Assembly: GCA_002839675.1 (NCBI GenBank)
Contig: PGYM01000001.1
Coordinates: 424,683-488,682 of the forward strand
Direction: 5' to 3'
DNA: 64,000 nt
Source: Methanomicrobiales archaeon HGW-Methanomicrobiales-1
Lineage (GTDB): Archaea > Halobacteriota > Methanomicrobia > Methanomicrobiales > Methanospirillaceae
Position numbers and translations under genes: made by a program. The first letter of the stretch is position 1. Every line of letters begins with the position of its first letter. The notes beneath the pieces were generated by a model. It did no database searches. It had not been told where the DNA came from and saw nothing but the letters and a program-made list of their open reading frames with translations. Below are positions 1-64,000 of this stretch, in pieces.

Positions 1-14
1 GTCGCGTGGGTACA
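1..14 (+). repeat. Partial copy of the GTCGCGTGGGTACA repeat
   Basis: The first 14 bases of the window (gtcgcgtgggtaca) are identical to the core of the repeat units found about 44 kb away at 44500-44513 and 44528-44541. The left end is cut by the window edge, so the G-run that precedes the other copies cannot be seen. This shows the repeat is dispersed rather than confined to one locus. No function is assigned. Confidence 0.6.
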
Positions 15-16
15 GA

Positions 17-127
17 ATGATCAAAGGGGTGTCTTGCATACAATGCGATGAATGCCGGATCAAGGAGGCTCATAGCTTCATACAGGTGATGAGAAGCGGA
101 AAATCAGATGAGGCGTTTTGCGCGTAG
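17..127 (+). CDS. Possible 36-residue CxxCxxC mini-protein
   Basis: A short ATG-to-TAG frame follows directly on the repeat copy at the window edge. Its product would contain CIQCDEC near residues 7-13, a spacing that could bind metal, and ends in a lone Cys-Ala. There is no strong ribosome binding site, and the repeat itself supplies part of the upstream sequence. It may be the remnant of a longer gene or chance. I do not recognise it, and confidence is low. Confidence 0.15.
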   Translation: MIKGVSCIQCDECRIKEAHSFIQVMRSGKSDEAFCA

Positions 128-225
128 ATTTATCGCAATTTTAAAAAGAGGTGTCCGAAGAATGACGATATTTCCAGAATTATCAGAATAAACTTAATTT
201 TTTGTTTCCGCTAAAAAAAAGAGAA

Positions 226-951
226 TTACTTCCTTGCGATCGTCACATACCCCGAGTGACTCACCGAGGTGGACGGCCGGGTCCCCCGCTTGGACCGCGT
301 CATCTCCCGCTCGATCAGCTCATGAGTATGCACCTCACGGAACAGCGGGGTCGCTTCATCGACCACAATTGACATCTGCTCTATGAACGGGGTGTAACAC
401 GCGAGATACCCGCCTGAACGCAGCAGCGTGAACGCGTGCCGCACGTGCTCGGGCTGGATCTGGAGATCGAGGTGCACCACATCATAACTCCCTTCTGCTG
501 CAAGGAAATCTGCGGCAACTGCTTCCACATTGGTGAGTTTCGACTCGGTGATATTCTTCATCGCGAGCGTGGAGAACTCCGGCCGGACCTCATAGGTCTT
601 TACGGTATTAGCCACACCGCCAAAGTAGATCGCGGCAATCCCGCTGCCGGTGCCGGCATCGAGCACATCATCATTGTGGTTCATGCCGGTATATGCAATG
701 ACCAGCCCGATATCTTTCGGGAGCATCGGGGCGCCTGACCGCTTGCCATACGCGAAAAAATCGGTTGGACGTGGGATGCGGATGGTAAACTCTGCACCGC
801 TATGGGTGGTAATGATATCCCCGCCGGATTTACCGACAATGGATTCGAGCTCGATCTGGCCCTTGTCAGTACCGAGTTTTCCCGGCCCAGCCTTGACCCA
901 GAATTCCCTGCCCTCGCCTGCGAGCAGAACACGATCGCCCGGCTCAATCAT
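226..951 (-). CDS. trmI: tRNA (adenine-N1)-methyltransferase, TrmI/Trm61 family
   Basis: SAM-dependent methyltransferase of 241 residues, expected to make N1-methyladenosine (m1A57/58) in the T-loop of tRNA. The N-terminal part (about 1-70) is the small beta domain typical of TrmI. The Rossmann domain follows, with SAM motif I DAGTGSG at residues 98-104 and the acidic motif LDLQ near 160 at the place of the catalytic Asp. Its ATG overlaps the TGA of the upstream nac gene by 4 nt, so it is the last gene of an operon that also carries a DHH protein, a PUA protein and NAC, all linked to RNA or nascent chains. A T-run just downstream on the minus strand (212-220) is a plausible terminator. Confidence 0.9.
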   Translation of the reverse strand: MIEPGDRVLLAGEGREFWVKAGPGKLGTDKGQIELESIVGKSGGDIITTHSGAEFTIRIPRPTDFFAYGKRSGAPMLPKDIGLVIAYTGMNHNDDVLDAGTGSGIAAIYFGGVANTVKTYEVRPEFSTLAMKNITESKLTNVEAVAADFLAAEGSYDVVHLDLQIQPEHVRHAFTLLRSGGYLACYTPFIEQMSIVVDEATPLFREVHTHELIEREMTRSKRGTRPSTSVSHSGYVTIARK

Positions 952-1298
952 GAGCTGGAGAGGCGCATGATCGCTTCAGCGATATCGCCCTTGGTCGCCA
1001 CGAGAGCTTCTTTAGCCCTCTCTTCAGACACGTTTGCCGATGATGCCACCATCGTGATATCCTCTTTTGGGATCTCGGCTGTTGCCGGTTCGAACCGGAT
1101 ATCCCCGGTAACCTGGTACGTGGTGGATCCCTGCATGGTCATCGCAGACACTTCGGCTGAATCGAAGATGTAGTTGCCCTTTGGTGTCTTGATGATAATA
1201 CTCTGCACGTCTTCAATCGGCTCGACATTCATGCCGAGCTTCTTCATCATCGCCTTCATCTGGCGTGGATTGATATTTCCCGGAAGCATCTTTTTCAC
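948..1298 (-). CDS. nac: Nascent polypeptide-associated complex protein (alpha-NAC homologue)
   Basis: Archaeal NAC of 116 residues: a homodimer that binds the ribosome exit site and emerging chains. The first two thirds form the NAC beta-barrel domain. The last 40 residues (VSEERAKEALVATKGDIAEAIMRL) are the UBA-like domain found at the C-terminus of alpha-type NAC. The frame opens with GTG at 1298; an ATG three codons inside (1289) is an alternative start. The GTG lies inside the sequence TAGTGA, and the upstream PUA gene reads through this point by 86 nt in another frame. The downstream trmI gene overlaps by 4 nt. Translational coupling is likely across the whole operon. Confidence 0.92.
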   Translation of the reverse strand: MKKMLPGNINPRQMKAMMKKLGMNVEPIEDVQSIIIKTPKGNYIFDSAEVSAMTMQGSTTYQVTGDIRFEPATAEIPKEDITMVASSANVSEERAKEALVATKGDIAEAIMRLSSS

Positions 1299-1767
1299 TA
1301 CCCTGCCGTACTCTTACGGCTACTCCATAATTAAATGCAAGCATCTCTGTGCCTGAAACAACCGCAGCGCCGCAGGCAATCAGGCGATCTTCGCTTGCAA
1401 CGACCATGACGTCATCGCCCGCGCGGATTACCGGGTCGGCTGCGACCACGTGTTTTGCAAACGCATTCTTACCCTTTGCCACGAACTCTGCGACATCATC
1501 CTTGATGACTACCCGGTAGGCCGGGGCCGGCAGGCAGGCCTGGAGGCGTTTTGCGCCTTCGATGCCCAGCGTGAGCCTGCCGTCCGATGCCCGGACGGTT
1601 GCAAGGCGCACCCCGCCAAACCCGATCTGCCGGATACGCCCGGTGGTAGAGTAGATGAACTCGCAGCCTTCGGGAAAGAGTCCCGTTCCTGCCAGCCCGC
1701 CGAACTGGTGATCAGCGATTGCCTGAACCCGCCGCAGCGAACTGTTCTCCGAGTATCCTGTTGACAC
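1213..1767 (-). CDS. Stand-alone TGT_C2-PUA RNA-binding protein
   Basis: Protein of 184 residues from the GTG at 1767. Residues about 10-90 resemble the pre-PUA (TGT_C2) domain found at the C-terminus of archaeal tRNA-guanine transglycosylase and archaeosine synthase (RRVQAIADHQFGG, then the GRIRQI and LTLGIEGAKRL stretches). A PUA domain follows (YRVVIKDDVAEFVAKGKNAFAKHV to GVAVRVR). A role in binding structured tRNA or rRNA is inferred from the domains; no catalytic domain is present. The start overlaps the upstream DHH gene by 56 nt. The last 28 codons lie inside nac in a different frame and look unlike a normal PUA tail, which suggests a lost stop codon. The first ATG-type upstream frame is DHH coding sequence, so I chose the GTG. 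Confidence 0.75.
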   Translation of the reverse strand: MSTGYSENSSLRRVQAIADHQFGGLAGTGLFPEGCEFIYSTTGRIRQIGFGGVRLATVRASDGRLTLGIEGAKRLQACLPAPAYRVVIKDDVAEFVAKGKNAFAKHVVAADPVIRAGDDVMVVASEDRLIACGAAVVSGTEMLAFNYGVAVRVRQGSEKDASGKYQSTPDEGDDEEARHECRAD

Positions 1768-3112
1768 GAATAACAAACTCCTCTTCTGCTGATTTCGGGA
1801 TATACGCGCCCGCCGCGATCTTATGGCCCCCGCCCCCGCCGCCGTACTCTGCCGAAGCACAGTTGAGCGCCTGCTGGAGATCGACTCCCCGTTCCACCAC
1901 GCGTTCGGTAGTCCGCATGGACACCTTCGTGAGGTTGGTATCCTCGGGCACCTCGCACATGACCAGGATGGGGATGTTGCTGTTGAGCTTCGAGAGCGCC
2001 ATGCCGGCCCCGATACCGACAATCGTATCCGGGTAGCGCCCTCCCACGTGGAGATACTGGAGATTTTCGAGTTCTTTTACTCCCGTATCGATGATATACT
2101 CCAGCAGGTTGCGGATGATTGCCCGGTGGTTCTTCAGCATGTGCTCGGCTTCGCGGTAGGCAGTGCCGCGATCCCCGCGAAGAATCGCCCCCCCGATCTG
2201 GGGCTTGGACCAGCGCCCGCAGGCATTGAGCATGGTGGCATACTCCTGTGCATTGCGCAGCGGTGTGCGGGGAGTTTCATCCGGGAACCCGTAGGTTTCG
2301 GCAAAGAGCCGGTCCAACGTATCCCCGTTTGCGATCAGCTGCTCGGCAAGAGCGGAGATGATCGTCCGTTTCTCCTCCTGCGAGATCTCTTCCCAGACAT
2401 ACCAGCGCCGGCTTTCCGTCTGTTGCTGAATGCCGAGTTTCTTTAAGAACTGGCGGGCGCCTTCGGGATTGTTGCTGATACCCTTGATGAACGGATCGTC
2501 ATTGTAGGCAAGCGACAAGTGCACCGGGCGCGTGGCGGTGCCGTAGCAGTTGAGATCCTTTTTGCGCACCTCAACGTTCTTGTGGCGCACCCCGTCTTCG
2601 ACAATGATGTCACGCGCTGGGCCGACAAGCCCGCACTTTTCCCGGGCCATCATGTCGCCAACGTTCCCCACAATCGCGAGCTTGGCGAGATCGGTGTTGG
2701 CCGGGTCCAGCTGCTTTGCGATCAGGTACGAAACCCCGGCAGCGCTCATCCGTTCATGGCCGTAAGGCAGGCAGTTCACCTGCGTATACTCCCGTTCGCA
2801 GGGCTGGCTCACGTGGTGGTCCACGATGAGGACCTCTTTTTCCGTAAAACCGCGTTCGAGAAACAGGTTCTGCTGACCTGCACCAAGATCGGAAAAGACC
2901 TTGAGCGTGTTGTCCGAAGGCACCTGCGGCATGGTCAGCGGCTCGAGTTGCCGGACAAACACCGATTTGACATTAATTCCCTGTCGTGAGATAGCCTGCG
3001 AGAGGATCGCCTCGCACGAGATACCGTCAGCGTCGATGTGCGAGATGATGGTAATCCCGGGCGCATCCGCGATCTGCTCTGCGGCTGCTTTCACATCATC
3101 GCAAAAACCCAT
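1712..3112 (-). CDS. DHH-family phosphoesterase, archaeal RecJ-like
   Basis: 466 residues with the motifs of the DHH superfamily: HIDADG at 25-30, DLGAG at 75-79, DHH at 98-100, a GNVGDM stretch near 150, and the DHHA1 glycine-rich motif (GGGGGGHKIAAG) at about 424-435. These residues bind two metal ions and substrate in RecJ nucleases and related phosphodiesterases. Archaeal homologues include the RecJ-like exonucleases found with the replication helicase (GAN), but several other archaeal DHH proteins act on RNA or nucleotides. The operon with a PUA protein, NAC and a tRNA methyltransferase favours an RNA role here, which is an inference. It is transcribed divergently from nnr across 51 bp. 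Confidence 0.85.
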   Translation of the reverse strand: MGFCDDVKAAAEQIADAPGITIISHIDADGISCEAILSQAISRQGINVKSVFVRQLEPLTMPQVPSDNTLKVFSDLGAGQQNLFLERGFTEKEVLIVDHHVSQPCEREYTQVNCLPYGHERMSAAGVSYLIAKQLDPANTDLAKLAIVGNVGDMMAREKCGLVGPARDIIVEDGVRHKNVEVRKKDLNCYGTATRPVHLSLAYNDDPFIKGISNNPEGARQFLKKLGIQQQTESRRWYVWEEISQEEKRTIISALAEQLIANGDTLDRLFAETYGFPDETPRTPLRNAQEYATMLNACGRWSKPQIGGAILRGDRGTAYREAEHMLKNHRAIIRNLLEYIIDTGVKELENLQYLHVGGRYPDTIVGIGAGMALSKLNSNIPILVMCEVPEDTNLTKVSMRTTERVVERGVDLQQALNCASAEYGGGGGGHKIAAGAYIPKSAEEEFVIRVNRILGEQFAAAGSGNR

Positions 3113-3163
3113 TGCATATTATTAGGGACTACCTACACATGAATTGTACGGGAAAGCAGGAAT

Positions 3164-4573
3164 ATGAAGCCGTTTACGTTCGATGGGTATCCGGAGGAAG
3201 GCATCACCAGCCCGGCCCGGATGCGTGCGGTGGATAAAAATGCCATTGCGCTCGGGGTTACGGAGCTCCAGCTGATGGAGAGTGCCGGTCGGGCGCTTGC
3301 GGAGATGGTCCGTGCCACCTCGCCTGCCCGGGTGCTCGTGCTCTGCGGGAAAGGCAACAATGGCGGGGACGGGATGGTTGCTGCCCGGCACCTCCAGCAC
3401 GGGGTCGATACCGATGTCTGTTATCTTGATAATGGGAAGCGGAGCGCTGCCTGCGAGCACCAGCTTGCCGCACTGAAACATTCCCGGGTCGGCATGCACC
3501 CGTTCACCTGCCGGGACGATCTTGATGCTTTATGCTCCCTGTTTGACAAGGCTGATGTGATTGTCGATGCCCTGCTGGGTATCGGTGCATCCGGGGAACT
3601 CCAGGAACCCTTGAAGACCTGCGTTGATCTGGCGAATGCATCGCACGCGAAGATTATCGCCGCTGATGTGCCGACGCCGGGCATGCGGGCAGATCGGATC
3701 TGCGCTTTCCACCGGGCAAAGGTTGCAGGTTCAACCGTGATCGATATCGGCATTCCTATTGAAGCCGAGTGTTTTGTGGGGCCCGGTGATCTTACACTCC
3801 TTCAGCCCCGTAAGGATAAGGCGCACAAAGGAGTCGGAGGTGAAGTGCTGGTGATTGGTGGCGGGCCGTACCAGGGGGCTCCCTATCTTGCCGGTCTCGG
3901 GGCATTGCGGGCCGGTGCCGATATCGTCCGGATCGCGTCGCCGGTCTTTGAACCGGTGCCCGACCTGATCTTCGAACGGCTCGATGGAAAAAAGATTGGC
4001 GAGGAGCATATAGAACGCCTTATCGCCCTTGCGGAGCGGGCGGATGTGGTGGTCTGCGGCAACGGGCTAGGAACGGAGAGCCACGCAGTTGTAACGGCCA
4101 TTGCCCCGCACTGCAAACGTGCGGTCTTTGATGCAGAAGCCCTCCGGCTCCCGCTGCCAGCTGCGAAGGGAGAGACGATCTATACTCCGCATGCCGGAGA
4201 ATTTACCCGGATAACCGGCAAGACCCTGCCCGCTGATACGATCGGGCGTGCGACTATTGCCCGAAGTGCAGGAATCAGGGGCACGGTGCTGCTCAAGGGC
4301 CACATCGATGTGATCACGGATGGCACGCAGGTGCGGTTCAACCGGACCGGCAACCCTGCGATGACGGTGGGAGGAACGGGCGATGTGCTGGCAGGCATTG
4401 CCGGTGCCCTGCTCTGTCACCTGCCCGCGTTCGATGCTGCCTGTATAGCCGCGTACGTGAACGGCAGGGCCGGCGAACGGGTGGCAGCGGAACGCGGGGG
4501 CGGGATGCTGGCATCGGATCTCGTGGACCGGATCCCGGCGGAATTATTCAAAAATAGCACACAGGCAGAGTGA
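3164..4573 (+). CDS. nnr: Bifunctional NAD(P)H-hydrate epimerase / ADP-dependent dehydratase
   Basis: Repairs hydrated NADH and NADPH. The 469-residue protein has the usual two domains. Residues about 1-215 form the YjeF_N epimerase, with the GKGNNGGDG loop near residues 62-70 and an IVDALLG motif. Residues about 225-460 form the ribokinase-like dehydratase, with VIGGGPYQGAP at the start and the nucleotide-binding GGTGDVLAG at about 403-411. Length and order match archaeal and bacterial fused forms. The ATG at 3164 is preceded by GCAGGAAT as a weak ribosome binding site, and the moaC start lies 4 nt past its stop codon, so the two are probably cotranscribed. Confidence 0.95.
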   Translation: MKPFTFDGYPEEGITSPARMRAVDKNAIALGVTELQLMESAGRALAEMVRATSPARVLVLCGKGNNGGDGMVAARHLQHGVDTDVCYLDNGKRSAACEHQLAALKHSRVGMHPFTCRDDLDALCSLFDKADVIVDALLGIGASGELQEPLKTCVDLANASHAKIIAADVPTPGMRADRICAFHRAKVAGSTVIDIGIPIEAECFVGPGDLTLLQPRKDKAHKGVGGEVLVIGGGPYQGAPYLAGLGALRAGADIVRIASPVFEPVPDLIFERLDGKKIGEEHIERLIALAERADVVVCGNGLGTESHAVVTAIAPHCKRAVFDAEALRLPLPAAKGETIYTPHAGEFTRITGKTLPADTIGRATIARSAGIRGTVLLKGHIDVITDGTQVRFNRTGNPAMTVGGTGDVLAGIAGALLCHLPAFDAACIAAYVNGRAGERVAAERGGGMLASDLVDRIPAELFKNSTQAE

Positions 4574-4577
4574 GTTC

Positions 4578-5045
4578 ATGGTCGAGTTTACCCATATTCA
4601 GGACGACAAGGCACAGATGGTGGATATCAGCGGCAAGGGCGATGTGGTGCGGGAAGCCGTGGCAGCCGGCAAGATTTACCTGCGGCCGGTCACGCTTGGT
4701 GCAATTCGCGAGGGGACAGTTGTCAAGGGCAATGTGCTCGCTACTGCCCGGGTGGCAGCGACGCTTGCGGTGAAGAACACGCCGAACCTGATCCCGATGT
4801 GCCATTCCATTCCTATCAGTGCGATTTCTGTGGATTTCTCTGACGGGGATGGGTTCATTGAGGCCAGTGTGCGGGTGAAATGTACCGGAAAGACCGGGGT
4901 TGAGATGGAGGCGCTGACGGGGGTGTCTGTCGCTTTGCTCACCATATGGGACATGGTGAAGTCTGCGGAGAAGGATGCGGACGGGCAGTACCCGGTCACC
5001 CGGATTGAGGATATCCGGGTGATTGAGAAGAAGAAGGGGAAGTGA
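4578..5045 (+). CDS. moaC: Cyclic pyranopterin monophosphate synthase MoaC
   Basis: 155 residues, the usual MoaC length. It converts 3',8-cyclo-7,8-dihydro-GTP to cyclic pyranopterin monophosphate in molybdopterin synthesis, the cofactor needed by formylmethanofuran and formate dehydrogenases in methanogens. Diagnostic stretches are MVDISGKGDVVREAVA near the start, NLIPMCHSIPI at about 72-82 and VEMEALTGVSVALLTIWDM at about 111-129, which carry the active-site His and the conserved Met-Glu-Ala. It starts 4 nt after nnr. No RBS stands out, which suggests reinitiation from nnr. Confidence 0.96.
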   Translation: MVEFTHIQDDKAQMVDISGKGDVVREAVAAGKIYLRPVTLGAIREGTVVKGNVLATARVAATLAVKNTPNLIPMCHSIPISAISVDFSDGDGFIEASVRVKCTGKTGVEMEALTGVSVALLTIWDMVKSAEKDADGQYPVTRIEDIRVIEKKKGK

Positions 5046-5093
5046 AATTTTCTTTTAATATCTGGAATTAGAGACTTCTCTTAATAGTCGATG

Positions 5094-5193
5094 ATGGGGG
5101 TTGAGACCCCCATGCCCCCTCCTATTGCGATGTAGGCCGCCGCCCCCGAAGGGGCTCCCCCGCGGCGGTTCAGGGACTAGTTCTCTTTTTTTT
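5094..5193. repeat. Double palindrome followed by a T-run
   Basis: Two strong inverted repeats follow moaC. The first is a perfect 8-bp stem with a 4-base loop at 5094-5113 (atgggggt / acccccat). The second is a GC-rich structure at 5137-5168 with outer arms ccgccg (5137-5142) and cggcgg (5163-5168) and an inner cccc-gaa-gggg hairpin. A run of T residues at 5186-5193 comes next. The arrangement could end the nnr-moaC transcript, or be a REP-like palindromic repeat. The rest of 5046-5339 holds no gene I can support. Confidence 0.6.
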
Positions 5194-5339
5194 AATTCCA
5201 TCTGGCCAGCAATGCATCAATTACCACTTTACCCCGATTTTTATGTGATGGACTGTGGTAACGAATCATGGTGTGAAGCACAGGTTAATTTCCTAAAAAG
5301 GACAAATGGTACATTCAGACCAAAAAGGAGAATATAACC

Positions 5340-5615
5340 ATGGCTAAGAACTCCGAACCTCTTACCGAGAAAGTCCTCGTTTCTACGGATACCAAACAAA
5401 CCCTGATGTCCATCAGGGAGCCGGGGGAACGGTATGGTGATGTGATCGGCCGGGTGTTGCAGGACCGGAAGCGTCATGATTTCATTGCACATCTGGATAA
5501 GATTGCCGAGGAAGGAGAATTCGTCCCGCTCGACAGCGATCCCGAATACGCGAGCCTGAAAAAAGAGATGCGCCGTGAGAGTAAACATCGACAAGCGGGC
5601 GCTGCAGTACGTTAA
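5340..5615 (+). CDS. Antitoxin of a RelE-type toxin-antitoxin pair
   Basis: 91-residue protein read from the ATG at 5340, with GGAGAATATAACC in front as a weak ribosome binding site. The N-terminal half (EKVLVSTDTKQTLMSIREPGERYGDVIGRVL) resembles short archaeal antitoxins that bind DNA as a dimer through an N-terminal beta strand. The acidic middle and basic C-terminus would wrap the toxin. It overlaps the start of the following RelE-like gene by 41 nt, a normal arrangement for such pairs. The family assignment rests on context and general features rather than on a motif I can name with certainty. Confidence 0.7.
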   Translation: MAKNSEPLTEKVLVSTDTKQTLMSIREPGERYGDVIGRVLQDRKRHDFIAHLDKIAEEGEFVPLDSDPEYASLKKEMRRESKHRQAGAAVR

Positions 5616-5841
5616 CGGTTTGCCGGAGAAGGATCGCAGGATTGTCAAGCAGCATCTGCTGAAACTTGAAGATCCTTATACTGCCCCGGATGTGGAGTTG
5701 TTGCAGAACGGTCACTGCCGGATGCATATCGCCCATACCTACACCGCATTCTTCGATGTCCTGCCCGGGAGCATTGTCAATATTCTCGAAGTGATGACAA
5801 TCGAGGAAGCACATAAGCGGTACAAGCGGTTCGGGAAGTAA
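5575..5841 (+). CDS. RelE/ParE-family toxin
   Basis: 88-residue protein with the layout of RelE-family mRNA interferases: an alpha-helical start (KRALQYVNGLPEKDRRIVKQHLLKL), then beta strands with GHCRMHIAHTYTAFFDV and NILEVMTIEEAHKRYKRF at the end. In the RelE fold the basic and aromatic residues of the last strands contact mRNA in the ribosomal A site. Arg is kept in the central strand (CRMHI) and near the C-terminus. Start and overlap with the antitoxin indicate coupled translation. The toxin appears complete. Whether it acts on ribosomes (RelE) or gyrase (ParE) cannot be decided from sequence. Confidence 0.8.
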   Translation: MRVNIDKRALQYVNGLPEKDRRIVKQHLLKLEDPYTAPDVELLQNGHCRMHIAHTYTAFFDVLPGSIVNILEVMTIEEAHKRYKRFGK

Positions 5842-6070
5842 CCGGTGGGGGGTAGGGCCCTGTCTTGCCAAAGATGGGTAGGGTCCCCCTTTATGCTGAT
5901 AGGGGGGGTTGGGGTCAAAATATTTTCAAATGAAGGAGTGGTCAGGCACCTCCCCCCCTTTTTTTAGACGGGAGGGTTACCTTTGTGCAAATAGGGGGAC
6001 CCTCCCCTCTCTTATTCCGGACGGGGGGTACGTACCCTTCCGGACATCTAATGGCTGAAAAAATTAATTT
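5842..6070. repeat. G/C-run rich spacer with an 11-bp inverted repeat
   Basis: This spacer between the toxin and a minus-strand gene has many runs of G or C. The 11-base segment agggtccccct at 5880-5890 is perfectly inverted at 5993-6003 (agggggaccct), 102 nt apart. A short palindrome ggggtacgtacccc-like stretch lies near 6025-6038. No open frame is convincing. The G-runs recall the repeats at 44252-44559, but the cores differ. Confidence 0.4.
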
Positions 6071-6595
6071 CTATATTTTTGTGTAAGATCTTCCTTCAGA
6101 CCCAATCAATTGATTGTTAGAAATTTTATAATGGTAGGGAAGAATGCAATGATCTCCATCATAAAGAGTAATGGTACTAGGGCAGAATTCCACTGTATTT
6201 CCGTTGACACTAAATTTTTTTCCTTTTTCTGGACTTCCATACCCCAAGTAATTAATGTATGTTCCATCGGAATTTAAAATTATATAAATCTTGGAATCAG
6301 CATCATTCACATATTTTCCAGCAATACTTACATTCATTATTGGTGCAAGTATTCCACTTGCGTAAAGTGCGACAATCAATAAAACTAAAATCGCTCCCCC
6401 AACAATCAGCATATTATTTCTTCGTGTTTTTTCCGGATTTTCCGGTATAGTATTTTTTTGTGATTGGGATATGGTCGGGGCATTATCCGTTTTGATAAGT
6501 GATGCTCCGCATTTCCCACAAAATTGGTTTTTCACCGTATTGGGGGTTCCACATTTCGTACAAAAATCAGTAACCCCTTCATCTGGCATGTGCAA
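6071..6595 (-). CDS. Zinc-ribbon membrane protein of unknown function
   Basis: 174-residue protein. An N-terminal zinc ribbon (DFCTKCGTPN...FCGKCGASL, residues about 10-34) is followed by a polar linker, one transmembrane segment near residues 63-83 (MLIVGGAILVLLIVALYASG) and an extracytoplasmic domain of about 85 residues with repeated short beta strands (GKYVNDADSKIYIILNSDGTY). This cytoplasmic zinc ribbon plus one helix plus outer domain is common in methanogen proteins of unknown role. The gene is clearly richer in A and T than its neighbours, which may point to recent acquisition. Confidence 0.7.
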   Translation of the reverse strand: MHMPDEGVTDFCTKCGTPNTVKNQFCGKCGASLIKTDNAPTISQSQKNTIPENPEKTRRNNMLIVGGAILVLLIVALYASGILAPIMNVSIAGKYVNDADSKIYIILNSDGTYINYLGYGSPEKGKKFSVNGNTVEFCPSTITLYDGDHCILPYHYKISNNQLIGSEGRSYTKI

Positions 6596-6784
6596 TGATA
6601 ATATTGGGATTAAGATATAATCTTTGAATTGAATTTCATACCTTTTCTAAAATTTATGAAAATCCGTATGACCCGGATGCCACAGCGCTTTAATATCCGT
6701 CCACCCTATCTATACAGGCATACGGGATCCGTCCCGATGAAAAGGAATGTAGCTCAGTAATGAGCCGAACCTTAGGTGATTACC

Positions 6785-7375
6785 ATGGTAAAATCGATGT
6801 ACGCCTTCGTAAGGGAGGCATGGAAAGTACCCGCAAAGAGTGGAGTGAAAGAACTCCTCTGGAACCGCATGCAGGAATGGCGCCGTGAAGGCAGCGTTGT
6901 CCGCGTTGAGCGCCCGACCCGTATCGACCGCGCCCGCACCCTCGGCTACAAGGCCAAGCAGGGTATTGCCGTCTGCCGTGTCCAGGTCCGCCGTGGTGGC
7001 CGCAGGGCATCAAGGTATGTCCGTGCACGCCGCACAGCAGCAATGGGCAAGAACAGCAAGACAATGGGAAAGAGCATCCAGCGTATTGCAGAAGAGCGCG
7101 CGTCTAAGAAATTCCCCAACATGGAAGTGCTGAACTCCTACTGGGTAGGACAGGACGGGAAGCTCAAATACTACGAAGTCATCATGGTTGACGGTCACCA
7201 CCCCTCGATCCGTGCCGACAAGAACCTTGCATGGATGGCAAATGCCACCCACCGCGGTCGTGCAGAGCGCGGAAAGACCTCAGCCGGTCGCAAGGGTCGT
7301 GGTATGAGGTGCAAGGGTATCGGAACCGAAAAATGCCGGCCGAGCATCCGTTCCAACGCGAACCAGGGCAAATAA
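6785..7375 (+). CDS. rpl15e: 50S ribosomal protein L15e
   Basis: 196 residues, a close match in length and composition to archaeal L15e. It begins [14 protein letters not shown] and is very basic, with the typical NKNL-like [31 protein letters not shown]-terminal region. The ATG at 6785 is chosen over an in-frame GTG at 6776 because the family starts with MxKSMY and because AGGTGAT at 6774-6780 is placed as its ribosome binding site. It heads the run of translation and RNA-processing genes up to prefoldin. An AT-rich box near 6690 (tttaatatcc) could be its TATA element. Confidence 0.96.
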
Positions 7376-7406
7376 TCTTATCCTCTTTTTACGCAAAGGT
7401 ATCTTC

Positions 7407-8051
7407 ATGAAGATCACCGATGCCGCTGTATATCCGTACCCTCTGGGAGATGCATCGGTCCGCAGGCTTGCGCTCCAGGCAGCAGCGCTCGGGTTTGACA
7501 GCATTGTCGCCGCTGACGCACCACCCGGCACGTACGAGGGAGTCGAGGTGCGTTCGGGACTGATGATCCGCGATGTCCCGGTTAAGGACGTTATCTCGGC
7601 CGTGAAACGGTACAGGGATTCCGGCCGGGTGATCTCGGTCAATGCCTCAAACAACAGCTTCAACCGGGCCGCTATCGGGGTCAAAGGAGTCCATATACTT
7701 CGCGGCATCCAGAACGCGGACAAGACCGCATTCGATCACGTGGCGGCAAAGATGGCAGCCGATAACCGGGTGGCAGTCGACATCGACCTCTCCCCCATCA
7801 TCATGGGAAGGAGTGTCGCACGGCAGCGGGCGATCCACCGGTACATGGACATCATGGTGCTGGAGCAGCGCTTCGAATTCCCGATCACACTGTCAACGCA
7901 TGCCCGTTCCCTTCTCGATATGCGGAATGTCCGGGATGTTGCAGGGCTCTGTAGTCTCATTGGCATGGATGTACCGGATGTTGAACGTGCTCTTGCCGGT
8001 GTCGGGACCGTCCTGACCCCTATTGAGCCGAGCGTGCGGGTGATCGCATGA
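7407..8051 (+). CDS. rnp3: Ribonuclease P protein component 3 (Rpp30)
   Basis: 214-residue TIM-barrel-like protein of the Rpp30 family, a subunit that pairs with Pop5 to support the catalytic domain of RNase P RNA during tRNA 5' maturation. Typical parts are the start KITDAAVYPYP, the HILRGIQNADKTAFDHV region and VAVDIDLSPII, and the ITLSTHARSLLDMRNVRDVAGLCSLIGM stretch. It begins 31 nt after rpl15e and overlaps the next gene by 4 nt (ATGA), so the two RNase P subunits are made in equal amounts. Confidence 0.92.
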   Translation: MKITDAAVYPYPLGDASVRRLALQAAALGFDSIVAADAPPGTYEGVEVRSGLMIRDVPVKDVISAVKRYRDSGRVISVNASNNSFNRAAIGVKGVHILRGIQNADKTAFDHVAAKMAADNRVAVDIDLSPIIMGRSVARQRAIHRYMDIMVLEQRFEFPITLSTHARSLLDMRNVRDVAGLCSLIGMDVPDVERALAGVGTVLTPIEPSVRVIA

Positions 8052-8605
8052 GCGTCCGGCCGCCCACCCTGCGCGAGAAGCGCCGGTATATTCTTGCACG
8101 GATCGAACCTGTTGGGATCCCGCTTGAGCAGAAAGACCTGTATTACGCGATTGCGGATGCAACCACATCGCTCTGGGGCGATGCAACAACCGCCATCATT
8201 ACCCCGGCGGTTGTTGCGCTCGAATCCGGTTATGTGGTGGTCCGGTGTCGGCGGGGAACCGAACGGGAGCTCGCGATTGCGCTCTCGACTGTCACTGCGT
8301 GCCGGGATGTACGCATCAGCCTGCATATTATCGCCGCTTCCGGCACCATCGAGAGCCTGCGCTCCCGCTTCCGGAAGAAAGGGCCGCACAAGAAGGAGGC
8401 AGGACCAGCACCTGCCGGCAATGGTACGGGAGAAGAACCCGTGCTGCCGGAGTGCACGTTTGCAAAAAAGACTTTCCTGATCGTGCAGTGTAACGGTCAG
8501 AAGGTTGATGTGATTGAAAAGGGATTTAAAAATGCAAACCGATTGTTCTTAACAAAAGATGATCTGGAGGATTTGAATGCAACCACAATATCAGACAGGA
8601 TATGA
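8048..8605 (+). CDS. rnp2: Ribonuclease P protein component 2 (Pop5/Rpp14) with C-terminal extension
   Basis: Residues about 1-115 are a Pop5/Rpp14 domain ([11 protein letters not shown], the GDATTAII segment, [24 protein letters not shown] and the [11 protein letters not shown] end). The protein is 185 residues long, whereas the family is usually near 120. The extra 65 residues begin with a Lys/Pro/Ala/Gly linker (about 115-140) and end in a compact charged segment ([19 protein letters not shown], then [11 protein letters not shown]). The last 29 nt overlap the start of psmA, and the psmA ribosome binding site (CTGGAGG, 8563-8569) lies inside this extension. Confidence 0.88.
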
Positions 8606-9299
8606 CCGGGCGATCACCGTTTTTTCCCCCGATGGCAGGCTCTACCAGGTAGAGTACGCCAGAGAAGCAGTAAAGCGGGGAACCACGGCAGTAGGTATCA
8701 AGGCAAAGGACGGCGTTGTCCTCATTGTTGATAAGCGGGTGAGCTCCAAGCTCCTTGAAGCGTCATCGATCGAGAAGATCTTCAAGATCGATGAGCACAT
8801 CGGCGTTGCTTCTTCCGGTCTTGTCGGGGATGCACGGGCCCTGGTCGACCGGGCACGGGTCGAATGCCAGATCAACCGCGTCTCCTACGATGAACCTATC
8901 GATGTCGAAGCGCTCTCCAAGAAACTCTGCGATCACATGCAGACGCTCACCCAGTACGGTGGCATCCGCCCGTATGGTACGGCCCTGCTCATTGCGGGTG
9001 TGAGTGACGGGGACTGTCGCCTGTTCGAGACCGACCCCTCCGGCACCCTGCTTGAGTACAAGGCAACGGGCATCGGGATCGGCCGCCCGGCCGCCATGAA
9101 AGTCTTTGAGGAAGAATACAAACCTGAAATCGAGATCAAGGACGCAATCCTCCTGGGCTTAAAGGCACTCCACTCCGCAACTGAAGGCAAGTTCGATGTG
9201 GACACTGTTGAGATTGGTGTCACCGGGCGCGAAATCCCCATCTTTAAGAAGATGAGCCGGGAAGAAGTCGCCGTCTATGTGGGACAATTCAAACAGTGA
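8577..9299 (+). CDS. psmA: Proteasome alpha subunit
   Basis: 240 residues, complete. The N-terminus has the alpha-subunit signature ([27 protein letters not shown]) that forms the gate and first helix of the outer heptameric ring. [22 protein letters not shown] and [16 protein letters not shown] are conserved blocks. The C-terminal half carries an [10 protein letters not shown]-type turn. The start ATG has a good ribosome binding site inside the preceding rnp2 gene. It cooperates with a beta subunit and PAN-type ATPase, which are not in this window. The position between RNase P genes and SBDS is the conserved archaeal arrangement. Confidence 0.97.
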
Positions 9300-9314
9300 T
9301 CAGCCTGACCTGAC

Positions 9315-10019
9315 ATGATACCGCTCGAAAAGTCCACGGTTGCGCGCCTCGAAAGTTTCGGGGAGCGCTTCGAGATCCTCGTTGACCCCGACAAGGCCGC
9401 ACTGGTTCGGCAGGGTCAGCCTATTGAGATCGAGGATGTAGTTGCAGCCCTCAATGTGTTCAGCAATACCTCCAAGGCGACCCGCGCTCCCGATGAGGCA
9501 CTCATAAAAGTTTTCCATACTACGGACTTCGAGACGATCGCGCGGCGTATCATAGAGAAAGGCGAGATTCATCTCACCTCTGACCAGCGCAAGCACATGA
9601 TTGAAGAGAAGCGCCGCCAGGTGGTTAATTTTATTGCGCGCAATGCGGTCAACCCGCAGACCGGGCACCCGCACCCCCCGCACCGGATCGAGATGGCAAT
9701 GGAAGAAGCGCGCGTCAATATCGATCCGTTCAAGCATCTTGACGAGCTGGTCAAAGAGACGGTGAAAGCATTACGCCCTCTTCTGCCGATCCGGTTCGAG
9801 GAACTCCGGCTCGCCATCAGGATTCCGGCAGATTATGCAGCGAAAGCCTATGGGGATATTGCAGCCGGCTGCACTATGGAAAAGGACGAGTGGCAGAAGG
9901 ATGGTTCATGGGTCTGCGTGGTACGTATCCCTGCCGGGATCCAGAGCGATTTTTACGATCTCATCAATAAACTCTCCAAAGGCGAGGGTCAGGTGAAGAT
10001 CCTCAATCAAGTATATTAA
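9315..10019 (+). CDS. SBDS-family ribosome assembly protein (Sdo1)
   Basis: 234 residues with the three domains of the Shwachman-Bodian-Diamond family: the N-terminal FYSH domain (EKSTVARLESFGERFEILVDPDKAALVRQG), a helical middle domain with RRQVVNFIARNAVNPQTGHPHPPHRIEMAMEEA, and the C-terminal ferredoxin-like domain. In eukaryotes SBDS helps release eIF6 from the 60S subunit, and archaeal homologues are thought to act likewise. It starts 15 nt after psmA. In many Euryarchaeota the exosome genes rrp4, rrp41 and rrp42 come next, but here rpl37ae follows after 43 nt. Confidence 0.95.
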   Translation: MIPLEKSTVARLESFGERFEILVDPDKAALVRQGQPIEIEDVVAALNVFSNTSKATRAPDEALIKVFHTTDFETIARRIIEKGEIHLTSDQRKHMIEEKRRQVVNFIARNAVNPQTGHPHPPHRIEMAMEEARVNIDPFKHLDELVKETVKALRPLLPIRFEELRLAIRIPADYAAKAYGDIAAGCTMEKDEWQKDGSWVCVVRIPAGIQSDFYDLINKLSKGEGQVKILNQVY

Positions 10020-10062
10020 TTCAGACGACAAATACAAGAAGACAGATCGGGGAATATCCATT

Positions 10063-10359
10063 ATGGCAAGCTCCACACATAAAGCAAAAGGAAAAGTGAC
10101 AAGAAGTGCCGGTCGTTTTGGCTGCCGGTACGGTAGATTTGTACGTAAGCGAGTAGCAGATATTGAAGCTGTTTCAAAAGCACTTCACACCTGTCCGAAA
10201 TGTGACATGCTGTCTGTCCAGCGCCGGGGAACCGGTATCTGGGAATGCCGCAAGTGCGGGTTCAAGTTTGCCGGTGGTTCCTATGTGCCGCAGACGCCGG
10301 CTATGAAGATTGCCAAGCGGGCAATTGAAAGAACCATTGCTGAACACAGGATTAAATAA
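10063..10359 (+). CDS. rpl37ae: 50S ribosomal protein L37Ae
   Basis: 98 residues with the zinc-ribbon CPKC...CRKC of L37Ae (about residues 46-67), flanked by a basic N-terminus and the GGSYVPQTP segment typical of the family. It binds 23S rRNA. An AT-rich upstream segment (attaattcagacgacaaatac) may give it its own promoter, but close spacing to SBDS and rpoP suggests it is part of the operon. Confidence 0.96.
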
Positions 10360-10370
10360 ACGGATCGTAT

Positions 10371-10505
10371 ATGGCAAGTTCCTACAAATGTGCACGGTGC
10401 AAGCAGAAAGTTGAGATCGATGTCAACGTACGGTGCCCATACTGTGGACACCGTATTCTTTTCAAGGAACGTGGCGCGGCTATCAAAGAAATGAAAGCCA
10501 GGTAA
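10371..10505 (+). CDS. rpoP: DNA-directed RNA polymerase subunit P
   Basis: 44-residue protein, equivalent to eukaryotic Rpb12/ABC10-alpha. It is too short for most gene callers. It reads [17 protein letters not shown], then [16 protein letters not shown]: two CxxC pairs binding one zinc, the CPYCGxRI motif and basic C-terminus are diagnostic. The gene starts 11 nt after rpl37ae and is followed by pcc1, the usual archaeal gene order. Confidence 0.95.
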
Positions 10506-10585
10506 ACCACCCTGTATCCAGGCACCTGCCTGGACCCCCATACTTTATCTTCTTTTTTGCCCTAGTGGACAGAGGGATTCCTGGT

Positions 10586-10828
10586 ATGCAACACGAAGCA
10601 ATTTTCCGGTTTTCAACGGATCATGCTGTTTCCATTCATGCCGCTCTTTTACCGGAACTTACCGATGAGGTAAACCCGCGTTCAAAAACGTCCTGCCTGC
10701 TGGAAAGCGATACCGTTCTCCTGCTCAGGATTGAAGCTGAAGATATCCCGGCCCTCCGGGCAGCCCTCAATATGGCGTTGCGCCTTGTCAATGTGGCCGA
10801 TGAGATGCAGCAGATCGCCATGAAATAA
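10586..10828 (+). CDS. pcc1: KEOPS complex subunit Pcc1
   Basis: 80-residue protein starting at the ATG 10586 (MQHEAIFRFSTDH). Pcc1 is the dimerisation subunit of KEOPS, which makes threonylcarbamoyladenosine (t6A) in ANN-decoding tRNAs. The size, the LLPELTDEVNPRSKTSCLLESD segment and the C-terminal helix RAALNMALRLVNVADEMQQI fit the family, as does its position after rpoP. A longer in-frame frame opens at 10433 but runs through rpoP, so I reject that start. Confidence 0.88.
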   Translation: MQHEAIFRFSTDHAVSIHAALLPELTDEVNPRSKTSCLLESDTVLLLRIEAEDIPALRAALNMALRLVNVADEMQQIAMK

Positions 10829-10999
10829 ACCAGATCTCGTTTTCCTGCATAGTTTGTACAACCGCTCCCATTTTTTGCATCACATGCGATTCTTTATGCA
10901 GTTTGGTGTTCAAAACTATCGTTAAGCAGGCAACGATTCCGCTGTGCCTGGCGCAATCCTCAATACCTTTACTGGTAGAATTGTTAAAGGAGATCGATC

Positions 11000-11362
11000 A
11001 TGAACAATATATCACCCAAAGTACAGAACCAGCTGGGCATGCTCCAGCAGATCCAGCAACAGCTCCAGAACATCCTCCAGCAGAAGGCCCAGTACGAGAT
11101 GGCCGTACGCGAAGCCAAACGTGCCCAGGAAGAGATCACCGATGCTGCTGAGGATGCAGTCATGTACATGAGTGTTGGCACGATCATGATGCAGAAGAAG
11201 AAAGATGTCGTGAACGCAAAGCTGACCGAAAAGGTCGAGACCCTCGAGCTCCGCATCAAATCCTTAGAAAAACAGGAAAAGATGCTGGCCGGCAAGTTCG
11301 AGCAGATGCAGGCCCAGATCAAGGCAGCACTCGAAGGCAAGAGTGCCCCGTCAGCGGCATAA
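11000..11362 (+). CDS. pfdB: Prefoldin subunit beta
   Basis: 120 residues with the prefoldin beta layout: two long coiled-coil helices (residues about 5-45 and 75-110; MLQQIQQQLQNILQQKAQYE is typical) joined by a short beta hairpin (VMYMSVGTIMMQKKKDVV). It forms the hexameric jellyfish-shaped chaperone with prefoldin alpha and passes unfolded proteins to the thermosome. The ATG is preceded by AAAGGAGATCGATC, a clear ribosome binding site. A long T-rich tract follows the gene, ending the superoperon. Confidence 0.95.
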   Translation: MNNISPKVQNQLGMLQQIQQQLQNILQQKAQYEMAVREAKRAQEEITDAAEDAVMYMSVGTIMMQKKKDVVNAKLTEKVETLELRIKSLEKQEKMLAGKFEQMQAQIKAALEGKSAPSAA

Positions 11363-11369
11363 CCAACCA

Positions 11370-11406
11370 TCATTTTTTTCACATTTTTTTTACATTTTTT
11401 TCTTTA
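11370..11406 (+). terminator. T-rich transcription terminator after prefoldin
   Basis: Three T-runs of seven to eight residues (attttttt, cattttttttt-type and cattttttt) follow within 37 nt of the pfdB stop codon. Archaeal RNA polymerase stops at such U-runs without needing a hairpin, so this is a likely end of the rpl15e-pfdB superoperon. Confidence 0.7.
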
Positions 11407-11461
11407 TGGGATCACCCGTGTTCCCGCAGGTTTTTTTGTATCAGGGCACAAAACAGCATGC

Positions 11462-12040
11462 ATGGATATGTCTTCTGCAGCTCACCAGTTTTTTTCCATC
11501 AAGTCTGCGGCTGATCATGCCTCCCGTGCGCATAAGGGGCAGTTCCGGAAGGACCGGAGAACCCCGTACATCGTCCACCCGGCCCGGGTAGCGGGATACG
11601 TAAGCATGTTTGGCGGTTCGCACGTGGCGATCGTTGCTGCCTGGCTGCATGATGTATACGAGGATTGTACGCCGGAATGGCTCTCGCTTACCGATTCGTT
11701 TATTGCAGCACTTCCCCTGCCGGAGGATGAACAGCAGGACATAGCGGCCATTGTCGATTCCCTGACAAAAAAGAACACGATTCTTGGCAAGGAAGCCCGG
11801 CTTTCCGACAGTATCGGCCGGATTCTCGATGCCCCTCCCGAAGCCACGCTGGTCAAGATCTGTGACCGGATCGATAATTTCCTTGACACGGCCTGCCGTG
11901 ATGGGCGGGTACGGAAGCGCTATCTCATTTCAACGGATGAGATCATTGACCGGCTCTCGATGCGGGCAGACCTGTACGGCTATGATAAAGCCATGCAGAC
12001 CCTCAAAGAGATCCGGTATGCATCCCCAAAAAATGATTAA
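11462..12040 (+). CDS. HD-domain phosphohydrolase (RelA/SpoT HD-like)
   Basis: 192 residues. The HD motif is complete: HxxR-type start (HPARVAGYVS, about residues 38-47), the central LHDVYED near 62-68 that provides the metal-binding His-Asp, and a later LVKICDRIDNFLDT segment. The early KGQFRKDRRTPYIVHP block is very like the HD domain of SpoT and MESH1 pyrophosphohydrolases. No synthetase domain is present. Hydrolysis of a nucleotide or alarmone is inferred, not shown. The ATG at 11462 or the one at 11468 could be used. Confidence 0.8.
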   Translation: MDMSSAAHQFFSIKSAADHASRAHKGQFRKDRRTPYIVHPARVAGYVSMFGGSHVAIVAAWLHDVYEDCTPEWLSLTDSFIAALPLPEDEQQDIAAIVDSLTKKNTILGKEARLSDSIGRILDAPPEATLVKICDRIDNFLDTACRDGRVRKRYLISTDEIIDRLSMRADLYGYDKAMQTLKEIRYASPKND

Positions 12041-12058
12041 AATTAAATGATTAATGGG

Positions 12059-13576
12059 TTATTTCCGGCTGGTCAGGTTGATCGCGTTTACGAGCGCCTC
12101 GACCGATGAGAGCACGATATCATCCCCGCTGCCGGATGCATCGAAGATCTTCCCTTGTTCGTCTTCTACAGCTATCGTGACGTGGCACATCGCGTCCGAA
12201 CCCCCGGCGATCGCTTCGATGTTGAACTCCTTCAACACGACCCGGGCCGGCACGATCCCGAAGATCGCTTTTAATGCGGCATCCACCGGGCCATTTCCTA
12301 CGGCCGAGAAGACATGCTCCTTGCCATTTACCATCGCCTTTACGCTTGCGGTCGGGATCATGTGGTTGCCTGTCATGATCGCGATGTCCTTTAAATCGAG
12401 CATCTTGTAGTCGAGTTCGAGTTCCATCACGGTCTGGGCGATCTCGTAGAGATCGGCATCGGTCACCCGTTTGCCCTTGTTGGCGATCGCCTTGACCTTC
12501 TCGATGATTGCATCCAGCTGGGTATCGTCCGGACTGATATGGACCTCGGAGAGCATCTGGTTTACCGCATGCCTGCCCACATGTTTCCCGAGGGTCAGCC
12601 GGCGCCGGTGCCCGACCATCTCCGGTGTCATGATACCGGGTTCGAACGTGGCGGCATTTTTCATCACGCCATGCGAGTGTATGCCGCTCTCATGGGAGAA
12701 GACATTCTCGCCCACCACCGGCTGGGTTGCGGGAATTGCAAAACCGCTGAACCGGGATACGAGCCGCGAGGTCTCCACGAGCCGCTCCTTTTTGATGCCG
12801 GTATTGATCCCGTAGATCGCCTCCATGATCATCGTGGTCTGGGCAAGATCGGCATTGCCAGCCCGCTCGCCGAGCCCGTTTACGGTGACCTGTACCTGCG
12901 ATGCCCCGGACTCTACCGCAGCAATGGTGTTAGCCACGGCCAGGCCGAAATCATTGTGGCAGTGCACGTCAATCGGGCAGTTGACCTCCCGGTGTATCCG
13001 GGCGATGAGGGTCTTCATACCCGAGGGTGAGATGACGCCAACGGTGTCCGGCACATTGATGATGGTTGCACCGGCATCGGCCGCGACCCGGAAGACTTCG
13101 ATCAGGTAATCCCCGTCCGTCCGGGTTGCATCCATGGCCGAGAACATGCACTTGTCGGTATGTTCCCGGATGTACCCGATGATCTCGCCGGTTATGGCAA
13201 GCACTTCTTCCCGGCTCTTGTTGATCGTGTTCTCCCGCTGGATATCCGATGTCGGAATGAACACGTGCACCATGTCAACGTTACAGTCAAGGCAGGCATC
13301 AACATCTCCCTTAACCGATCGTGCGAGTCCGCAGATGGTGGCCTCAAGATCGAGTTTTTTAATAGCGCTTACCGTCTCTTTCTCGGCTTTTGACGATGCA
13401 GGAAATCCTGCCTCAATCGCGTGAACACCGATGTCAGAGAGCTGACGTGCGATCTGAAGTTTTTGTTCAAAAGTGAACGCAATGCCGGGAGTTTGTTCCC
13501 CGTCCCGGAGCGTAGTGTCGAATATGGTCACGTCTTTCTTCGCCGAGCTATCGGAGAAGATGACGATCCCCCGCAA
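12059..13576 (-). CDS. leuA: 2-isopropylmalate synthase
   Basis: 505 residues. It condenses acetyl-CoA with 2-oxoisovalerate, the first step of leucine synthesis. The TIM-barrel part has DTTLRDGEQTPG near residues 19-30, the metal-binding VHCHNDFG and NGLGERAGN. The C-terminal LeuA dimer domain is present (PTASVKAMVNGKEH, GNGPVDAALKAI), which separates it from the shorter homocitrate synthase AksA. Citramalate synthase (CimA) is a close alternative. The start is uncertain: TTG at 13576 follows AAGGATT, while a nearby upstream ATG at 13595 opens another frame that ends inside leuA. It is convergent with the HD gene. Confidence 0.88.
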   Translation of the reverse strand: MRGIVIFSDSSAKKDVTIFDTTLRDGEQTPGIAFTFEQKLQIARQLSDIGVHAIEAGFPASSKAEKETVSAIKKLDLEATICGLARSVKGDVDACLDCNVDMVHVFIPTSDIQRENTINKSREEVLAITGEIIGYIREHTDKCMFSAMDATRTDGDYLIEVFRVAADAGATIINVPDTVGVISPSGMKTLIARIHREVNCPIDVHCHNDFGLAVANTIAAVESGASQVQVTVNGLGERAGNADLAQTTMIMEAIYGINTGIKKERLVETSRLVSRFSGFAIPATQPVVGENVFSHESGIHSHGVMKNAATFEPGIMTPEMVGHRRRLTLGKHVGRHAVNQMLSEVHISPDDTQLDAIIEKVKAIANKGKRVTDADLYEIAQTVMELELDYKMLDLKDIAIMTGNHMIPTASVKAMVNGKEHVFSAVGNGPVDAALKAIFGIVPARVVLKEFNIEAIAGGSDAMCHVTIAVEDEQGKIFDASGSGDDIVLSSVEALVNAINLTSRK

Positions 13577-13595
13577 AATCCTTGCGAGTAGTCAT
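13548..13595 (-). other. Possible leader ORF overlapping the leuA start
   Basis: An ATG at 13595 opens a 15-codon frame (MTTRKDFAGDRHLLR) that stops at 13548-13550, past the predicted leuA start. A minus-strand TATA-like TTTAAATAA lies about 25 nt upstream of this ATG (13616-13624), so the transcript would begin almost on the ATG. The peptide could tune leuA translation, or the leuA start may have been changed by an indel. Only the sequence arrangement is seen; function is guesswork. Confidence 0.3.
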
Positions 13596-13690
13596 ATTTT
13601 TTTATTGGGGCGTGAATTATTTAAAGAAATCCTCAAAACCTGAAATATTGGGGGCAATTTCGCCGTAAAATGGGTTAAGAAAGCGATATG

Positions 13691-13698
13691 TTTAATAC
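13691..13698 (+). promoter_or_regulatory. TATA box of the tRNA-Tyr/tRNA-Asp unit
   Basis: The sequence tttaatac starts 38 nt before the first base of tRNA-Tyr, a normal distance for an archaeal TATA box of a tRNA gene with a short 5' leader. The preceding bases (gcgatatg) are purine-rich as in a BRE. Confidence 0.55.
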
Positions 13699-13728
13699 TA
13701 AAATCTCCCTACATTAATAGCGCAGTGC

Positions 13729-13834
13729 CCCGCCTTAACTCAGCTTGGTAGAGTGCGCGGCTGTAGATTGGTTTACCGTCATAGGTAACTGCGCGGCTAC
13801 CGCGATGTCCCCGGTTCGAATCTGGGAGGCGGGA
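13729..13834 (+). tRNA. tRNA-Tyr (GTA) with a 32-nt intron
   Basis: Cloverleaf read by hand. Acceptor stem CCCGCCT (13729-13735) pairs with AGGCGGG (13827-13833), with A73. The C1-G72 pair is the archaeal tyrosine identity element. The D-stem is ACTC/GAGT. The anticodon stem CGCGG (13756-13760) pairs with CCGCG (13800-13804). The loop reads CT-GTA-G, then an intron at 13767-13798, then A38. The T-arm is CCCGG-TTCGAAT-CTGGG. The intron sits at the canonical 37/38 position, where archaeal endonuclease cuts a bulge-helix-bulge. CCA is not encoded. Confidence 0.93.
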
Positions 13835-13849
13835 TTACTGTTCAAATGT

Positions 13850-13922
13850 GCCCAGGTAGTGTAGTGGCCTATCATGATTGCCTGTCACGCAATCGACTCG
13901 GATTCGAATTCCGACCTGGGCG
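13850..13922 (+). tRNA. tRNA-Asp (GTC)
   Basis: 73 nt. Acceptor GCCCAGG pairs with CCTGGGC and the discriminator is G73, the aspartate identity base. The anticodon arm ATTGC-CTGTCAC-GCAAT gives anticodon GTC. The T-loop reads TTCGAAT. It lies 15 nt after tRNA-Tyr and is probably cotranscribed with it. Confidence 0.95.
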
Positions 13923-13928
13923 TTGCTA

Positions 13929-13953
13929 CGATTTTTCTTTTTGTTGTTTTTCT
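13929..13953 (+). terminator. T-rich terminator after the tRNA pair
   Basis: Four short T-runs (gattttt, cttttt, gttgttttt) begin 7 nt after tRNA-Asp. They are typical of archaeal U-tract termination. Confidence 0.6.
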
Positions 13954-14027
13954 GTGAATAGTTCCTGCACTTAGCAGCACAATGTATTTTTGTGTCGGGC
14001 AGAGAACAGAAAATTAGTCCGTGTGAA

Positions 14028-14282
14028 TTGATCATTATTCGGATTGAAGACCCTGATCGTACAATATACCGAAGCGGCACTTGCCCATGCCCGTTACGAA
14101 ATTATCATGACGATGAACCCTGTTATGGCGAGGTGGCAGATCTTCCCGGTGTCTGGGCAACAGGAAAAATCCAGGAAAAGAGCCGGAAAAATCTTGCTGA
14201 TATTGTCGAAGGGTGGATTGTTGTCAGGCAGATACGCGGGCTTCCGATTCCACTGATCGATAACCCTATCATATTAATATAG
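14028..14282 (+). CDS. HicB-like antitoxin, orphan
   Basis: Short protein of about 84 residues from a TTG at 14028 (an in-frame GTG at 13992 would add 12). The central part, DLPGVWATGKIQEKSRKNLAD followed by IVEGWIVVRQIRGLPIP, follows the HicB fold signature: D-LPG turn, G-x4-E-x3-NL helix and a closing RGxPIP. Unlike most HicB proteins it has a Cys- and Pro-containing insertion (GTCPCPLRNYHDDEPC). No HicA-like toxin is next to it on either side, so it is an orphan or a lone regulator. There is no convincing ribosome binding site. Confidence 0.5.
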   Translation: MIIIRIEDPDRTIYRSGTCPCPLRNYHDDEPCYGEVADLPGVWATGKIQEKSRKNLADIVEGWIVVRQIRGLPIPLIDNPIILI

Positions 14283-14384
14283 ATCAATAGAAATACAGGG
14301 TCATCAATCAGAACCGGTACGATAAAAAAGCCTGTTGGATCCAAATCCTCGGACATTAGTACCGATCATAAGGTGTCAGCCATC

Positions 14385-15599
14385 ATGGGAAATCCAAGTA
14401 AAGCGACCAAGGAAAAAAAATCTCATATCCGGTTTTTTAACGGTTCGTACATCGTTTTCCTTTTAGCTCTTACGATAAACGGTCTCCTTGTGCTTTCGGT
14501 AACCGCAATTCCTGTCGACAATCCGGCCGTACCAATCCTGGGGAGCAGTGCAAATTCATCGGACCTCACGATTTTGGTAAGGAATATTGATTCGGGAGCA
14601 GGAATTGCCGGGGCCCGGGTATATCTTGATGGAGGTTACGAAGGGATGACATCCGGAAATGATGGAAGTCTTATTATTTCCCCGGTATCTGGAGGATCAC
14701 ATTCCATCCGTGTCATCAAAAGGGGGTATATGGAAAATATCAAAGATGTCACGGTTCCGGCGGAACAGTCGGCTGTTATTCCCCTGCATCCGTTAAAAGT
14801 CATCCCCGTTGGGGATTATGGTCCCGTGGAAGAGCGGATTGATATTGTCTTTGTCCCGTCAAACACCCAGTACGATTGTACAAAACAACAAAAAATCCCA
14901 ACGGATTACTATACCTCGAATGAAGAAAACTTCCGGAATGATGTGAACAACATTATCGAGAAAAATTTCTTAACCCTGGATACGAAAACCTCAAAAACCG
15001 TCGGACTTCCGGAAAATTTCCAGAACCGCTTCAATTTTTATTATTACTCGGATCCCGGTGACTTTGCCGATGCATTCAATGGATGTGCCGGAACTCTCCC
15101 CGAGGATTTCTGGGATGATGCTCCCTTTACCGATGTGGCAATAATTATCTATCCGAAATATGTGGGTACCTACCGAGGTCCACCCTGTGAGCCAGATGGC
15201 TGTGCCAGCGGCTTAGGCCCCGGGGTAAAGTCCTGGTTCAAGACCCCGGCCACTACCGGGCCATTATTCATACACGAGGCCGGACATTCCGTCTTTGGCC
15301 TGATTGACACGTATTGCGGGGAAACCTATTACACGCAGAACAATCCGGATCCCAATGTATGGAGCAGTCAGTCGGAATGTAGCCTTTCTTCGGAGAATAA
15401 CCAATGGGAATCCACAACCTGCAGGCAGATCGCCAAGCCGGCCAAAAACGGAATAACTGAATCCTGCCAGAAAGATTTCTGGCGTTATGACCCGGACCCG
15501 GATATCATGGCGACACCAACCTCCTGGGCAAAATTCGGGGATGCTTCTACTCTTCACATACGGTACATGCTGGAGAATGTAAACCGGTGGAAGTTATGA
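14385..15599 (+). CDS. Secreted zinc metallopeptidase, M64-like, with PEGA/CarboxypepD_reg domain
   Basis: 404 residues from the ATG at 14385, placed 9 nt after AAGGTG; an in-frame GTG at 14373 overlaps that site. A signal peptide/TM covers about residues 18-45. Residues about 60-130 form a beta-sandwich like CarboxypepD_reg or PEGA domains (GARVYLDGGYEG, then SGGSHSIRVIKRGY). The catalytic domain holds HEAGHSVFGLIDTY at residues 297-310, which fits HExxHxxxGLxDEY of M64 (IgA-peptidase-like) enzymes, with Asp308 as a likely third zinc ligand. Many Cys residues suggest disulfides outside the cell. The next gene overlaps by 4 nt. Confidence 0.78.
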   Translation: MGNPSKATKEKKSHIRFFNGSYIVFLLALTINGLLVLSVTAIPVDNPAVPILGSSANSSDLTILVRNIDSGAGIAGARVYLDGGYEGMTSGNDGSLIISPVSGGSHSIRVIKRGYMENIKDVTVPAEQSAVIPLHPLKVIPVGDYGPVEERIDIVFVPSNTQYDCTKQQKIPTDYYTSNEENFRNDVNNIIEKNFLTLDTKTSKTVGLPENFQNRFNFYYYSDPGDFADAFNGCAGTLPEDFWDDAPFTDVAIIIYPKYVGTYRGPPCEPDGCASGLGPGVKSWFKTPATTGPLFIHEAGHSVFGLIDTYCGETYYTQNNPDPNVWSSQSECSLSSENNQWESTTCRQIAKPAKNGITESCQKDFWRYDPDPDIMATPTSWAKFGDASTLHIRYMLENVNRWKL

Positions 15600-16237
15600 G
15601 ATATATCGCAGTATTCGGAGTAATTATTCTGATCCTTTTGCTGGTCATGGGATCGGTTACTACAGACACTGATGAGGATCATGCAAAAATCATTGCATTG
15701 GAACTAGGCATTCACAAAAACGGCGTTGCTCTTGAATCCGTTGAAATAAAGTATGGGCATCCTCCCAACCTGGGTCTCCAGAATGGAAATTTCACCGCAA
15801 TATTACGGGCACTTGACGGGACCTCTCTTTTTACCTTTGACGTGTGGGATCCGCGATACCAGGTCGATGAATATGGTATCCGGGATGAGCTGGAACTGCA
15901 TGAGCAGATGGAAGATCCGGATCTCGAAAAGGTGTACAGGGATATGGGGGAAACATCTGATATCGATCTGTATCTTTTTATCCCATACTGCCGGGATATC
16001 CAGACCGTTGATCTGGTTGACAGAAGTTCCGGAAATCTTCTGATATCCGTGAACATTTCACCGGCAAGGGATACATTCCGGAACAGGTTTCCCCGGGATC
16101 CTGATATGATGGCAGAAACCCGGTCCACGCCACCTGTTACAGGACCAGTGACAGGTAAGCAAAGTCCAATGCCGATAGCGGCGAGTATACTGGCTGTCAT
16201 TCTCACGATAATCCTGTTCTACCGGGTAAGAAGATAA
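15596..16237 (+). CDS. Membrane-anchored protein of unknown function
   Basis: 213 residues starting at the ATG that overlaps the peptidase stop (ATGA, 15596-15599). It has an N-terminal hydrophobic segment (residues 4-23, signal peptide or anchor), a soluble domain of about 150 residues rich in Asp and Glu (for example DEYGIRDELELHEQMEDPDLEKV), a short low-complexity PVTGPVTG hinge, and a C-terminal TM helix (PIAASILAVILTIILFYRVRR) with a basic stop. This resembles cell-surface proteins held by a C-terminal anchor. The overlap indicates it is made together with the peptidase, so it may be its partner, inhibitor or substrate; this is inference. Confidence 0.72.
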   Translation: MRYIAVFGVIILILLLVMGSVTTDTDEDHAKIIALELGIHKNGVALESVEIKYGHPPNLGLQNGNFTAILRALDGTSLFTFDVWDPRYQVDEYGIRDELELHEQMEDPDLEKVYRDMGETSDIDLYLFIPYCRDIQTVDLVDRSSGNLLISVNISPARDTFRNRFPRDPDMMAETRSTPPVTGPVTGKQSPMPIAASILAVILTIILFYRVRR

Positions 16238-16317
16238 CGATGGAGAAATGTTAAAAGATTTTTTTAGAAATCTCTTACCCCATAAACAGCAAAGAACAAA
16301 AAAATGTGGATATCCCT

Positions 16318-17733
16318 TCACTTCACCTGCACGCCATAAATCCCGCTGCCGATCCACCACGTATCATCCACCGGTTTCATGTACACCAGTTTCGGTACCG
16401 ATGCGGTGTGGTTGGCCACGGTGTCCGGAAACATCGCGTGAGAGAACCCGGTCCCGTTGCTGATGGCATTGATGCCGACAACCGTGGTCATTGATCCATA
16501 CGGGTCCGTGTAGTTCAGGAAGTTCTTCCCGATTCCATCCTTCCAGAAGGGATCGGCGAGGATGGTCCCGTCAAAGGTCTCCGCCCAGACAAAGAGATCC
16601 GTATTGACAAACTGCCCTGCCGGGTTGTTGATCTCTGCAAGAGTCTTTTCCTTCCCGTTCACCTTCGCGTAGGTGACCGCACGGTCGACAAGGTCGTACA
16701 TCTCGGTGCGGGTATGGTTCCGGACAACGATCCCTTTGAGGTTTCCCGCCCGGAGCTGCTCGTACTCCGGAATGATGATGCCGGAGAAGATCCAGTATTC
16801 ATCGTCCACCGGTTCTGCGTAATCGATCTTGGGTGCATAGAAAGTCTTGCCGTTTTTTGTCACTGTTGCAACCGTGTACGAAAACCCGCCGCCATGCCGG
16901 GCAAGATCCCGCATCTCCCGGATGGTGGGGACGCCGTCCGGGTCATGGTAATTGATCAGGTTAATCCGGTTCTTTGCCATATCCGGCGAGAGGGAACTTG
17001 CGATTACCGTGCCATTGAAATCAACTGCCATAATCGAGAGTTCCCCGTCCGCAAACTGCCCCGCCGGATCATTGAACGCATCAACTGCCTTCTCCTTCCC
17101 GTTTGCGCGGGCATATGCCGCAGCCTGCTTCACAAATGCCGTGAGATCGGCTACCGTGTAAGCCCGGGTAGCCGGGCCGATGGCAGCAGACGGGTAGACC
17201 ATGCCGGACCCCGCGTAGGTACCGGCACCGACATAATACGTGCCGTCAACATCAGAGACAACCGAGAGTTTCGGTTCAACGCGGTTGTTGTTCTTCGGGT
17301 TGGGATAATCGTAACTGACATACCCGGTGCCGTACCGGGCAGTCTCCGCAAGATTCCGGACAATGGGGACCCCATAGCGGTCGGTCAGGTCGCGGATATT
17401 GGTGCCCACCAGCTCGTGATGGAATGGTTCGGCAAGTGCCGTGCCATCATAGGACTCGGAGAAAACATAGACCTCGCCCTGCACGAACGGTCCGTTTGGA
17501 TCATTGAACGCAGCAAGTGCCTTTTCCTTTCCGTTCTCGCGGGCGTACGCGACAGCGCGATTCACAAGGGTTGTAAGTTCGGCAGGTGTAGTGCCAGCGG
17601 CCGAGACTTTTGGCGTGGGGGCGGCAGGAAGTGCCTGACCGGATTCTTTCTGTCCCTGAGACTGGCTGCAACCTGCCGTGATGATGCAAACGATGATCAC
17701 CAGCAGTATTGGAAGCAAATACCGCATCTTCAT
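16318..17733 (-). CDS. Lipoprotein with three tandem single-Cache (sCache_2-like) repeats
   Basis: 471 residues. A lipobox (ITAGC, Cys22) follows a hydrophobic signal, so it is anchored outside the membrane. Three repeats of about 140 residues follow. Each starts with L-x-V-x-R/Q-A-x-x-YA-x-x-NGKEKA and closes with an aromatic W/YxxGSGxY-like strand (near residues 150, 300 and 465). This is the extracytoplasmic sensor fold usually fused to chemoreceptors or kinases; here no TM-linked output domain exists. ATG 17733 is chosen over TTG 17757 because it gives a normal signal peptide. A related one-repeat gene is transcribed divergently 144 bp away. Confidence 0.8.
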   Translation of the reverse strand: MKMRYLLPILLVIIVCIITAGCSQSQGQKESGQALPAAPTPKVSAAGTTPAELTTLVNRAVAYARENGKEKALAAFNDPNGPFVQGEVYVFSESYDGTALAEPFHHELVGTNIRDLTDRYGVPIVRNLAETARYGTGYVSYDYPNPKNNNRVEPKLSVVSDVDGTYYVGAGTYAGSGMVYPSAAIGPATRAYTVADLTAFVKQAAAYARANGKEKAVDAFNDPAGQFADGELSIMAVDFNGTVIASSLSPDMAKNRINLINYHDPDGVPTIREMRDLARHGGGFSYTVATVTKNGKTFYAPKIDYAEPVDDEYWIFSGIIIPEYEQLRAGNLKGIVVRNHTRTEMYDLVDRAVTYAKVNGKEKTLAEINNPAGQFVNTDLFVWAETFDGTILADPFWKDGIGKNFLNYTDPYGSMTTVVGINAISNGTGFSHAMFPDTVANHTASVPKLVYMKPVDDTWWIGSGIYGVQVK

Positions 17734-17877
17734 AAATGAGATTTTACGGGTAACCAATTAAATACTGGTCAAGATCCCTGAAATGGCGATATCGTAGTTA
17801 CGCGATGTTGGATATGACCGATCTTCATCGCATGATATCGGTGGTTTTTATCTTCTTTCCGCATCAACGGATTTGGC

Positions 17878-18516
17878 ATGACAATGAATCAACACCCCGT
17901 TGTTATTTTGGGTTTTTTCATCATCGCACTCCTGATCTGTGGCGGTTGTACGCAGGAAAAGGCCACGGTAACGGCACAACCCCCGGCTCCATCCACAACC
18001 GTTACCGCCGGGGAACCGGTATCCCCGACAGTGACTGCTACCGCTTCACCTATGGCAACAAAAGAAGAGATGGTTGCTTTTGTTGAGGAAGCCGTTGTTT
18101 ATGCAAAGCAGAATGGTAAGGAAAAAGCTCTGGCTGAATTCTCCAACCCCAATGGATCATTCTTCCGCGGTGTCCTGTATATCTACGCGTACGATATGAA
18201 CGGCACGACCATTGCCCACCCGGTGAACCCTGAAAAGATTGGCGTCAACCGTCTCAATGAGAAAGATGCGGAAGGCAACCTGTTCATCCAGGACCTCCGG
18301 CAGGCTGCCATCAACGGCACCGGGTTTGTCACGTATTATTACATCAACCCGACCCACAAGAACGCCGTGGAAAAGAAACTCGGGTACGCAATGAGTGTCG
18401 ACTCCACCTGGTGGCTTGGATCCGGGATTTACCAGGGCCCGGCCGATACGCGTCTCCCACCCTATAACGAAACCGCGTCTGATGCCGTTGCTGTCACAAC
18501 CCCCCAAGGAAAATAA
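17878..18516 (+). CDS. Lipoprotein with one Cache (sCache_2-like) domain
   Basis: 212 residues: signal peptide with lipobox (ICGGC, Cys24), a Thr/Pro/Ala-rich linker to about residue 60, then one sCache-like domain. The domain has the same blocks as the triple-repeat neighbour: VEEAVVYAKQNGKEKALAEF, then FRGVLYIYAYDMNGTTIAHP and DSTWWLGSGIYQG. Small-ligand binding (organic acids or amines) is inferred from the fold. The C-terminal tail is unstructured. It probably arose by duplication with the 16318-17733 gene. Confidence 0.8.
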   Translation: MTMNQHPVVILGFFIIALLICGGCTQEKATVTAQPPAPSTTVTAGEPVSPTVTATASPMATKEEMVAFVEEAVVYAKQNGKEKALAEFSNPNGSFFRGVLYIYAYDMNGTTIAHPVNPEKIGVNRLNEKDAEGNLFIQDLRQAAINGTGFVTYYYINPTHKNAVEKKLGYAMSVDSTWWLGSGIYQGPADTRLPPYNETASDAVAVTTPQGK

Positions 18517-18536
18517 TTTTTTTCGTGAACTGCCGG

Positions 18537-19007
18537 CTATTCCACCCGGTACCCCTTGGAAGTCAAGAACGCCACAATCCACGGCTCGGCATCCGCGTCA
18601 GCCTTCGGCCGTTTCCGGACAATTTCTTCACCAAGTGCCCGGAGAGCCGGATCTTCGGTATGCAGCCCCAGCGTACCACGCACAGTTCCCATCAGGTTTC
18701 CCTTTGCATCAAGTACCCGCATGACAACGCAACGATAGAATTTGCACTGGACCGGGCTGTCCCGGTGAATAGTGCAGCGGCAGAGATCCCCATCCGGCCG
18801 GAGAAACCGGCATGCGGACGGGTGCTGGTCCGGAAACGTGTGATCCGCGAACAGGTGCCGCTTGTCCTCGTCGATCTCGGCAATAAAAGGCGTACCGGTA
18901 GAGACCGACTCTGCCGCAAACGTAAATGGCCCGAGCTGCTGTTCGATCACAATGTAATCGCCCAGGTACATGCAACATTCCCCGCACTGTCGGCACGTAA
19001 AGACCAG
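18537..19007 (-). CDS. YkgJ-family cysteine-cluster protein, apparently starting at CTG
   Basis: The first ATG (18971) would give 144 residues but omit the family's signature. Reading upstream in frame, codons for VFTCRQCGECC come directly before that ATG, and the frame stays open back to a TAA near 19043. No ATG, GTG or TTG occurs there; a CTG at 19007 is preceded by GAGGGTGA at a suitable distance. Starting there gives 156 residues with C5-x2-C8-G-E-C11-C12, the classic CxxCGxCC of this family, plus later Cys (C-R-F, LCRC, CKFYRC) that complete the metal site. The family binds zinc or Fe-S; its role is unknown. Confidence 0.75.
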   Translation of the reverse strand: MVFTCRQCGECCMYLGDYIVIEQQLGPFTFAAESVSTGTPFIAEIDEDKRHLFADHTFPDQHPSACRFLRPDGDLCRCTIHRDSPVQCKFYRCVVMRVLDAKGNLMGTVRGTLGLHTEDPALRALGEEIVRKRPKADADAEPWIVAFLTSKGYRVE

Positions 19008-19111
19008 AGAATCACCCTCGCACAGCTCAGTAGGATGCGATACTTAAAAAAAACCAAGTCTGGAATGTCCTGATTGCAAACAACAAAAGAGGGTATTTTG
19101 GTGAGGAAGAA

Positions 19112-19732
19112 TTACCGGATCTTTTCTGCTGCTTTCCGGGCCACATCTTTCAGCGTCTCATAATCTGTTGTTGTGCCACCCATCGTAATAGTTTCAAACA
19201 CATTCTTCTTTTTGAACATCACGGTATAGACCGCGAAATCCTGGAGATCCCCGTCCCGGGTTTCGCGGAAGGCGATGCTCTTGTCACCCGTTGCAGGGAA
19301 CGGGATCTCAAACCGTGTTATACCCTCCTGACCGGCAAGGTATTCCTCTGTTCCGATGGCATACACCTTGACCATGTTTTCGGGCGGGTATAGGCTGATC
19401 GACTGCCGGATACCGGTCAGATCATCTTTTTCCCGGTTCATCCGGTAGAATGTTGCTGCATATCCCTGCTGCCAGCCAAGATCGCGGGCAAGCTGGGACA
19501 CTTCGCTGTAAGCGATCGCCCTTCGATCCCGGATCAGGTAATCCGGGGGAAGATCCGCCAGCCGGAGCGCCATATCCCCGGCCGAGATGGTGGCGCGGGT
19601 GCTTTCCGGCGTCAGGGTGATTTCCGGTGGCAGCGGTGCCGGGGGGACGGGTGCAGCTGCCGGTGTGAGGCAACCCGCAGAAATAATTGCCATCTGCACA
19701 ACCAGCATGATTGCTATAAGCCTGTATTTCAT
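19112..19732 (-). CDS. Secreted lipoprotein of unknown function
   Basis: 206 residues. A signal peptide ends in the lipobox ISAGC (Cys21), followed by a Pro/Ala-rich linker (about 22-40) and a soluble domain. The domain starts around MALRLADLPPDYLIRDRR and has alternating strands with charged turns and a C-terminal helix KDVARKAAEKIR. I do not recognise a family. Similar small lipoproteins with DLPPGYxxxDR starts are seen in methanogens, which would make it a surface-bound single-domain protein. It stands alone, divergent from the next gene. Confidence 0.65.
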   Translation of the reverse strand: MKYRLIAIMLVVQMAIISAGCLTPAAAPVPPAPLPPEITLTPESTRATISAGDMALRLADLPPDYLIRDRRAIAYSEVSQLARDLGWQQGYAATFYRMNREKDDLTGIRQSISLYPPENMVKVYAIGTEEYLAGQEGITRFEIPFPATGDKSIAFRETRDGDLQDFAVYTVMFKKKNVFETITMGGTTTDYETLKDVARKAAEKIR

Positions 19733-19849
19733 AATCGTACTCCATTACCTGTTGGATTTAAAATCTTGCCGGCACTTTCATTGCTCCACCCTGCTGAGCA
19801 CAAGCGCTTTATTGGGGAGTGCTTAAAGATCACCATACGGTGAGTTGTT

Positions 19850-20299
19850 TTGACAAAAACCAGCATTGCCATGCTTGACAAGGATCGTCATATCCACCTT
19901 ATCCCCGGTGAACGTGTGCTCATGATGAGCATTGAGCACTCGGCGATAAAAAAAGTGGAGAATGAACGGTTCGAAGTTGAATGCTTTTTGAAACTCTCGG
20001 TCGAGGGATTTCCCCACCCGCTCGAAGATGTGATCCGGTTCACGTTCGCCTGCGCCAGGATGCCCGGCCAGCAGATGATGACCGAGCTGACCTTTGTCCA
20101 GAACCACATCATCAAGTACATTTTCGACCAGGGACTGTCCGGGGAACTCTGCGACTGTATTCCCGATGATCCCGAATCCCGGGAATGCGGGATTACGATC
20201 TCATCCGAGATCAAAAAGCATATGGTTGCCTCAAAACAGTTCAGGGAAGTGCTTGCACGGAACGGAGCTCTGTCGGATACGGTTGAATTCATAAAATAA
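19850..20299 (+). CDS. Conserved hypothetical cytosolic protein
   Basis: 149 residues from a TTG at 19850, which has GGTGA at 19839-19843, six bases upstream. An ATG at 19871 is an alternative with no such site. No signal or TM segment. Sequence shows strands with VLMMSIEHSAIKKVENE, a CDCIPDDPESREC segment with three Cys, and a helical end. The family is unknown to me. It is followed after 70 bp by the 518-residue membrane protein gene. Confidence 0.55.
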   Translation: MTKTSIAMLDKDRHIHLIPGERVLMMSIEHSAIKKVENERFEVECFLKLSVEGFPHPLEDVIRFTFACARMPGQQMMTELTFVQNHIIKYIFDQGLSGELCDCIPDDPESRECGITISSEIKKHMVASKQFREVLARNGALSDTVEFIK

Positions 20300-20434
20300 T
20301 TTTTTGACCCGGTATCAGGCCGGTGTCTGAACCTGATCGGTCAACCAACACTCTGACAAAAAACAAATTTGATAAATATCTATTTCTGGCTATACAGACA
20401 ATTTCCAAAGAACACTGAAGTATGGAGGAAAATT

Positions 20435-21991
20435 ATGGGTGATCCAGAACTGCGCAGCGACGAGACGGTGCTTGTCCGGACGCAGGGGGTCTATGTCAAG
20501 TCGATCCCGTTTGAAGGAATTATCACCAACAAACGGATTCTCCTTCTCGACCGGGCAAAAAATCTCCTGCCTCCCAAAGAGATCCCGCTGGTCACGATCA
20601 AGGATATTGATGGCGGCGAGAATGCAATCCGTGATCCGATAGTCACCGTCGCGGTGATCACGAGAACCGGTGAGACCCGTCAGATGGTTCTCACCTTTGC
20701 CCGCACTGCCGGCGGCAACCGGAGCAAGGAGCGGGACGAGTGGGTATATACCTTAAAAGAGAATGTCTCGTCTTCCTTTGAACAGGTGATCAACAAAGGA
20801 ACTCCAGCAACCGATCAGGCCCGGCGAGGAACCCGGCCTGACCCGTCTTCCCGTATCAACGTGACCGCTGCGCCCCGGCCCACTGCTGCCCGTTCTCTCC
20901 CGGAATATGAGACGGAAATGATCCACCCGGTCAAAAGGATCATCGAGAACGCACCTTCACAAGCCCCGGTACCGGCAAGAGAGCCTGCACCGCCGGCACC
21001 CGGCTTCGGGGTATTCTGTACCCGGTGTGGCACCAAGGTACCGGAAGGTTCAGGGTTCTGCAATCGCTGCGGGTCTGCAATCATCCATCCCGGCAGTACA
21101 ATGCCGACTGCTCCGGCCCCGCAGCCCGCTGTTCCGGCTTACCGGGCACCGGTACAGCGCCCGGCAGAACGGGAAAGCCAGCCGGCCGAACCTCCCCGGG
21201 AGCGCCCCCCGGTCAAGGCGCCTGCGGATTACCAGATATCTATTCCCCCTGAACCCCCGGTGCAGAGAACCGCACCGAGAGCTTACTCCCCGCTCTATGA
21301 TAATCCGCCGGAACCCGTTGCAACACCCCCCCGGCCCGCATCCGCGACAATCCAGCCCCCGCAGAAACGTGCGAAAAAGGGCCTGATAGCCCGGCTGTTC
21401 TCACCAAAAGAGCGCACTCCCTCTCCGCTCAACCCGGCATCGATGCCCGGGGCAGCACCGCCCCCGAAAAAACCCCGGCGTGCACTGCGTATGCCCGGTA
21501 AAAAAGTATTCATCGCGCTGGGTATCGTGATCCTCCTCGTTATCATTGCAGTTGTTGGCGTGGTGGTCTACCCGATGATCAGCAGTGATAGTAGCACCGG
21601 CAATGAAACATCCCCGTCCGGTGCTCCAGTCCCGGTAACCACAGCGGCTATTGGGTCGTCTACGCCGTCACCTTCCGGCACGTTCGTGGTCCGCGAAACA
21701 ACTCCCGCACCCGCTGCACCGGCAACCGGTGTCTATGTTCATGTTGACTATATCGGGAGCTGGAAAGGAACGTACGGCATGGCGTCCGATCTGCAAAAGG
21801 CCGATCTTTCCGGGGACCGGTTCCTGGAGGTCGTGAATGCGACCGGCCCGATACAGGCAACCTTTGAAAAGCTGGACAGCTCGACAAAACACCCCCTTAT
21901 TGTTGAAATTTACAAGAACGGCGGCCTGCTGAAGAACGGGACTTCGAGTGCAGCATATGGCAAAGTGACCCTTTCAGCCGATGTAAAATAA
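20435..21991 (+). CDS. PH/GRAM-like, zinc-ribbon, single-TM protein
   Basis: 518 residues starting at ATG 20435, with GGAGG at 20424-20428. Residues 1-120 look like a PH/GRAM-type domain (DETVLVRTQGVYV, then GIITNKRILLLDR and EIPLVTIKDIDGGEN). A linker leads to a zinc ribbon (FCTRCGTKVPEGSGFCNRCGS, about 193-213), then a Pro-rich disordered stretch of about 140 residues, a TM helix at about 358-382 and an outer domain of about 115 residues. The same PH-zinc ribbon-TM style appears in many methanogen surface proteins. Its role is not known; a membrane or lipid sensing task is possible. Confidence 0.72.
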   Translation: MGDPELRSDETVLVRTQGVYVKSIPFEGIITNKRILLLDRAKNLLPPKEIPLVTIKDIDGGENAIRDPIVTVAVITRTGETRQMVLTFARTAGGNRSKERDEWVYTLKENVSSSFEQVINKGTPATDQARRGTRPDPSSRINVTAAPRPTAARSLPEYETEMIHPVKRIIENAPSQAPVPAREPAPPAPGFGVFCTRCGTKVPEGSGFCNRCGSAIIHPGSTMPTAPAPQPAVPAYRAPVQRPAERESQPAEPPRERPPVKAPADYQISIPPEPPVQRTAPRAYSPLYDNPPEPVATPPRPASATIQPPQKRAKKGLIARLFSPKERTPSPLNPASMPGAAPPPKKPRRALRMPGKKVFIALGIVILLVIIAVVGVVVYPMISSDSSTGNETSPSGAPVPVTTAAIGSSTPSPSGTFVVRETTPAPAAPATGVYVHVDYIGSWKGTYGMASDLQKADLSGDRFLEVVNATGPIQATFEKLDSSTKHPLIVEIYKNGGLLKNGTSSAAYGKVTLSADVK

Positions 21992-22048
21992 TCTCCCTGC
22001 CTTTTTTCGATATGTTTTTTTCACTGCAGGAAATACATACAGGTACGT

Positions 22049-22684
22049 ATGGCTCCAGAAACCCATTTTCCCCTGAGTATCCCGTTCAAGCCTGACCCGG
22101 CATTTGTCACCTGGTTTATTGTGGATTTTATTCTCCTTGGAATCTTTATCCTTGCCTGCACGGTATTGCCGGTACTCCTGGGCTCACCGGATGTACTGAC
22201 TGCTGTGGTTATCCTTATCGGAATTATCGTGGTATTTACGATCTTTGCCTACTGGGTAAAGCTGTATTACGAGAGCATGTGGTACGAGCTTCATGATGAC
22301 GAGATGCGGTGGAAGCGGGGTGTCTGGTTCCGCACTACCGGCATTGTTCCCTATAACCGGATCACGAACCTGGATCTCAAGCAGGGCCCGGTCATGCGAT
22401 GGCTCAATATATCCACGCTCTCGATCCAGACCGCCGGCTATTCCGGGCAGGCCGTTCCTGAGATCCGCATCGAAGCCATCGAGCATGCCGAGGAACTCCG
22501 CGAGCTGGTCCGCTCCCTGGTGCGGAAGTCCGCGACCGGTGTCCAGAATGATGGTACCGGCAACAGCGCCCCGGCTCCGTCACCCAATAATGTTCAGCCA
22601 GCAACAGGCTCGATGAGTGCCAACCTGCTGATGCTCGATGAACTCAAGAAGATCCGCTTGCTCCTGGAACAGCAGAACAAATAA
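22049..22684 (+). CDS. PH domain-containing membrane protein (YdbS/bPH2-like)
   Basis: 211 residues. Two TM segments (about residues 20-42 and 48-70) are followed by a bacterial-type PH domain in which the start (WYELHDDEMRWKRGVWFRTTGIVPYNRITNLDLKQGP) is diagnostic of the YdbS family, and QTAGYSGQAVPEIRIEAI closes it. The C-terminus (about 150-211) is a loose linker ending in a short helix LLMLDELKKIRLLLEQQNK. Function in the family is unclear; some members affect the envelope. It follows the PH/zinc-ribbon gene by 57 bp in the same direction. Confidence 0.83.
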   Translation: MAPETHFPLSIPFKPDPAFVTWFIVDFILLGIFILACTVLPVLLGSPDVLTAVVILIGIIVVFTIFAYWVKLYYESMWYELHDDEMRWKRGVWFRTTGIVPYNRITNLDLKQGPVMRWLNISTLSIQTAGYSGQAVPEIRIEAIEHAEELRELVRSLVRKSATGVQNDGTGNSAPAPSPNNVQPATGSMSANLLMLDELKKIRLLLEQQNK

Positions 22685-22725
22685 AACCGGATACGAAAAA
22701 AATTAAAAATTTTAAAAAAAAAAAA

Positions 22726-23637
22726 TTATTTCTTTTCAGTCAGTTCTGCCGGGACCGGTGCCGGTTTATTGCCTTTTTTCCAGCGGTAGATGGCGTACCC
22801 GATGCCTCCAAGGATAATGACCGGAAGCAGGGTGAAGAGGAGGATAATCAGTGCGTCAATCATACCGAAGAACCCGGCAATTCCTTCATTGATGGTGGAG
22901 ACGAAGTTATGCCCGGTATCGCCGCCGACCGGTTCAGGCTCCTGCAGGCTGACCGAGATGGTCGAGAGATCGATCCGGCTGTTGAGATACTTGAGCCGCC
23001 CTTCGAGCCGGTTCAGTTCGGTCTGGACGCGGTCAATCTGTTCCTGTACCTTGATGATATCTTCCACCTTGGTACTCTGCTTCATGATCGCATTGTACTG
23101 GGCAAGCTGGTTCTGGTACGAGGTCTTCTGGGCCTGGAGGTCCACGTATTCCTCGGTCACATCCTCGCCCTGCGTAGATGCCGATTTAACGGTACCGATC
23201 GCTTTTACGCCGGCAAGGGAATTTTCGAATTCCGCCTGGGGAATCCGGAGGACCACATAGCCGGAGAGCCGGTCATTGGAATTTTTCTGGACATTGGTCG
23301 AGCTGATGAACCCGCCTTTCTGGGATGCGATAGTTTTCAGGCTTTCAATAGCGCCCGTTACGTCCGTGACTTCCATGGTCACGGATGCAGTCTTGATGAT
23401 CTTTGTGTCGATGCCGCTTTCTAATAGGACAGATGAAGAGGCACTTGAGGGCACTGGTACTGAGGCAGCACTTCCCGCCCAGTATACTTTTTCCTCGGAC
23501 ACGGAACGGACACCGCTGCCATAATTCTGTACAGAATCCTGCGCTGAGGTGGCACTGCCTGCAGACAGGCCCATGCACCCGGCAGAGGCAACGGCAACTA
23601 TGCACACCATGAGGAGTGCGATGACTTTGTAGTTCAT
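22726..23637 (-). CDS. DUF4349 lipoprotein
   Basis: 303 residues from ATG 23637, which gives a clean signal peptide with lipobox SAGC (Cys21); an upstream in-frame ATG at 23703 would bury it. After a Ser-rich linker comes the DUF4349 domain: DTKIIKTASVTMEVTDV, then GGFISSTNVQKNS and VVLRIPQAEFENSLAGVKAIG, a long coiled coil (about residues 150-225), and near the C-terminus a TM helix (ALIILLFTLLPVIILGGIGYAIYRW). The protein spans the membrane with the DUF4349 domain outside. Its job in archaea is not known. A TATA-like TTTTATATT lies upstream on this strand. Confidence 0.87.
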   Translation of the reverse strand: MNYKVIALLMVCIVAVASAGCMGLSAGSATSAQDSVQNYGSGVRSVSEEKVYWAGSAASVPVPSSASSSVLLESGIDTKIIKTASVTMEVTDVTGAIESLKTIASQKGGFISSTNVQKNSNDRLSGYVVLRIPQAEFENSLAGVKAIGTVKSASTQGEDVTEEYVDLQAQKTSYQNQLAQYNAIMKQSTKVEDIIKVQEQIDRVQTELNRLEGRLKYLNSRIDLSTISVSLQEPEPVGGDTGHNFVSTINEGIAGFFGMIDALIILLFTLLPVIILGGIGYAIYRWKKGNKPAPVPAELTEKK

Positions 23638-23659
23638 ACCAATGCATAGTTGTACGAAA

Positions 23660-23668
23660 TATAAAAGT
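23660..23668 (-). promoter_or_regulatory. TATA box for the DUF4349 gene
   Basis: On the minus strand the sequence CTTTACTTTTATATTTCG lies about 25-35 nt before the ATG at 23637, so the mRNA leader would be very short. The A/T core TTTTATATT is a good archaeal TATA box. Confidence 0.5.
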
Positions 23669-23779
23669 AAAGCGTTGACTTCGATTTTATTCGTAGTCAA
23701 CAAAGCCGGTCTGTTTTTCAGATCTGTAGCATTGTAACGATCAGCTAACCTTCAGGTTCTGCAAATCTACCGGCAGGAT

Positions 23780-23795
23780 TTTATATATTTAATAT
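23780..23795 (+). promoter_or_regulatory. TATA box for the 23871 gene
   Basis: The run tttatatatttaatat is the strongest TATA-like sequence between the divergent genes and lies about 75-90 nt before the ATG at 23871, which implies a leader of about 55 nt ending in the AAGGTGA ribosome binding site. Confidence 0.5.
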
Positions 23796-23870
23796 ACTCA
23801 CTGCCGACTGTACAGGTGTCAGTTCATCGTGAAAGATGGACCCTCACATTCCCACGAAAGGTGAAAGTTC

Positions 23871-24959
23871 ATGTTTCCAAAAAAATCCGTGATACTTTTT
23901 GTTGCCGGCTGGATGCTCCTTGCCCTTGTTGCCCTGCCCGCCCATGCATCGGCGGCCTCCTCATTAGACCCGTCAACGGTCGCTATTGATACCTTCCCGG
24001 TTTTTGAAAACCAGGTCAGCGTCCGGCAGGCACATATCGCCTGGCTTGCTGCAAAAGAGGAAGCAGGCATGCAGGCCACCATCGCGTATATTGCATCGGT
24101 AAATGGTTCGACAACAACCCTCGCGATAATTCTTGGAAATTTCCGGCAGTCCCAGGCGGCTCTCGGAACAGCAGACACCCATGCTGCACTGGATACAGTC
24201 CAGCAGGACTTCCGCCGGATTACCCTGGCATTCCGCGAAGAATCGGCAGCCCGGATAAAAACATTGCACGGAAATCCCGCGGTTCTTCCCCCGTCTGTGC
24301 AATCGGCCGTAACGGCAAGTGTCCGCGTGCGATCGCTGGAAGACCAGTACTGGCAGACCCGTACAACATCCGAGCTTGCAGCATTCGACCTGCGGGCGGA
24401 GCAGGCTCAGACACTGCTGGCAGCTTTACGGAGTAATGATTATGAAATTACCGCAGCACAGGAGAAACTTACGGAGATCAGCACCATGCGCAATGCACTT
24501 GCAACCGCTCTTAATTCCCGGGACGATACCGGGATCGAACAGGCCCATAAAAAGATCCACAACGCGTCCCTTGGATTTGTCCAGGCAGTCCGGTTAATCC
24601 GGCTGGATGCCTCCCAGGATACGAACCTCCGGCAGACCATTGAGCAGGGCAGCGCTGTTATGACCCGGGCCGGCAGGATCAATACGGAGCTGAAAAGCCG
24701 GGGCCTGGGTATCAGCGCACCCGCACAGTTCGTTTCGACCGGGACCGCCCAATTGGCAGCAGCAGCAGCCCAGCTGGATAACGGGAAGCCGGAGGATGCG
24801 AGAGCAACACTCCTGCAGTTCCGTTCAACAGTCCAGTCTCTTCGGGATGCCTATCGCTCGGTGCTGGTAAAAGAAGATCTGCCCCGGACAACTGCACAGG
24901 AAATCCTGTCGGTTGCCCAGTCACTGGATATCACCGCTGCCCGGATGCTGGCATTGTAA
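23871..24959 (+). CDS. Secreted alpha-helical protein of unknown function
   Basis: 362 residues, with a signal peptide (residues 1-30, ALPAHASA as cleavage region) and no further TM helix. The mature part is almost entirely alpha-helical, rich in Ala, Gln, Arg and Thr (for example AAAAAQLDNGKPEDARATLLQFRSTVQSLRDAYRSVL). It looks like a helical-bundle protein released or held at the cell surface. It starts with a proper AAGGTGA ribosome binding site (23858-23864). I cannot name a family. The next gene (HEAT repeats) follows after 61 bp. Confidence 0.68.
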   Translation: MFPKKSVILFVAGWMLLALVALPAHASAASSLDPSTVAIDTFPVFENQVSVRQAHIAWLAAKEEAGMQATIAYIASVNGSTTTLAIILGNFRQSQAALGTADTHAALDTVQQDFRRITLAFREESAARIKTLHGNPAVLPPSVQSAVTASVRVRSLEDQYWQTRTTSELAAFDLRAEQAQTLLAALRSNDYEITAAQEKLTEISTMRNALATALNSRDDTGIEQAHKKIHNASLGFVQAVRLIRLDASQDTNLRQTIEQGSAVMTRAGRINTELKSRGLGISAPAQFVSTGTAQLAAAAAQLDNGKPEDARATLLQFRSTVQSLRDAYRSVLVKEDLPRTTAQEILSVAQSLDITAARMLAL

Positions 24960-25020
24960 AATCCCGCCCGGATGGATCGCTCTTAAATAACAAAACAGGC
25001 GATAACACAATGAGTGAATT

Positions 25021-25620
25021 ATGGAACCTAACGTACCCGATAAACCCGAAGGAGCAGAGGAGATCGAAAAACTGAATCTTGAAGGCCTGATAAAAACCCT
25101 TCTCGACAGCACGGATCCCAATGTCCGGCAGTATGCCGCGTACCTGCTCGGAAAAGCAAAGAACCCCCGGGCAATCGAACCCCTGATCCATGCCCTTGCG
25201 GATTTCGACAAATCCGTGCGTGAACAGGCCATGCTCGCTCTCTCCACCCTGGGAAAAGCAGCAGTCGAGCCGCTTGCTGAAGCAATGAAGGAGCCCAAAT
25301 GGGAGACCCGGTACCGTGCAGCAGAAGCGCTCGGAAAGATTGCCGATGAAAAAGCAGTCCAGCCGCTGATCCAGGGACTCAAGGACAACCGCGAACATGT
25401 CCGGTATATGGCGGCAAAAGGGCTGCGTGGACTCGGGGATTCCGATGCAATCGAGCCGATGATCATCCTGCTCAAGGATGAGAACAATTATGTCCGGATG
25501 ATGGTTGCCCGGGCACTCGGTGCAATCGGCGGAACGAATGTCAATGCCGCGCTTGCTGCTGCCCTTGAAGTGGAAACGGATGAGCAAGTGAAAGAAACGA
25601 TACGCGAAGCAATGAAGTAG
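25021..25620 (+). CDS. HEAT-repeat (PBS lyase-type) protein
   Basis: 199 residues, soluble. About five repeats of 31 residues begin near residue 20, each with a pattern such as DPNVRQYAAYLLGKAKNPRAIEPLI or KWETRYRAAEALGKIADEKAVQPLI. These E-Z type HEAT repeats build right-handed helical stacks used for protein contacts; in some phycobilisome lyases the same repeats occur, but here no lyase partner is expected. The role is probably as scaffold or adaptor. Its partner cannot be told from the neighbours. Confidence 0.88.
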   Translation: MEPNVPDKPEGAEEIEKLNLEGLIKTLLDSTDPNVRQYAAYLLGKAKNPRAIEPLIHALADFDKSVREQAMLALSTLGKAAVEPLAEAMKEPKWETRYRAAEALGKIADEKAVQPLIQGLKDNREHVRYMAAKGLRGLGDSDAIEPMIILLKDENNYVRMMVARALGAIGGTNVNAALAAALEVETDEQVKETIREAMK

Positions 25621-26019
25621 GGTTTTTCCTTTTTTTCACTTTCATTTCTTTTTCCGGTATTTCTGTACTTCAGGTTGCCCGTTTCCGGCCCCTTTGTTTT
25701 GCCGGTCCCGGAGAATTTTTGATGCATGGATGTTGCTTTAAGCGCCATGCATATACTGCTGGAAAACCCCGGGAGGGTGGACGCAGTGTCCTTATCGCAT
25801 AGATGAACTTCCCGGTCTTTTCGGGAATTTTTTCATGCAATTCCGTGAAATGCTGACAAAAACCACTTCACCCTATGGCTCGTTTAATAAAAAAACATGT
25901 ATAATTCTTCGTTTTTTTGCGAAAATATCCATAAATTTATCGTTTCCTACGTTGCCAACAATCTTACTCACAATCGTAACCGGTTTTTCCGGATCATGAG
26001 AAGTGGATGAGGGGCAACA
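25621..26019. other. 399-bp gene-free interval with structured sequence
   Basis: No supported CDS. It contains a T-rich tract after the HEAT gene (25622-25655, likely terminator), a possible small RNA (25722-25833) and A/T-rich sequence before the kinase gene with GATGAGGGG (26007-26014) as its ribosome binding site. Confidence 0.5.
25722..25833 (+). ncRNA. Candidate small RNA with intrinsic terminator
   Basis: Three stems can be drawn by eye. Atgcatgg (25722-25729) pairs with ccatgcat (25745-25752). Ggac (25778-25781) can pair with gtcc (25787-25790). Ttcccg (25809-25814) pairs with cgggaa (25822-25827) and is followed by six T residues (25828-25833), as in a hairpin-plus-U-run terminator. 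A catatac at 25749-25755 could alternatively act as a TATA element for a shorter transcript. Nothing matches SRP RNA or RNase P RNA. The function is unknown and the RNA itself is not proven. Confidence 0.35.
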
Positions 26020-28173
26020 ATGGATGGCAAAGGTATTCTGAACGTGCGAAACCGGTCCTTCTCTCTTTATCTTCTCATTGCAATGGTTTTTTTGATCGTC
26101 ATTGTTGTCGGGCTTGTTTCCGTGAATGATTACAACAATACAAAAAAAATGTTTGACCGGAATTCCCAGCACCTCCAGCGGCAGACCGAACAGGATATCA
26201 TTGCCACGATCCGGCTGACCGATGAAAGTTACACGCTGTATGACACCAGCTTAAACGATCAGATGCGCCGGGGATTTGATGCGGTTCTCCTGGAATATCA
26301 GCGGACGGATGGCATCCCGTCGCGTATGGACCTCATGAAGATCAAGCACGACCTCGGTGATCCCTTCGATATCTACATCATCAATGAATCGGGCGTGATC
26401 GAATTCACCACGTATGCACCGGAACTCGGGCTGGATTTCAAAAAAACCCCGTATTTTTTTACCTACCTGACAACCATCAGGAACTCTGAAGGATTTTTCC
26501 CCGATCATATTGTAGAAGAAATGAGCGGCAGCGGGCAGCTGCGAAAATTTGCCTATATGCCCACACCCGATCACCGGTATGTGCTTGAACTGGGACTTGC
26601 AAAGCCGGCATTTTCGGGTGAGCGATCCGCAATCCAGTACAGGGAAGCGGTTGACCGGATCGCGTCGGCCAACCCGTATATCGATCAAATCAGGATCTTC
26701 AATGTCTGGGGAGATCTTGCGGGGAACTCTTCCGTTGAGCCGGATTCTTCCACCCGGATCGCCCTGGAGCAGGTCACGCGGCAGCGGGGAGATCTATCAG
26801 TCGCAAGACCCGAGACCGGGCAGACGGTAAAATATCTCTTCATTGACCTGAAGAGCGAGCAATACGGTTCCGATCCGAGCCGTATCGTGGAGATCACGTA
26901 CGATGATACCCTGTTCATGAAAAATGCCGGTGAACATGCCCAGTTCCACCTGCTCATCGCAATTCTTGCTCTCATTGTCGGTATATGTTCCGCGTTTGTT
27001 CTCTCGCGCCACCTGTCAGATCCGATCGCCGGCATTGTCCGGGACGTGGACCGGATTTCTGACGGAGACCTTGACTGGAAGATCTCACCGACCAATCTCA
27101 AAGAATTCCAGGTGCTGGAACAGAGTATCAACCGGATGGTCCTCTCATTAAAGACCGGGATCATGGAGGTCCAGGATGAGAAAACATTCCAGCAGGAGAT
27201 GATCAATCAGCTTCCGGTAGCGGTATTTGTCAAGAACGCTACGGACGGGAAATATATCTTCTGGAATAAGACCAGCGAAGAGATCTATTGCCTAAAAATC
27301 TCTGATGTTATCGGAAAGACTGCCCGTGAACTGTTCCCTGAATTCATGGCAAAGGAGATTGAAGCGCATGATCGTGAGACAATAATTAACGGGAGGTGCG
27401 CACGGAACAGAAACGGCCCTGATGCACAAAACAGGGGACGTTTCTTCCATATTGTGACCGTCCTCATACCCGATTCTGCAGGGAAGCCCCGCTATATCCT
27501 TGGCATGGCACAGGACCTGACCGGCGAAGCTGCTCTCCTGAAACAGGATCTCATCTCCAGCATAACCCGGGGTGATATTCTCGATCAGCTTGCGGTCATT
27601 ATGAATTCCCTTGAGCGGGCGCAGCTCAAGACTTCGGAAGATGCCATTCAGGCGTTTTTCGACAATACCATCGGATCGGTTGAATCGATCCGGAACCAGA
27701 TCGGGTTTATGAGAACGCTCCAGGATCTGGGAATTGTGTCACCGAAATGGCAGAACGCTGCCACCGCGTTCGAAAGCGCCATCGCGCTTATGTCCGTATC
27801 CCGTACAGATATCCGTGCGGAAACCGGCAATTTTGAAGTGTATACCGATCCCCTCCTGCCCCGGGTTTTTTATGAGCTCCTGGAAAATTCCCACCGGCAC
27901 AGTGGTCGCCAGCTGACAGCAATCCGGCTGTCTGCCCACATTTCTGAGAAGTCCCTCCATCTCATATACGCGGATAATGGTGTCGGCATACCTTGTGATC
28001 AGAAGCAGAAAATCTTTGAGTTCAGGTACGGAACAGGCACCGGCATGGGTCTGTTCCTTGTCCGTGAGATTCTTGGCTTTACTGCCATCACGATCACGGA
28101 GAATGGCGAGCCGGGAAATGGCGTCCGGTTCGGGATTATTGTGCCGAAGGGGAAGTGGAGGGTGAGAGAGTAG
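26020..28173 (+). CDS. Membrane sensor histidine kinase homologue lacking the phospho-acceptor His
   Basis: 717 residues. TM1 at about 15-37, an extracytoplasmic Cache-type sensor (about 40-305), TM2 near 307-328, HAMP (329-385), PAS (about 390-505) and a HATPase_c domain (about 600-715). The ATPase has an N-box ELLENSHRHS (about 617-626), G1 DNGVGIP (652-658) and G2 GTGMGL. In the helix after PAS, methanogen kinases carry T-R-H-D-I-x-N-Q-L with the phosphorylated His; here it reads T-R-G-D-I-L-D-Q-L (517-525), with Gly519 in place of His. ATP binding looks intact but autophosphorylation in the usual way does not. ATG 26020 follows GAGGGG. Confidence 0.85.
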   Translation: MDGKGILNVRNRSFSLYLLIAMVFLIVIVVGLVSVNDYNNTKKMFDRNSQHLQRQTEQDIIATIRLTDESYTLYDTSLNDQMRRGFDAVLLEYQRTDGIPSRMDLMKIKHDLGDPFDIYIINESGVIEFTTYAPELGLDFKKTPYFFTYLTTIRNSEGFFPDHIVEEMSGSGQLRKFAYMPTPDHRYVLELGLAKPAFSGERSAIQYREAVDRIASANPYIDQIRIFNVWGDLAGNSSVEPDSSTRIALEQVTRQRGDLSVARPETGQTVKYLFIDLKSEQYGSDPSRIVEITYDDTLFMKNAGEHAQFHLLIAILALIVGICSAFVLSRHLSDPIAGIVRDVDRISDGDLDWKISPTNLKEFQVLEQSINRMVLSLKTGIMEVQDEKTFQQEMINQLPVAVFVKNATDGKYIFWNKTSEEIYCLKISDVIGKTARELFPEFMAKEIEAHDRETIINGRCARNRNGPDAQNRGRFFHIVTVLIPDSAGKPRYILGMAQDLTGEAALLKQDLISSITRGDILDQLAVIMNSLERAQLKTSEDAIQAFFDNTIGSVESIRNQIGFMRTLQDLGIVSPKWQNAATAFESAIALMSVSRTDIRAETGNFEVYTDPLLPRVFYELLENSHRHSGRQLTAIRLSAHISEKSLHLIYADNGVGIPCDQKQKIFEFRYGTGTGMGLFLVREILGFTAITITENGEPGNGVRFGIIVPKGKWRVRE

Positions 28174-29815
28174 GGATTTTTATTCGGCTGGTTGGGCATT
28201 TCAAAAGAGAAAAAAATTCCAACCGGACTGTGATTGAAATATTTTGAGCCGAGCTGGTAAAAAAAATTTCAAGCAAATCACGTCCAGAAAATTTCCACAC
28301 GATCCTCCACAACAAAATCCCGTTGCCCCCCTGAAATCAACACCCCCCACCCCCCACTATAAGGACTTCACAACGCCCCTAATCCGGGCACGTATTACCC
28401 CCCGTTTCCTAAAATTGTGCAAACAAAGCCCAAAATGAGTCCCATTTCCTATCAGATCACCCCCTGTTTGATCGAAAACTCATGGGATATTTCGCATGAA
28501 GATAGGGTCCGGATCAACCTCCTGAGATCAGGGGTTTTTGGCCGTTTCCCTTTCCTGTTTCATGCACTCAAGGGTGGCTGAAGTTTCTCAATCCAAACTG
28601 CACAGGACTGGCAGTTTTCTCTCTTCGCAAAATGCTCCGTTTCCGCATTCGGGTTTAAAATAAGATTTCCTTAAAAGAACTGGCCGGAAAAACTTCAGAA
28701 CTGGCCGGCCGGGTGCCGGAAATGATGCAATCCGGGGCCATTCTGGACCCGGATGAGATGTGCAGGGGAGCAGCCCTTGTGATGGGGGAGGTTGCAATGG
28801 TCTGGATCCCGGCACCCCCAAAACAGGGGTTCTTTTCATTTCCCCCCAACTCCACTTAATCAGAAAAACGATCGGCCATCCAATTGATGCTATTAGCGGT
28901 TTTTTTAGAGCCCGATAACCCCATAATCCAGCCAAACGGGGGCTAATACGCGATTTTCCAAAAACAATAGTGTCGTTTTCTCATGAATTACTGTCATTTT
29001 GGAGACCGGGGCTCTTGCTTGTGGAGCAGGTCTCCGACGGAGACGCAAGGTGGGCGGAGTACAGGTCTCCCCCAGTCCCGGGCCGGGAAAAAGGGCTCCA
29101 GTCCCTCTATTTCCCATAAACCGTTTCTGATGCCGCCGGTTCAAGCGCCTACCCCGCAGGTTACAGGATTACCCACCGGCAGTTTTGCGAATTTATATGT
29201 CGTGCAGGTAACCTTGTTGTGCTGGTTGAATCCCTCAGGGAAACTCACCAGAGAAATGAGAGCAGGACCGTTGCTTCCTCCGGCATGCAATCCCCGGCTG
29301 CCGGTGCACACCGTACCTTTCCCAAAGCATGGTCCTTCTCCCGTTCCAATCCAATAAAATCTATGATGTGATGAACATGAACAACAACACCCCAAAAAAC
29401 GGTATACTCGCTGCCCTGAACCGGGCACGGGCCATGATCAGCAACGATGAACACGCATCTCCTCAGCAATTACCGGTCGGAGGCTGGGTGCGGGAGGTCA
29501 GCTGCCGCGAAAACTGGCGCACAACCACCATCATCCACCGCCACCGCGACCGGGCTGCCACACCCCCGCTTTAATCCAAAAAAAATTCCATTCGCCATGG
29601 GAACCGACCGTTCACTGTCACCACAACTGCCGGAAATTCCCGTGGCGTGCCATCTCCTCTTTTGCCCGCATTACCGCAATCTTCCGTAACGTATCAGGAA
29701 ATCAGCCTGCCCGGTTGTCGGTCATTTTATTTTCGGAATGGTTGTCCGGATGGGACGCAGCCGGATAATTACCGGAACCGGATCAAAATACAGGAACGGA
29801 ATCAAAAAAAAAAAA
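28174..29815. other. 1.6-kb gene-poor, possibly decaying region
   Basis: Frames here are short and lack ribosome binding sites. A frame on the plus strand from a GTG near 28710 to about 28860 encodes about 50 residues with a protein-like stretch (EMCRGAALVMGEVAMVWIP), preceded by the in-frame segment LAGKTSELAGR; it may be the remnant of a gene. The direct repeat aactggccgg (28679 and 28700 region) and the palindrome gtctccgacggagac near 29029 are also seen. Short frames at 29371-29574 are not convincing. A T-run and A-run border metG on the right (29804-29814). I see no complete gene. Confidence 0.5.
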
Positions 29816-31804
29816 TTACCGGATCTTACTGCCCGGCTCCACCGGCCGGAACGGCACGAGCAGTGACGCGGCATCTCCCGCTGCAAGTACCATGCCATTG
29901 CTCTCCACGCCAAAGATTTTTGCCGGCGCAAGGTTGGTGACCACAACGACATCCTTTCCCACCAGTTCCTCGGGCTTGTAGAATTGCTGCACGCCGGCAA
30001 CGATCTGCCGGGTCTCGCTGCCGATATCGACCTGCAACTTGAAGAGTTTGTTCGATTTCGGTACCGGCTCTGCGGACAGGACTTTTCCGGTCCTGATGTC
30101 TAATTTCTGGAATTCCTCGAATGTAACCATGGGTATCTTCTCTGTCTTCTTGTTCGCTTCTGCCACCCGCTTCTGGAGCAGTGCATCGAGTTCTTTCACC
30201 TGATCCTCTTCCATCTTCACAAAGAGCGGGGTCGGGGCGTTGATGCAGCCTTCCGGTACCGGGTGGGTGGCGTCGCTGATCGGGTGGTCTGCAACCTGAT
30301 CGTAATAGCCGAGTTGTTTCCAGCAGTTCTGGGCAGTTGCCGGCATCACGGGTTCAAGGAGCAGCGCAAGGGCTTTTGTTATCTGGACGCAGTTCCGGAT
30401 CACCTGTGCGGCTGCTGCCCGGTCGGTCTTGATCAGTTTCCACGGCGCATTGGTCTGGATATAGGAGTTGCCAAACGCTGCGAGTGCCATGATCGAATCG
30501 ACCGCACCCTTGAACTCGTACTCCTGCATGTAGCCGTTCACGGTCGCAAGGCACTTCCCGATCTCGGCCGTGATCGCCGGGTCAACGGTGCCGCCGGGGA
30601 TGCCCTCCCATTCCTTCTGGGCAAAGTAGAGTGTGCGGTACACAAAGTTGCCGAAAATGTTGACCACCTCGTTGTTGATCCGCTCGGCAAAAACTTTCCA
30701 CGAAAAGTTCAGTTCCTTGGTATGGCTCGTGTACGCGAGCAGGTAGTAGCGCAGGTAATCGGCCGGCAGTCCTTTGTCCAGGTAATCGTCGTTGGTCCAG
30801 ACCACATAGCCCCGGGACTTCGAGAACTTGTGGTCGTCCACCTTGACCATGCCGCTCGCGACAATCGCGTGCGGGACTCCGTAGCCTGCGCCTTTCAGCA
30901 GCGCTGGCCAGAAGATGCAGTGGTGGTAGATGATATCGCCGCCAATGAAATGCGTGACCCGGTTCTCCCCGCACCAGAACCGTTTCCAGTCATTGCCGGT
31001 CTTTTTGGCCCACTCTTCGGTAAACGCGATATAGCTGATCGGGGCATCGACCCAGACATAGACCACGAGATCATCGCGGCCCGGAAACTTCACACCCCAT
31101 TCGAGCGTGCGGGTGATGCACCAGTCATGGAGTTCGTCTTTGATCCAGCCGATCGCGTAGTTCTTCGCATTGCTCGTGCCCCGCAGGGTGTCGAGATAGG
31201 GGAGTAAGAAATCCTTGAACTCCGAGAGTTTGAAGAAGTAATGTTCCTGGTCGCGGAACTCGGCCTTGGTCCCGCAGACTTTGCAGAGCGGGTCTTTTAT
31301 CTCGCCGGGCTCAAGATGCTTACCGCACCCCTGGTCGCATTCATCCCCGCGGGCGGGTTTCCCGCAGTGGGGGCAGGTGCCCTCCACGTACCGGTCCGGC
31401 AGGAAGCGTTTGCATTTCGGGCAGTAGGCCTGGTGCACGATCTGCTTGTAGATGTACCCGTTCTTCTCGAGCTCGGCAACGATGCTCTGCGTGCGGTGGT
31501 GGTTTGCGGGATTGTCGGTCATGCCGAAGTGATCGAACATCACGTTCATCCGCTTGAACGTCTCGTCGAAGTGCGCGTGGTAGCGTTCGGACATGGCCCG
31601 CGGCGTGATGCCGGTCTCTTCAGCAGAGACCACGATCGGCGTCCCGTGATTGTCCGAACCGCAGACGAAGACAACTTCCTCTCCCATCCGCCGCATATAG
31701 CGGACGTACGCATCAGCGGGAACGTACGTTCGCAGGTGTCCGAGATGGCAGGGGCCGTTTGTGTACGGCAGCCCGCACGTGACCAGCAGCGGTGGCGATG
31801 TCAT
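29816..31804 (-). CDS. metG: Methionyl-tRNA synthetase with C-terminal tRNA-binding domain
   Basis: 662 residues. The Rossmann fold begins [31 protein letters not shown] with HLGH as the HIGH motif, and KFSKSRG (in [15 protein letters not shown]) as the KMSKS loop. A zinc-binding insert carries several CxxC pairs ([20 protein letters not shown]). The last 110 residues ([15 protein letters not shown] to VEPGSKIR) are an EMAP-II-like tRNA-binding domain, fused as in many archaea. ATG 31804 is selected because [16 protein letters not shown] is a normal N-terminus; an upstream in-frame start at 31876 adds an unrelated leader. Confidence 0.96.
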
Positions 31805-31971
31805 GACTACATTTTTTGATGGTGAACCGTAATAAGATATGTTCTCATCAGCCCAAAAGAAACGGCTTAAAAACAAAATCTCTCCGGATATTTTTAGAGT
31901 GATGGCGATCTCTTTTTGATGATATTTATGAGGAATATTCCCGGGATACTTGGCAATGTTTATCTCTTAAT

Positions 31972-32331
31972 GTGAGTAAATCTCTCGAAGAAACGGAGAA
32001 TCCCCCTTTGAAAATTTTCCCTCTCCTGCTGTTTATCCTCCTTATCAGCGCAATCGTTCTGCCGGCCGGAGCGGAAGATCCAAACTATGACGACCTGCTC
32101 AAAAAGACCCAAAACCTGAATATCACCGTACCGGAAAAGGGGACCGCATTGCTGGGAACAAAAGAGTCCATGACCAACTATCTTGACTGGTTAAATGCCA
32201 GTGCTTATGCCATGACCACCTTTGTTAACGATGTGCTGGATGCCTTCGGGCTCAGTAATACAACCTATGCTCAGGATCTGACGAAAATACTGAAATCAGG
32301 GTTTACACTATCGCCGGCCAGAACCGGATAA
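31972..32331 (+). CDS. Small secreted protein of unknown function
   Basis: 119 residues from a GTG at 31972. There is a signal peptide/TM segment at about residues 14-33 (KIFPLLLFILLISAIVLPAGA), with a likely cleavage after AGA. The mature part of about 85 residues is acidic and Asn/Thr-rich with several possible glycosylation sites (NIT, NAS, NTT). No domain is recognised. It sits between metG (divergent, 167 bp) and the next gene, and is probably monocistronic. Confidence 0.5.
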   Translation: MSKSLEETENPPLKIFPLLLFILLISAIVLPAGAEDPNYDDLLKKTQNLNITVPEKGTALLGTKESMTNYLDWLNASAYAMTTFVNDVLDAFGLSNTTYAQDLTKILKSGFTLSPARTG

Positions 32332-32527
32332 GAGTAATTATCAGTAATTTTTTAATTGCATATACCGGGAACCCTGTTTAAAAAAACTATGAAGTCAAAA
32401 CTCTCAGTTATCCTGCCGGGACCAAATACAAATACGTATGACCTCCTGTATGAGAGTAGTGGTACAAATTCCTGGTAAATAACCAGAAAGCACAAGATTG
32501 GGATCAAAATAAATATTGTAAACTGAT

Positions 32528-33325
32528 ATGACCATGGCCAAACTGCACAAACTCCCCACGCGGGCATTCGGGGCCGAACCCGGGATACCGGATATTGCCC
32601 GGCTTTCAGCATGGATCGCGGAGCACCGCGGCACCCTGGCCGACATTACCACGTACCAGCTGCACCAGTCGCTCGCCCCGCAACTTGAGGCCGGGATCGG
32701 GCATCCCTGCGCCGGGGGAAAGTTCGTTGCCGACCGGATCCGGGCATCGCTGCCGGGTGTAGCGAACGGGCGTGCAGTCGATGAAGTTACCGTGAATCCG
32801 GAAGCGATCATCGAGGATGCGGCGGGCATTGTCGTCCAGAAGCGCAACTGCTGGTGTGCCCTGCCGGCGCCGCACGTGCTCGGGCTGACTGATGGTTACT
32901 ATTGCGATGACGAGGAGTGGAGCGATGCGCTCACCCGGGCCTACTGCACGATCACGCGGGCAATGCGGGATATCGGTATTGCGGGGCACGTATTGATCTG
33001 CGATAAGGCAGATGAGATGGAGATCACGGCGCTTGTCCAGAAGAATGTTTTTTTCTTCCAGCCGTATGCGGACCGGAAAGCCTTCGAGATTTTGCTGGAG
33101 TACCAGCGGCAGATCGCGGTGTACCCGAAGCAGCTGGAAACGGTTTTTTCCCTCACGGACGAGTATGACCTGCGGAAGATCTTTTTAGTGGACGCGGATG
33201 CAGAAGCGATCCGGCTTGCGCTTACCCATCTCGATCCGGATCAGGTGAGTGTCGGGGGCTACTGCCGGGATGAAGACTCGGAGTACTGGAAAAACCTTGT
33301 TGATGTCGCTGTGTATACGCGCTGA
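32528..33325 (+). CDS. Conserved protein of unknown function
   Basis: 265 residues, no signal or TM helix. The N-terminal half contains an unusual C-x-C (NCWCALPAPHVLGLTDGYYCDDEE, about residues 105-130) and another Cys in the helix after it. The C-terminal half is alpha/beta (VFSLTDEYDLRKIFLVDADAEAI). I do not recognise the family. ATG codons at 32528 and 32534 are both usable; an aaataaatattg box at 32507-32518 would start transcription close to them, so the mRNA may be leaderless. No ribosome binding site is seen. Confidence 0.6.
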   Translation: MTMAKLHKLPTRAFGAEPGIPDIARLSAWIAEHRGTLADITTYQLHQSLAPQLEAGIGHPCAGGKFVADRIRASLPGVANGRAVDEVTVNPEAIIEDAAGIVVQKRNCWCALPAPHVLGLTDGYYCDDEEWSDALTRAYCTITRAMRDIGIAGHVLICDKADEMEITALVQKNVFFFQPYADRKAFEILLEYQRQIAVYPKQLETVFSLTDEYDLRKIFLVDADAEAIRLALTHLDPDQVSVGGYCRDEDSEYWKNLVDVAVYTR

Positions 33326-33353
33326 TAAAACTTAAAAAAAAAAGAAATCCGGA

Positions 33354-33857
33354 TCAGCTCTGGCCAATCGGGTGTGAGACCGAAGGGATGCTGATCAGGT
33401 TGTGCCAGGTTTCGCGGGACCCGTCGGGGAAAATTACGGTTGTTGTTGCGGGTGAGAAGTCCGGCGAGATGAGGGGCGCGAACCAGTACGAGTTCAGGAT
33501 CTTTTGTGCACGTTCAAATGATAAGGATGGAGTTTTCATCCATGTCTGGTTATTCTTTGTAGTAACTGAGGCAAACGCGGGGACAATCACGACCGCCGAG
33601 GAACTGGTTGCTTTTGTTACCGTGACCGGTTGATCAGCCTTTGTCTCGAATGCTTTCTTGAGTTCAGCAGCCGGATCGGTGATCCGGAAAAAAACCGCGC
33701 TCTGTTCGATTAAGGAGAGATCATACTGCATATCGATCTCTGCATTGCCATCCGGTGCAAGGGTGATGGTGAGGGACTTCATCGTGAATGCCTGCGCCGG
33801 CATTACCGAAAATGCCAGTATGCAGAGGCAGCCGATGATGAGGTAGAACTTTTTCAT
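33354..33857 (-). CDS. Secreted protein of unknown function
   Basis: 167 residues starting at ATG 33857 (MKKFYLIIGCLCILAFSVMPAQAFT), which gives a typical signal peptide with AQA as cleavage site; the frame extends further upstream but without signal features. The mature part reads LTITLAPDGNAEIDMQYDLSLIEQSAVF, then a Thr/Ser-rich stretch and a hydrophobic end. Similar short secreted proteins with LAPDGNA starts occur in methanogens. Function unknown. It is convergent with the 32528 gene and followed by a DHH gene on the same strand. Confidence 0.6.
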   Translation of the reverse strand: MKKFYLIIGCLCILAFSVMPAQAFTMKSLTITLAPDGNAEIDMQYDLSLIEQSAVFFRITDPAAELKKAFETKADQPVTVTKATSSSAVVIVPAFASVTTKNNQTWMKTPSLSFERAQKILNSYWFAPLISPDFSPATTTVIFPDGSRETWHNLISIPSVSHPIGQS

Positions 33858-33944
33858 AGTAACCGGTTGTACGATCACGGAGGTTAAAAAATCGTTGGAT
33901 GGCCGGAGTGATAATAATCCGAATTCCCGATCATCCGGCACGGG

Positions 33945-34916
33945 TCAGTTTGCTTCTGCCGCCTTCACGAATTCGTCGAAGTGCCGGCTCTTCTTGAACA
34001 GCCACCACGTGAACCGTTCAACCACGGAAAAATTAAACGAGCCTCCCGCAGCGTTGGGGTGCCCGCCCCCGCCAAATTCGCGGGCAATGATGTGGCTGAT
34101 CGGGGGGACGGAGCGCACCGAGAACTTGCCATCCTTTCCTATGATCACCTCGATATCGGTCTTCCTTTCATCCCGGATGAAATGGGCGGTCTCGCTCGGG
34201 TAGCCATAGAGCGGCGCAAATGCAATCCGGTATTTTTTTCCGAGGAATGTCGCGTGGTTCAGGCTGCGCTGCATCATTGCCTCCATCTCGGCCTTGATCT
34301 CCGCGTACTCCTGCTCGATCAGGGCATCGGAAAAGATCCCGGCAACAAGGCAGTCGCGGACATGGTCGCGGTTCTTCTTGCGCTGGAGCACCTGCCCGAG
34401 CACCGCAGACCGGGGATCTTCATGCTTCCAGAGATCATAATCGCAGACAACCCGGGCAATCTCGGCGGCAACCGGATTATCGGGAGCAATGTCGCGGGCA
34501 ACGATGCCGGTTCCGCATACGGATGTATCGATATGGAGCAGCGCAACCGTGCGCTCTGTTTTTTTGATCTCGTCATCCCGCCACCGGTGGTGATCCCTCC
34601 ACTCAATGTTCCAGCCGTTTGCGGTAGCTTTTTTGGCAATCAGTTCAATTTCCCGGTGATACCCGAGATCCGAGATGGAGAGCAGGTCGCCTTTTCCCTC
34701 GCAGGAAGCAACAAGTGCAAAGAGCCCGGCAAATTTTCCCACCGAACTCCAGATGGTAAACACGCCATCGGTGCCAAACTTCATCCGGTGAATTGCATCC
34801 GCTCCCACGGCATCGAGATCATTATGGGTGAGGTGGACGACGTGTGCAGTGCGGCTTTTTATGGCATTTGCAAGGCCGCTGTTCTCTCCGCTTCCACCTG
34901 CATTCGGGAGTGACAT
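33945..34916 (-). CDS. DHH-family phosphoesterase (DHH-DHHA1)
   Basis: 323 residues. The metal-binding motifs are HNDLDAVG near residue 28-35 (normally HxDxDA), SDLGYH, DHH at about 100-102, a CDYDLW stretch near 155, and the DHHA1 signature REFGGGGHPNAAGG at about 278-291. This layout fits small DHH-DHHA1 phosphodiesterases, such as nano-RNases (NrnA) or cyclic-dinucleotide phosphodiesterases; a nuclease/pAp phosphatase is most likely by analogy. It differs from the RecJ-like 1712-3112 gene in lacking the N-terminal and long insert regions. The start ATG 34916 opposes tRNA-Phe after 105 bp. Confidence 0.83.
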   Translation of the reverse strand: MSLPNAGGSGENSGLANAIKSRTAHVVHLTHNDLDAVGADAIHRMKFGTDGVFTIWSSVGKFAGLFALVASCEGKGDLLSISDLGYHREIELIAKKATANGWNIEWRDHHRWRDDEIKKTERTVALLHIDTSVCGTGIVARDIAPDNPVAAEIARVVCDYDLWKHEDPRSAVLGQVLQRKKNRDHVRDCLVAGIFSDALIEQEYAEIKAEMEAMMQRSLNHATFLGKKYRIAFAPLYGYPSETAHFIRDERKTDIEVIIGKDGKFSVRSVPPISHIIAREFGGGGHPNAAGGSFNFSVVERFTWWLFKKSRHFDEFVKAAEAN

Positions 34917-35021
34917 CTGTTAATACTGTCACCACCTCGTATAAAAATGAGCGTTTCTCCCCCATTTACGGGCAGGTGAACGGATCATTTATTAGTTACC
35001 AGTGACAACATTTGTACTCCT

Positions 35022-35095
35022 GCCCTAGTAGCTCAGCTTGGGAGAGCGCTAGACTGAAGATCTAGTTGTCGCCTGTTCAAATCAGGCCTGGGGCA
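35022..35095 (+). tRNA. tRNA-Phe (GAA)
   Basis: 74 nt. Acceptor GCCCTAG pairs with CTGGGGC with one G-T pair and A73 next. The D-arm GCTC...GAGC, the anticodon arm CTAGA-CTGAAGA-TCTAG (anticodon GAA) and the T-arm CCTGT-TCAAATC-type loop are all in place. Tttattag at 34988-34995 is a likely TATA box. No intron. Confidence 0.95.
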
Positions 35096-35097
35096 CT

Positions 35098-35118
35098 CTT
35101 TCTTTTGTTTTTTTTTAA
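35098..35118 (+). terminator. T-rich terminator after tRNA-Phe
   Basis: ctctttcttttgttttttttt directly follows the tRNA, including a run of nine T residues: a standard archaeal tRNA terminator. Confidence 0.6.
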
Positions 35119-35184
35119 AAAACAAAATTATCTTCAATCCGGATAGACTATTACTTTACTGACAATAATTTTCCGGAGAATTGT

Positions 35185-37176
35185 ATGTACCTGATGCTTG
35201 CAGCAGTTATCATCATCTCAGTGTCGATCATCCTCCTGTATATCGGCAACCATTTCCGGCTCCCGAGTATCGTCTCCTTCCTGATCATCGGCATGCTGCT
35301 GGGTCCGTTCGGTTTGGGCCTCATCACCGACCAGTCCGCCATCGAAACCTTTGGCGAAGTCGGGATCATCCTTTTACTCTTCACGATCGGTCTTGAGTTC
35401 TCGTTTGAAAAACTCCTCCACTCGTGGCGCACGGTCATCATCGGCGGGTTACTCCAGGTAACGACAACGATCGTGGCAATCACCCTTGTCACTTCGTATT
35501 TCAAGCTCCCGTTCAACGAAGCCCTCGCCTTTGGGTTCATTGTATCCCTTTCCAGTACCGCCATTGTCATGAAAATCCTGCAGGAACGCAGGGAAGTCGA
35601 TACGCTCCAGGGCCGGACACTGCTTGGCATCCTCATCTTCCAGGACCTTGCCATCATACCAATGATCCTCATCACGCCGATGCTGGTGGGAAGCAGCGGA
35701 CCCGACCTGAACGGCATCCCGTTCCAGATCGGAAAAGTTGCCGGGCTCCTGCTGATCATTATCATCCTTGCCAAATGGGTCATCCCCGCGTTCCTGTTCC
35801 GGGTTGCCCGCCAGAGAAACCGCGAACTGTTTTTCATCTCCATCGCCGGCACCTGTATCGTTATTGCCTGGCTGACAAGCGAGGCCGGCCTCTCGGTCAC
35901 GCTCGGGGCATTTGTGGCGGGCCTTATTATCGGGGAATCTGATTACAATATCGATGCGCTCAGCCATATCATTCCGTTCCGGGATGTTTTTGCAGCAATA
36001 TTTTTCCTCTCTATCGGCATGCTCCTCAATACCAGTACGGTCTTGACAGATCTCAACTGGATTATCCTGATTGTCCTCATCATATTTTTCGTGAAGATCC
36101 TGACGGGTATGTTTTCAGCCGCAGTTCTTGGCATGCCCGCCCGGGTCTGCATCTTTACCGGGCTTGCCCTCTGCCAGATCGGGGAATTTTCCTTTGTGCT
36201 TGCAAAGACCGGTCTTGATTCCCATCTTATCACCGATGGAATCTACCAGCTTTTCCTGGCAGGTGCCATCATCACCATGGCGCTGACCCCGTTTATCATG
36301 AATGCCTCCCCGCGTGTTGTCGACCTCTATTACCGGATCGCACCCCGGCGTGCACTCTATCCCGGGCAGCATGAACCGGAGGATGTTTCTGACAGCAACC
36401 TCTCCGGCCATATGATCATCGCCGGGTATGGAGCCACAGGAAAAAGTGTGGCACGGGCAGCCGAGATCACTGGCATTCCCTACATGGTGATCGAGCTGAA
36501 CCCGGAAATTATCCGGAAAGAGAAGACATCGCGCCACCCCCATTTCATATTCGGCGATGCCGCCCAGCGCGAAGTCCTCGAGCATGCCGGCATCTACAAT
36601 GCCCGGGCGCTCGTGGTCGTTGTCTCGGAGGAGGATGCAATTCCCCGGATCGTCCGCCTGGCACGACAACTCTCCCCCCACATTCATATCGTTGCCCGGA
36701 TACGCCACATTCGGCGTACGCAGGAGATCCTTGATCTCGGTGCAGATGAGGTCGTATCCGAAGAATTTGAGGCAGCACGGGAAATTTTTACCCGTGCACT
36801 AAGGAAATACCACCTGCCCGAAGCGGAGATCCAGAAGATTGTCTCCCGTCTCCAGAAATGGGGGTATGCGAAATTTATCAAGAACCCGGAGAATGGCATG
36901 ACAAAATCCAGCATGGACACCATGTTGCATTCGCTCCGGATTCATACGATCCGGGTTGAACCCGGTTCATTTTCAGACGGGAAGACGGTGGCCGGTCTGG
37001 AGCTCAAAAAACGTTTTGGCATTGCGGATTTCGGGTTCCGGCACGGGGAAGTGACGGTCTTTGATCCCGATGACAACCAGAAGATCCGGGCAGGAGACGC
37101 CCTGATCATTTTTGCATCCGACGAAAAGATCGAAGAGATGTCGCCACTCTTCCGTGCATGCATGACCGATGACTAA
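35185..37176 (+). CDS. CPA2-family K+ or Na+/H+ antiporter with TrkA (RCK) domains
   Basis: 663 residues. Residues about 1-385 form about 12 TM helices of a monovalent cation:proton antiporter-2. They include the GLEFSFEKL motif of the first helices, the SLSSTAIVMKIL motif, and the ILIFQDLAIIPMIL block with the ion-binding Asp. Then come an RCK N domain with GYGATGKSVARA (about 412-423) that binds NAD or nucleotide, and a TrkA_C domain at the end (VEPGSFSDGKTVAGLEL). It is likely regulated by the redox or nucleotide state. An ATG at 35185 follows GGAGA. Confidence 0.92.
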   Translation: MYLMLAAVIIISVSIILLYIGNHFRLPSIVSFLIIGMLLGPFGLGLITDQSAIETFGEVGIILLLFTIGLEFSFEKLLHSWRTVIIGGLLQVTTTIVAITLVTSYFKLPFNEALAFGFIVSLSSTAIVMKILQERREVDTLQGRTLLGILIFQDLAIIPMILITPMLVGSSGPDLNGIPFQIGKVAGLLLIIIILAKWVIPAFLFRVARQRNRELFFISIAGTCIVIAWLTSEAGLSVTLGAFVAGLIIGESDYNIDALSHIIPFRDVFAAIFFLSIGMLLNTSTVLTDLNWIILIVLIIFFVKILTGMFSAAVLGMPARVCIFTGLALCQIGEFSFVLAKTGLDSHLITDGIYQLFLAGAIITMALTPFIMNASPRVVDLYYRIAPRRALYPGQHEPEDVSDSNLSGHMIIAGYGATGKSVARAAEITGIPYMVIELNPEIIRKEKTSRHPHFIFGDAAQREVLEHAGIYNARALVVVVSEEDAIPRIVRLARQLSPHIHIVARIRHIRRTQEILDLGADEVVSEEFEAAREIFTRALRKYHLPEAEIQKIVSRLQKWGYAKFIKNPENGMTKSSMDTMLHSLRIHTIRVEPGSFSDGKTVAGLELKKRFGIADFGFRHGEVTVFDPDDNQKIRAGDALIIFASDEKIEEMSPLFRACMTDD

Positions 37177-37229
37177 CCGAATCGCCATTATGTCCGGCGA
37201 TCCGGAATCCAACAGGATAACTAAAAATT

Positions 37230-38165
37230 ATGCCCGGTTTTTCCCTGTCGCCAAGACCTCCCTATGATTTCTCCCTCAGTTCCGCGATTTTTTCAAAGGG
37301 TGATCCGCAGATCCGCATTTTTGAGAACAACCAGTTCCGCCAGGCCATGGAAATAGAAAAAATACCTGTCCTGTTCGAAGTGGAATCGGCAGGAACCCCG
37401 GATAATCCTGCACTGCGGTGTACCCTTTTTTCTGACCGTGCAATTCCGCAGGAGATCATAACCATTGCCCGGGACCGGATCATCTCCCTTTTCAATACCG
37501 CCGATGACCTCCGGCTGTTCTATCGTGCAATGGAGCACGACGAGGTCATGGCCCCCCTCACCCGGAAATTGCGGGGGCTTAAGAGTCCCACAACGCCAAC
37601 CGTTTTTGAAGCGCTCATCGATTCAATCATCGAACAGCAGATCTCGCTTACCGTTGCCCGCACGATCCAGAACCGGATTATCCGGGAGTATGGCGCACGT
37701 CTGGATCATGCGGGCAGGATTTACTTTTGTTATCCCACACCGGAAATTCTTGCCGGTGTACCCGTTGAATTATTGCGGGCGTGCGGCATGACCACCCGCA
37801 AAGCGGAGTACCTTCATGACCTGTCCCTTTCGATCAGCAACGGTGAGCTGGATTTAGAAAAATTCCGGAACTATCCGGATACGGAGCAGATCATTGCTGA
37901 AATGATCCCGGTGCGGGGTATCGGCCGGTGGACTGCGGAGCTGACAATACTGCGGGGAATCCACCGGCTTGATGCCTTCACGGCCGATGATGTGGGGACG
38001 CGAAGGATTATTGCAAAATATTATCACCGCGGTGAACGGATGTCTGCCGCTGATGCCCGGAACTTTGCAGACCGCTGGGGAGAGTGGAAAGGGCTCGCTG
38101 CCTATTACCTTGAGATTGCCGATCTTCTCGGCATTGAACCCGCCTCCTTAAAAAAAGAATTATGA
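37230..38165 (+). CDS. DNA-3-methyladenine glycosylase II (AlkA-like)
   Basis: 311 residues. The N-terminal domain (about 1-100) is a beta-sheet as in AlkA. The HhH-GPD core holds ALIDSIIEQQISLTVARTI, the helix-hairpin-helix IPVRGIGRWTAELTIL (about 229-244) and the catalytic Asp254 in TADDVGTRR. It removes alkylated bases and starts base excision repair. There is no C-terminal Cys cluster, so it is not an endonuclease III/OGG type. It lies 53 bp after the antiporter and overlaps the end of the next gene on the opposite strand by 6 bp. Confidence 0.9.
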   Translation: MPGFSLSPRPPYDFSLSSAIFSKGDPQIRIFENNQFRQAMEIEKIPVLFEVESAGTPDNPALRCTLFSDRAIPQEIITIARDRIISLFNTADDLRLFYRAMEHDEVMAPLTRKLRGLKSPTTPTVFEALIDSIIEQQISLTVARTIQNRIIREYGARLDHAGRIYFCYPTPEILAGVPVELLRACGMTTRKAEYLHDLSLSISNGELDLEKFRNYPDTEQIIAEMIPVRGIGRWTAELTILRGIHRLDAFTADDVGTRRIIAKYYHRGERMSAADARNFADRWGEWKGLAAYYLEIADLLGIEPASLKKEL

Positions 38166-38573
38166 GCCCGCGTTTTGTTCCGCAGCGATCTCCCACCGGG
38201 CCAGTTGCCATTGCGTTTTATGCTTCCGGTACTGTGCCGTTACCCGGAACATCCCTTTTACTTCCTGTTCCCCGACAACCAGTTCCTCATAACACCGGTA
38301 AGTGAGAACGGCACGGTCAGCATCCGGCCCTAGCTGGAGCCGGGGTTCGCTGATGGCAAATACCCTGATGGTGAGCAATGGAAAAAGCGTTTCAAGCACA
38401 CCAGCCCGGTCAAATCTTCCCCGGGTGTTAATCTCGATATAGTCCGGGGCAAGGAGGGCTTCGAGTGCCCGCCGGTCTTTCCGGAGCCATGCGTCCGCTC
38501 GTGCATGTTCCCGTACCAGGAGCATTTTCAGGAGTTGCCCGGGATCGAGGGTTGACGATGAACCTGCGGTCAT
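38160..38573 (-). CDS. SnoaL/DUF4440-like protein (NTF2 fold)
   Basis: 137 residues from ATG 38573 (MTAGSSSTLDPGQLLKMLLVREHA). The pattern, a helix with REHARADAWLRKDRRALEALLAPDYIEIN, then GRFDRAGVLETLF and strands VLTYRCYEELVV and KTQWQLARWEIA, matches DUF4440, an NTF2-like cone fold used by many small enzymes and ligand-binding proteins. No catalytic residues can be named. It is convergent with alkA, overlapping its stop codon by 6 bp. Confidence 0.75.
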   Translation of the reverse strand: MTAGSSSTLDPGQLLKMLLVREHARADAWLRKDRRALEALLAPDYIEINTRGRFDRAGVLETLFPLLTIRVFAISEPRLQLGPDADRAVLTYRCYEELVVGEQEVKGMFRVTAQYRKHKTQWQLARWEIAAEQNAGS

Positions 38574-38682
38574 ACCTGATTGTAGGAGGGTACCGGAGAA
38601 TAAAGGATTCGATGATGGCAACAGGCAGGTACCGTGCGGGAGATGTGTTCCTGATAACCGTGGTTATCTGGGGATAAAAAAA

Positions 38683-39051
38683 TTATTTTCCTAAAAATTT
38701 CTCAATGCCTGCTTTGAGTTCAATGATGGAGACCGGTTTCTGGAGCACACCCAGCCGGGGATCTTTGAGTTCTGCAATTTTTTCTTCAATGGAAGGCGAT
38801 GCGGTGAAGAGCAGCACCGGGATCTCTTTTAAGTTATATTCCCCGCGGAGTTTTTCTAAAAACTCCCACCCGTTGATCGGTGTCATCATGATATCGAGCA
38901 GGATGAGTGAAGGCGGTTCCTGTTTGATCTGCCTGAACGCATCAAGCACTTCAGGTACGAGGATGGGTTCGTAGCCGATTCGCTTCAGGAGGATCTCCAT
39001 CATCTCCAGAATTGGCTGATCGTCTTCAATAAGCATAATTCTATGAGGCAT
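38683..39051 (-). CDS. Single-domain response regulator
   Basis: 122 residues. CheY-like receiver: acidic pocket DD at residues 9-10, phospho-acceptor Asp55 in LLDIMMTPI, a Thr in LLFTASPS and Lys in LQKPVSI. No output domain is attached, so it acts by protein contact or passes phosphate onward. Its start overlaps the end of the kinase gene by 11 nt on the same strand, which pairs it with that kinase. Confidence 0.92.
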   Translation of the reverse strand: MPHRIMLIEDDQPILEMMEILLKRIGYEPILVPEVLDAFRQIKQEPPSLILLDIMMTPINGWEFLEKLRGEYNLKEIPVLLFTASPSIEEKIAELKDPRLGVLQKPVSIIELKAGIEKFLGK

Positions 39052-40831
39052 TTTTCATCTCCTTTGGGATGTGTATGGTGAATGTACTGCCGTTGTTCAC
39101 TGCACTTATTACTGAAATATCCCCGCTGTGCATCTGGACAACTTTTTTTGAGATGGATAACGACAGGCCGATCCTGTCATACCGGCGGGATAATTTTGCT
39201 GCATCAGCAAGCTGGAAGGGTTCGAAGATCGATGCAAACACACTTTGCTCGATCCCGATCCCGTTATCCTGCACGGAAATGTGATGTTGAGAGTCTTCGT
39301 TCTCTGAATTATAAAAAATATGGATCTTTCGCGGGGGTTTGGAATAGCTCACTGCATTGGAGAGCAGGGAGTCGATCACATTGCAGATGCGTTCCTTGTC
39401 AGCAATCAGTGCAACAGAATCGGGAATATCTATGGTCACTTCTGCTTTTGCGAGGTATCCGCTGGTGTCCAGGATGCTTTGCACGAGGGGTTTTAAGGGG
39501 AAGGTTGAATAGCTCAGCTGGAGCTTGCCGCTTTCCAGCACTGAAAGTTCGAGCATCTGGTTGATGATCTGGCGTTCCCGGTCAACACTGACAAGGCAGC
39601 GTTCAAGGATTTTTTTGGTATCCTCAACAATCCCGAATCCCTGCGGATCGGAAAGCAGGAGATTGAGATAACCGAGAATCGGTTGGAGGGGTGTACGCAT
39701 CTCGTGGGCCACCGTGATGATGATCCCGCGCCGCCGCTCGTTATCCTCGCGGATTTTATCCGACAGGCGCTGCCGTTCCGAGATATCGACAATATTAATC
39801 ATTATTGCCGGTTTTTTAAGATGAAGGATCGGGTTTGCCGTAAGCGCACCGACCTTCACTTCACCGGTTTTGGTAACAAACCGGATATCTTTTTCCTTGA
39901 GGATGTTTTTGCTTTCTGACCAGTGTTTTGCATATTCAATGAATTCGTCCCGGTCGCGGGGATCGACCAGCTCATCAAGCGTTTTTCCCGCAAGTTCGTT
40001 CCTGCCGTAGCCGGAAAAGCCGGAAAATGACGGGTTTGAAAATTTGATGGTCCCTTCCTGGATGAGCAGGATGCCATTGGGGGAGTTCTCGGTCAGCTGC
40101 CGGTACTTCAGCATATTGTCATTATTCATCTTCTCGGCGATTTTGCGGCCGTTGATGTTTATCGCGGTGCAGCTGATGGTGTTTTCATCAATGGCATTCC
40201 AGGAGAGGTTTACCCAGCAGCCGGCGCCGGATTTGGTTGCAAGACGCGTCTCGAAATTTTCCGTGGCGCCATTCTTTGCTATTCGTTCCAGAAAACGTTC
40301 CCTTTCTCTTGGGGTCAGGCAAAGTGATGTAAAAGGCCTGCCCTTGATCTCTTCAGGAGTATAGTCAAGCATTGCCAGGAACAGGGGATTTGTCTTCCGG
40401 ATTGTATAATCCGTACGACTGAACAGGACAAAACCCAGTTGGGAATGCTCGAATACCAGCCGGTAACGGGTTTCCCCGTCCCGGATTTTTTCAATAAAAA
40501 AGGTGATCAGGTAGGCAATAATGACAAAGATCACGGCTTCAGAAGTGATGGCGGCAAGAGCCCCGTAATTGGGGAACCAGTAGTAATAGCCAATGGCCTG
40601 GTAGATGATGCCGCAGATGAACGCGACCAGCAGCCCCCGCTTCGGGTAAAAAAAAGCAGCATAGATGATGGGAATAAAGAAGAGCTGGTAATTGATGAAA
40701 TCTATTGAACGGGAAAAGGAGAGTGCGGTGATGAGGATACTACAGATGGCAAGCGACGAGATAACGCAGAAACGGACAACGTCAATCTGTGGTATCGTGT
40801 GCTGGAAAATCCGAATCACTTTGCCATCCAT
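39041..40831 (-). CDS. Membrane histidine kinase with two PAS domains
   Basis: About 596 residues from ATG 40831; a TTG at 40846 would add five residues, and neither has a ribosome binding site. About five TM helices occupy residues 20-140, followed by two PAS domains (about 145-260 and 265-375). The HisKA helix has a normal phospho-acceptor (VAHEMRTPLQPILGYLNLLL), and the HATPase_c domain holds NAVSYSKPP, DNGIGIE and GLSLSISK. It contrasts with the 26020 kinase, whose His is missing. The response regulator that follows is the likely partner. Confidence 0.9.
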   Translation of the reverse strand: MDGKVIRIFQHTIPQIDVVRFCVISSLAICSILITALSFSRSIDFINYQLFFIPIIYAAFFYPKRGLLVAFICGIIYQAIGYYYWFPNYGALAAITSEAVIFVIIAYLITFFIEKIRDGETRYRLVFEHSQLGFVLFSRTDYTIRKTNPLFLAMLDYTPEEIKGRPFTSLCLTPRERERFLERIAKNGATENFETRLATKSGAGCWVNLSWNAIDENTISCTAININGRKIAEKMNNDNMLKYRQLTENSPNGILLIQEGTIKFSNPSFSGFSGYGRNELAGKTLDELVDPRDRDEFIEYAKHWSESKNILKEKDIRFVTKTGEVKVGALTANPILHLKKPAIMINIVDISERQRLSDKIREDNERRRGIIITVAHEMRTPLQPILGYLNLLLSDPQGFGIVEDTKKILERCLVSVDRERQIINQMLELSVLESGKLQLSYSTFPLKPLVQSILDTSGYLAKAEVTIDIPDSVALIADKERICNVIDSLLSNAVSYSKPPRKIHIFYNSENEDSQHHISVQDNGIGIEQSVFASIFEPFQLADAAKLSRRYDRIGLSLSISKKVVQMHSGDISVISAVNNGSTFTIHIPKEMKNAS

Positions 40832-40919
40832 ATCTTCTGTGGACAATTGAATTTCTTGTTATTTGAACATTCACTTTAAATGCTGTGAATATATTTGGCA
40901 GGGCAACCAACGATAGTGC

Positions 40920-41600
40920 ATGCGACCGTATGTCGTGGTCAATGTTGCCATGAGTGCCGACGGAAAAATATCCACCCGGGAACGCCGGCAGGTAAAAATT
41001 TCCGGTGCACAGGACTTCAAACGCGTTGACCGGCTCAAAGCAGGTGCGGATGCGGTCATGGTCGGGATCGGTACCGTGCTTGCTGACGATCCCTCCCTCA
41101 CGGTAAAATCCGAGGAATGCCGTGTCCACCGGGTGCACCGCGGCGTGGATGAACATCCGGTTCGTATCGTTGTCGACAGTGCAGCCCGCATCCCGCTGGA
41201 AGCATCCATCCTGCACAAGGGACCGGGAAAACGGATTGTTGCGGTCTCGCGACAGGCAGATCCCCGGAAAATTACTGCCCTGCAGGAGTTTGCCACGGTG
41301 ATTATTGCCGGGGAGCAGGATGTCGACCTGGTAACCCTGATGGACAAGCTGGGTGAAGCGGGCATCCAGCGCCTGATGGTTGAAGGTGGCGGAACTTTGA
41401 TCGCCGGGCTGTTAAGCGCCGGGCTGGTCAATGAGATTTACTCCTTTATCGGCAACATTATCATCGGGGGAAAAGATGCTCCCACGTTCGCTGACGGGGC
41501 GGGATTTATTTCTGAATCAGAGTTTTGCCGGCTCACTCTTATCGAGTCGCACCGGATTGAGAAGGGTATTCTTCTCCACTGGCACGTGGAAAATTCATAA
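40920..41600 (+). CDS. arfC: 2,5-diamino-6-(ribosylamino)-4(3H)-pyrimidinone 5'-phosphate reductase
   Basis: 226 residues of the RibD C-terminal (dihydrofolate reductase-like) family. It reduces the ribose of the pyrimidine intermediate of riboflavin and F420 synthesis, with NADPH. Stretches PYVVVNVAMSADGKISTRERRQVKIS, DAVMVGIGTVLADDPSLTV, RIVVDSAARIP and LMVEGGGTLIAGLL are diagnostic. No deaminase domain is fused, as in other archaea where the order of steps is reversed. It starts 88 bp from the opposite-strand kinase. Confidence 0.93.
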   Translation: MRPYVVVNVAMSADGKISTRERRQVKISGAQDFKRVDRLKAGADAVMVGIGTVLADDPSLTVKSEECRVHRVHRGVDEHPVRIVVDSAARIPLEASILHKGPGKRIVAVSRQADPRKITALQEFATVIIAGEQDVDLVTLMDKLGEAGIQRLMVEGGGTLIAGLLSAGLVNEIYSFIGNIIIGGKDAPTFADGAGFISESEFCRLTLIESHRIEKGILLHWHVENS

Positions 41601-41709
41601 TTTTTCCGGTTTACCGGTGCAATACTTTTTCTGAAAACTTTTTTCCGGAAAGATGCGAATGCTCATCTGCCGGCACGGTTGACATTCATCTACGTATATC
41701 GCAGTTATT

Positions 41710-42927
41710 GTGTTAGCGGCTGTCTTTCTCCTGATTGCAGTCAGGCAGGTGGGCCGGTTCACGTTAAAGATCTGGCAGATCATGCTCGGCGGAGCAGTGG
41801 CCGTCCTGGTCACCGGTCAGATTGCACTACCCGATGCACTGCGTGCGATCAACCCCGATGTGATGCTCTTTTTATTCGGGATGTTTGTTGTCGGGGAAGC
41901 GCTCGTGGAGAGCGGGTATCTTGCCTCTATTGCCCACCGGTTTTTTTCCCCGGCAAAAAATCCCGATCAGCTGGTGCTCATGATCCTGTTTGGCATGGGG
42001 TTGCTATCAGCCCTCCTGATGAATGACACGCTGGCGATTATCGGGACTCCCCTTGTGCTCGCGCTTGCCACGCGGTTTAAGCTCTCACCTTCCCTGCTCC
42101 TTATCACGCTGGCAGTTGCGATCACCACCGGCAGCGTGATGAGCCCGATCGGAAATCCCCAGAACCTGCTGATTGCACAGGACAGCGGGATGACAACCGC
42201 ATTCGTGACCTTTGGTTCTTACCTGCTCATCCCGACCCTTATCAGTCTCCTCCTCGCGTTTGTGGTGCTGCGCCTTTTCTATAAGGAAGAGTTCTCGTTC
42301 CGGCCGGTTCCCGAAGATCCCATAACTCCCTGCGACCCGAGCGCGACGCTGCCGGTCCGGTGTTCGCTCGCAATCATCCTCCTGCTCGCTGCAACAAATA
42401 TTGCCGCATCGCTGCTGGGCGCCCGGATGATAATTACCCTGCCCCTGATTGCACTGGGAGCCGCGGCCCCGGTTCTCCTGCTCTCGGAACGGCGATGGAC
42501 CGTGCTCCGCGGGATTGACTGGGCAACCCTTGTTTTCTTTGCCGCGATGTTTGTCCTGATGGAGAGCGTCTGGCAGACCGGTTTTTTCCAGTCCTTTGTT
42601 GGCGGGGGCATGGTCTCTTCCGTGCCGATGATCCTCGGGACCAGTGTGCTGATCAGCCAGTTTATCTCCAATGTTCCCTTTGTTGCGCTCTTCCAGCCCA
42701 TGATCCTCCAGGCCGGTGGCGGTGCTACCGCCCGGCTCATGGCGCTTGCGGCCGGCAGCACCATTGCCGGGAACCTGACAATCCTTGGCGCTGCAAGCAA
42801 TGTCATCATCATCCAGAATGCCGAGAAGCAGGGCCGGACGATCTCCTTTATGGAGTTTGCAAAAGTGGGCATCCCCGTAACGATTCTCCAGCTTTTTGTG
42901 TACGGAATTTTTCTTTCGATACTCTGA
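41710..42927 (+). CDS. SLC13/ArsB/NhaD-type anion or ion permease
   Basis: 405 residues, 10-12 TM helices. Recognisable blocks are INPDVMLFLFGMFVVGEALVESGY, LMNDTLAIIGTPLVLALA and the hairpin GSVMSPIGNPQNLLIA, the substrate-binding signature of the ion transporter superfamily, repeated as FISNVPFVALFQPM and AGSTIAGNLTILGAASNVIIIQNAE in the second half. The substrate could be arsenite, sulfate or a dicarboxylate, or sodium; sequence alone does not decide. The start is a GTG at 41710; no ATG is available in frame after the stop at 41680. No arsR or arsenate gene is close. Confidence 0.85.
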   Translation: MLAAVFLLIAVRQVGRFTLKIWQIMLGGAVAVLVTGQIALPDALRAINPDVMLFLFGMFVVGEALVESGYLASIAHRFFSPAKNPDQLVLMILFGMGLLSALLMNDTLAIIGTPLVLALATRFKLSPSLLLITLAVAITTGSVMSPIGNPQNLLIAQDSGMTTAFVTFGSYLLIPTLISLLLAFVVLRLFYKEEFSFRPVPEDPITPCDPSATLPVRCSLAIILLLAATNIAASLLGARMIITLPLIALGAAAPVLLLSERRWTVLRGIDWATLVFFAAMFVLMESVWQTGFFQSFVGGGMVSSVPMILGTSVLISQFISNVPFVALFQPMILQAGGGATARLMALAAGSTIAGNLTILGAASNVIIIQNAEKQGRTISFMEFAKVGIPVTILQLFVYGIFLSIL

Positions 42928-43196
42928 TACGGACCCGGGTTTTTGCGGTTGATCCGGAAAAAGGGGATTGAGCTGAATCTCCCGGGTTCACCTGCCGGAA
43001 AAAATTTACTGTTGGGTGTTCAGAAATTTTTTTTAGAAACGGTAAGTCTCTTTCCTGCAGGAAAATGAATAAAATCGAATCCGTTCCTTCCCGCTTGAAC
43101 GAGCCGGATTAATTCCCAGACTTTTAAAAAATATTCCGGAGTGCAGAGAAATCTTTTAAGATTCCGCCAGCGAAAGAGAACAACGGACAAAACGGT

Positions 43197-43439
43197 ATGA
43201 ATGTGACCATCGACCGCATGGGATGCGTGATTTGCGGAGCGTGCTGGAATACCTGCCCGGATCTCTTCGAGCAGAATCCCTGCGATACTTTCGCGCAGAT
43301 CGCAGAACCGTTCCGGTTCTGTGGCGATCGGGCTGAAGGAACTGTTCCGGAAGATCAGGTCGCGTGTGCATGGGAAGTGGTGAATCTCTGCCCGGTCGGG
43401 ATCATCGCCATCACCCCGGACGAATCAGAGGAAAGGTAA
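43197..43439 (+). CDS. Ferredoxin, one [4Fe-4S]-type cluster
   Basis: 80 residues. Cys10, Cys13, Cys16 and Cys20 (CVICGACWNTCP) and a distal CP (NLCPVGII) give the ligands of one low-potential [4Fe-4S] cluster; extra Cys residues in the middle (NPCDTF, FRFCGDR, VACAW) are unusual for an 80-residue ferredoxin and may bind more metal or form a disulfide. It lies 42 nt before the cupin gene, suggesting joint transcription. Confidence 0.85.
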   Translation: MNVTIDRMGCVICGACWNTCPDLFEQNPCDTFAQIAEPFRFCGDRAEGTVPEDQVACAWEVVNLCPVGIIAITPDESEER

Positions 43440-43480
43440 ATCCCCGGAATTATTCGCAAACGAAACAGGAGAAAGATATC

Positions 43481-43816
43481 ATGCAGGATGCTGAGCGGGA
43501 AGAACTCAAAGGAAAAGTGCTGGCAATCAATGACCTGATCGCGTACCAGACTGGTACGGTTGCAAGCCGGATGATCGTGTTCAAAAAAGCGGGGAATCTG
43601 ACGATATTCTCCTTCGATGAAGGGGAAGGATTGTCAGAGCATAGTGCCCCTTTCGATGCCATCCTCCAGGTTACTGAGGGAGAAGCCGAAGTGCAGATTG
43701 CCGGTGCGCCTTTCACTGTGCATACGGGTGAACTGATCATTCTCCCGGCAAATATCCCCCACGCGGTTTTTGCAAAGAAACCGTTCAAGATGATGCTTAC
43801 GATGATCCGGGAATGA
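43481..43816 (+). CDS. Cupin-domain protein A
   Basis: 111 residues, starting at ATG 43481 with AGGAGAAAG 8 nt before. A single conserved beta-barrel cupin: motif 1 is SEHSAPFDAILQVTEGEAEV, with His53-type ligands, and motif 2 is HTGELIILPANIPHAV. The metal ligands His, Glu and His are in place. It has the same length and 60-70 % visible identity to the cupin at 44685. Function is probably binding of a metal and small anion; no enzyme can be named. Confidence 0.85.
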   Translation: MQDAEREELKGKVLAINDLIAYQTGTVASRMIVFKKAGNLTIFSFDEGEGLSEHSAPFDAILQVTEGEAEVQIAGAPFTVHTGELIILPANIPHAVFAKKPFKMMLTMIRE

Positions 43817-44251
43817 AGATCCGCATCAGCCAGTGTCCCTCAAATCTCCTGTTCCGGGCTCATTTTAACCCCGGATTGCCGGAACCGGACGGTAGAGGAC
43901 CGGCCAGTTCGGGGCATTTTCCTTCACTATTTTGACAATTCGTAATATTCCGTTCCTGATTGCCAAACGGACGCTTTTGCCTGGAGGAAAACCGGCCAGT
44001 CTGGAGCTGTTTGGATTGACGATCTCAGGTCCCTGCGATGGGCTGGATGGTCAGGACAAATCGCAGGAAATCACCCTGCAAAAAACCGCCCGCATTCGCG
44101 TCCGGTTGGCCGATCCCTCCTATCCCTATGATCAGGCTGTTCGGTGAGTGGCAGGAACAGATCCCGGAACCCGGTTTTAGGGTTGGAAAATTCTGCCGGG
44201 CCGCCCGCGTGGGGGAGGTGGAAGAGATCGAGCCGGGTAACGAGGGTCGGA

Positions 44252-44412
44252 GGGGGTCGCATGGGTACACGTGCCCGGCCCGGATTCAGCCCGGGCCGCT
44301 GTATACAAACTCTCATTTCCTCCATATTTACGTCAGGAATACGATCTCAAATGATCGCCCGTAGCCGCATGAAGCCCGGGGGGAAAAAACAAGATGTACC
44401 CATGCGACCCCC
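44252..44412. repeat. 161-bp element with perfect 18-bp terminal inverted repeats
   Basis: gggggtcgcatgggtaca at 44252-44269 recurs exactly as its reverse complement (tgtacccatgcgaccccc) at 44395-44412, leaving 125 nt between. The size and inverted ends are reminiscent of a MITE. No target-site duplication stands out, as G- and C-runs flank both ends. The interior has no significant ORF. Confidence 0.7.
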
Positions 44413-44494
44413 CTCCCCCCTCTCCGGATTTTTCCGGATTTTTGCATTTTTAGCGAGGTGAAGTTGTGCTTGTAGAGGGATTTGGATGATGGGG

Positions 44495-44559
44495 GGGGGT
44501 CGCGTGGGTACAAAATAGTAATGGGGGTCGCGTGGGTACAAAATAGTAATGGGGGTCGG
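44495..44559 (+). repeat. Tandem 28-bp repeat, GGGGGTCGCGTGGGTACA core
   Basis: Two perfect head-to-tail copies of a 28-bp unit (gggggtcgcgtgggtaca followed by aaaatagtaat minus one a) at 44495-44522 and 44523-44550, and a third partial copy (gggggtcgg) to 44559. The core differs from the inverted repeat at 44252 only by A to G (GCATGG to GCGTGG). The same core is at the left window edge. Confidence 0.75.
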
Positions 44560-44684
44560 GCAGTCTGCTTTGAGTGTGGTCGGCCCCGGTTTTTTTTAAG
44601 CGGAGGGATTTCCGTGATTCTCCGGACAGGAATACCGGATATTTTAAAAACCTCTACCCTCTATTATCATTTATCTGATATTCC

Positions 44685-45053
44685 ATGGTCGAGTACGAGC
44701 CCCCGAAACACGAAGACAAACCGGATAAGAAACGCGAAGATCTCAAAGGGAAAGTGATCAGTCTCAAGGATCTGGTCAACTATGCGGACGGAACGGTCGC
44801 CAGCCGGATGGTCATCTCGCGGAAAGCGGGCAATATCACGATCTTCTCGTTTGATGAGAACGAAGGACTCTCTGAGCACACGGCTCCCTTCGATGCGCTG
44901 GTTACGATCCTTGAAGGAGAATGCGAAGTCTGGGTTGCTGGGCAGACATTCCCGATGAAAACGGGAGAGACGATTATTTTTCCGGCAAATGTCCCGCATG
45001 CCCTGTCAGCCATCACGAAATTCAAGATGAGCCTGACAATGATCAAGGAATGA
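44685..45053 (+). CDS. Cupin-domain protein B
   Basis: 122 residues, a paralogue of the 43481 cupin with a longer charged N-terminus (EYEPPKHEDKPDKKRED). The shared core includes LKGKV, DGTVASRMVI, NITIFSFDENEGLSEHTAPFDA and the second metal motif KTGETIIFPANVPHAL. It starts 4 nt before the small Cys gene that follows, so translation is coupled. The duplication and insertion of repeats between the two copies may be one event. Confidence 0.85.
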   Translation: MVEYEPPKHEDKPDKKREDLKGKVISLKDLVNYADGTVASRMVISRKAGNITIFSFDENEGLSEHTAPFDALVTILEGECEVWVAGQTFPMKTGETIIFPANVPHALSAITKFKMSLTMIKE

Positions 45054-45057
45054 GTAC

Positions 45058-45342
45058 ATGTCCGGCGATGACAAGGATGGCAACTACTGCTCGATCTGCG
45101 GGGGGATACCGCCCGATAAGATTACAACCAAACGGGTGCTTATTGACGGGAAAGAGACCGGTATCGATCACCTGGACTTTATTTTTGACGAAGTAAAAAA
45201 ACTCCGGCTGGATAACAATTCAGTAATTTCTGATGAGATTCTCAAACGGGTAAAGGTCTTTAATTACGTGCCCACAAAAAAGACGGCAGAATATGCCGAT
45301 GCCCTTCTCGCTGAATACCGGAAAAATTTAATCAACTCGTAA
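45058..45342 (+). CDS. CxxCG small protein of unknown function
   Basis: 94 residues. It begins with CSICGG (residues 11-16, only two Cys in the protein) and continues with DKITTKRVLIDGKETGIDHLDFIFDEVKKL and ILKRVKVFNYVPTKKTAEYADALLAEYR. I recall similar short archaeal proteins with KRVxIDGKETGID but no assigned function. The CxxC could be redox-active or hold a metal with a partner protein. It is translated 4 nt after cupin B. Confidence 0.7.
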   Translation: MSGDDKDGNYCSICGGIPPDKITTKRVLIDGKETGIDHLDFIFDEVKKLRLDNNSVISDEILKRVKVFNYVPTKKTAEYADALLAEYRKNLINS

Positions 45343-45428
45343 CCGCACTCAAGGTAATTTTTTTAGATCATAATTCGACGCTTTGACGCAATTTTAAAAA
45401 GAACCGGGCACAGATACGGTACCAGCAC

Positions 45429-46352
45429 ATGGACATCCTTTCAATCGTTCTCATCATTGCCGGGCTCTGCCTGTTCGAGACTATCACCAGCATCGACAAT
45501 GCCATCATCAATGCCGAAGTCCTCTCCACTATGGGAGAGCGGGCCCGGAAATGGTTTTTGCTCTGGGGCCTGATCTTTGCCGTCTTTGCCGTCCGGGGCC
45601 TGCTGCCCTGGCTGATCGTCTGGCTGTCCACCCCGTCTCTTGGCCCCATCGGTGCCCTGACGGCCACCTTCTCTTCCGACCCGCTCGTGATTGCGGCCAT
45701 CGAGCATTCCGCTCCCATCCTCCTGATGGGCGGGGGGGTGTTTCTGATCTTCCTCTTCTTCCACTGGCTGTTTTTGGAAGAGAAGAACTTCGGCCTGCGG
45801 GGTGAGCGCTACATTGCCAAAAAAGGAGTCTGGTTCTTTGCAATCGTCTCGGTCCTGCTCGCGGCAATCGTCTGGTTCGCGCTTGCAAAAAGCCCGATGA
45901 TGGCGTTTGGGGCGGTCATCGGGTCAACCGCATTTTTCATTGTCCACGGTTTCCGCCAGAATGCTGAAGCCGCAGAGAAGAAGATGCTGCACGGCGACAT
46001 GTCCGATTTGAGCAAGATCTTTTACCTTGAGGTTATTGATGCGACATTTTCCATCGATGGCGTAGTCGGGGCATTTGCGTTTACCATGGCTGTTCCGCTG
46101 ATCATCATTGGAAACGGGCTCGGTGCCTTCGTGGTCCGGGAACTGACCGTTCGCAACGTGGATAAGATCAAGCGATATCCCTACCTGAAAAACGGCGCAA
46201 TGTACTCCATCCTTGTCCTCGGCTGCATCATGATCCTTGACAGCTTCGGTCTTCCCATCCCCTTCTGGGTCTCTCCCCTCCTCACGTTCGGCATCGTTGG
46301 CTGGTTCTTAGTAAAATCCATCAGGGCAATGCCGCAGCCGGAAGCGCACTGA
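45429..46352 (+). CDS. DUF475/TerC-like integral membrane protein
   Basis: 307 residues with about 8-9 TM helices. The start LFETITSIDNAIINAEVLSTM and the later IFYLEVIDATFSIDGVVGAFAFTM repeat the TerC family SxDN/D motif, with the Asp residues that are thought to handle a metal in the membrane. Long loops with EEKNFGLRGERYIAKKGV are typical of DUF475. TerC proteins have been tied to tellurite resistance and manganese export in bacteria; the archaeal substrate is unknown. Confidence 0.88.
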   Translation: MDILSIVLIIAGLCLFETITSIDNAIINAEVLSTMGERARKWFLLWGLIFAVFAVRGLLPWLIVWLSTPSLGPIGALTATFSSDPLVIAAIEHSAPILLMGGGVFLIFLFFHWLFLEEKNFGLRGERYIAKKGVWFFAIVSVLLAAIVWFALAKSPMMAFGAVIGSTAFFIVHGFRQNAEAAEKKMLHGDMSDLSKIFYLEVIDATFSIDGVVGAFAFTMAVPLIIIGNGLGAFVVRELTVRNVDKIKRYPYLKNGAMYSILVLGCIMILDSFGLPIPFWVSPLLTFGIVGWFLVKSIRAMPQPEAH

Positions 46353-46416
46353 TTCTTTTTTTCGGGCAGAGCGATCCCGCTCTACGAGATTCGGATTCTT
46401 TTGACACATTCAGAAG

Positions 46417-46426
46417 AAATATATGG
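46417..46426 (+). promoter_or_regulatory. TATA box for copA
   Basis: aaatatatgg lies 61-70 nt before the copA ATG, implying a leader of about 35-40 nt. No copper-responsive operator can be named from sequence. Confidence 0.4.
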
Positions 46427-46486
46427 CTGTAACGGGAGAATACCGAACAACAGGATTTTTGCGAGTAATCGCGAGTGGATGAAATC

Positions 46487-48919
46487 ATGGCAGAACCGGA
46501 GAAGAAGAAGGCCGAGATAAAAATTACGGGGATGACCTGCGCAACCTGTGCGGTGAATATTGAAGAGTCGTTGACCGGGTTGAAGGATGTATCAAAAGCA
46601 GAAGTAAATTTTGGCACCGACACTGCCCACGTGGAATACGACCCGGCCAAAGTTTCGCTTGCTGCGCTCGAAAATGCGGTGAAAGCGGTCGGGTACAATG
46701 TCGTGAACCGCCAGGTCACGATCAAAGTCGGCGGCATGATGTGTGCTACCTGTGTCGAGACGATCGAGACTTCCTTAAAGGAACTCCCCGGCATTGTCAC
46801 GGCAACGGTAAACCTTGGCACAGAAAAAGCCTATATCACCTATAACCCCTCCCTGACCAGCATCGACGACATGAAAAAAGCGATCGAAGATGCGGGATAC
46901 CAGTATCTCGGGATCTCCGGGGAAGTGAGCGAGGAGGCAGAGAAGATTGCCCGGGACAAGGACCTGCACGACAAGTTTGTCCGGTTCATGGTTGGGTTTG
47001 CAGTCAGCATCCCGCTCATGCTGGCGATGTGGCTCCCGCTCCCCATCTCCATGCAGCAGCTCGGGTACGTGATGCTCGTCATCTCAACACCGGTCTTTGC
47101 CTTTGTTGCCTACCCGATATTCCGGGCTGCTTGGATCTCGCTCTCGCACCGCATGCTCTCCATGGACGTGATGTACGCGATGGGCACCGGTGTTGCGTTC
47201 GTTTCGAGTGTCATGGGCACGTTTGGCATCGTGCTCACGCACGAATTCATGTTTTATGATACGGCGATCATGCTGGCGGCCTTCCTCATGCTCGGGCGGT
47301 ACCTGGAAGGTCGGGCAAAAGGCCGGACCTCAGAAGCGATAAAGAAACTTGCCGGCCTCCGGGTCAAAACCGCGATCGTGATCCGCGACGGGCAGGAGCA
47401 GGAGATGGCGGTCGAGGATGTGGTTGTCGGCGACCAGGTCATTGTGAAGCCCGGCGCCAAAGTGCCGGTCGATGGCGAGGTCGTGGCCGGTGAAAGCTAT
47501 GTCAACGAAGCCATGATCACCGGAGAACCAGTCCCGCCTCTCAAGACTGCGGGCAGTCACGTGGTGGGCGGGACCCTGAACACCAACAGCGTGCTGACCG
47601 TCCGGGCAACAAAAGTGGGCAAGGAGACCATGCTTGCCCAGATCATCCAGATGGTGGAGGATGCACAAGGGTCCAAACCGCCGGTCCAGCGGATCGCTGA
47701 TGTGGCGGTAACGTACTTCATTCCGGTTGTGCTTCTGGTTGCAGCATTCACCTTTGTGGTGTGGTTCTTCCTGCTGGGATCAACGCTCCTGTTTGCGCTC
47801 ACGGCACTCATCTCGATCCTGGTCGTTGCCTGTCCCTGTGCACTCGGGCTTGCGACCCCGACTGCGGTCACGGTGGGTGTTGGCCGGGGGGCACAGCTCG
47901 GTATCCTGATCCGGAACGGGGAAGCGCTCGAAGTTGCTGAAAAGGTGACAACGGTCATCTTTGACAAGACCGGGACTTTGACCAAAGGAAAACCGGAGGT
48001 AACGGATCTCGTACCCGTTGGCATTTCTGAAGAAACGCTCCTGTCCTTTGCCGCCAGTGTCGAAAAGAACTCGCAGCATCCGCTTGCACAGGCAGTGGTG
48101 AGAATGGCGGAAAGCCGGGCGGTGACGATTGAACCGGCAGAACAGTTCGATACGTTTGGCGGGAGAGGTGTTGCTGCCACGGTCCTTTCTGAAACCGTGC
48201 TTGTCGGAAACCGGGCATTCCTTGAGGAAAAAATGGTCAGCATTCCGGAAGGGTTCGATGAACGCATATCCGCGCTCGAACTGGAAGGCAAGACCGCAGT
48301 GCTTGTTGCTGCCGGTGGCCAGATGGCCGGTGTAATTGCAATCGCTGATACCATCAAGGATACAACCCGGGATGCCATAACAGAGTTTAAAAAAATGGGG
48401 GTCCGGATCGTCATGATCACGGGCGACAACAAGCGGACAGCCGATGCGATTGCCCGCCAGATTGGCATCGACCGGGTAATCGCCGAGGTGTTGCCGCAGG
48501 ATAAAGAGGCTGAAGTAAAAAAACTCCAGGCACAGGGTGAGGTGGTTGCGTTTGTCGGCGATGGCATCAACGATGCACCCGCACTTGCCCAGGCCGATGT
48601 CGGCATTGCAATTGGCAGTGGCACCGATGTCGCCATCGAGAGCGGCGATATCGTCCTGATGAAAGACGATCTGCTCGATGCGGTAGCTGCAGTCCAGTTA
48701 TCGAAAAAAGTCATGGGCAGGATCAAGGGCAACATCTTCTGGGCGTTTGCATACAATGCAGCGCTCATTCCCGTTGCCGCAGGGGTGCTCTACCCGTCGT
48801 TTGGCATTATGTTCCGGCCCGAGCTGGCGGCTCTTGCCATGGCAGCAAGTTCCGTAACGGTAGTCACGCTCTCGCTCCTGCTCACAAAGTATATACCTGA
48901 CGCCAAGAAAGGGAGATAA
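46487..48919 (+). CDS. copA: Copper-translocating P1B-type ATPase
   Basis: 810 residues from ATG 46487, chosen over GTG 46475 because GGATGA just upstream is its ribosome binding site. Two HMA domains hold GMTCATC (Cys18, Cys21) and GMMCATC (Cys86, Cys89). The CPC ion site is Cys449-Pro-Cys451 in VVACPCALGLATPTAV. The phosphorylated Asp493 is in DKTGTLTKG, and GDGINDAPALAQADVGIAIG is the hinge motif. Eight TM helices as in Cu+ exporters. It removes Cu+ from the cytoplasm. The YHS protein gene follows within 15 bp. Confidence 0.96.
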   Translation: MAEPEKKKAEIKITGMTCATCAVNIEESLTGLKDVSKAEVNFGTDTAHVEYDPAKVSLAALENAVKAVGYNVVNRQVTIKVGGMMCATCVETIETSLKELPGIVTATVNLGTEKAYITYNPSLTSIDDMKKAIEDAGYQYLGISGEVSEEAEKIARDKDLHDKFVRFMVGFAVSIPLMLAMWLPLPISMQQLGYVMLVISTPVFAFVAYPIFRAAWISLSHRMLSMDVMYAMGTGVAFVSSVMGTFGIVLTHEFMFYDTAIMLAAFLMLGRYLEGRAKGRTSEAIKKLAGLRVKTAIVIRDGQEQEMAVEDVVVGDQVIVKPGAKVPVDGEVVAGESYVNEAMITGEPVPPLKTAGSHVVGGTLNTNSVLTVRATKVGKETMLAQIIQMVEDAQGSKPPVQRIADVAVTYFIPVVLLVAAFTFVVWFFLLGSTLLFALTALISILVVACPCALGLATPTAVTVGVGRGAQLGILIRNGEALEVAEKVTTVIFDKTGTLTKGKPEVTDLVPVGISEETLLSFAASVEKNSQHPLAQAVVRMAESRAVTIEPAEQFDTFGGRGVAATVLSETVLVGNRAFLEEKMVSIPEGFDERISALELEGKTAVLVAAGGQMAGVIAIADTIKDTTRDAITEFKKMGVRIVMITGDNKRTADAIARQIGIDRVIAEVLPQDKEAEVKKLQAQGEVVAFVGDGINDAPALAQADVGIAIGSGTDVAIESGDIVLMKDDLLDAVAAVQLSKKVMGRIKGNIFWAFAYNAALIPVAAGVLYPSFGIMFRPELAALAMAASSVTVVTLSLLLTKYIPDAKKGR

Positions 48920-48934
48920 CTGAGGTGTTGTAGA

Positions 48935-49075
48935 ATGGCAATCGATCCTATCTGTAAGATGACGGTTGATGAGAAGACTGCAAAGTTCACCAGCGAATTC
49001 AAAGGGAAGAAATATTATTTCTGTGCACCGGGATGCAAGAAGAAGTTCGATGCAACCCCGGAAAAGTACGCGTGA
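48935..49075 (+). CDS. YHS-domain protein, copper-linked
   Basis: 46 residues, too short for most gene callers. It reads MAIDPICKMTVDEKTAKFTSE, then GKKYYFCAPGCKKKFDATPEKY. The C-x-M and CxxxC spacing are those of YHS domains found as metal handlers at the end of copA genes. It starts 15 nt after copA and is probably cotranscribed, as a small Cu+-binding helper; this is inferred. Confidence 0.92.
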   Translation: MAIDPICKMTVDEKTAKFTSEFKGKKYYFCAPGCKKKFDATPEKYA

Positions 49076-49220
49076 AAAACCAGGCATACATTCGCCTTCA
49101 GCTAATCGCTTCAAATCTTTCTTTTTTTACAAAATCCAGAGAATATTGATATAGAAACAGTCGATAACGTCTGTTCAGCTTATTGTTCAATAGTCAGTAA
49201 ATCCAGAAAAAAGGCGAAAT

Positions 49221-49823
49221 ATGTCGTTTTTCATTATCAATCCTGAACTCTATGCATGGATCATTCTCCCTCTCCTGATCTTTATCGCCCGTGTTGGTGA
49301 TGTGAGCATGGAGACCATCCGGGTCATCTACATCTCCCGGGGGATCAAGTATCTCGCTCCGATCATCGCTTTCTTTGAAATTATTATCTGGCTGCTTGCC
49401 ATGGAAGTGGTGATGAGTGACCTGACCAATATTGCAAATTTCTTTGCGTTTGCATTCGGGTTTGCTACGGGAACGTATGTAGGTCTCGTGATTGAGGAGA
49501 AGTTATCCATCGGCATGGTTATCCTGCGCATTGTCACGACTGAAGAATCCAATGAAGAGATTGCATCGTTTCTCCGGTCAGAAAATTTTGGCGTCACCAG
49601 CCTCGATGCCAAAGGTGCACGGGGCAATGTCAAACTAATCCTCACGCTGGTCAATCGTACTGACCTGCCCCGGATAACAGAATACCTCCGGACAAATACT
49701 CCCCACTCATTTTTTTCCATCGAGGATATCCGGTACGCAAACGAAGGAGTATTCCGCCCGAAAAAATCCGGTGCCCTTTCCGGGTTCTTTCATGCAATTG
49801 TCAATACGGGAAAGAAAAAATAA
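49221..49823 (+). CDS. DUF2179/UPF0316 membrane protein
   Basis: 200 residues with three N-terminal TM segments (about residues 10-105) and a soluble C-terminal DUF2179 domain, which has a ferredoxin-like GlnB-type fold in solved family members. LIFIARVGDVSMETIRVIYISRGIKYLAP and GTYVGLVIEEKLSIGMVILRIV are typical. Such proteins often bind nucleotides or sense small signals; no partner gene is near. Start by ATG 49221. Confidence 0.87.
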   Translation: MSFFIINPELYAWIILPLLIFIARVGDVSMETIRVIYISRGIKYLAPIIAFFEIIIWLLAMEVVMSDLTNIANFFAFAFGFATGTYVGLVIEEKLSIGMVILRIVTTEESNEEIASFLRSENFGVTSLDAKGARGNVKLILTLVNRTDLPRITEYLRTNTPHSFFSIEDIRYANEGVFRPKKSGALSGFFHAIVNTGKKK

Positions 49824-49957
49824 TTTTTTTTAACAAGGGCACTGCCAAAATCCCGGCAGGTTAATATCCCCGCACGGATAAGTTAATTTCCACCGGCACC
49901 AAGTGAACTAACAGATGACCGCGTAGAAACGCAAAAAGTGACGTCTGGTATACACTC

Positions 49958-50971
49958 ATGAAAACTGATATGCCCTTATCAAAACCCATTCGCCGTTTTA
50001 TCAATACTACCGAGGAACTTCTTGATACCGAGATATCGCTGCTCCGCCAGCCGGATGCAGAGCCGGGCGGTACACTCGTTGATGTCTATTCCTACGAGAT
50101 TGACCGGAATGTCATTATTTTTCCTGCGCAATATGTCGGGCTCTTAAAGGATTTTATCATTGCAAAACACTGCACTCACCTGATGATCAAAGGAGCGGCA
50201 GCAAAAAAAGGAACCTATCATGTCTGTTCCTATACCGGGGATTCTGTCTATCGGGGAATGCGCCAGATCTACCTCGATGCGTTAAAGGATGAGGCCGGTA
50301 AGAAGAACAAACTCCCCGTCCAGAAACTCATCCAGATGCTGTTCCTCCTCTACTCTCACTTTAACGAGGACATCAATGAGCTTCCCTGGAACGCGATCAT
50401 TAATGCCAGTGTGTATCACCGCATGTCCAAGATACGCAAGACACAGCTCTACAATGTCATGAAAGAGAGCAAGAACGATATGGATGAGATGATCGATCAG
50501 GAGGAGATCATTCCCCGCCGGTACTTTGTTTTGAACAAGGCCATGTTTTATGCCCGGGACATGTTTCTTGCAAAAACCCTTCCTGCCGATGAATTGATGC
50601 CCGTTCTCAACATTCCCCAGATGAAAAAATTCAATCACCTTGAGGTCAAGGAGATGCTCACCACCCGGTGGACCCACACTGCCTGGTACCAGTCGAAGGT
50701 TTTTGGGGACAATATGCTTGAGATTATGGAAAAGCCTCTCTCCCTGGTCAACTGGAATGCAGATCCGACGCTCGATTATTATTATGATCTCTATAAAGTA
50801 GGGGTCAACCTTTCCGATCGTCTTCTCTCGTATATGACCATGAAGGACTGGTACGTCTGGGAATCTCCCCAGCACCTGCTCGAGGCCCATGAAAACAAAG
50901 GGCTGTATGAAAAGGATGCGGTGAAAAAAATATTCGGGGATCTGGTAACCGATACGTGGGGGGGTTCATGA
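49958..50971 (+). CDS. Conserved protein of unknown function, coupled to a TPR protein
   Basis: 337 residues, soluble and mostly helical. The first 115 residues (EEISLLRQPDAEPGGTLVDVYSYEIDRNVIIFPAQYV) have strands, the rest is helical with many Tyr/Phe residues (YDLYKVGVNLSDRLLSYMTMKDWYVWESPQHLL). I do not recognise the family. The stop codon overlaps the start of the TPR gene by 4 nt (ATGA, 50968-50971), so the two proteins are probably made and used together. Confidence 0.65.
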   Translation: MKTDMPLSKPIRRFINTTEELLDTEISLLRQPDAEPGGTLVDVYSYEIDRNVIIFPAQYVGLLKDFIIAKHCTHLMIKGAAAKKGTYHVCSYTGDSVYRGMRQIYLDALKDEAGKKNKLPVQKLIQMLFLLYSHFNEDINELPWNAIINASVYHRMSKIRKTQLYNVMKESKNDMDEMIDQEEIIPRRYFVLNKAMFYARDMFLAKTLPADELMPVLNIPQMKKFNHLEVKEMLTTRWTHTAWYQSKVFGDNMLEIMEKPLSLVNWNADPTLDYYYDLYKVGVNLSDRLLSYMTMKDWYVWESPQHLLEAHENKGLYEKDAVKKIFGDLVTDTWGGS

Positions 50972-51426
50972 CCGTAAAAGAGGCCGTTGAGTTATTAAAA
51001 AAAGGGTTCTCTTATGCCAGGAGGACCAAATACAAGGAGGCGCTTGCCTACTATAACAAGGCAATTTCTCTTGATCCGAACAATCCCGAAGGCTGGTGCC
51101 TCAGGGGATCCCTTCTCATTGAGACCGGTAAAAGCAGTGAAGCGCTTGCTGACTGCGAAAAGGCTATTGCTCTTAACCAGAATTATTCTGATGCATGGAC
51201 CAAGAAGAGTCTTGCGCTCTACAATCTTGAACGGTATGAAGATTCCCTGTTTGCCAGTACCCGGGCTTCATCCTTAAACGGGAACGATGTAACTGCCTGG
51301 TACCTTAAAGGGGTCTGTCTTGACGAACTGGACAGGAGCGATGAAGCACAGGTTGCCTATGGTAAATCTCTCGAACTTGAGATTATTTTAGATATTGAAT
51401 CCGAGAGAAAAAAAGTTGGCAGATAA
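50968..51426 (+). CDS. TPR-repeat protein
   Basis: 152 residues. Three to four tetratricopeptide repeats, for example KYKEALAYYNKAISLDPNNPEGW, SSEALADCEKAIALNQNYSDAW and RYEDSLFASTRASSLNGNDVTAW, with the canonical Trp/Gly/Ala/Pro positions. TPR proteins bind peptides of partner proteins. The partner here may be the product of the overlapping upstream gene. An in-frame GTG at 50956 is upstream, but ATG 50968 fits the ATGA overlap. Confidence 0.88.
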   Translation: MTVKEAVELLKKGFSYARRTKYKEALAYYNKAISLDPNNPEGWCLRGSLLIETGKSSEALADCEKAIALNQNYSDAWTKKSLALYNLERYEDSLFASTRASSLNGNDVTAWYLKGVCLDELDRSDEAQVAYGKSLELEIILDIESERKKVGR

Positions 51427-51563
51427 TTTTATTTCTTTTCTCTCTCATCCCCGAGAACGTATCTCCTAAAATAAAACTGCTGCCACGGTCAGGTTTTTTT
51501 TGTCCCTTGCAAAACCATTATGCCGATAGAAACCAAGAACATCGATTGAACGGAGGTTTCTGT

Positions 51564-52052
51564 ATGATATCAAAGACTATGGAAGATGCATTAAACAAAC
51601 AGGTAAACCGGGAGTATTACTCCGCATACCTGTATCTTGCAATGTCAGCCTACTTCGAATCCGCCAACCTGAAGGGTTTTGCAAAATGGATGCGAATCCA
51701 GGCAAAAGAAGAGCAGTCTCACGGGGACAAAATTTTAGATTATCTTATGGCACGGAGTGGAAAGGTCACTCTTGGTGCGATTGAAGCACCGAAGGCAAAA
51801 TGGGCGTCTGCCGGCCAGGTCTTTGAAGAGGTCTATGCCCATGAGCAGAAGGTAACCGGCATGATCCATGCACTGGTGGATCTTGCTATTAAGGAAAAGG
51901 ATCACGCAACCTTTGAGATGCTCCAGTGGTTTGTGAAAGAACAGGTCGAAGAAGAGGAGCATTCGCTTGCAATCCTTGAACAGATCAAGTGCGTTGGCGA
52001 TGTGCCCGGCCACCTCTTCTACCTTGATCACGAACTTGGCAAGCGGGGATAA
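51564..52052 (+). CDS. ftn: Non-haem ferritin
   Basis: 162 residues from ATG 51564, 7 nt after GGAGG. The four-helix bundle has the ferroxidase residues: Glu in QVNREYYSAYLYLAM (Glu18), Glu and His in KEEQSHGDKIL (Glu50, His53), and later EQVEEEEHSLAIL. It stores Fe as Fe(III) in a 24-mer and protects against oxidative stress. The absence of a Met haem ligand at the dimer axis separates it from bacterioferritin. It is monocistronic. Confidence 0.95.
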   Translation: MISKTMEDALNKQVNREYYSAYLYLAMSAYFESANLKGFAKWMRIQAKEEQSHGDKILDYLMARSGKVTLGAIEAPKAKWASAGQVFEEVYAHEQKVTGMIHALVDLAIKEKDHATFEMLQWFVKEQVEEEEHSLAILEQIKCVGDVPGHLFYLDHELGKRG

Positions 52053-52227
52053 ATCCCCCCTTTTTTTCACAGAATTCTTTGGCCCCGCTCTGATGCGTCC
52101 GGCAATATTAGCGTCCACACGATTCTTCCCATCGCAGCACTCCCCGGAATAAACGATGGAATATTGATGCTGTTTTTCTGGCTGTCACCGATGGATTATT
52201 CTCTTTTCAGGTTTTAACCTCCACCCG

Positions 52228-53346
52228 GTGGAAAAAATCATGAAAAGTCCGGTCTATTTTGCGAGCCTCAGGGCACATTCCGATCAGGAATGTACAACAG
52301 CCAAGGTGCGGCGGCTCTTTGAGCGTGCGGGATTTCCTGAACTCATTGCTCCTCATGACAAGACAGCACTCAAACTTCATTTCGGTGAGATGGGTAATGA
52401 CGGGTTCATCAGCCCGGTCTATATCCGGCAGGTTGTGGAAAAGGTAAAAGAGTGCGGGGCATTGCCCTTCCTTACCGATACTAATACTCTCTATCTCGGG
52501 AGTCGTTCAAACGCGGTGGAGCATATCACGACTGCGATCCTGCACGGGTTTGATTTTGCAGTTTGCGGAGCTCCCGTCATTATCGCAGACGGGCTTTCAG
52601 GCAAAAATGTTGCCCGGGTTGAGATCGGCAAAAAACATTTCAGCACGGTTTCGATCGCCGGTGATATTGCTGCGGCTGACAGCATGGTTGTCCTGAGTCA
52701 TTTCAAGGGACATATTGTATCCGGGTTTGGCGGTGCAATCAAGAATCTTGCCATGGGGTGTGCTCCCCCGGAAGGAAAACGTGCCCAGCACAATGCCCGC
52801 CCGTTCACGCTCGCTGAAAATTGTACCGGGTGCGGCTCATGCACGGAGGTCTGCCCGAAGTCAGCGATCCGCATTGAAGACGCCAAATCGGTGATCGATC
52901 AGGAACTCTGCATTGGTTGTTTTGAGTGTATGCATGCCTGCCCGGAACATGCGATCGATATCGACTGGGAGACCGAGATTCCGGAATTTATGGAACGGAT
53001 GGTTGAATATGCGTATGGCGCCACGAAAGGAAAAGAGAAGAAGATCGGGTACATGAATTTCTTAATCCGCATCACTCCTGACTGTGACTGTTTCCCGTTC
53101 AGCGATGCCCCGATTGTCCCGGACATCGGCATCCTCGCCTCGCTTGACCCGGTTGCTATTGATGCCGCAAGTTTTGACCTGGTCAACCAGCAGCAGGGTT
53201 TTACTGATACCCTCCTTACGGCTCATCATCACGCAGGTGAAGACAAATTCAAAGGTGTCCATGCCCAGACCGATGGGTTCCGGCAGATCCAATACGCAGA
53301 AGAGATTGGTCTGGGCAACCGCGCTTATGATCTGATCAGGATCTAA
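52228..53346 (+). CDS. DUF362 iron-sulfur protein
   Basis: 372 residues. Residues about 1-190 form the DUF362 domain (KTALKLHFGEMGNDGFISPVYIRQVVEKVK, then DSMVVLSHFKGHIVSGFGGAIKNLAMGCA). Two ferredoxin clusters follow: CTGCGSCTEVCPKSAIRI and CIGCFECMHACPEHAIDID (about 196-245), then a domain to the C-terminus with HHHAGEDKF. Such proteins are abundant in methanogens and thought to be electron carriers or subunits of redox complexes; the substrate is unknown. It is probably a single-gene unit. Confidence 0.86.
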   Translation: MEKIMKSPVYFASLRAHSDQECTTAKVRRLFERAGFPELIAPHDKTALKLHFGEMGNDGFISPVYIRQVVEKVKECGALPFLTDTNTLYLGSRSNAVEHITTAILHGFDFAVCGAPVIIADGLSGKNVARVEIGKKHFSTVSIAGDIAAADSMVVLSHFKGHIVSGFGGAIKNLAMGCAPPEGKRAQHNARPFTLAENCTGCGSCTEVCPKSAIRIEDAKSVIDQELCIGCFECMHACPEHAIDIDWETEIPEFMERMVEYAYGATKGKEKKIGYMNFLIRITPDCDCFPFSDAPIVPDIGILASLDPVAIDAASFDLVNQQQGFTDTLLTAHHHAGEDKFKGVHAQTDGFRQIQYAEEIGLGNRAYDLIRI

Positions 53347-53599
53347 ATTTTTCCAAATTTTGATTTTCCAATTTTTAATAATTTTTTGCAAATTTTGCAT
53401 TTTTAGATCCCATTTTATGTAAAAATGGGGTGGAACTGTATTGCCATCGCGATCTAAAAGCGTAATCGTTATTAAGGGGTGGAAAGCAAGCGCTTATTAG
53501 CGAACAGATTTTAACTAAAACTTAGTTTGAGATCTTCGCTCAAACATTCCCTTTCGTGTTTAACAAGGGACAGTCCGTTATGATAATGGAGTGTTTTTA

Positions 53600-55189
53600 A
53601 TGAATCTTCGACAGCCAAATGCAAATGAAGCAAACGGGACCGTGAACCGGTCACGGAGTGTTGCTCCGTGCTCAGGTATCTGTACCCGGTGCATTGATGG
53701 ATGTAAAGGCAGCTGTGAGATCTGGTTATCATCGTTCAGGGGCAGGGAAGTACTCTATCCCGGTCCGTTCGGTGAGATCACCGCAGGTGCCGACAAGAAT
53801 TACCCGATCGATTACTCCCATCTGAATATCCAGGGATATGCAGTCGGTGCAAACGGCCTTCCTGATGGCGTTGAAGCCGGTCCGGATACTGCGATCTTTT
53901 CGGATGTGAATACCGAGACCGAGTATGGCTGGGACAAAAAAGTCAAGATGCGCCTGCCAATCTTCACTGGCGCACTTGGATCCACTGAAATTGCCCGGGT
54001 AAACTGGGAACACTTTGCAATCGGTGCAGCAATCGCCGGTATCACGCTGGTCTGTGGTGAGAATGTCTGCGGTATTGATCCTGGTTTAAAACTCGATAAC
54101 AAGGGTAAAGTTATCGAGTCCCCTGAGATGGACCGCCGTATCAATGTGTACAAGAAATTCCACGACGGCTTTGGAGAGATCCTTGTCCAGATGAATGTTG
54201 AAGACACCCGGCTTGGAACCGCGGAGTATGTCGCCAGCAAACACAACCTGGACACCATAGAACTCAAGTGGGGACAGGGTGCCAAGTGTATCGGTGGCGA
54301 GATCAAGGTCAAGTCTCTTGAGCGTGCAATCGAGCTCAAGAAGCGGGGCTATATTGTTCTGCCCGACCCGACCCTCAAAGAGAACCAGGCCGCATTCAAG
54401 GCAGGGGCCATCAAGGAATTCGAGCGCCACTCCCGGCTTGGTTTTGTTACCAAGGAAGGATTCTTAGAAGAGGTTGACCGCCTCCGTGACATCGGGTTCA
54501 AGCGCGTTACCTTAAAGACCGGTGCGTACTCCATGGTTGAACTGGCAATGGCCCTCCGGTACAGTTCCGAGGCAAAGATTGACCTGCTCACCATCGATGG
54601 AGCTCCCGGCGGAACCGGCATGAGCCCCTGGCCGATGATGAATGAATGGGGTATCCCATCGTTCTACCTGCAGTCCCTTGCCTATGAATTTGCCTGCAAG
54701 CTCGAGAAGAAAGGCTTCCGTGTACCGGATCTTGCAATGGCCGGCGGTTTCTCCGATGAGCCCGGTGCATTCAAGGCACTTGCCATGGGCAGCCCGTATT
54801 TCAAGGCGGTCTGCATGGGCCGTGGTCTCATGATCCCCGGATTTGTCGGTAAGAACATCGACAAGTGGGTAAAAGAAGGCGATCTGCCTAAGTCTGTCTC
54901 CAAATATGGCAACAATATCGAAGAGATCTTTGTCTGCTACGAAGATCTCAAGGAGAAATTCGGTCCACGCATGTCTGAGATCCCCATGGGTGCAGTCGGT
55001 ATCTACACCTATGCCCAGAAGTTCAGGACCGGTCTCCAGCAGATCATGGCCGGCAGCAGGAACTTCCGGCTCTCAACAATGTCCCGTGATGACCTGATGG
55101 CACTCACGCCCGAAGCCGCAGATGTTTCCGGCATTGACTATGTCATGTCTGCACGGTATGACGAAGCTATGGGCCAGTTGCTTGACTGA
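53600..55189 (+). CDS. FMN-binding glutamate-synthase-like protein (GltB domain)
   Basis: 529 residues from ATG 53600, which has GGAG at 53588-53591; an in-frame GTG nine nt upstream overlaps that site. The N-terminus holds a Cys cluster (CSGICTRCIDGCKGSCEIW) that may carry an Fe-S centre. The rest is the FMN TIM-barrel of the glutamate synthase large subunit: GLGTAEYVASK, KWGQGAKCIGGEIKV, ITLKTGAYSM and TIDGAPGGTGMSPWP near 336-350. There is no glutaminase (amidotransferase) domain. Archaeal forms like this may work with other subunits. The gene precedes the nif cluster in the same direction. Confidence 0.88.
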   Translation: MNLRQPNANEANGTVNRSRSVAPCSGICTRCIDGCKGSCEIWLSSFRGREVLYPGPFGEITAGADKNYPIDYSHLNIQGYAVGANGLPDGVEAGPDTAIFSDVNTETEYGWDKKVKMRLPIFTGALGSTEIARVNWEHFAIGAAIAGITLVCGENVCGIDPGLKLDNKGKVIESPEMDRRINVYKKFHDGFGEILVQMNVEDTRLGTAEYVASKHNLDTIELKWGQGAKCIGGEIKVKSLERAIELKKRGYIVLPDPTLKENQAAFKAGAIKEFERHSRLGFVTKEGFLEEVDRLRDIGFKRVTLKTGAYSMVELAMALRYSSEAKIDLLTIDGAPGGTGMSPWPMMNEWGIPSFYLQSLAYEFACKLEKKGFRVPDLAMAGGFSDEPGAFKALAMGSPYFKAVCMGRGLMIPGFVGKNIDKWVKEGDLPKSVSKYGNNIEEIFVCYEDLKEKFGPRMSEIPMGAVGIYTYAQKFRTGLQQIMAGSRNFRLSTMSRDDLMALTPEAADVSGIDYVMSARYDEAMGQLLD

Positions 55190-55854
55190 GCTCACATAAT
55201 TTTTTTTACGTCTGCTCCGGGATTTATTCCCGGTATTTTTTTTAGGTCTCATTTTTCGATTTCTCACTTGTACCCGATAATCGGGGCATCCGGGTCCTGA
55301 TGTAAATAAGTCCTGTAAGGGCTCAGTTTCCTGAAACATGATCCGGAAAAGCCCGTAAAACAGCCCGTTTCAGGCTACTTTGAGAATTCCCTCGCATATT
55401 GCCCCGATTGTCAAAATACGAGCGGAAACGACCTCACCGGATTGATGCTAATGGCCTTTAAACCGCGGTTTTTTTCACCACTTATATTACTCCATTCGTG
55501 CCCCGGAAACCCGACAGGAATGTGAATATGAGGCACTTTTTCCGTGAATTTGGTAAAAAATGTTTGACCCGGAATACGAGGAGCTTAATGCCGTGTCGGG
55601 GTACTCCAAATCATGGGACCGTGGTGGTGTTCAAATGTGTGCCACCGGATTAAAGCAAAAGGTTGGGGTTAAAATCATCAGGTTTTTTAGTCTGACTGCC
55701 TCGGTCTTCGAATCATGGATTTTTTAAAAATTCCCTACTGTTTTTCTGCGCTCTAATCTCCTGTAGAAATCACTTAAGCAATAGGTAGAGCAGAAATTTC
55801 CACCTTGTCGTTAATGCAAACCGCAATCCTTCATTATTTATCATTGGGTTAGAT
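55190..55854. other. 0.66-kb spacer before the nif operator
   Basis: A T-run terminator (about 55199-55207) follows the glutamate synthase gene. A short frame at 55560-55727 encodes 55 residues (MFDPEYEELNAVSGYSKSWD at its start) without a good ribosome binding site; I do not call it. The rest is A/T-rich and shows no gene. Confidence 0.5.
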
Positions 55855-55868
55855 GGAAGGAATATTCC
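55855..55868. promoter_or_regulatory. NrpR-type nitrogen operator
   Basis: The site reads GGAA-GGAATA-TTCC, an exact GGAA-N6-TTCC. In Methanococcus maripaludis NrpR represses nif and glnA through such GGAA-N6-TTCC operators. Here it lies 10 nt upstream of the TATA-like 55878-55887, where a bound repressor would hinder TBP/TFB. Identity as NrpR operator is inferred from the match; no NrpR gene is in the window. Confidence 0.7.
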
Positions 55869-55877
55869 TACTAGCAC

Positions 55878-55887
55878 ATATATATGT
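55878..55887 (+). promoter_or_regulatory. TATA box of the nif operon
   Basis: atatatatgt is the strongest TATA-like run upstream of the cluster. It is placed between the operator and the ATG at 55930, giving a leader of about 20-25 nt that includes AAGGAGGT at 55918-55925 as ribosome binding site. Confidence 0.6.
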
Positions 55888-55929
55888 ATGCAGAGTTAAC
55901 ATTTCTGTGTAATACTAAAAGGAGGTACC

Positions 55930-56265
55930 ATGCAACAGGTCACAATCCATAGTCCGGGTAAAATCAGATCTTCACAATCTCCACGGAAGCTGACAACTGC
56001 ACCTGCTACGCAACGAATGCGTATCAAGTCGAAAAATTTTGACCGAAAGGAGAAATCCACCTGCTTATCCCTGGGCGGAAAGATCAAGGCAACGGTGTTT
56101 GAAATTACGCACGTTGATTCTGTTGATCCCGAACCGGGATTTGGGTATGGCTGGTCCTGTAAATGTAAGGGTCTACTCATGAAGGACAACGGTATCATGG
56201 ACATCGTCAAAAGCGCAACAAGCGATGACGATAGATCCGGGGGTTTCCTCTGCTCATGCAACTGA
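55930..56265 (+). CDS. Uncharacterised protein, first gene of the nif operon
   Basis: 111 residues with a very strong ribosome binding site (AAGGAGGTACC before ATG 55930). The first 40 residues are basic and Ser/Thr/Gln-rich, probably disordered. The rest contains CLSLGGKIKATVFEI, a Gly/Trp-rich WSCKCKG (Cys94 and Cys96) and ends FLCSCN (two more Cys), with an acidic patch SDDDRSGG between. The two CxC pairs are plausible metal ligands. I do not recognise the family. The operator and TATA lie directly upstream and nifH starts 86 nt downstream in the same direction, so it is the first gene of the operon. It could be a regulator, a metal handler or a protein that helps nitrogenase. Confidence 0.7.
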   Translation: MQQVTIHSPGKIRSSQSPRKLTTAPATQRMRIKSKNFDRKEKSTCLSLGGKIKATVFEITHVDSVDPEPGFGYGWSCKCKGLLMKDNGIMDIVKSATSDDDRSGGFLCSCN

Positions 56266-56315
56266 TGCAATAAAAATCAGGAATTGAACGAGCGGGAACA
56301 ATTAAAAAAAACTGA

Positions 56316-57179
<864 letters not shown>

Positions 57180-57229
57180 AGAGCGGTAAACCAATACGAA
57201 CGAGATAAAAAAAGGCGGATGTGAAATAC

Positions 57230-57556
57230 ATGTTACTGATACGAGCAATTGTTCGACCCGAAAAGAAAGATGAAGTGCTTGCTGAACTGTCCACTGCGGG
57301 ATTCAATGCAGCCACCATGGTCGATGTGGTTGGCCGGGGAAAGCAGAAAGGAATCAAGATTGGCGGAATGGTCTATGATGAGATCCCAAAGACTCTCATC
57401 TTAATGGTCATCCCGGATGAGGCCAAGGACATGGTCATCAAGATGATCTTATCAATTGCAAAGACCGGAACGGAAGGAACATTTGGCGACGGCAAGATCT
57501 TTGTCAGTCCCGTTGAAGAAGTCTATACCATCTCAAAAGGCACCCCGGGTCTGTGA
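57230..57556 (+). CDS. nifI1: PII-like nitrogenase regulator NifI1
   Basis: 108 residues from ATG 57230, which aligns its start (MLLIRAIVRPEK) with GlnB; a GTG at 57221 would add three residues. NifI1 and NifI2 form a complex that, when 2-oxoglutarate is low, binds and switches off nitrogenase after ammonium shock in methanogens. The T-loop region VVGRGKQKGI and the C-terminal GDGKIFVSPVEEVYTI are conserved. It lies 50 nt after nifH and overlaps the in-frame start region of nifI2. Confidence 0.95.
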   Translation: MLLIRAIVRPEKKDEVLAELSTAGFNAATMVDVVGRGKQKGIKIGGMVYDEIPKTLILMVIPDEAKDMVIKMILSIAKTGTEGTFGDGKIFVSPVEEVYTISKGTPGL

Positions 57557-57567
57557 GGAGGAGCACG

Positions 57568-57987
57568 ATGAAAGAAATTATGGCGATTGTCCGGATGAAA
57601 AAGACCGGAGCCACGAAAAAAGCTCTCATCGCAGCTGGCGTGGCCGGTTTTACTGCGGTAAAAGTGCTCGGTCGGGGCAGGCTTGTGACCGATCCGGAAA
57701 AAATTGAAGAATGCCGGGAAAAACTCATGTCGATGGGTATGGACGAGTTCAGTGAGTCGGGTGACACCGAGAAGCTTGTCACCAGTTTCCTGGACGGCTC
57801 GCGGTTCTTCCCGCGACGCCTGTTCACGATCCTGGCACATGATGATGACGTTCCCCGTATTATCGAAGCGGTCACAAACGCGAACCGCACGGAATATGGG
57901 ATTGGGGACGGGACCATCTTTGTCCTGCCGGTAGCCGACGCAGTCCGCGTGCGCACCGGTGAAGCAGGCGAAGCAGCTATCTGGTAA
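57568..57987 (+). CDS. nifI2: PII-like nitrogenase regulator NifI2
   Basis: 139 residues, longer than NifI1 through an insertion in the T-loop region (about residues 45-85, RLVTDPEKIEECREKL and SGDTEKLVTSFLDGSRFFP). It begins MKEIMAIVRMKKTGATKKALIAAG, the standard NifI2 start, and ends with YGIGDGTIFVLPVADAVRVRTGE. GAGGAGG just upstream supports ATG 57568. Together with NifI1 it senses 2-oxoglutarate and ATP/ADP and controls NifDK. Confidence 0.95.
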   Translation: MKEIMAIVRMKKTGATKKALIAAGVAGFTAVKVLGRGRLVTDPEKIEECREKLMSMGMDEFSESGDTEKLVTSFLDGSRFFPRRLFTILAHDDDVPRIIEAVTNANRTEYGIGDGTIFVLPVADAVRVRTGEAGEAAIW

Positions 57988-58002
57988 CAGGGAGGCATAA
58001 AA

Positions 58003-59628
58003 ATGGCAGAAACAGAAGGAACGATAGAGGAGATGCTCGCGCCCTACCCGGATCTGGTAAAGAAAAACCGGAAAAAGCATCTCGTTTTAAAAAACGAGGC
58101 GGTCGAATGCTGTCCGCAGATTGAAGCGAATACGCGAACAATCCCCGGTATCATCTCGCAGCGCGGCTGTGCGTATGCCGGGTGCAAAGGTGTGGTGGTT
58201 GCACCCATCAAGGATATGATCACCATCACCCACGGCCCGGTCGGCTGCGGGTACTACAGTTGGGGAACGCGCCGCAACAAAGCACGGGCGGATGAGACGA
58301 CACCCAAAGACAAGATCTATTCGCAGCTCTGCTTCATCACCGATATGCAGGAGCCGGATATCGTCTTTGGCGGGGAGAAGAAACTTGCAAAGATGATCGA
58401 TGAGGTTGTGGCCGCATTCCACCCGCGGGCGATCAACATCTGCGCAACCTGCCCGGTTGGCCTGATCGGTGACGATATCGGTGCGGTAGCAAAAGCCGCA
58501 CAGGAACGCCACGGAATCCAGGTGCTCGCCTACAACTGCGAAGGCTACAAAGGAGTCAGCCAGTCGGCAGGTCACCATATTGCCAACAACATCATCATGG
58601 ACAAAATTGTCGGGACAGGTACGGAAAGAAAACCCGGCAAACACGTCATCAACATCCTTGGTGAGTATAACATCGGCGGTGATGGGTGGGAACTGGAGCG
58701 CATTCTCGAAGAGATCGGGTATACGGTCAACAGTATCCTCACCGGTGATGCGAGTTACCTTAACATCAAAAACCTGCACCTTGCCGATCTCAACATCGTC
58801 CAGTGCCACCGTTCGATCAACTACATTGCCGAAATGATGGAGACCAAGTACGGCACCCCCTGGCTCAAGGTAAATTTCATCGGTATCGAGTCAACGAACC
58901 AGTCGCTGCGACAGATGGCGAAATGCTTTGGTGATCCGGAACTGGTACAAAAAACCGAAATGGTCATCGAACGGGAGACTACCCGGGTGATGGCAGCGCT
59001 TGAACAATACCGGAAAATGTGTACGGGTAAGACTGCGTTTGCCTTTGTCGGCGGTTCACGAAGCCACCACTACCAGTACCTGCTCAGGGATATTGGCATG
59101 GAAGTTGTCGTTGCGGGATACGAATTTGCCCACCGCGATGACTATGAAGGCCGTCAGGTGATACCCACGATCAAGACGGATTCCGATTCCAAGAATATCC
59201 CCGAACTTCACCTGTCGCCCGATGCAAACCTGTACCGTCAAGCGCATGAGCACCTCAGTATCTCGAAAGAACAATATGATGCGCTCAAAAAAGAGATCCC
59301 GCTCAGTTATTACGAAGGGATGTTCCCGAACATGAAAAGCGGGGAGCTCCTCATTGACGACTGCAACCATCACGAGATAGAAGAACTCGTTGCACTCTAT
59401 AAACCCGACCTGGTCTTCTCCGGTGTCCGGGACAAGTATATCGCCCATAAACTGGGTATCGCCTCAAAACAGCTCCACTCGTACGACTACAGCGGACCGT
59501 ATGCCGGTTATACCGGTGCAGTGAACTTTGCGCGTGATGTAACAGACGCGTTGATGACACCGGCCTGGAACCTGATCATTCCCCCGTGGGAAAAAACAGA
59601 GAAAACAGGAAGTGAGAACAATGCTTGA
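58003..59628 (+). CDS. nifD: Nitrogenase molybdenum-iron protein alpha chain
   Basis: 541 residues. P-cluster ligands lie in GCAYAGCKGV, GPVGCGYYSWGTRR and TCPVGLIGDD. Gln187 and His191 in VSQSAGHHIAN match alpha-Gln191 and alpha-His195 of Azotobacter. The cofactor ligands are Cys268 (IVQCHRSINYI) and His492 (LHSYDYSGPY). Compared with Azotobacter it has an insertion of about 50 residues around 390-445, as in other methanogen and alternative nitrogenases. No residue needed for catalysis is missing, so it should be active. The stop overlaps nifK by 8 nt. Confidence 0.98.
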   Translation: MAETEGTIEEMLAPYPDLVKKNRKKHLVLKNEAVECCPQIEANTRTIPGIISQRGCAYAGCKGVVVAPIKDMITITHGPVGCGYYSWGTRRNKARADETTPKDKIYSQLCFITDMQEPDIVFGGEKKLAKMIDEVVAAFHPRAINICATCPVGLIGDDIGAVAKAAQERHGIQVLAYNCEGYKGVSQSAGHHIANNIIMDKIVGTGTERKPGKHVINILGEYNIGGDGWELERILEEIGYTVNSILTGDASYLNIKNLHLADLNIVQCHRSINYIAEMMETKYGTPWLKVNFIGIESTNQSLRQMAKCFGDPELVQKTEMVIERETTRVMAALEQYRKMCTGKTAFAFVGGSRSHHYQYLLRDIGMEVVVAGYEFAHRDDYEGRQVIPTIKTDSDSKNIPELHLSPDANLYRQAHEHLSISKEQYDALKKEIPLSYYEGMFPNMKSGELLIDDCNHHEIEELVALYKPDLVFSGVRDKYIAHKLGIASKQLHSYDYSGPYAGYTGAVNFARDVTDALMTPAWNLIIPPWEKTEKTGSENNA

Positions 59629-60988
59629 ATGTATCCCGGAGACTCCGATAGAACATACGACCGGGAAGATTAACCCGGCCAAAACCTGCCAGCCTCTCGG
59701 CGCTATGTATGCTGCGCTCGGCATCCACAGCTGCCTGCCCCACAGCCACGGCTCGCAGGGCTGCTGTGCCTACCACCGCATGCACCTGACCCGGCACTTC
59801 CGGGAACCGGCGCTTGCCTCATCGAGTTCCTTTACTGAAGGAGCTTCGGTCTTTGGCGGTGCGGCAAACCTCAAGACTTCCATCAAGAACGTCTTTGCCA
59901 TCTACAATCCCGAGGTCATGGCAATTCACACAACCTGCCTCTCCGAGACAATTGGTGACGATATCCCCAGCATTCTCAAACAGGCAGAGATACCCGAAGG
60001 AAAGACGGTCATCCACATCAACACTCCCAGTTACCAGGGATCGCATATCACCGGTTTTGCCGGTATGTGCAAGGCGATGGTTGCGTACCTCAGCGAGTCT
60101 GACGGGACGCCCCAGAAAGATCAGGTGAACGTTCTCCCGGGATTTGTGAACCCGGGCGACATGCGGGAGATCCGCCGTATCGTGACCGAACTCGGCGTGA
60201 AAATGATTATGTTCCCCGATACGTCAGGTGTCCTTGATGCCCCGCTCACGAAAAAATACCAGATGTATCCCGATGGCGGTGCAACAGTCGCCGAGATCCG
60301 CGATGCCGGCAACTCCTCGCTCACGCTTGCGCTGGGTGCGTTCGCCTCAAATGATGCCGCCGGGCTCCTGCAGGAAAAATGCGGGGTCACTGGTGTCCCC
60401 TTAAAACTCCCCATTGGCCTGAAAGCCACGGATGCGTTCATCATGGCTATCAAAGACTGGTTTGGCGTTGAGGTTCCTGCCTCTCTCGCGCTTGAACGTG
60501 GGCAGGTAGTTGACACCCTCATTGACACAAACATCCACTACCAGGGAAAAACCGTTGCAATCTTTGGTGACCCTGACCATGTCATTGCCATGACCGAATT
60601 CATTCTGACCATGGGAATGGTTCCGAAATATGTCCTGACCGGAACGCCCGGCAAGGCGTTCGCCATCGAGATTAATAAGATGTTGGAAGAGGCCGGGATC
60701 ACGGGAAGCAGGGTAAAAGTGGAAGGCGATCTCTTTGAACTCCAGCAGTGGATACGGGAAGAGAAAGTCGATCTGCTGATCGGCACTACCTACGGCAAGT
60801 ATATCGCAAGAACTGAGGACATTCCGTTCGTCCGCTTCGGTTTCCCGATTCTCGACCGGGCCGTGCACCCGCTTATGCCGGTTGTCGGCTACCGTGGATG
60901 CCTGCGCCTGATCGAGCAGATCAGCAACGCGCTCCTTGACCGCCGGGACCGCGACAGCCTTGATGAAGACTTTGAACTTGTGTTATAA
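59621..60988 (+). CDS. nifK: Nitrogenase molybdenum-iron protein beta chain
   Basis: 455 residues from ATG 59621, shorter than the Azotobacter subunit (about 520) because the N-terminal extension is absent. Cys residues of the P-cluster are in KTCQPLGAMYAALG, HGSQGCCAYHRMHL and HTTCLSETIGDDI; a Ser-rich stretch (ALASSSSFTEGASVFGG) follows the second. The start overlaps nifD by 8 nt, giving coupled translation and a one-to-one ratio. Downstream residues (PVVGYRGCLRLIEQI) complete the family match. Confidence 0.97.
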   Translation: MLECIPETPIEHTTGKINPAKTCQPLGAMYAALGIHSCLPHSHGSQGCCAYHRMHLTRHFREPALASSSSFTEGASVFGGAANLKTSIKNVFAIYNPEVMAIHTTCLSETIGDDIPSILKQAEIPEGKTVIHINTPSYQGSHITGFAGMCKAMVAYLSESDGTPQKDQVNVLPGFVNPGDMREIRRIVTELGVKMIMFPDTSGVLDAPLTKKYQMYPDGGATVAEIRDAGNSSLTLALGAFASNDAAGLLQEKCGVTGVPLKLPIGLKATDAFIMAIKDWFGVEVPASLALERGQVVDTLIDTNIHYQGKTVAIFGDPDHVIAMTEFILTMGMVPKYVLTGTPGKAFAIEINKMLEEAGITGSRVKVEGDLFELQQWIREEKVDLLIGTTYGKYIARTEDIPFVRFGFPILDRAVHPLMPVVGYRGCLRLIEQISNALLDRRDRDSLDEDFELVL

Positions 60989-61016
60989 CGGGTAATGCCC
61001 GGATAGGTGATGGAAC

Positions 61017-62396
61017 ATGGATACCAGCTCAGTTACCGCCGAAGGGGCGGCATGTATCAGCGAACGCCAGAACTCCATTATGACCACGGGGAAAAGCAAA
61101 AGCAGCATCCACTGCGCTGACGACAGCCTTGCCGGCTCCGTCAGCCAGCGGGCCTGCGTGTTCTGCGGGGCCCGGGTGGTCTTAAACCCGGTCACCGATG
61201 CAGCTCATCTCATCCACGGCCCCATCGGCTGTGCCACCTATACGTGGGACATCCGGGGGAGCCTCTCAAGCGGTTCCGAGATGTACCGGAACAGTTTTTC
61301 CACCGACATGAAAGAGCGGGACGTGGTCTTTGGCGGGGAGAAGAAACTTGCAACCTGCATTGACGAGGTCGTAAACAAGTACCACCCGCCGGCAATGTTC
61401 GTGTATTCGACCTGCGTTTCAGGTATGATTGGCGACGACATCATCGCGGTCTGCAAAGCAGCTTCCAACCTGCATGCAATCGATATTATCCCGGTTGAGT
61501 CCAGCGGTTTTCTCTCCGGCAACAAAGTTGTCGGGTACCGGGCAGCAGCCGTTGCCCTGATGCAGCTGATCAAGCCCAAAGAGGGAGTGACGGTAGAAAA
61601 AACAAAGAAACTCAATTACCTTGGCGAGTACAATCTCGGCGGAGAAAAATGGGTAGTTGAGCGCTACCTACAAGAGATTGGCATTGAGATCAATGTCGCG
61701 TTCACCGGGGATTCAACCGTTGCCGCCCTCAAACAGGCGCCGGGTGCCTGCCTGAACCTGGTGCAGTGCACCGGTTCCATGCACTGGGTGGCGATGAACC
61801 TCGAACAGGAGTTTGGCACCCCCTATATGGATGTAAACTTCTTTGGTGCCGATAACACGGCAGAAAGCCTGCGGAAGATTGCTCAGTTCTACGGGGATGC
61901 AGAGATGATACGTCGCACCGAAGTGCTCATCGAACGCGAGCAGCTGCGTATTCGGCCGATCCTTGAGAAATACCGGAAAAAACTGACCGGCAAACGGGCT
62001 GCGATTTACGTAGGCGGGGCTTTCAAGGCCGTCGCGATTATTCGCCAGCTCCGTGAACTGGGAGTAGAGATCGTACTTACCGGTACCCAGACCGGGAAAA
62101 AAGAGGAGTACGATAACCTGAGCACCCTGCTCGATCCCGGAACGATTATCATTGACGATGCAAATCCGGCAGAACTGGAAAAATTCCTGCTCGAAAAGAA
62201 TGTCGATGTGATGGCCGGTGGCGTCAAGGAACGTGCCCTTGCCTACAAACTGGGCATCGGGTTTGTTGACCACAACCATGACCGGAAAGATGGGCTCGCC
62301 GGCTTTGACGGGGCGGTCAGGTTTGCCCGCGAGGTCTTTGTGACTACGTGTTCGCCGGTCTGGAGCCAGTTAAAAGCAACCGGCAGGAGGGTATGA
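61017..62396 (+). CDS. nifE: Nitrogenase cofactor scaffold protein NifE
   Basis: 459 residues, homologous to NifD. It pairs with NifN to take up the NifB product and assemble FeMo-co. Conserved Cys are in RACVFCGARVVLNPVTDAAHLIHGPIGCATY and VYSTCVSGMIGDDI; NLVQCTGSMHW aligns with the cofactor-binding Cys of NifD. The start is ATG 61017; the end overlaps nifN by 4 nt if its first ATG is used. nifB is not visible in this window. Confidence 0.95.
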   Translation: MDTSSVTAEGAACISERQNSIMTTGKSKSSIHCADDSLAGSVSQRACVFCGARVVLNPVTDAAHLIHGPIGCATYTWDIRGSLSSGSEMYRNSFSTDMKERDVVFGGEKKLATCIDEVVNKYHPPAMFVYSTCVSGMIGDDIIAVCKAASNLHAIDIIPVESSGFLSGNKVVGYRAAAVALMQLIKPKEGVTVEKTKKLNYLGEYNLGGEKWVVERYLQEIGIEINVAFTGDSTVAALKQAPGACLNLVQCTGSMHWVAMNLEQEFGTPYMDVNFFGADNTAESLRKIAQFYGDAEMIRRTEVLIEREQLRIRPILEKYRKKLTGKRAAIYVGGAFKAVAIIRQLRELGVEIVLTGTQTGKKEEYDNLSTLLDPGTIIIDDANPAELEKFLLEKNVDVMAGGVKERALAYKLGIGFVDHNHDRKDGLAGFDGAVRFAREVFVTTCSPVWSQLKATGRRV

Positions 62397-62398
62397 GC

Positions 62399-63778
62399 AT
62401 GGAAATCGCAGCCACACCCAAAGTAAAACAGGTCAACGAAAACCAGTGCCAGCAGTGTATGCCACTCGGCGGTGTCGTTGTCTTCAAAGGCATCGAGAAC
62501 GCGATGGTGCTCATACACGGTTCGCAGGGTTGCAGCACCTACATGCGCTTAACCAATGTTGAGCATTACAATGAACCCGTGGATATTGCCTCCTCGGCTC
62601 TCAATGAAAAACAGACCATCTATGGCGGGGAAGCAAACCTGCACAAGGCGCTCGACAATGTCATCCGGGTGTACGGGCCAAAAGTCATCGGCATTATGAC
62701 CACCTGTCTTACCGAAACGATGGGTGAGGATCTCGAACGGATCGTCGCAACCTACCGGCAGAACCGTGGCATCACCGCAGTCGACATCATTCCGGTAGCG
62801 ACCCCGAGTTACAGCGGCACCCAGACAGAAGGATTCTGGGCAGCAACCCGGCAGCTGGTGGCGTACTATGCAAAACCTGTTGAACGGCACAATGGGATCA
62901 ACGTAATCATCCCCCATATCAGCCCGGCAGATATCCGGGAGATTAAACGCGTCCTTGACCTGTTCGGGCTCTCATATACGATGCTCCCGGATTACTCAAT
63001 GACGCTCGACCGACCCTATGGGGGCCGGTACCAGAAGATCCCACCGGGTGGCACACGAACGCAGGATATCACCCGCATGACCGGGGCAAGAGCCACGATC
63101 CAGTTCGGGCTCACGTGTCCTGACAACCTGTCCCCTGGCCTGCTCCTCGAGCAGGAGTTCGGCGTGCCCCTGCACAACCTGCCCCTGCCCATTGGCCTGC
63201 AGAACATGGACCGCCTGGTTGAAACCTTAGAAAAACTCAGCGGCCGGTCCCTGCCGGATATTCTCGAACGGGAACGCGGGTGGCTGCTGGATGGCATGGC
63301 GGACTCGCACAAGTACAATGCGGACGGTCGGCCGATCGTGTACGGTGAGCCCGAGCACGTGTACGCGTTTTCCAGTATCTGCGTGGAGAATGGTGCTATC
63401 CCCGTTGTCATTGCGAGTGGGACAAAAAGCAGCCGGCTCACTGGGATGTTGACCACGCTCCTTGCTGATGCGGATGAGCAGCCGGTCATCCTGGAGGAGA
63501 CCGACTTTGCTGCAATCGATGATGCAGGATTCATGTCAGGGGCAAATATCGCGATTGGCCATTCCGGTGGAAAATTCTTAACCGAGCGCCGGGGCACTCC
63601 CCTCATCCGGGTGGGATTTCCCATCCATGACCGGACCGGCGGGCAGCGGGTGTTATCGGCCGGGTATACAGGCACCTTAGTGTTTCTCGACCGGTTCACC
63701 AACGCCCTGTTAGAGACCAAATACGAATCGTACCGCGAACTGAGAAAAGAAGAGATGGGTATCAGAGAAGGTGTTTGA
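62399..63778 (+). CDS. nifN: Nitrogenase cofactor scaffold protein NifN
   Basis: 459 residues from ATG 62399; the ATG at 62393 is too close to the AGGAGGGT ribosome binding site, whereas 62399 gives normal spacing. It is a NifK-like chain: ENQCQQCMPLGGVVVFKGIENAMVLIHGSQGCSTYMRL, MTTCLTETMGEDLERI and VATPSYSGTQTEGFWA are diagnostic. It forms the NifEN complex with NifE. The next gene starts 2 nt after its stop codon. Confidence 0.94.
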   Translation: MEIAATPKVKQVNENQCQQCMPLGGVVVFKGIENAMVLIHGSQGCSTYMRLTNVEHYNEPVDIASSALNEKQTIYGGEANLHKALDNVIRVYGPKVIGIMTTCLTETMGEDLERIVATYRQNRGITAVDIIPVATPSYSGTQTEGFWAATRQLVAYYAKPVERHNGINVIIPHISPADIREIKRVLDLFGLSYTMLPDYSMTLDRPYGGRYQKIPPGGTRTQDITRMTGARATIQFGLTCPDNLSPGLLLEQEFGVPLHNLPLPIGLQNMDRLVETLEKLSGRSLPDILERERGWLLDGMADSHKYNADGRPIVYGEPEHVYAFSSICVENGAIPVVIASGTKSSRLTGMLTTLLADADEQPVILEETDFAAIDDAGFMSGANIAIGHSGGKFLTERRGTPLIRVGFPIHDRTGGQRVLSAGYTGTLVFLDRFTNALLETKYESYRELRKEEMGIREGV

Positions 63779-63779
63779 A

Positions 63780-64000
63780 ATGCAAAAACCAAAACATCAT
63801 ATTTTTGTTTGTTCAAGTTCACGGCCAAACGGCCAGCAGAAAGGCTTCTGTCATTCGAAGAATAGCGTCGACATCATGATGAAATTCATGGAAGGAATCG
63901 AGGAGCGGGATATTGGCGGCGAGGTCTTCCTCTCCAATACCGGTTGTTTCGGTATCTGCGAGAAAGGACCGGTTGTCGTGGTGTATCCGGAAAATGTCTG
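63780..64000 (+). CDS. [2Fe-2S] ferredoxin, thioredoxin-like, 3' end outside window
   Basis: 73 residues are visible. Cys11, Cys24 (KGFCHSK), Cys56 and Cys60 (NTGCFGICEKGP) give the four ligands of the thioredoxin-like [2Fe-2S] fold (Shethna II/FdxN-type, typically 80-110 residues). Such ferredoxins are found beside nif genes and may pass electrons or protect nitrogenase. The ATG comes directly after nifN (1-nt gap), so it is in the operon. The C-terminus is cut by the window edge. Confidence 0.85.
   Translation, partial: MQKPKHHIFVCSSSRPNGQQKGFCHSKNSVDIMMKFMEGIEERDIGGEVFLSNTGCFGICEKGPVVVVYPENV

Follow-up and report, generated by a model that had tools for sequence, protein, structure and literature searches.

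The window analysed here is a stretch of 64,000 nucleotides from Methanomicrobiales archaeon HGW-Methanomicrobiales-1, whose genome measures 2.47 Mb and whose nearest named relatives are Methanoregula. The nif operon in this window starts with a promoter region and an open reading frame (ORF) of 111 codons, followed on the same strand, after a gap of 86 nt, by nifH (Table 1). A preliminary description made from the sequence had listed an operator, a TATA box, a ribosome binding site, an ATG and nifH 86 nt downstream, and the coordinates confirmed all of them. That description had also named a terminator and a separate promoter between the ORF and nifH as grounds for rejecting its reading; the gap contains neither, and no terminator-like run of T or second operator is present in it. 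An antisense ORF of 124 codons (55896-56270, minus strand) overlies the leader ORF and was taken as a by-product.

Table 1. Coordinates in the window of the nif leader, its RNA core and nifH.
Feature	Position	Strand	Remarks
NrpR-type operator GGAAGGAATATTCC	55855..55868	+	same place in 14 Methanoregula leaders
TATA-like box, AT-rich, CATATATATG	55877..55886	+	about 10 nt after the operator; relatives have CATATAAATA or AATATAAATA
Leader ribosome binding site AGGAGGT	55920..55926	+	kept in relatives
Leader ORF, 111 codons	55930..56265	+	ATG at 55930, stop codon ends at 56265
Structured RNA core	56059..56155	+	matched by covariance models R1 and R2; overlaps the central part of the ORF
Outer helix P1, 5′ strand GCTTA	56063..56067	+	pairs with 56142-56146
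Core block 1 GGGCGGAAAGATCAA	56073..56087	+	NifH codons around LLLHGM
Core block 2 TTGATCCCGAACCGGGA	56123..56139	+	NifH codons GGPEPGVG
Outer helix P1, 3′ strand TGGGT	56142..56146	+	pairs with 56063-56067
nifH ribosome binding site GGAGGC	56338..56343	+	not sequestered by the core in predicted folds
nifH	56352..57179	+	first intact operon gene, source of the leader copy; ATG at 56352

The motif GGAA-N6-TTCC alone occurs at chance level, with 2 matches in the 64-kb window against 2.08 expected; the second one (61288-61301) lies within the nifE reading frame. The operator upstream of the leader is nevertheless credible because of its conserved place and the NrpR domains of the genome: it occupies one and the same place ahead of the TATA box in each of the 14 Methanoregula nif leaders, being exact in 9 and having one end base changed in 5, and the NrpR domain PF01995 is encoded at two separate loci of the host genome (L200 and L201). 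The leader is thus probably under the control of an NrpR-type operator, and the earlier claim that it is the first feature of a nif operon so regulated was upheld. In six other leaders (L061, L062, L063, L066, L067 and L123) a GTTGATACTA-like box, absent from the window, is located ~30-55 nt upstream of the operator and might bind an activator such as NrpA.

We then considered the leader ORF as a protein. A ribosome binding site and a start codon precede it at all 14 complete Methanoregula nifH loci, and four clear relatives of the ORF (46-50% identity) lie each directly before nifH; examination of gene neighbours, a check proposed in the preliminary description, placed relatives nowhere else than before nifH. 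None turned up when named genomes were scanned plainly with the protein sequence. Neither the frame nor the length of the ORF is conserved across species. Two phases relative to the RNA core occur among the 14 Methanoregula: eight ORFs read through it, with 92-111 codons, while six stop early, after 50-51 codons, at a shared TGA inside the core, and in some other genera of the family the ORF is down to 8-13 codons. The dN/dS ratio of the leader ORF ranges between 0.2 and 0.9, mostly 0.5-0.6, compared to about 0.04 (at most 0.06) for nifH. Substitutions are spread over the codon positions, and divergence is nearly free over most of the leader; only the closest relatives of the window, in one subclade, show in-frame indels and a mild excess at third positions. 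The CKC and CSC pairs of the window ORF are absent from its relatives. Searches of Pfam and NCBIfam returned no family, sub-threshold matches to ADP-ribosyltransferase, YbaB and others being regarded as chance, so the earlier statement that the product belongs to no recognised family holds. Single-sequence AlphaFold prediction yielded no confident fold (mean pLDDT of 43), which by itself is weak evidence. Overall, it is plausible that the leader is translated but not that it encodes a conserved protein.

Comparison with NifH accounts for the origin of the leader. Over its first 50-60 residues the ORF aligns to NifH without gaps, and after a gap of 21 residues the alignment resumes at GGPEPGVG. 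In codon terms, the ORF corresponds to NifH codons 1-50 in register, then lacks about 21 codons, and continues with codons about 87-97; the remainder is unrelated to NifH. The P-loop has been destroyed (GKGGIGKST to SPGKIRSSQ). In a fixed-register test, in which sequences were aligned to NifH from the start codon and 14,054 ORF starts served as background, the window ORF scored 47 against a background of -28 ± 12.9 (48 residues), ~5.8 SD above it. Leaders of two other families (f2 and f4) scored 55-62, near 6.5-7 SD. Leaders from other families are in fact clearer decayed nifH copies than that of the window: MRQTTVCENEGMEKSATTRNVTAAI, MTREIASNGKDGCRKS, MRQTTVCENEGMEKSATTRNVTAAIPTPGRR and MRQTAINCTERTGKPTTTRNVTAAIS are more readable as such, and MRQTKIYEKCGAGKS, MRQTKIYEKCGAGKSIW and MRQHELYGQCGTGRP, which come from outside the order, are nifH-like as well (MTREIASNGKDGCRKS and MRQHELYGQCGTGRP were read from the leader DNA and translated by eye). 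The most decayed leaders (G033, G011 and G025) give no NifH signal by themselves, and hence their origin rests on homology to the other leaders. Independent support came from R2, a model built from 24 leader sequences only: its off-target matches, which are weak, fall mostly in nifH-family genes at LLLGG...GGPEPGVG, the codons predicted by a nifH origin. Judged from these alignments, the simplest history would be a tandem duplication of nifH followed by decay of the promoter-proximal copy.

Two segments of the leader are nearly invariant at the nucleotide level whatever the frame. Their family consensus sequences are GGCGGANNGAY and RUCCYGAACC, with a spacing of 55 to 115 nt, and together they can be drawn as a structured core comprising an outer helix, a GG/CC pairing, a CGG/CCG helix with an AA bulge on the 3′ side, a 5′ bulge of three nt (ANN), a GAY/RUC helix and a variable apical arm. 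In the window, the paired strands of block 1 are CGG (56076-56078) and GATCAA (56082-56087), with the 3-nt bulge AAA between them; TTGATC and CCG of block 2 pair with these strands, AA is bulged and CC pairs with GG. Inspection by eye did not support two known motifs: the core has no GA pairs, as a K-turn would, and it presents a 3-bp instead of a 4-bp helix between unequal bulges, which does not fit a bulge-helix-bulge.

Several lines of evidence indicate that this core is maintained as RNA. The blocks are invariant in every codon phase and across genera, former third codon positions included, whereas in the matching nifH codons of the same genomes third positions vary freely, the commonest base reaching mostly 30-74%. 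In the core alignment (A3), which was fitted to the model, 96% of the structure cells are paired, compared to at most 52% when the partners were slid. Both sides have changed in 17 cells, a value reached by none of 500 shuffles; pairs with a double change are no more numerous than in the shuffles. Both outer and inner helices covary, and helix flanks swapped among clade representatives pair less well (permutation P = 0.004). Since many core pairs never vary, the covariation comes from few positions and few independent events, and the genomes compared are partly metagenome-assembled. In genus g25, four genomes carry a quite different outer helix that is again complementary (CTGCTT/AAGCAG in three of them). 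This genus contains two leader types, one in L121/L169, L127, L129 and L165 and the other in L105, L107 and L108, that differ in their outer helices and in the letters of P3 (CCG versus CUG). The core is part of the leader's own minimum-energy fold in 20 of 24 cases, versus 7.5% when the blocks were kept and their surroundings shuffled. Folding energies are only moderately better than those of shuffles (z from +0.1 to -3.7), and in a longer context the core dominates in only 13-16 of 22 leaders, with longer-range folds competing. Taken together, these comparisons suggest that selection keeps the nucleotide sequence and its pairing, and not the protein. Both the nifH origin and the RNA structure are, computationally, well supported.

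We next examined the distribution of the core. A covariance model located it upstream of nifH in all 24 nifH-bearing genomes of the family, with one copy per genome, always joined to nifH. When the model was built from the 14 Methanoregula leaders, it identified the element, always before nifH, in nine genomes of three further genera outside the model, the weakest two of which were found only by direct search of their nifH loci. A search with R2 against 384 genomes of the phylum revealed no further leaders. Matches lacking a nifH context (G057, G168, G216 and G016), as well as GC-rich bacterial pattern matches, were attributed to chance at the numbers searched. Rfam gave no match at the gathering score and only unrelated weak matches at E values up to 10, and we found no description of such a leader in the open-access literature.

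These results are best explained, with a probability that we put at roughly two in three, by a decayed tandem 5′ copy of nifH that became the nif leader and part of which was recruited as a structured cis-acting RNA. The leader between the NrpR-controlled promoter and nifH would originally have been a tandem duplicate of nifH's 5′ part. This duplicate would have retained the promoter, the ribosome binding site and the start codon, whereas its P-loop and 3′ part were lost and its protein decayed. Two old coding pieces, near LLLGG and GGPEPGVG, may then have become, in the Methanoregula family, the two strands of a conserved RNA. The core is presumably co-transcribed with nifH and, we infer, regulates its expression. 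Its location, downstream of the NrpR promoter and within the nif transcript, points to post-transcriptional action in cis: the RNA would most likely act on the nif operon transcript once NrpR permits transcription, either as the binding partner of a protein or small molecule or through protection or processing of the mRNA. We found no expression platform, there being no T-run terminator and the accessibility of the nifH ribosome binding site being independent of the core in predicted folds, which thus do not support sequestration of this site; protein binding, mRNA stability or processing are therefore at least as likely as a classical riboswitch. Leader-peptide attenuation was also looked at and was not supported. 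That the core represents a novel class of cis-regulatory RNA in archaea that controls nitrogenase, may sense a ligand and derives from a duplicated coding piece of the very gene it regulates, is a more tentative proposal, which we consider rather less than an even bet.

A narrower form of this explanation would be a metabolite riboswitch responding to glutamine, 2-oxoglutarate, molybdenum or similar. The compact and highly conserved core, its invariant bulges and its location in the 5′ leader of one operon fit such an element, which we nevertheless consider unlikely, given that it shows no expression platform, is tied to a single gene and bears no similarity to the riboswitches in Rfam. Less likely again is that translation of the leader ORF is itself functional, through coupling, transcript protection or attenuation of nifH, the peptide sequence being irrelevant. 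Almost all leaders keep the ribosome binding site and the start codon despite their differing peptides, and in one distant genome the ORF stops 1 nt before the nifH ATG; however, the ORF may end anywhere between a point upstream of the core and about 85 nt before nifH, and the invariant core would be left unexplained. Processing of the leader into a trans-acting small RNA is an improbable alternative, although a nitrogen-type promoter lies directly upstream and a comparable role is fulfilled in Methanosarcina mazei by sRNA154, which stabilises nif mRNAs (PMC9765008). Against it, no terminator and no separate promoter precede nifH, and the single copy in each genome is always joined to this gene.

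The remaining alternatives appear very improbable. If the leader were a functionless decaying nifH pseudogene and the blocks its slow remnants, the clear nifH origin and the nearly free divergence of most of the leader at all codon positions would follow, but not the invariance of the block letters across genera at former third codon positions, nor the dependence of folding on block surroundings that covary. Still less credible is that the ORF encodes a genuine small protein belonging to the nif operon. The preliminary description had proposed a Cys-containing product with a metal-handling or regulatory role, and the strong, conserved ribosome binding site and start codon, together with the in-frame indels and mild third-position excess in the closest species, are in its favour. 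This proposal did not survive the comparison: frame (differing in 6 of 14), length and Cys pairs are not conserved, dN/dS is 0.5-0.6 versus 0.04, there is no domain or confident fold, and the sequence derives from NifH with its P-loop lost. Finally, the two conserved blocks in a transcribed region might serve a second regulator as binding sites on the DNA, in the way of the second nif operator of M. maripaludis, whose nif has two operators (title of a reference in PMC2723118). We regard this as the least probable reading, because the blocks lack GGAA-N6-TTCC, their spacing varies from 55 to 115 nt and the helices around them covary.

Known regulators of archaeal nitrogen fixation are NrpR and NrpA, acting at transcription, and NifI, acting post-translationally. 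If the decayed nifH copy does harbour a cis-acting RNA, the leader would add a layer of control between these two levels, present in every nitrogen-fixing member checked of a widespread methanogen family. It would also offer an unusually clear record of the passage from a protein-coding fragment to a regulatory RNA, with intermediate stages readable in other families. The leader shares with nifH the start context, the LLLGG and GGPEPGVG segments and, in register, codons 1-50; unlike nifH, it has lost the P-loop and, in the window, about 21 codons, its frame is broken in many species, and it is conserved as RNA and not as protein. NrpR and its operator GGAAN6TTCC are established at the nif operon of M. 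maripaludis (PMC2723118). The same consensus lies next to the nif promoter here and the NrpR domain is also encoded in the host genome; unlike in M. maripaludis, a leader of some 380-640 nt separates operator and nifH in the Methanoregula family. Structured 5′ leader RNAs and riboswitch candidates such as the glnA RNA (PMC2864571) likewise have a conserved core in the leader of a nitrogen operon. In contrast to that type, the present core is archaeal, has no Rfam similarity and no known ligand or expression platform, and derives from the coding sequence of the very gene that follows it. In the survey of 104 structured RNAs, nif does not feature (PMC2864571). sRNA154 (PMC9765008) resembles the leader in being a methanogen RNA under nitrogen control with a link to nif expression, but it is a separate trans-acting RNA, whereas the present core is joined to nifH in one leader. 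By its conservation and position the core thus looks like an RNA element, not described before, that would control nitrogen fixation.

The arrangement upstream of nifH differs at several other loci. In family f5 and part of f2 (L122, L124, L130, L125 and L131) nifH follows the operator at about 76-79 nt and a leader is absent. In L180 (G257), from outside the order, a short decayed nifH-start ORF is placed 115 nt before nifH and its stop codon ends 1 nt before the nifH start codon, a spacing that suggests translational coupling. In the Methanoregula-like L177 (G006:C25, about 420-1160), the leader joins nifH at codon 124, so that the first 123 nifH codons are missing, and nifD is split into two overlapping frames; this locus may represent either a decayed nif operon or assembly errors.
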